A stretch of 20,316 nt of DNA from a virus, in the IMG/VR virus record IMGVR_UViG_3300013004_000236, positions 1 to 20,316 of that record; one strand, written 5' to 3'. The translations under genes and the position numbers were made by a program. Below the pieces are notes generated by a model. It worked only from the letters and a program-made list of their open reading frames with translations, was not told the DNA's origin and ran no database searches. Below are positions 1 through 20,316 of the stretch, piece by piece (within the stretch, counting starts at the first letter, position 1; each line of letters starts with the position of its first letter).

Positions 1-1995
1 AGTTGGTGTCTGTGTTTTAGTCGGTGTTTGTGTTTTGGTATTTGTAGGTGTCATGGTAGGTGTTTTTGTTGGTGATGGCGATTGTGGTAAACAATCAGAA
101 ATTCCACCGAAAATTCTTTGTATTTGTAATACATTTGAGTTCGAACTCAAGTTATTGTCATTTCTGTTATATTCGAAACAACCTTCAATAAGTCCGCCAT
201 TATCTGAATTTATTGTACCGTAAAAATATGTGCCAGGTAATAAATCTATTGTATTGTAAATAAGTGCGTCAGATGTATAATATTCAACTGAAGTAGTAAC
301 ATTAACCAATACTCTTGTTGTAGGACAGTCAAGTGTTGGGTCTAAGTATTCGAAACTGACTCTACCTGAAACCCCCACCTTATTTGCCGGAGTTGATGTT
401 GGCGTAGGTGTAACAGTTGGTGTTGGTGTTTGTGATGCATTGAATATTGAGAAATTCATACCCACCACATAAACCGGTGAGTTTGATGGGGTTGGTGTGA
501 CAAAATTATATGTAAAATCAAAATCTACGTTTTGAGCTGGTACCGGTGAAGATGGTGTGGGTGTTGGTTGAAACTGACAATCAAAATATGCCGCAAAGTC
601 GAAAGTAGAACAATCTACCGTTGGTGTTTCTCCACTACAATTTCCTACCGTAAAAATATGTGAATCTAAATCAGGACAATTTGAATAGCAAGGATATTTC
701 CCACTTAAAATAATGTCTCCTCCGTTAATTGGTACTAAACACCATTCATTACCATTAAAAATAATCAAACCAATCTGTGAAGTACCCCCCGAATAATAAG
801 GTCTATTATTGAAATCATCACCTGTTGGAACGTATGTCCCACTATAACCCGATATTGAAGGGAAAGTTGTATTTAAACAAAAACTATTATAAGGGCAAGG
901 TTCAGGTGTTGGTGATGGGGTTGGAGTTATAGTTGGGGTCGCTCTTGGCGTTCTTGTCGGTGTAGGTGTTGGTACGCAATCATTACAACTTATAAATGAT
1001 GGTGAACCTAAATATGTACCACCAGGTCCTCCAAATTGTAAGAAAGAATAGCAAACTCCATTATCAGTATATGTAGCACCCAAAAACGCAGTATCTGAAT
1101 CTACATTAAAATAAAATGTCGCACCATCCGAACACCTATAAAGAACCGCAGATTGTATTGAAGTTCTAGGGCAAATTTCACTAAAACAGTTAGATACTGA
1201 TGTAAATGTAACACCATTTGCATCATACAATTCACCCGCACCTGTGTATTCTACTATTGTCGCACAACCTTCGAACTCACCACTACCTGATATCAAATAG
1301 GTATTACCTGTTGTAGTTGGAATTCCGTTACCGGCAAATCTAAAAATATTACTTCCATCCTCACAACTTCTGAACTGTACTTGTGCTAAACCAGAAGGTG
1401 TTATACTTGGTGTAACCGTATTTGTAGGTGTTATACTTGGCGTAACAGTGTTTGTAGGTGTTTGAGTTCTTGTAGTTGTATTAGTTGGAGTATTTGTAGG
1501 TGTTTGAGTTCTTGTGGTTGTATTAGTTGGGGTATTTGTTGGTGTTTGTGTATTTGTAGGTGTTTGAGTTCTTGTTGCCGTATTAGTTGGGGTTGTTGTT
1601 TTTGTTGGTGTTCGTGAGTTAGTAGGTGTAACACTATTTGTAGGTGTGTTACTCATGGTTGGAGTATTAGTTCTTGTATTTGTAGGTGTCTGTGTTGGTG
1701 TTTGTGTGGTAGTCGGTGTTTGTGTGGTAGTCGGAGTAGGTGTTGGTGTAACAAAACAAGTTGATATTGCAATAATTACACCATCTGAGTCAGTTTGATA
1801 ACAACTTGTACCCCCTTGTGTGTAATCGGAGAAATACCCTGCACCCACTTTTGTACTACAAATCGAGTCACTATATAGTTTGGTTCCGACTACTAACGGG
1901 CTACTGTCCGAATAAAAACTGTCTGTGGAACTCAAAGAACACGCGTCCTGACAGCTACTACCGGTGTAAGCAAGTTTACTAGGAATACAAGGCAT
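1..1995 (-). CDS. Fibre/adhesin-like virion protein with Thr-Pro linkers (C-terminus beyond window)
   Basis: This is an open frame of 665 codons from an ATG at 1995 to the left edge with no stop, so the C-terminus lies outside the window. It alternates compact Cys-containing blocks with low-complexity Thr-Pro linkers. The N-terminal block (about residues 1-81) has six or more Cys and a pattern of 'LYSD...GYFSD...YQTDSDG', a style I associate with phage tail-fibre modules. A long linker covers residues 83-201 in units such as TPTNT, TPTQT and TPSIT. Further blocks at about 202-340 and 366-476 are separated by shorter linkers near 342-365, 477-484, 499-505 and 522-538. Another linker starts near residue 632 and runs to the edge. 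It stands alone, with its own promoter-like motif 18 nt upstream, and diverges from the small rightward gene at 2102. The bead-and-string layout suggests an extended fibre or surface adhesin that reaches the host. That role is inferred, as no catalytic motif or signal peptide is visible. Confidence 0.85.
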   Translation of the reverse strand, partial: MPCIPSKLAYTGSSCQDACSLSSTDSFYSDSSPLVVGTKLYSDSICSTKVGAGYFSDYTQGGTSCYQTDSDGVIIAISTCFVTPTPTPTTTQTPTTTQTPTQTPTNTRTNTPTMSNTPTNSVTPTNSRTPTKTTTPTNTATRTQTPTNTQTPTNTPTNTTTRTQTPTNTPTNTTTRTQTPTNTVTPSITPTNTVTPSITPSGLAQVQFRSCEDGSNIFRFAGNGIPTTTGNTYLISGSGEFEGCATIVEYTGAGELYDANGVTFTSVSNCFSEICPRTSIQSAVLYRCSDGATFYFNVDSDTAFLGATYTDNGVCYSFLQFGGPGGTYLGSPSFISCNDCVPTPTPTRTPRATPTITPTPSPTPEPCPYNSFCLNTTFPSISGYSGTYVPTGDDFNNRPYYSGGTSQIGLIIFNGNEWCLVPINGGDIILSGKYPCYSNCPDLDSHIFTVGNCSGETPTVDCSTFDFAAYFDCQFQPTPTPSSPVPAQNVDFDFTYNFVTPTPSNSPVYVVGMNFSIFNASQTPTPTVTPTPTSTPANKVGVSGRVSFEYLDPTLDCPTTRVLVNVTTSVEYYTSDALIYNTIDLLPGTYFYGTINSDNGGLIEGCFEYNRNDNNLSSNSNVLQIQRIFGGISDCLPQSPSPTKTPTMTPTNTKTQTPTKTQTPT
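1396..1455 (-). repeat. 30-bp in-frame tandem repeat (two copies)
   Basis: Copies at 1396-1425 and 1426-1455 differ at 3 of 30 positions, and each encodes ten residues of the pattern PTNTVTPSIT. The block directly adjoins the 42-bp repeat and lies at the C-terminal end of the long linker. Confidence 0.85.
1453..1596 (-). repeat. 42-bp in-frame tandem repeat (three copies)
   Basis: Copies lie at 1453-1494, 1495-1536 and 1555-1596. The first two differ at only 2 of 42 positions. The third is more diverged and is offset by an 18-bp insert made of the same short units. Each copy encodes 14 residues of the pattern PTNTTTRTQTPTNT. The period is a multiple of three, so gain or loss of a copy would keep the frame and change only linker length. 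Confidence 0.85.
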
Positions 1996-2012
1996 AAATT
2001 TTCTTTATTATC

Positions 2013-2025
2013 TTATAAATAATTT
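2013..2025 (-). promoter_or_regulatory. Promoter-like motif (TATTTATAA type) of the left-edge gene
   Basis: Read on the minus strand this is AAATTATTTATAA. It differs at one position from the AAACTATTTATAA core found upstream of the 8536 and 17601 genes. It lies 17 nt upstream of the ATG at 1995, in the divergent spacer between that gene and the rightward gene at 2102. No Shine-Dalgarno sequence separates it from the start. Promoter function is inferred from conservation and placement. Confidence 0.5.
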
Positions 2026-2101
2026 GAACTTCGTTTTATTTTTGTTTTAAAGATAAATGTTGAATTTTTTTTATAAACATCAATATATAAAATATTTATT
2101 T

Positions 2102-2278
2102 ATGATGAAATTACTAAAAACGATAAAGAAAATAATTAGAGAGTCCGAAGAGAGGTATAACAAGGCGTGTGATTACGGAGCACCTGTTGATGAGTTAGAT
2201 AAATTGGAAAAGAATTATAAAGATTCCTTGAAACTTTTAAAAATTTACGACGAAAAATTGTCTGAAAAGAAGCCCTAA
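2102..2278 (+). CDS. Small Lys-rich helical protein, function unknown
   Basis: This is the only rightward gene I accept, at 58 residues. It is rich in Lys and Glu with a heptad-like run of Leu and Ile (LLKTIKKIIRESEERY..., LDKLEKNYKDSLKLLKIYDEKL), so it is probably two amphipathic helices forming a helical hairpin or coiled coil. There is no signal peptide or Cys pair. I chose ATG 2102 (ATG 2105 is equally possible). The ATG at 2057 would add 15 residues rich in Phe, Tyr and His that fit the protein poorly. The upstream DNA is very AT-rich with no Shine-Dalgarno sequence. The stop overlaps the stop of the minus-strand gene at 2275 tail-to-tail. The family is not recognised. Its opposite orientation suggests separate timing from the virion genes, and being a chance ORF remains possible. 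Confidence 0.6.
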   Translation: MMKLLKTIKKIIRESEERYNKACDYGAPVDELDKLEKNYKDSLKLLKIYDEKLSEKKP

Positions 2279-2496
2279 CAGGAAACGACTTTAAATGTTT
2301 CGCACCCCCCCGTCGTTTGTATAATTAACATTACTGATGTTAAATCATTAAAATAACTCTCAGGAAATTCAAATTCAACAGACGGTTCTATTGTTGTGAT
2401 TTGACCCAAATATTGTCTATTATTACCCAAAAAATCGGCGGCAAATATATTAACGGGGACTTCCCCATCGTAATTATCTATCGTAATTAAGTTCAT
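2275..2496 (-). CDS. Small hypothetical protein, last gene of cluster B
   Basis: The product is 73 residues, acidic and beta-type, with sequence such as NLITIDNYDGEVPVNIFAAD and a C-terminus ending in VVSC. The ATG at 2496 overlaps the stop of the 715-residue gene by one base, so translation is probably coupled. The family is not recognised. Its position after the SprB-repeat protein suggests a small fibre-associated or attachment protein, but the sequence alone does not show this. It has two Cys (in GGCE and at the last residue) and no membrane segment. Its stop at 2275-2277 overlaps the stop of the rightward small gene, leaving no room for a terminator between them. Confidence 0.75.
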   Translation of the reverse strand: MNLITIDNYDGEVPVNIFAADFLGNNRQYLGQITTIEPSVEFEFPESYFNDLTSVMLIIQTTGGCETFKVVSC

Positions 2497-4643
2497 TAAC
2501 TATTACAATTTATAACATAATCTATCAGTAGATAAACTTTAATATTTATAGCGGTTACCGTACCATCTACTATATCCGCATTATTCACATCACTAATAAT
2601 CAATAACTTATTATTAAGTTCATCTATGATTACATCACCAACACCTCTTACTTTCAAAATCATAGATTTAATTGTGTCATACCAAATATTGTCGTTTGGA
2701 GGTGTAACCAAGGAATTTGAAATATAAAATGGTTCTATTGCCTCTGTTCCGTATGGTTGAACCAATACTTTTGCATTGAATGTTGCACTTACCAATTGAC
2801 ACCCAGTATTTCCAGATGTCAAATCATAAAATCCCTCATTCAACATTTTCAACATACTATATTTTGCCGAGGTACTCATGTTAAATGTTTCTTGGGAAAC
2901 TGTGTATTTTTTATATGATGATATAAGTGTACTACCCTCTATCGTTGTGGTTCTTTGAGCATAACTACCATTTGAATCAATAAGTGTTAAAGAATATGTA
3001 CCAGCAGTTAAATTTTCTACTTTGATTGTTTGTGGGTTACCTGAAACATTAGAGGACCAATTAAAAGTGTAAGGTGGTACTCCTGACGTTACAAGAGCGG
3101 TTATTGTTCCTCCACTTGGTATTTTCGCACTTGTTGGTAACAAAGTAAAATTAACTTGTGGTGTAGTTGAGACAAACACCGCAACAGTTTGTTTACACCC
3201 ATTAAAATCTGTGACTGTCACACTATGTTGTCCTTCAACAACATTTTGAAAGGTAACCGCAGTTAAACTTGTTTGTAAAATATCTACCGTTCCATTATCT
3301 AATGAGTAGTTATACGGTGGTGTTGCATTTTCACTTATTGTCACTTCAATAATCCCATTTGCTAAACCCAAAGTAGTACCTGTGGATGTTGCGGAAATAG
3401 TGTATTGATTAAGACTATCTACACTATATGTAGAATAAAAAGTACATCCTGATGTGTCTTCCACTTGTAAACCATAAGTCCCTCCACTTAATCCTGAAAA
3501 AAGATTTGACCTTTGAAATGAAGTAACGATTTTAGTATCTGTTGATGGATAAGTTAATGTGTATGTTAATGGAAGTACTCCTCCTTGTACAACCGCTGTT
3601 ATACTACCATCAACAACCGAACAACTTGAATTTGTTGTTTCTACTGTCACATCACTAATGCCCGTAGGATTACTTAAAGTAGTACTTATACTTGTTTCAC
3701 AAAGTCCCGCATCTTTCACAGATATTGCGTAAAATCCACCACCTAAACCACTCAAAGTTAATTCTCGAGTATAAGAAATTTCAACATACCCTGTTGAAGC
3801 CGAATAGTAAAATGGTACGGTTCCACCTGTAACAAAAATTGTTAAACTTCCATTATTTGTTAAACATGTCGGAGGGGTCGATACGAAATTGTAAATTGTT
3901 AGTGGTTCTACGTCAGTAACCACACCTGTTTTTGTGACACTACAATTAAGAGAATCTGTTACAGTAACTCCATAACTTCCCGAAGTAAGACCTGTAATTG
4001 TACTTCCTGTCCCACCATTACTCCAAGAGTATGTGTACGGTGGAGTTCCTGTTTGTCCTGTAACAAATATTTTTCCAAGGGGTGAAAATCCACAAGCCGA
4101 GTTTGGTACTATATATAAACCGTAATCAAGTGATGTTGTATCTTGAATAACAAAAGTTTCACTTTTTCCGGTACATCCTCCATAGTCTTGCGATACCATG
4201 TAATAAGTTCCAGCACTTAGATTTCCAAAAAAAGCTAAGTTGGATGTTGTTGTTGCAGAAGTTAAAAATGTATTATCGTTTGTATATAAAGAAAAATATT
4301 GTACTGAATATGCATTAGATGAAGAACCACTTACATAACCATTATTTAATCCACATGTTGTGTCCGATACACCCAAAATATTACAACAATTACCGTTCGA
4401 TATTGGTGCATTTACAAATATCTCTTCATTTACCGGTACTGAACTATCAGTAATTCTAATACTGTATGTTCCCGCATAAAGACCCCCTCTTGTTGATGTT
4501 GTGGTATTTGTATCTGTCCCTAAATCAGGATTAGTCCAAGTAATGTTATAAGGTGATGTTCCACCAGTTACTGCAAGAGTAATACTTCCCGAGCCATTAC
4601 TCGAACAATCACCAATAGTACTTAAGTTATATGTAATCGCCAT
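2496..4643 (-). CDS. Virion protein with seven SprB-like Ig-type repeats
   Basis: Residues 1-571 fall into seven modules of about 75-90 residues: 1-81, 82-170, 171-246, 247-327, 328-411, 412-495 and 496-571. Most follow the SprB-repeat pattern of a Cys near the start, a GSI-type strand, GGTxPY then a W or Y strand, a GL.aGTY turn, and a xVTD.nGC end. The clearest is 171-246 (GTPPYTYSWSNG, then SGSYGVTVTDSLNC). Residues 572-715 form a different C-terminal domain without the pattern. SprB repeats are best known from the gliding-motility adhesin SprB of Flavobacterium. Here they probably build an extended stalk for host contact. There is no signal peptide, which fits a virion protein rather than a secreted adhesin. 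It starts three bases after the 993-residue gene, and its stop overlaps the next ATG by one base. Confidence 0.85.
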   Translation of the reverse strand: MAITYNLSTIGDCSSNGSGSITLAVTGGTSPYNITWTNPDLGTDTNTTTSTRGGLYAGTYSIRITDSSVPVNEEIFVNAPISNGNCCNILGVSDTTCGLNNGYVSGSSSNAYSVQYFSLYTNDNTFLTSATTTSNLAFFGNLSAGTYYMVSQDYGGCTGKSETFVIQDTTSLDYGLYIVPNSACGFSPLGKIFVTGQTGTPPYTYSWSNGGTGSTITGLTSGSYGVTVTDSLNCSVTKTGVVTDVEPLTIYNFVSTPPTCLTNNGSLTIFVTGGTVPFYYSASTGYVEISYTRELTLSGLGGGFYAISVKDAGLCETSISTTLSNPTGISDVTVETTNSSCSVVDGSITAVVQGGVLPLTYTLTYPSTDTKIVTSFQRSNLFSGLSGGTYGLQVEDTSGCTFYSTYSVDSLNQYTISATSTGTTLGLANGIIEVTISENATPPYNYSLDNGTVDILQTSLTAVTFQNVVEGQHSVTVTDFNGCKQTVAVFVSTTPQVNFTLLPTSAKIPSGGTITALVTSGVPPYTFNWSSNVSGNPQTIKVENLTAGTYSLTLIDSNGSYAQRTTTIEGSTLISSYKKYTVSQETFNMSTSAKYSMLKMLNEGFYDLTSGNTGCQLVSATFNAKVLVQPYGTEAIEPFYISNSLVTPPNDNIWYDTIKSMILKVRGVGDVIIDELNNKLLIISDVNNADIVDGTVTAINIKVYLLIDYVINCNS

Positions 4644-4646
4644 TCA

Positions 4647-7628
4647 TCAACAATTTACGTTTATATTTATACCAACATCTAATGTCAAACTCTCAGCCAA
4701 GTATAAAGGTTGATTAGTCAGATTTGTAATAGTTAAGTTATTTCCGTTCAAATTAAACCATAAATTATAATTTAATAAATCAGGAAGACTGTTTTTTAAT
4801 GCTAACTTCCACTGTCCGTCTGTTGGATAACCGTTTAGGCCAATTCCATCATAGAATTTATATTGAACTAATTGAGTTTGACCTATTTTCAAATCTACAT
4901 ACCATTCCGTTCTGAGTGTATTTATCCCATTACATAATGTAATACTTGTTCCATTTTCTTCAAGTAGTTCTTCTACTTGTTTGTTAAGTATTCCGCTAAA
5001 TGAGGTAATCAAACTTGAACTATTTAACCATGGGTATATTGAAAGTGTTACTTTTTCCTCACTCGCGCCATAATTCACCAAACTAGCCGTTTTACGGCAA
5101 GGGTCAACAAATTTTGTTTGGATTATACAACCTCTTTGTCTTCGATATACAAACTTTTGTCTGTGTAAAACAGAATTCTCAAACCTTGTACCTCCTTGCC
5201 AAATTGTAGTTGCAGGAATCATTTGTTCTACCAACTTCATCCAATTTGTTCCCATACCATTTACATAATCAATAAGTTTTTGATATGTATACTGATTGTT
5301 TTGGACACCTATGTTTTGATATTGTTGTATGTATTTCCAAAACAAAGATTGTAATGTTGGGTAACCACCTGTTTTTCCATCGGTGATAAATTGTCTATTT
5401 CTAGCATTTATCATATTTTGCCAAAAAGTTTCCTTGAATTCGAAGAAGGTTTTGTTTTGTGGTTCCGGGTCTATAACAGTAGAATCAACACCTCCAGGTT
5501 CAGGATAATTTACCGTTAATCCTGATTGGGGTATTGGATAATCATATCTTCTCGATTGTTCCCAAATTTCATATGTCAACCCTTGTCCAGGGTTCAAGAA
5601 AATATCAACATTTTTTATATTCAATACTAACCTTTCGTCATTAGTAAAATAATATGAGTTGTAGTTCGCATCGTTAGAAGCCCTTAATTTGTCGTCAGTA
5701 GAAATCCAAGATTTGTTATTATCAATAGTTTTATCTAATCTAAAACCATCATAAATGTAAGGGAACTTTCTAAAAATACTTAAATAATCTTGACCGTATG
5801 TGAAAGGTTTTAACTGTGTTTGAATTTCTGTATTCTGACCTCGATATAATTTACTATCAATTACAATTTCTTCCGAACTTCTATGTTGTGGTGTTTGCTC
5901 GTACCATCCCGCACCCTTTTGGAAAAAGAAGTCTTCCGTATCTATTGGAGCTCTTGGATATCCAAATTCATCAACAGGGTAATTTTCCCTTGTTACAGTT
6001 ACACTTTGGAATATTGATTGGTTCGTAAATGCGGTGAAGGTCTGACCTTTTAACTTGAAAATTTGACCTACTTGTAATTGTGGTACTTCTTCAACATATG
6101 TTCCTCCCGTAATTTTCGCGAACTGTGAATTGAAGAAATCCATGTCTACTTTCCTATCCGCAATTTCAACATGTTCGTTATATTCTACCAAGGATTCAGG
6201 AGCGCCTATTAAATTCAGTAAGAATTCAACAGACCTTCTAGTTCCTTTGGATTTGAATATATATGCTGAGTTAAGTATTAAATTTCTATAAAACGCGTAG
6301 TTTAATTCTTGTGATGTTAGAGCCCTCGTATATCCAGGATAATTTGGTCTTGCTTGGTCTCCAAATATAGTATCTAAAAAATTATCATTAGTAATTGGAG
6401 AGAAATTTGAACCCCAACCTAATGTTTTTGCTAAATCAACTAATAATTCGTTTGGAATATCGTTTGATGGGTTGTAATTAACCGAATTCATGAACGCCAA
6501 CCCATCTATATATTTTTTTATATCATCAAAACTTCTACCATATATTTGGAATACTTTTTCAACTTTTCTTCCTATGGTGTCAAACTCTTTTAACGAACCT
6601 GAGGTCAAAAATCTCGAAATCAAATTGGTCTTAAAAGAGTCCATGGTTTCTGCAACCTGTTGAAGGGATGCAATATAATCATCGAACAGGGTGTTTCTAA
6701 TATCAAGATTCCATGGTCCGTCTTTGGGCCAAGTTATTTTTTGATTATTTACCGTAAATTGTCCGTTGTCTAATTCTACAGGTACTTGGAAATTGGCGCT
6801 ATATTCAGGTACAACTAACCTATTCAACAAGAAATTTTCAATCTCATCGAATCTCTCCGCAAATACTTCATCAACAATAAAATCGTTTGGCCTTATTATG
6901 AAATTATCAGTAATTGTAGTTGCAGTAGTTCCAAATGGAGCCCCCGAAACATAAAAAGATATATAACCCGAAAAAAAAGATTCTGATGGTTGGAAGGATT
7001 CTATCTTATATTCCAAACCATTAATTGACACCGCATAATCCAAATAAGTATTTGATAAATTCCTATACTCAGACACTTGCATCTCTCTTCGAGCAATGTT
7101 AACATCCGCACTTGTTGTATAATCAATTTCAAATGGGTTGAATATTCTATCTACATTAACCTCAAAATATGTCTCATCATTTACTGCATTATATAATATA
7201 TTAACCGCGGTATCTCCTCGTAGTAAATCAGGTGTTATATTCATAACATCGAGAGATGCGGGGAAATAATTAATTATCTTTGTTATTGAAACACCAAACC
7301 TTTTAGATAACGAACCATACATGGAAAAGTTCAAAACTTGGCTCGTGTCAAATACAGGATATACACCAAATTGAGTTCTTTGTATAACACCACTTTGTGC
7401 GACATTATTTATATTCAAATCCTCCAAATTTATTGGATTTGAAAATGCACCAACACCGAAATTTCTATTAACTTTGTCAACTACTTTTGTGGTAAACTCA
7501 AAATTACCTTGCGTTAACCCACCTCCATCTACTAATTGTAGACCGACAATATTATCTGAGAAGGTCGCAGCACCACTCCCAGGTCTTGGGGGATAAAAAT
7601 ATTTTGTGTTATTAACCGTTGTTGCCAT
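4647..7628 (-). CDS. Large baseplate/tail protein with possible P2 gpI-like segment
   Basis: This 993-residue protein starts at an ATG that overlaps the previous stop by one base (TAATG). The N-terminal third is beta-type. The middle, about residues 290-500, becomes helical and includes a stretch near 440-490 with YRNLILNSAYIFKSKGTRRS around K461-G462-T463, then FLLNLIGAP. A helix, 'KGT' and a following helix resemble the tail-protein I family (P2 gpI, Mu gp48), whose members connect wedge and fibres. That match is by eye only. The C-terminal half is rich in Tyr, Asn and aromatic residues and ends in a beta region (from about 890) with TNQPLYLAESLTLDVGININ. It is 3 bases from the SprB-repeat gene. 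It probably links the baseplate to the fibre proteins downstream, and no enzymatic motif is visible. Confidence 0.8.
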   Translation of the reverse strand: MATTVNNTKYFYPPRPGSGAATFSDNIVGLQLVDGGGLTQGNFEFTTKVVDKVNRNFGVGAFSNPINLEDLNINNVAQSGVIQRTQFGVYPVFDTSQVLNFSMYGSLSKRFGVSITKIINYFPASLDVMNITPDLLRGDTAVNILYNAVNDETYFEVNVDRIFNPFEIDYTTSADVNIARREMQVSEYRNLSNTYLDYAVSINGLEYKIESFQPSESFFSGYISFYVSGAPFGTTATTITDNFIIRPNDFIVDEVFAERFDEIENFLLNRLVVPEYSANFQVPVELDNGQFTVNNQKITWPKDGPWNLDIRNTLFDDYIASLQQVAETMDSFKTNLISRFLTSGSLKEFDTIGRKVEKVFQIYGRSFDDIKKYIDGLAFMNSVNYNPSNDIPNELLVDLAKTLGWGSNFSPITNDNFLDTIFGDQARPNYPGYTRALTSQELNYAFYRNLILNSAYIFKSKGTRRSVEFLLNLIGAPESLVEYNEHVEIADRKVDMDFFNSQFAKITGGTYVEEVPQLQVGQIFKLKGQTFTAFTNQSIFQSVTVTRENYPVDEFGYPRAPIDTEDFFFQKGAGWYEQTPQHRSSEEIVIDSKLYRGQNTEIQTQLKPFTYGQDYLSIFRKFPYIYDGFRLDKTIDNNKSWISTDDKLRASNDANYNSYYFTNDERLVLNIKNVDIFLNPGQGLTYEIWEQSRRYDYPIPQSGLTVNYPEPGGVDSTVIDPEPQNKTFFEFKETFWQNMINARNRQFITDGKTGGYPTLQSLFWKYIQQYQNIGVQNNQYTYQKLIDYVNGMGTNWMKLVEQMIPATTIWQGGTRFENSVLHRQKFVYRRQRGCIIQTKFVDPCRKTASLVNYGASEEKVTLSIYPWLNSSSLITSFSGILNKQVEELLEENGTSITLCNGINTLRTEWYVDLKIGQTQLVQYKFYDGIGLNGYPTDGQWKLALKNSLPDLLNYNLWFNLNGNNLTITNLTNQPLYLAESLTLDVGININVNC

Positions 7629-8536
7629 TAAGTTGTTATATTGTTAAAATTCTTACTGAAATCAATATTAGCGTTTCTATTTTGTCTAACCTCATAAAGT
7701 AATTCGTTAAATTGGTCTCTAACCTCAAATAAGTTGTATTGTCTAAATATGTTATTATTTGAATCATAGATTGTGTAAATACCATCATCAATAGACTTGG
7801 TCTGATTTCCGTAAAGTGCAAGTGCCAAGGTATCTATGTCGTATTCTGCCATTTGTATATCTATTGTGACAGGATTAAAGAATGTATTTGTGATTATAAT
7901 ACTTTGTGCTGGTTGACCTATAAATGGTGTTGCGTTAGGTTTGTTCGTTGGTGATGATGAAGGTGAAACGGTTATGAATAATAAATTTGAAATTCCATCA
8001 ACATATCTGTATCTAATCGCCTTTTGGGTTGTGTTTGTTTGATTAACTACAACAGGTTCACAAAAGAAACATGATGTAATAATTCTAAAAAAGTTTGGTA
8101 TTTTACTTCCGTCAGGATTCAAATATTCAATTCTGAAACCAACAAGTCCTTGAGGAACAAACTTATTCAAGAACTGTGATGGAACATTCGCCAAATCAAC
8201 TATTATACCTTTAACATTAGGTAACGCGCTCAAAACACCACAATCCGTAATCTGTGTTCTAATCTGTGCGGGTCTCACATAAAGTGTGTAAAAACCTAAT
8301 GCATTAAACTCTTCCGATGGTAGAGTTAAGTTGTATAACCCACCAAGGATTTCTACATTCGGGTTCCCTCCTGTTTGTGAGTTATTGAAATATGGTCTCA
8401 ACAAAGTTGTTGCGTCCAAGGTTTTTAATACGAAATTATCCGTCACATCTCTCGAAGGAGTATAATTAAGTATTATTTCCACATCTTCAGGGGAAACGTC
8501 TGCTGGTCTCGAAGTTCCGTAAACGCCAATCGCCAT
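7628..8536 (-). CDS. Hypothetical virion protein, first gene of cluster B
   Basis: The product is 302 residues and mostly beta-type, with Asn-rich loops and an acidic N-terminus (ADVSPEDVEIILNYTPSRD). A C-x2-C pair occurs in ITSCFFCEPVV, and a Ser/Pro/Asn-rich turn (SPSSSPTNKPNATP) follows. The C-terminal 60 residues look more helical and charged (LFEVRDQFNELLYEVRQNRN). I do not recognise the family. It opens cluster B: the ATG at 8536 follows a 37-nt spacer carrying the conserved TATTTATAA motif, and its stop shares one base with the ATG of the 993-residue gene. Its place among tail proteins and its composition make a structural role likely. The residues before the ATG (CTAAAAG) contain no Shine-Dalgarno sequence. 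Confidence 0.8.
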   Translation of the reverse strand: MAIGVYGTSRPADVSPEDVEIILNYTPSRDVTDNFVLKTLDATTLLRPYFNNSQTGGNPNVEILGGLYNLTLPSEEFNALGFYTLYVRPAQIRTQITDCGVLSALPNVKGIIVDLANVPSQFLNKFVPQGLVGFRIEYLNPDGSKIPNFFRIITSCFFCEPVVVNQTNTTQKAIRYRYVDGISNLLFITVSPSSSPTNKPNATPFIGQPAQSIIITNTFFNPVTIDIQMAEYDIDTLALALYGNQTKSIDDGIYTIYDSNNNIFRQYNLFEVRDQFNELLYEVRQNRNANIDFSKNFNNITT

Positions 8537-8544
8537 CTTTTAGT

Positions 8545-8561
8545 TTTTTTATAAATAGTTT
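8545..8561 (-). promoter_or_regulatory. Promoter-like motif at the head of cluster B
   Basis: The minus-strand sequence AAACTATTTATAAAAAA is identical over 17 nt to the one at 17607-17623. It occupies most of the 37-nt gap between the PKD-domain gene and the 302-residue gene, ending 8 nt before the ATG at 8536. It is the only non-coding gap between 17601 and 2275 longer than a few bases. That placement argues for a transcription start or a conserved leader, but function is inferred. Confidence 0.55.
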
Positions 8562-8573
8562 TATTATTTTTTT

Positions 8574-9650
8574 TTAATCTTTTCTTACAACATTAAAAAA
8601 TCCATATCCGTAATTTTCCATGTCTCCAAGATTATCTACCTCACCTAATCTTTGTATTCTTTCATACGCACTATTTTTTCCTCTTTCGATATAAACATTT
8701 GTTTGTATTTGTGGTTGGTCTATAACACCCATCAAAACCTCTTGTTTTGTCATAGGATTAGATGATAAATTAAATTCTGTAAATCCGGAGGATTGCATGA
8801 AAAATATTGTGCTACCATCAGAATAATCATAATAATCAATATTCTGTATTGTGTATGCGGTAAATACGGGGTTTATATCGGTAACCATTCCAAAATATTG
8901 TCGATTCAAATAGATTGGTTTACCCAACACATATTGTTCAGAACCATACTGTTCCAAGCTTTCGAGTTGTGAATTCGATTGTCCCGACACAGTATAAGGA
9001 ACGCCAATATAATTTGACGAGAATTGTGATTCTAAGTTTTGGTTTGAATCTCCTGAAAATATGTAGTCGTAACTTATCGGTGTTGCTGACCAAGCGCCTA
9101 AGTTTGAAGTAAAATATGCAGTTCCTTTTTGATTACTAGCAACAACTTCTCTATAAGGTAGATTTATTGATTTGGTTACTCTAATGTCACCCCAAGGGTT
9201 CTTTTGAGATAATGTTATTTCGTAAGTCCCTGATTGTGTTGGGTAGGTATGTGAAATGTAATTTGGTGCAACATTTCTTATTGTCTCCACCACACCATCC
9301 CCCCACTCAACCGTATATGAAGATAAATCTAAAAATTTTTGGTATTGTTCTGATGTATTATATACATTAACTGTATAAGGATTTTGAGTTGTTGCTGAAA
9401 ATAAAAAATTTGTCACAACATCTTGTTGGGTAATCTCACCATCAAAAGGGTCATAATACCCTACATCATTTATATCTTCCGTAATTAGAATTGGAATTGT
9501 TAAACCTGTGAGTAAAGATGTTCCGTTGGTGTTTCCTGTCAATATTTGTGTCATGGCAGAATACACCCCCACACTTTGACCTTGATACTGTATCGTAGTC
9601 AAATCTCTTTGTATTGTTTCAGGTGATATTATAATTGTGTAATTACTCAT
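8574..9650 (-). CDS. PKD-domain virion protein, last gene of cluster A
   Basis: This protein has 358 residues. About residues 85-165 form a PKD-type Ig-like domain: VEWGDGVVE at 114-122 is the hallmark WGDG strand-turn, followed by SHTYPTQSGTYEITL at 133-147 and VTKSINLP at 158-165. PKD domains mediate protein or glycan contacts on surface proteins and are found in phage tail proteins. The flanking regions are not recognised: an N-terminal 80 residues rich in Thr and Ile, and a C-terminal 190 residues rich in Tyr, Ser and Gln. The ATG at 9650 overlaps the upstream stop as ATGA, so translation is probably coupled. It is the last gene before the 37-nt spacer. It is likely a baseplate-peripheral or fibre-attachment protein, inferred from domain and position. 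Confidence 0.83.
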   Translation of the reverse strand: MSNYTIIISPETIQRDLTTIQYQGQSVGVYSAMTQILTGNTNGTSLLTGLTIPILITEDINDVGYYDPFDGEITQQDVVTNFLFSATTQNPYTVNVYNTSEQYQKFLDLSSYTVEWGDGVVETIRNVAPNYISHTYPTQSGTYEITLSQKNPWGDIRVTKSINLPYREVVASNQKGTAYFTSNLGAWSATPISYDYIFSGDSNQNLESQFSSNYIGVPYTVSGQSNSQLESLEQYGSEQYVLGKPIYLNRQYFGMVTDINPVFTAYTIQNIDYYDYSDGSTIFFMQSSGFTEFNLSSNPMTKQEVLMGVIDQPQIQTNVYIERGKNSAYERIQRLGEVDNLGDMENYGYGFFNVVRKD

Positions 9651-10450
9651 GCTACTATAGGAGGGTTTACATATTCATACCATGTAATTGGTGTTGTTAT
9701 TCCCACTCTTTGGTTGTTCGTAATATCATGAACCGAATAATTCAAATTCACGTAGTCGCAAACAACTCTATAATAATAAAGTGTTATAACATCGAAATTA
9801 TATTTATCTCCGTTTATAGAAGATTGTGGTTTATTCATCATCTTTACAAACTCTCCTTTGTCCGCGTTATAAAACTTAGCGGTCATATAAAAAGTATTTA
9901 TCGGAACGAATGTTAAATTTTTCAACCAATAAATAAAAAATCCTTCTCTATCACCAATATAATCCAATTTGAATTTTGGTATTTTGATTTTTACATTTTT
10001 ATTATTAACTATAAAATCTATCGTACTTCCCTGTTGTGTAGGTATGATAATTGTAAAATAATTTACTTGTGTTTTTGCATCTACAGTATCATAGAAATCT
10101 AACTTAAAAAATGAATTTGAAAAATTGTTTCTGAAATAATATATGTCTTCGGCGGTAAATCCTTCACCTAAATAGCTTTGGTTCCAACTCGCGCTTTCAT
10201 TTAATGAACCACCCGAATAAAAATAAAAGTCATAATTTATGTCTGTCTTTTGTGTTGTTGGTTCGGGTGCATGTGGGAATCTATTTACCTCGAAATCATA
10301 TCCTGTACCTATTACTTGTTGTACGACATCTTCTTCATATAACTCTATCGACTGGTCTTGACCCGTATAATCCCACTTTAATTCTATTGGAATATCAATC
10401 ATTTTGTCTGTCGAACCGCTAAAAAGTATTCTATAACTATTCACATCCAT
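9647..10450 (-). CDS. Hypothetical virion protein of cluster A
   Basis: The product is 267 residues from the ATG at 10450. A TTG codon directly upstream (10453) could add one Met, but ATG is the better choice. It is very rich in Tyr, Phe, Asp and Asn (NYDFYFYSGG, FFIYWLKNLTFVPINTFYMTAKFY), which is typical of beta-sandwich phage structural proteins, and it has only one Cys. No known domain is recognised. It overlaps the preceding 569-residue gene by 14 nt and the next gene by 4 nt (ATGA), so it sits inside a tightly coupled string. The hydrophobic stretch near residues 175-195 is aromatic and interrupted by charge, so I do not call it a membrane segment. In T4 this location holds outer wedge proteins, but homology to any of them is not shown. 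Confidence 0.8.
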   Translation of the reverse strand: MDVNSYRILFSGSTDKMIDIPIELKWDYTGQDQSIELYEEDVVQQVIGTGYDFEVNRFPHAPEPTTQKTDINYDFYFYSGGSLNESASWNQSYLGEGFTAEDIYYFRNNFSNSFFKLDFYDTVDAKTQVNYFTIIIPTQQGSTIDFIVNNKNVKIKIPKFKLDYIGDREGFFIYWLKNLTFVPINTFYMTAKFYNADKGEFVKMMNKPQSSINGDKYNFDVITLYYYRVVCDYVNLNYSVHDITNNQRVGITTPITWYEYVNPPIVA

Positions 10451-12146
10451 CAATCAAAGGTTTTACAGGTTGGTTTATTCCATTTAAGAAGTTATTAGCG
10501 TCTTTACCCTCAGGGAAGAATCTAAAAATAAAATCTTGAAATGGATAATGGGAATTGTTAAGATAAGGGTAATCAACACCTCGTCCGAATTCATCTCTGA
10601 ACCCATATAAATATAAATCTCTCCATCTAAACTCTTGGTCCGATTCAGAATAAAACGCATAGAAGGGTATTTGGTCTATATTATCCAAACTACCTGTTTC
10701 AATATAATCTGAAAAAACCCTAATATTCATTCCGTTATGTGGTTGGTAATAAAAACCGTTTTCATTTGAATTTGGTGTTGGTGATATTTGGAAGTTATCG
10801 GAATTGTATTTAACTTTATGATAATATTTGGAGATTACCCTTTCGGTCTGCTCGTAATCATTCCACTCACAAAAATCTCCTTCTATCACATCATCTACAT
10901 TTAATTCGTTGTTATAATAAAATGTTTTAGTTACACCATTTGAATCTGTTTTAACATAAGAAGATGTACCTATATTTGAATTTGAATTACTGTTCGTGTC
11001 GTCCCACCAACTATTTTGGGTCTCTGTAATATTGAACTCCCACCCCTGACTGAGACCGACGTTATTAAAATAGGGTTTGTTGAAGTATCCCGAATATCCT
11101 TTATTAACAACGGTCAAAAATAATTCCGAGACAGGTCTTTTTTGATTATCGAGTAACCCCTGTAAGTTGATATCTTTTCTTGTCGTTACAGTATAACAAT
11201 TATTACTATTTTTTTGAGCACATCTTGAAACAAGATTTGGTGTTAATGAACTAAAGAATAATTTTTTATTATTCCCGAAAGGTGTTTGTTGAAACCCCGT
11301 TTTAGTCATTATCAAATCGTCAACACCTATTAAAACTTTATGTTCTCTTACATAATATTTTGACCGGCTTTCCTCGAGAATATCGGGGAAAATAACTCTT
11401 TTGAATTTACCTTTACGGTTGTTGTTAAAAGTAGAACCAGTATATCCAAGATTGTATATATTGAAAACATTTCTTTCACTTTCAAAAAGTCCGTTACCCA
11501 AAGAATAAACTTCAAATATTTGTGTGTTGTTATAAGTAATTGATAATTCGACTGATTCCCCCACTTGTAATCCGTGAGGTGCAATACACTCAAATGATAT
11601 TAAAGGGTCTCCATTTATTTGTATATTTGTTATTTTGAAAGGTATTCCGTCCTCTGCAACCCAAGACACACTTTGGTTATTAAGTTGATACCTCAATATT
11701 TTTTTATAATCGTTGTTATATGAGTATGTTATGTAATAACTCCAATTATAGGTATATGCGCTTTTAGCAACATAATCTATATGTTGGTCTGTAATATTTG
11801 GTCTGAAAAAATCAAACTCATAATACTGTGGTGTTCCATACCAAATTTGAGTTGCGAGCGAATTTTCAGGTTCAAAATAATATAGATTATCCAAAAATGG
11901 TTTATAGTTTGTTATTCCAATATATTTGTTATCAAAAACATAATTCAATTGAAAGGTCGGTCTGAACACTTCGCAAGCCTGTCTTTCGTCGTCATAAACC
12001 TGTGGTAAAGAAACTGTTGTAATTCTATCAAATTCAGTTCCAACCTGACTTTTGTTATCAAAAGATAAAATAACCTCTTGGTCTACACTTGGTGCCGACT
12101 TATACCTGAGATTACTTGGAATAATTCTAAAATTATAAAATTTCAA
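10437..12146 (-). CDS. Hypothetical virion protein with TTG start, cluster A
   Basis: This 569-residue protein is rich in Asn, Tyr, Phe and Asp, with many aromatic beta-type segments (PQYYEFDFFRP, NSWWDDTNSNSNSNIG, FRWRDLYLYGFRDEFGRG). No catalytic motif, membrane segment or known domain is seen. The frame opens after a TAG only two codons upstream, and the only usable start before residue 200 is TTG at 12146. This lies inside the end of the 1822-residue gene with a 14-nt overlap. An AGGAG sits immediately before the TTG, with no spacer, so ordinary Shine-Dalgarno initiation is doubtful and coupling to upstream translation is likely. It corresponds by order to the gp8 position of T4, but I see no sequence reason to equate them. 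Confidence 0.8.
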   Translation of the reverse strand: MKFYNFRIIPSNLRYKSAPSVDQEVILSFDNKSQVGTEFDRITTVSLPQVYDDERQACEVFRPTFQLNYVFDNKYIGITNYKPFLDNLYYFEPENSLATQIWYGTPQYYEFDFFRPNITDQHIDYVAKSAYTYNWSYYITYSYNNDYKKILRYQLNNQSVSWVAEDGIPFKITNIQINGDPLISFECIAPHGLQVGESVELSITYNNTQIFEVYSLGNGLFESERNVFNIYNLGYTGSTFNNNRKGKFKRVIFPDILEESRSKYYVREHKVLIGVDDLIMTKTGFQQTPFGNNKKLFFSSLTPNLVSRCAQKNSNNCYTVTTRKDINLQGLLDNQKRPVSELFLTVVNKGYSGYFNKPYFNNVGLSQGWEFNITETQNSWWDDTNSNSNSNIGTSSYVKTDSNGVTKTFYYNNELNVDDVIEGDFCEWNDYEQTERVISKYYHKVKYNSDNFQISPTPNSNENGFYYQPHNGMNIRVFSDYIETGSLDNIDQIPFYAFYSESDQEFRWRDLYLYGFRDEFGRGVDYPYLNNSHYPFQDFIFRFFPEGKDANNFLNGINQPVKPLIDGCE

Positions 12147-15100
12147 CTCCTAAATATTTTTTATTAAATTTATCCAAGGCGTTACTTCCTCTCACTAAAC
12201 CGAAATAAAAATGGTATGGTGCACCAACGGTAACCTTATAACCATTTTCTAAAACTTGACCCCCTCTAATATCCCCTTCAAAATAGTAACCTGTGTTTGG
12301 TGCCGGCGCCGGTGTAACATTAAATATGTAACCTTTTTGAAATTGTGGTATATTAACTTCACCTCTATAATACGCAGAAACTTGTGATAATCTATCCAAA
12401 GATTGATAACCAACAACAGTAAAATCATTTTTACTTGTTAACCAATCATTCTTTTCATTTCCAAAAATACTGCTGGTATTTGTATTATTTATATTCCATT
12501 TATATAATGGAACGACTTGTGTGAATACAGGTAAATTATCGTAAAGACCGGGAAGTGAATTATCATCTCTTATTATTCTTCTCGGTGAGACATAATCTCT
12601 AGTCTGTGTGTTTGACGAAAAGAATATACCCATTACTTTATCACCAACATAGTATGAGTTGTTAGCAGTTGACCCAGTCGAATAATCATAATTTTCGAAA
12701 TCAAAATCTTCAACGCCTATTTCCGAATTTATAGATATCGATTGTGCATAGTCACCATCAAATTTAGATTTTGGTCTTGAAAAGAATGTATTAACCGATG
12801 CGTCACCAAGACCTAATAGTTGGGCGATAAAAGACGAACTTATCTGTCTTGATATTATAAATAAATTAAGAATATTAGACACATCTTGATACGATGTTTG
12901 AGACATGTTTTGCATGTTATAACCAAAATACTCATCAGAACATGTTAATTCGTTTGCAAATTCATCTCTTGGTCCCAAATCCATAATTGTTGTTGGAAAT
13001 TGGAGTTGTAATTTATTTCTTTTTGTTTTTTGTTTAGGAGCAAATCCAGTAAATCTTCCGTTATTACCGTTATATGGTGATGACCTATAAAAGAAATTAT
13101 TTGTTTTTGGGTGTAAAAACACAACATCTCTACATAATTTGTTAAACGGCACATTAAACGTATTTGTTGTTGGGTCGGTACCAAATAATCTTTTATTTTT
13201 AAATGGAAAAGCGAAAAGAGTTCCATTAACCCAGTTGTTCGAAAACGTGTGCCCGAAAACACCCCGACATGCCGCAAGATTCACTTTGAATCTAGTTTTC
13301 CATTCACCAAGTTGTTGGAAATCTCTTAAGAGTCTCAAAATAGGTACATCAACAAAAACATAACACCCGTCTCTCACAATACTTGGTTTTTCGTAACAAG
13401 GGTCTCCCGGTGGTTTGACATCAAAGTTTTCGCCATTACCTTCATAACATCTCAAAGGAACGAGTCCTTGGCAAGTAAATGTAGACAAAACCTGTTCCTC
13501 AAATTGGCTTGGTTCATCATCCACATTATCCCCATTTGAATACCCATCGGTTTGATTTGGATAAGTGTTTACAGAATTACCTTCGTCATCAAATAAGCTA
13601 ATATTGAAACCTCTGTTCTGCGCTAACATAAATGTATTGTTTTCGAATCCATCTTCCCTATAACTTGAAACCGGCAATCTATCGGTTCTCATAACAACTT
13701 TTTTTGTACCTCCTAAAAATTGAGTTGTAATTCCCGAAGTGTAAACAGGTGAAAAATAAATAAAGTCACTATCAGTCAAACGTCCGTCACCATCACTAAC
13801 AACACTAGCGTTTGTAAAAAAATATGAACCACCCTCAATATATTCATTATCATAATATCCTCTATGTCGTCTATCACTCGATAAGTTAATCCAATAGTTT
13901 TGATTTGTTGGATAGTAAAAAGGGCTATTAAATAAACCCATATCAGGTTCAACATAGTAATTATTTATCGGATAATTAGACAAGGCATACCAGTTCACAC
14001 CCCCGTTTACCCCCAAATATCCGGCATTAGTTCTAACCTTATCACTACTTAACGTCGACTCATTTTGAGTTGGGTTTACTCGGAAAGGTACGTTTGTATT
14101 ACTCCAATTACTTAACGCCTTTTCATCCAAAGCCGAGTAATCAGAAATAATATTTGATTGGAATGTTTCAAAACGATTTGTGGTATCATAAACAAATGAT
14201 TCAAAGAAGATTCCTCTGTTGTTTGCGGTTTCACTAGTATCATCGGTTGTCGTAATTTCATCGTGTCTTGGAATTTTAAATCCTGGTTGTACGGGTACAT
14301 TTAATTTATATTGCCCGTTAACTTTTATACTTCCAAAATTTTTACCAAATAATTTACTAATATCATATTCAACGTTTTGTCTTGCAGAGTGTGGGTCAAC
14401 TCCTCTAACCAAAAAAGCAATTATAATCTTTTTTTGTTCTGAAATTGTGTATATTGGTCTATAACATGTAAAAGTTTTGTAAGTATAAATCCCATAAACC
14501 GTTGGCGCATTTTCCCAAATTACTTGGAAATTGTCAGAGAATCTATATTTTAAAGACTTATAGTATTCTCGATTTCCTGTTGTTCCATATACTGTAGAGT
14601 TATATTGTCCTGTACCAACTGCAGGATTTAAATCGACAAAATTACCATAAGTGGTTGCAGTGATAACTTGGTAATATTCCATATCTGTTGGGAACTTTTG
14701 AACGACCAAGTCCACAAATTCCCCTGATGAAACAGTAAGTGCATTAATTGTTATATCATCTAGCACATCTTCTCCTCCAATGCTTGAACCTAAAATAGTT
14801 ATTGTGTCTCCGTCTTCATAGTCATATCCAACATTATTTATTATAACTGAATTTGAATTTATTGTATTTGAGGTATTGATAACCAAATTGAATGTTGCAC
14901 CAACACCTTTACCATCAGTTGTACCTGTTAATCCGACATAATTACCAACATTTGCGGTGTCTCCATCCCAATCTGAACTTATACTTAACAATTTACCTTT
15001 TGTTTGCGGAACAACACACTTAGTTAGTGCCGAAGTTTGGTCTACAATATATGTAACAGGTGTTGCAAGACTATTTGGGTTATTCGGGTCTGCGTAATTT

Positions 15101-17601
15101 ATTGTAACTGAATTTAGATTTATTGGGTTACCCGTTGCGGCCAAAGTAACTTGTTCCTCGCCATCGACGTTTAAGTATTTGACCTCAGTGATTCCCGACA
15201 AGTTTATATCTTTTGACTTTTCTATATTAGTAAAACTTAAAATCGCACCAGGTTGGAAGATATCCTCATTACCCTCGTCAACCAACATTGTTAATACATT
15301 ATCCAAATGGAACTTTCCAGGATTTAGTGTTGGATTTATACTTGTTTTAATTTGATTCCATCCTCCGTAAGGTCCTGCTTCGGGCATATTATTGAAATAT
15401 TTACCCTTAACATTAAATAAGTTTATTCTCTCACTTAAAGTCAAATCGAGTGAATGATAGTAGTTAGTTCTATTTGTTTCATCCGCGGAGCAAGTACCTG
15501 GTATTACCCCCGGCATTCTTCTAAAATATCCATCTTTCAAACTACCTGATAAAATTTCTTGTAATGCCGGTAGTTGCGTACTATTACAACCAGCACCTGT
15601 TACAATAATTTGACACGCGTTAGAATCTACACCACCTATGAATGGGTCGTCTTTACATAATTGCTCATCAAATAAATTGGAGAATGTGTTTGGACTTTGT
15701 GTATCCGCAAGTAATGACAAACTTTGTCCTTCCGCACTTCTTTTTGCAAACTCCGAAGCTTCACTATTACCATCTGTTAAATCCTCACTAGTACAATTAC
15801 ACATTTCACAATCAGGATAAGTGATAATTGGTATTTTAATTTTTTTGAAAGGGTCACCTATTTTATTAAATAACTCCCTTGGACTTTGTGGTTTTACACA
15901 ATTCATTCTAACCCCAGGTATTGCATCAATCGCTTTACAAATACCATAAATAAACCACGCGATTATGGAATAAACAAAAACAAATAATAACTTAAACAAC
16001 GGCCATATGAACGCCAATATATGTAATATCGGTATTAAATATAAAAAGTTTAATGTATTAAGTACAAGTAAGAAATTTATTATCGTATATAAAATATCAA
16101 AATTTCTAACACCGTCATTTGTTGGAAACTTATAATTTGTGCTATCACAATTAGTATCCGTTATTTGTTTTATACCTATGAACCTGCCTCTGTTTGTTCC
16201 TTTGTGGTAGTTATCAATTAAACCAGAAACAGTATAAACTTTATTATATTGAAATTCAAAGAATCTATCCTCACAATCAATTGCCGATTGTATCATTCTA
16301 TCTCCAATAGTTGTACCTGTATTACCGTAATCACTCCAATCTAAACTAAAAGCATATGATTTTTCAAACTGGTCGTAAACCTGACTCGATGGAGATAATC
16401 TTGGGTCATTTGTTGGTTGAGTCCACCCATATTCTCTTATGTTTGGTACCAAGAAATACGCCCTCTTAATAGGTGCTTCAAGCGTCTCTGCCTGTTTCCA
16501 TTTTATTTTGAATCTATATTTTGCTTTCGTAGGTATACCCACACTTGGGTCACTTGAAAAAACCCTTTCTCCGAATTCATTAACCGATACATAATCCAAG
16601 TTCATGGGTAAATCTACTAACCATGAGCCATCGGGTTCTATAACATCATTACCCCCATCAAAACTAAACTGTTCTAATATTGGTCTACCGTATTCATCAT
16701 CATTTATTGTTTGTCTTATAGATATAATTTGTCCCGGCCCCGCAACTAAGTTACAAAGATTACCCATTTCAGTTGCGGGCTTGCACTGTATTCTCAAAGG
16801 TTTCGTATCAATTGATGAAATCAAAGACCCCATGAATACTGCAGTTGGTTGGATGTCGATATTCGCATCATCTCTCAAATCAAAGTCACATCTACTTATA
16901 GCAATTTGGCAAATATCGGGGTCTCCCCATAAAGGTGCAACATCTATTGATTTTGTTAAGGAAACAATTTGTGGTAAACCATCCAAATTATTTGAACTTC
17001 TGAAAGAAGGTCCTGACACTTGGGCTTCTGTTGCTCTACCCATTCTAATTAAATCTTGTGGTGTCAAAGAGAATTCACCTATGTCTGATAAATCTAAATC
17101 TAAAAAAACTGTTTGAATACCTAATGGTACCCCCATAATCATATAATCACCACTCTCATTTGTTTTGACAACAAACTTGTAGTACTTATCAAAAATTTCA
17201 ATTGCAGTATTGTTTGTTAAAACATCTGTAACGGATGGAAATGTTCCTGTTGGTGTGTGATTAGTATAACTTTTTTCGTATGGTAATAAGTTATATCTAT
17301 AACCATCTTCATTTTTATCGTCAGGTCTTTTGTAAGGATATATTGAAGTTATTACGGGGTTTGATTCGTCAATAGCCTCGATTGGTATAAAAACAGATAC
17401 TTTCGCATTCGGTATACCGTAACCATTATTCGCAGTGATTCTACCTACAACAACTCCATACTGAGAACATGACTTAGTATATATGTCCTCTTGTTGTATC
17501 TTTAATGAAAGAATCTCCAAAAAATCAAAATCTTGTTCGATTTCGAAATTTATAGTTTTGTTGATTCCTAATTCTGTCCTTATTCTGTGGTTGATTCCCA
17601 T
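12133..17601 (-). CDS. Giant baseplate-region protein with internal hydrophobic segment
   Basis: This 1822-residue protein is the largest in the window and follows the gp6-like gene, the T4 gp7 position (T4 gp7 is about 1030 residues). Residues 48-75 (VVVGRITANNGYGIPNAKVSV) and 142-170 (KTNESGDYMIMGVPLG) look like two halves of a carboxypeptidase-regulatory-like beta domain split by an insertion. Residues 503-555 are almost wholly hydrophobic, long enough for two membrane helices. A Cys cluster follows at C598, C601 and C603. Residues about 893-940 (VGATFNLVI, then GYDYEDGDTITI) resemble a small beta module seen in marine T4-like structural proteins. The rest is Asn/Tyr/Phe-rich with no enzyme motif. 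It has its own promoter-like motif 5 nt upstream of the start region and overlaps the next gene by 14 nt. A structural role is likely, and gp7 equivalence is only positional. Confidence 0.8.
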   Translation of the reverse strand: MGINHRIRTELGINKTINFEIEQDFDFLEILSLKIQQEDIYTKSCSQYGVVVGRITANNGYGIPNAKVSVFIPIEAIDESNPVITSIYPYKRPDDKNEDGYRYNLLPYEKSYTNHTPTGTFPSVTDVLTNNTAIEIFDKYYKFVVKTNESGDYMIMGVPLGIQTVFLDLDLSDIGEFSLTPQDLIRMGRATEAQVSGPSFRSSNNLDGLPQIVSLTKSIDVAPLWGDPDICQIAISRCDFDLRDDANIDIQPTAVFMGSLISSIDTKPLRIQCKPATEMGNLCNLVAGPGQIISIRQTINDDEYGRPILEQFSFDGGNDVIEPDGSWLVDLPMNLDYVSVNEFGERVFSSDPSVGIPTKAKYRFKIKWKQAETLEAPIKRAYFLVPNIREYGWTQPTNDPRLSPSSQVYDQFEKSYAFSLDWSDYGNTGTTIGDRMIQSAIDCEDRFFEFQYNKVYTVSGLIDNYHKGTNRGRFIGIKQITDTNCDSTNYKFPTNDGVRNFDILYTIINFLLVLNTLNFLYLIPILHILAFIWPLFKLLFVFVYSIIAWFIYGICKAIDAIPGVRMNCVKPQSPRELFNKIGDPFKKIKIPIITYPDCEMCNCTSEDLTDGNSEASEFAKRSAEGQSLSLLADTQSPNTFSNLFDEQLCKDDPFIGGVDSNACQIIVTGAGCNSTQLPALQEILSGSLKDGYFRRMPGVIPGTCSADETNRTNYYHSLDLTLSERINLFNVKGKYFNNMPEAGPYGGWNQIKTSINPTLNPGKFHLDNVLTMLVDEGNEDIFQPGAILSFTNIEKSKDINLSGITEVKYLNVDGEEQVTLAATGNPINLNSVTINYADPNNPNSLATPVTYIVDQTSALTKCVVPQTKGKLLSISSDWDGDTANVGNYVGLTGTTDGKGVGATFNLVINTSNTINSNSVIINNVGYDYEDGDTITILGSSIGGEDVLDDITINALTVSSGEFVDLVVQKFPTDMEYYQVITATTYGNFVDLNPAVGTGQYNSTVYGTTGNREYYKSLKYRFSDNFQVIWENAPTVYGIYTYKTFTCYRPIYTISEQKKIIIAFLVRGVDPHSARQNVEYDISKLFGKNFGSIKVNGQYKLNVPVQPGFKIPRHDEITTTDDTSETANNRGIFFESFVYDTTNRFETFQSNIISDYSALDEKALSNWSNTNVPFRVNPTQNESTLSSDKVRTNAGYLGVNGGVNWYALSNYPINNYYVEPDMGLFNSPFYYPTNQNYWINLSSDRRHRGYYDNEYIEGGSYFFTNASVVSDGDGRLTDSDFIYFSPVYTSGITTQFLGGTKKVVMRTDRLPVSSYREDGFENNTFMLAQNRGFNISLFDDEGNSVNTYPNQTDGYSNGDNVDDEPSQFEEQVLSTFTCQGLVPLRCYEGNGENFDVKPPGDPCYEKPSIVRDGCYVFVDVPILRLLRDFQQLGEWKTRFKVNLAACRGVFGHTFSNNWVNGTLFAFPFKNKRLFGTDPTTNTFNVPFNKLCRDVVFLHPKTNNFFYRSSPYNGNNGRFTGFAPKQKTKRNKLQLQFPTTIMDLGPRDEFANELTCSDEYFGYNMQNMSQTSYQDVSNILNLFIISRQISSSFIAQLLGLGDASVNTFFSRPKSKFDGDYAQSISINSEIGVEDFDFENYDYSTGSTANNSYYVGDKVMGIFFSSNTQTRDYVSPRRIIRDDNSLPGLYDNLPVFTQVVPLYKWNINNTNTSSIFGNEKNDWLTSKNDFTVVGYQSLDRLSQVSAYYRGEVNIPQFQKGYIFNVTPAPAPNTGYYFEGDIRGGQVLENGYKVTVGAPYHFYFGLVRGSNALDKFNKKYLGVEIL

Positions 17602-17606
17602 TACTC

Positions 17607-17623
17607 TTTTTTATAAATAGTTT
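17607..17623 (-). promoter_or_regulatory. Promoter-like motif at the head of cluster A
   Basis: The minus-strand sequence AAACTATTTATAAAAAA is identical to the 17-mer at 8545-8561 and ends 5 nt before the ATG at 17601. It lies in the 84-nt spacer after the gp6-like gene, next to a perfect palindrome. Repetition of a 17-mer in two of the few real gaps makes chance unlikely even in AT-rich DNA. Whether it is a promoter element or part of the leader is not settled by the sequence. Confidence 0.55.
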
Positions 17624-17624
17624 A

Positions 17625-17640
17625 TGGTAAAATTTTACCA
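17625..17640. promoter_or_regulatory. Perfect 16-bp palindrome beside the cluster A motif
   Basis: TGGTAAAATTTTACCA is fully self-complementary with no spacer. It sits one base upstream (in the sense of the minus-strand genes) of the promoter-like 17-mer. It is not followed by a T tract on either strand, and its stem is short and AT-rich, so a terminator is a poor reading. An operator for a dimeric protein is possible. No second copy was noticed in the other gaps. Confidence 0.35.
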
Positions 17641-17685
17641 CTACACCAAATAAAAAAATAGTAAGTAAAACAAATAAATAAATTA

Positions 17686-19521
17686 TTAAGAGAAAGTTAC
17701 GGATTGGAAGTTTTTAACTGAAACTCTAATATCTTTTCCTGGATATCTGATTTGATATATTTGGTTTGGTTCGGCAAACAAAGTATCATCAATTGGTTGT
17801 ATTTGTCTTGTTTCAGGATTACTATAAGTCATAGATGTTTCAGATGAAGAATACTGCCCTCCAACATTATTGAATACTTGTAAATCTGTAACAGTAATAA
17901 CTCCGTTTTGATTTTGTATAATACTCTTTAACTCTGAAAGGAATACATTTTGACCTAATTGTCTTGTTGAAGGGTCAAAGTATGCGGTTACATTATTTAT
18001 AACATCTGATATAATTTGTCCTGAATTTTGCGTTGCTTGTAATACAACTGAAACTGTAACTGATAAATCGATTACATCCGCACTCTTTACAGATATATAA
18101 TCGTTCATCATTCTATAATTCGAAAGATAATTTGCAATATTTTGTTTTAATGTATTTGATACCAAGTTTGTTAATTTACCTGAAGTATCATAAGATAATA
18201 TTTGAATATCTACTTTATTATCTAATTCTGTAATTGCAACTTTTGCAGGTGCACCGAATTGTGCGGGCATCGTTCTAATTAAAGCTTCATAATCTTGAAC
18301 GGTAACCGCTCTTTTCTGTGCTGCGAAGTTGAAGGAAACAAAGTTTCTGACTTCCTCTGTTGTAGGTGCGTTTGCCCCGCCCACAGCTGCGGTTACGTTA
18401 TTACATCTTAAAGAACCAACAACAGAAGTATTTGTTGTCTCTGACGGACCATTAACAAAGAATGAAACCGTACCAATTTGGTTTATAACATTAACACCTA
18501 AATTAGTCGCTAAACCACCACCGACTCTATATTGAATAAATAAAGTAGAGTTTGGTGTTAGGGTTGAACCTAATGAAAAGTTATTAAAATAAGATTGTAA
18601 ATTAAGAGGGGTACCAAGATTTGTAAACTGATTTAACGCGTCTTGCGCTGAGTTTGTACCTCCTCCGAAAACGATTCTTTTGAAACCTTCGGGTGTAAAC
18701 TCAGATATGAACCTGTTACTTGTTTGAATATATTTACCCACTTTAGTACCTGGTTGGTCTGAAACTTTGGTTGGGTCTTCTACAAAGATTCTATCTTCTG
18801 CCAATGCATCAACCTCATACCATCTATTTGCGGAACCTAAAAACTCGGCAGCGGTTGGAACGTTCCCGTAGTCCGTACCATTTTTTAACAAAACACTTGT
18901 AATACCTAACACATTCTTTTCAGGTAAAAATAATTCAAAGAATGGTCTAACATCACCGGCATTTATAATTCTTTTGAATACCTTTGTAATACCATTAACA
19001 ACCAATTCTCTTTTTGTAATTGTATAGTTGATAAGAACACCATTACTATTAAAGTTCGGTATTTTTAATCTATTCAAATTACCTTGTGAATTGTATGGAG
19101 ATGCAAAATCTATATCGTATAAATTTTCAAATGCCTGTCCCGCCCCTTGAATCTGTGACCCACGGTACAAAATACCCAAATATCTTTCGTCTTCTTTATC
19201 ACCAAAAGCAGGTACGGTAATTGAGAAATCAACAAGAGATACCGAAGGTCTTAACCCCGGAATCTTCAATCCGTATGTTCTGGCAATATTATATATAGAG
19301 GACTTTTGTTGAGCATAAAGTAATACCGTCTCTTGTATACTTCTATCAATATGATAATGTAAGTTGTCCGCAACTGCTGCGTTCAAATCCAAGAACACAG
19401 AAAATACAGAAGCATCACTAAAATCTTGTATTAAGTCAGGATAGTAAGCCCTTACGTAGTTATATAGTTCGAGCCTTATTCCTTCGAAATCCCTTACTGT
19501 ATATGATATTTTGTTTGCCAT
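17686..19521 (-). CDS. Baseplate wedge protein, gp6/baseplate-J-like
   Basis: This 611-residue protein is close to T4 gp6 (660). The N-terminus (residues 6-92) has the usual wedge pattern: YTVRDFEGIRLEL, then DLNAAVADNLHYHIDRSIQE and a LYAQQKSSIYNIARTYGLKIPG helix-turn. The C-terminal part from about 387 has the baseplate-J signature: FAAQKRAVTVQDYEALIRTMP, then VAITELDNKVDIQIL and a region with NIANYLSNYRMMNDYISVKS leading into repeated beta strands. In T4, gp6 forms the iris-like ring joining wedges and drives the baseplate shape change at contraction, which is the expected role here. The ATG at 19521 follows the gp25-like stop by 5 bases. An 84-nt spacer follows it. The family assignment is by pattern but strong, as neighbours and order agree. 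Confidence 0.9.
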   Translation of the reverse strand: MANKISYTVRDFEGIRLELYNYVRAYYPDLIQDFSDASVFSVFLDLNAAVADNLHYHIDRSIQETVLLYAQQKSSIYNIARTYGLKIPGLRPSVSLVDFSITVPAFGDKEDERYLGILYRGSQIQGAGQAFENLYDIDFASPYNSQGNLNRLKIPNFNSNGVLINYTITKRELVVNGITKVFKRIINAGDVRPFFELFLPEKNVLGITSVLLKNGTDYGNVPTAAEFLGSANRWYEVDALAEDRIFVEDPTKVSDQPGTKVGKYIQTSNRFISEFTPEGFKRIVFGGGTNSAQDALNQFTNLGTPLNLQSYFNNFSLGSTLTPNSTLFIQYRVGGGLATNLGVNVINQIGTVSFFVNGPSETTNTSVVGSLRCNNVTAAVGGANAPTTEEVRNFVSFNFAAQKRAVTVQDYEALIRTMPAQFGAPAKVAITELDNKVDIQILSYDTSGKLTNLVSNTLKQNIANYLSNYRMMNDYISVKSADVIDLSVTVSVVLQATQNSGQIISDVINNVTAYFDPSTRQLGQNVFLSELKSIIQNQNGVITVTDLQVFNNVGGQYSSSETSMTYSNPETRQIQPIDDTLFAEPNQIYQIRYPGKDIRVSVKNFQSVTFS

Positions 19522-19526
19522 TATTA

Positions 19527-19994
19527 TTAAATATTTATTATGATAAAATCACTTTGTGAAAAAGTGGCAGAATCTGTTGAGTAATCTATTTTTATTTTTG
19601 CCGTATAATCTGCGGTTCCTTTACCAGGTACTCTGAAAATGTAGGGTAAATCATCAGATACTATGTTTTGAGCCCCTATCGGTCCTTCCTCATCTTGTGT
19701 GGCAGCTTCGATTGAAATATTATTAACAATCAAGTTTGGCATAAAAGTGTTGATTGCGTCTCTTATGTCTGATTCTATCGCACTGAAAGTTAAACCATCA
19801 TACGGTTCAAAAATAAATTCATATATTCTTGTTCCAAAAGTTGGTAAATAATATCTTGAGCCTTTCCTTGTAAGTATTAAATGTAGAAGTGCCGCTCTTA
19901 CTTCGTCTTTCTGAAGTTCAGTAAGTTGTAAATAATCCCCCTTTTTGGAATCTCTAAACGGAAAATTTATACCATAAGTTAAACCATCTGCCAT
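19527..19994 (-). CDS. Baseplate wedge protein, GPW/gp25-like
   Basis: The product is 155 residues (T4 gp25 is 132). It shows the family pattern: an N-terminal YGINFPFRDSKKGDY, a helix ELQKDEVRAALLHLILTRKG, then SRYYLPTFGTRIYEFIFEP (residues 46-64) with the conserved G-x-R and FEP, a second helix from about 70, and closing beta strands with YTAKIKIDY. GPW/gp25 proteins join the sheath-facing inner baseplate to the gp6 wedge. Despite the older 'lysozyme' label, the family is structural. The direct neighbour is the gp6-like gene five bases downstream, as expected for a contractile tail. The leader (TATTTATCAAT before the ATG) has no Shine-Dalgarno sequence and carries a weaker form of the recurrent motif at 19997-20005. 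The same fold also occurs in R-type pyocins, type VI secretion and extracellular injection systems, but the wider context favours phage. Confidence 0.93.
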   Translation of the reverse strand: MADGLTYGINFPFRDSKKGDYLQLTELQKDEVRAALLHLILTRKGSRYYLPTFGTRIYEFIFEPYDGLTFSAIESDIRDAINTFMPNLIVNNISIEAATQDEEGPIGAQNIVSDDLPYIFRVPGKGTADYTAKIKIDYSTDSATFSQSDFIIINI

Positions 19995-20013
19995 ATTGAT
20001 AAATATATCTACA

Positions 20014-20199
20014 TTATTTTTTTATTGTAGTATTACCTTTTTGTCCTTTTGGCTCGAACGCACAGTGTCTACAATTATTTCCGCAGCAATATCCCCTATC
20101 AATATGGTATTGTTCAGTAAATACTAATCTTGTTCCATCCATGTAATAATGAGAAGGGAGAAGTTTAAACTTCTCCCCATCTTTTTTTTCTTTTTCCAT
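20014..20199 (-). CDS. DUF5522-like small Cys protein
   Basis: This 61-residue protein has the pattern HYYMDGTRLVFTEQYHIDRG at 17-36, then GYCCGNNCRHC with C38, C39, C43 and C46 and H45. This matches, from memory, the DUF5522 family of short proteins common in Bacteroidota: an 'F-T-E-x-Y-H-x-x-R-G-Y-C-C-G-x-x-C-R-H-C-P' core, with A in place of the usual P after the last Cys. The four Cys suggest metal (zinc or iron) binding, but the function of the family is unknown to me. Residues 1-12 and 51-61 are Lys/Glu-rich tails. Its ATG lies 3 bases after the stop of the 37-residue gene, and it precedes the gp25-like gene by 19 nt, so it is probably transcribed with the baseplate genes. Whether it is in the virion is unknown. 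Confidence 0.85.
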   Translation of the reverse strand: MEKEKKDGEKFKLLPSHYYMDGTRLVFTEQYHIDRGYCCGNNCRHCAFEPKGQKGNTTIKK

Positions 20200-20202
20200 A
20201 TC

Positions 20203-20316
20203 TTATGCAGTTGTTACTTCACAAGCCCCTCCAGCACAAGCGACCTCACCACTCAAATTTGTATCATCATCTAATTCAATAATGTTAGACAAATCAACAT
20301 CTTTTAATGTTTCCAT
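20203..20316 (-). CDS. 37-residue Cys-containing peptide (start at window edge)
   Basis: The frame reads from an ATG at the last three bases of the window to TAA at 20203-20205. The product starts METLKDVDLSNIIELDDD and ends GEVACAGGACEVTTA. It is acidic, with C27 and C32 in a VACAGGACEV stretch, and the Cys-x4-Cys spacing could allow a disulfide or a metal site. Because the window ends at the ATG, this could be an internal Met of a longer gene. It is 3 bases from the DUF5522-like gene. I do not recognise the family. A Gly-Gly within a short peptide recalls leader-type precursors of the Bacteroidota, but nothing here proves processing. Confidence 0.55.
   Translation of the reverse strand: METLKDVDLSNIIELDDDTNLSGEVACAGGACEVTTA

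Follow-up and report, generated by a model that had tools for sequence, protein, structure and literature searches.

Why should an identical 17-nt sequence stand at the heads of two separate gene clusters of a phage, with a shorter relative of it ahead of a third? The DNA examined here (the window) comprises an entire IMG/VR record (20,316 bases) that seems to be a fragment; it carries minus-strand genes in tightly packed runs besides genes for gp25-like and gp6/J-like baseplate proteins. The copies reported by the first-pass annotation were confirmed: AAACTATTTATAAAAAA occupies positions 8545-8561 and 17607-17623 and AAATTATTTATAA positions 2013-2025, all on the minus strand, and the two long copies open the gene runs 17601-8574 and 8536-2275 as described. 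The sites lie in true gaps, since all three fall inside the 326 bases (1.6% of the window) outside the gene set used. Exact matches to AAANTATTTATAA occur in the window at these three sites only, all on the minus strand, and AAACTATTTAT occurs twice, both times in gaps. What is special about the motif is its position and strand rather than its raw count, as a loose search (two mismatches or fewer) returned 24 matches versus 20.9 expected, i.e. no enrichment. Of the 24 copies of TATTTAT in the window, the five in gaps all lie on the minus strand, which encodes most of the genes. The window holds 19 repeated 17-mers versus a mean of 0.4 per window in first-order Markov simulations; only one of the 19 contains TATTTATA, and most of the others probably derive from the gene at 1-1995 (minus strand), which encodes a large Thr-Pro repeat protein, phrog_15511-like, and is open at the window end.

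TATTTAT is enriched and conserved upstream of genes in related jumbo phages

A search of IMG/VR with the gp6 protein returned more than 500 relatives, including records of 317 kb (L013, here G001), 134 kb and 105 kb, and further searches found relatives' records of 309-321 kb; the phage of the window is related to jumbo phages of ~310-320 kb. In G001, no 7-mer was as over-represented in the 45 nt upstream of ORFs as TATTTAT, which preceded 81 ORFs versus 13.3 expected from an order-2 Markov model and 30 for its reverse complement, and it was enriched upstream of ORFs in the relatives G002 and G003 as well. The motif was not equally frequent inside genes or on the opposite strand of the relatives: within 0-24 nt of G001 starts we counted 74 copies against 23 of the reverse complement, and TATTTATA was found 43 times versus 9 for TATAAATA within 24 nt of starts. 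Coding-strand copies ahead of ORFs are strongly enriched in two relatives that are near-complete, and TATTTAT precedes 70-80 genes per large phage (74 and 76 predicted promoters in G001 and G010). As AAACTATTTAT occurs only three times in the 317-kb relative while TATTTAT is found genome-wide, we rejected the full 17-mer as the functional unit; judged from these sequences, the functional core is TATTTAT, a genome-wide element.

Comparison of 200 reciprocal-best G001-G010 protein pairs (median identity 63%) revealed the box before both orthologues in 39 pairs versus 11.8 expected (P = 1e-23); two words used as controls, ATAAATA and TATAAAT, were common to only 4 and 2 pairs, respectively. Three sites of the window are likewise conserved in dozens of relatives. 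Samples of Bacteroidota chromosomes (11 pieces, 197 ORFs) showed no excess of TATTTAT (6 versus 10 for the reverse complement), and in the same 11 pieces TAnnTTTG was found 44 times versus 14. The enrichment was also absent in two distant gp6 relatives, LR756508 (over 100 kb) and Microcystis phage Mel-JY01 (over 42 kb), indicating that the box is not tied to baseplate genes. The bacterial bin L436, which has the thyA closest to that of the phage, gave no gp6 match.

The sites of the window

The predicted promoter AAACTATTTATAAAAAA at 17607-17623 (minus strand; core 17613-17619) heads the run 17601-8574, its core 11 nt before the ATG (17601) of an 1822-aa gene, at the edge of the spacing exclusion zone described below. 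Exploring 36 distinct orthologous gaps downstream of gp6, we found AACTATTTAT to be invariant and the remainder of the gap variable; variants carrying AAGTATTTAT exist in L038, L046, L049 and L047, and the gap of L005 (~20 bases) is without the site. The second copy of AAACTATTTATAAAAAA, a predicted promoter at 8545-8561 (minus strand; core 8551-8557), heads the run 8536-2275 and places its core 14 nt before the ATG (8536) of a 302-aa gene. AACTATTTAT precedes this gene in 20 of 22 distinct orthologues, L034 and L041 being without it. When viral contigs were scanned for AACTAAACTATTTATNA, 45 of 80 among the matches listed stood directly upstream of the 302-aa or the 1822-aa gene, and those 45 were 13-17 nt from the ATG. 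The third predicted promoter, AAATTATTTATAA at 2013-2025 (minus strand; core 2015-2021), lies 19 nt before the ATG at 1995, and its like-placed counterpart in G001, at 300741-300747, lies 17 nt before its gene. A divergent TATTTAT at 2093-2099 (plus strand), 5 nt before an ATG at 2105, is a putative promoter of a predicted leaderless gene whose product begins MKLLKTIKK; the true start of this rightward ORF (2057-2278, plus strand) is probably 2105 and not 2057. The orthologue in G001 reads TATATTTATGATATATG, with the start 5-6 nt after TATTTAT.

At the other end of the window, the gene of the gp25-like baseplate wedge protein (19527-19994, minus strand; PF04965, phrog_261) is the first of a predicted leaderless late unit that includes the gene of the gp6/J-like baseplate wedge protein (17686-19521, minus strand; PF04865, phrog_219). 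Its putative promoter, TATATTTAT at 19999-20007 (minus strand), ends 4 nt before the gp25 ATG at 19994, so that the gp25-gp6 mRNA is predicted to be leaderless. This site (TATATTTATCAATATG, minus strand) had been listed among weaker forms of the motif; a form of the motif does precede gp25, but it is not a weaker one, as 42 of 45 distinct relatives have TATATTTAT at 4-6 nt from the ATG and keep it although the preceding gene and the spacer differ between relatives. Directly before gp25 the window encodes a 61-aa DUF5522 protein (20014-20199, minus strand), possibly of host origin; because the sequence before gp25 varies between relatives, its gene may be present in some of them only. An extra TATTTAT just past the gp6 stop codon (17674-17680, minus strand) is partly conserved, and we claim no function for it.

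Directly upstream of the 17607 site, at the 3' end of the gp25-gp6 unit, lies a hairpin (17624-17641, minus strand; TGGTAAAATTTTACCA, core 17625-17640) that ends 1-2 nt before TAAACTATTTAT. Its arms covary: across 29 clusters the pairing score was 13.97 within sequences versus 11.61 +/- 0.47 with arms exchanged, and the folding energy -6.4 versus -4.8 kcal/mol. This arm-swap test was used instead of RNAalifold, which returned no pairs for the gp6-gap alignment, probably owing to differing loop lengths and misaligned 5' arms. The hairpin shows no clear U-tract. As the predicted start lies downstream of it, it would form the tail of the gp25-gp6 mRNA; it is perhaps a terminator, a 3'-protecting structure or the 5' leader of a second promoter. 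A sequence just upstream of the hairpin, TTATNATTTAA, is also conserved (gp6 gaps of L004-L083).

Spacing of the box suggests leaderless and short-leader transcripts

When the 74 G001 sites were aligned, no -35 signal emerged, every position in that region carrying less than 0.1 bit of information; the bases immediately preceding the box were mildly biased towards A/G, and 4-5 nt beyond it A stood at 0.70-0.75 with C near zero. The distance from box to start codon was two-peaked, 4-6 nt or ~12-17 nt, with almost none between: in G001, 27 sites were at 4-5 nt, 4 at 7-11 nt and 32 at 12-16 nt (P = 3e-7 against uniform), and in G010, an independent genome, 36 were at 4-6 nt, none at 7-12 nt and the rest from 13 nt up. 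The exclusion was clear only in these two genomes; it was weaker in G002, and the smaller samples of G003 and of the cultured Flavobacterium phage immuto did not show it. Whether spacing was short or long was concordant in 37 of the 39 orthologue pairs, in which the 20 nt upstream were only 57% identical.

This pattern fits transcripts that start ~5 nt after the box and are leaderless or carry short leaders. With such a start, an ATG at +1 would give a leaderless mRNA, an ATG at least 8 nt further on would permit normal initiation, and at distances between neither would work, which would account for the two peaks. The spacing hints at a transcription start roughly one helical turn downstream of the box, and leaderless mRNAs are likely for the 4-6 nt class. 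In Flavobacterium johnsoniae, the -7 element is followed at 4-5 nt by the transcription start, a geometry consistent with that proposed here, and leaders exceed 10 nt in 87% of predicted transcripts; Bacteroidota are without Shine-Dalgarno sites and favour A at positions -3 and -6 (PMC6847099). We lean towards a late promoter that is built into the context of the start codon, such that about a third to a half of the sites, 27 of 74 in G001 and 36 of 76 in G010, would give truly leaderless messages, the leader class would be conserved gene by gene and leaders of ~2-7 nt would be selected against. If true, this would be leaderless expression on a large scale in phages with a cultured relative that infects Flavobacterium, where most mRNAs carry leaders.

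Genes preceded by the box and a second promoter class

In G001 the box precedes the genes of the sheath (34 nt), tube (33 nt), portal (29 nt), prohead protease (13 nt), endolysin (16 nt), gp25 (5 nt) and a head-tail adaptor-like protein (5 nt). No box was found within 45 nt of G001 gp17 and gp6, and TATTTAT was missing before the major capsid gene in each of ~60 distinct relatives (L136-L215). In ~60 distinct relatives the capsid gene is instead preceded by a long leader of similar style, poor in T and rich in A/C; the sequence suggests that this gene relies on a promoter further upstream and on a special leader for translation. Many sites stand before genes to which no function is assigned, and one stands before a NadR-like gene that is possibly not late, so that 'late' could mean 'late plus middle'.

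The phages also carry a host-like class, TTTG-N17-23-TAnnTTTG. In G001, 29 of its 65 matches lay outside ORFs versus 0 of 24 for the reversed control, and the figures for G010 were 31 of 73 versus 2 of 28. Apart from one gene at ~100 kb, the genes headed by this class in G001 lie at 120-290 kb, away from the identified structural genes, and include those of a peptidase, an HNH endonuclease, a ClpP-like protease and a phosphoesterase. In phage immuto, whose gp6 is 28% identical, TATTTATA stands without a -35 element before the terminase, portal, sheath, tube and tape-measure genes. A second class, TTG-N22/23-TATTTAGGTA, was found at 18 of 19 genes, mostly small; in 18 of the 19, TTG stands 22-23 nt before TATTTAGGTATCAATAATTAAAAC. 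This second motif is likely an early promoter distinct from the late box.

Candidate factors that could recognize the box

A gp55-like protein of ~250-260 aa is conserved in G001 (92371-93153), G002 and G003, and a more distant one is encoded by immuto. Its best match was to phrog_234, the T4 late sigma family, and this match was weak (E 0.001-0.008 in genome searches; 0.005-0.6 per protein); Pfam holds no model for T4 gp55. A profile of 11 relatives had a single PDB match at E<=10, T4 gp55 itself (7d7c, E 0.084). The AlphaFold2 model of the protein was of low confidence (pLDDT 61) and Foldseek searches with it gave no match at E<=0.001; many of the leading matches were sigma factors, individually insignificant, and the best domain-level match was region 2 of sigma-E bound to the -10 element (probability 0.96, TM 0.67 of target). 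A T4-type sliding clamp gp45 (phrog_223) was not found in four relatives, in a search for which T4 itself was positive, and a divergent clamp is possible. RNA polymerase beta' (PF00623) was present in all 14 control genomes and not found in the four relatives. A search for single-subunit RNA polymerase was positive in no control genome and was therefore uninformative. A further protein of G001 (265 aa; 277416-278213, minus strand, within L099) clearly belongs to the sigma-70 family and is a rival candidate reader of either promoter class. The gp55-like and sigma-70 genes are absent from the window, and what is said here of the factor is drawn from the relatives. The box is likely late and read by a gp55-like sigma.

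A probable phage-specific late promoter and its alternatives

The first-pass annotation had proposed a phage-specific late promoter, a reading supported by the position and strand of the box, its conservation between orthologues, the lack of a -35 element, the absence of enrichment in sampled Bacteroidota chromosomes and the structural and lysis genes that it heads. From such features it appears near certain that the box is a promoter; late timing, start sites, leaderless translation, the sigma factor and the host phylum we infer. We consider it highly probable that TATTTAT is the core of a -35-less late-gene promoter specific to phages of ~310-320 kb with probably Bacteroidota hosts, read by a predicted gp55-like sigma and starting transcription ~5 nt after the box. 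At gp25 the core would be lengthened to TATATTTAT, and at the two cluster heads to AAACTATTTAT. Host RNA polymerase would be redirected to the box by a phage sigma factor that is a distant relative of T4 gp55, and transcription would begin ~5 nt downstream. Genes with an ATG 4-6 nt from the box would thus yield leaderless mRNA, and the remaining genes A-rich leaders of ~8-30 nt, as would suit hosts in which Shine-Dalgarno sites play no part.

An early, middle or constitutive promoter read by a host sigma factor, the box being a degenerate -7 element without a -33, seems improbable to us. If the ATG marks the start, the box has T-12, A-11, T-8 and T-6 in common with the host TAnnTTTG, and many sites lie outside the structural region; yet position -7 is A, -5 is rarely G and there is no -33. 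The box is not enriched in host-type DNA, and a separate host-like class exists, which in the structural part of G001 is limited to the one gene at ~100 kb, the two classes being kept apart in immuto as well. Even less probable is that the box is a signal for translation initiation, a Kozak-like element of the A/T-rich Bacteroidota leader, and no promoter. The box does lie within 20 nt of start codons and is followed by A-rich sequence, and Bacteroidota are without Shine-Dalgarno sites and favour A at -3 and -6 (PMC6847099). However, such a signal would be expected at one preferred distance, and we found two with an empty zone between; moreover the box itself is T-rich, showed no excess in the Bacteroidota chromosome samples and is missing from the major capsid gene and, in the window, from genes within the overlapping clusters. 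We give least credence to an RNA-processing site or RNA element in which the hairpin and AACTATTTAT at the gp6 gap are cut or bind a regulator. The hairpin with covarying arms that ends 1-2 nt before TAAACTATTTAT is in its favor, but visual inspection reveals none at the sites before gp25 and the 302-aa gene, where the box is equally conserved, and the divergent use at 2013 and 2093 fits start sites better.

Relation to known promoters

The late promoter proposed here works like that of T4 (gp55/gp33/gp45; PMC2988020), with a single ~8-bp TATA-like box, no -35, AT-rich sequence downstream, tens of copies before structural genes and a distant gp55-like protein encoded. It is not to be filed as one unqualified, because its box is not TATAAATA and no clamp was found. 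The box is TATTTATA here and TATAAATA in T4, and it lies 4-6 or ~12-17 nt from the ATG, so that leaderless mRNAs are predicted, whereas in T4, passed through the same check, TATAAAT lies mostly 25-29 nt before late genes. The earlier remark that the T4 box appears only on the opposite strand is right, and is better read as two boxes that differ at two central positions and are mutual reverse complements. Variant late boxes of KVP40, 44RR, S-PM2 and Aeh1 were likewise inferred in silico from upstream motifs (PMC2988020); the Aeh1 box has also drifted, but at its first two positions and not at two central ones. The primary promoter of Bacteroidota, TTTG/TAnnTTTG (sigma-ABfr; PMC6847099), has a similar distance from box to predicted start and differs in its -33 and in the bases at -7 and -5. 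The box was correctly held not to be the usual -7 box, as TATTTATN is without T-7, G-5 and any -33, and the phages carry a TTTG/TAnnTTTG-like class separately. Late promoters of the jumbo phages phiKZ and AR9 (PMC5312081) are also short, phage-specific motifs very near the start site; those need phage multisubunit RNA polymerases, whereas no RNAP beta' homologue was found here. In the open-licence literature searched we found no earlier description of a late promoter of a Bacteroidota phage.

From the box, probable late transcription units can be read off in an abundant group of phages, most of them uncultivated. Late transcription of the T4 type would also extend to phages of Bacteroidota, bacteria with an RNA polymerase that recognizes unusual promoters. 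The box further predicts many leaderless late mRNAs, which can be tested in the cultured relative, Flavobacterium phage immuto.
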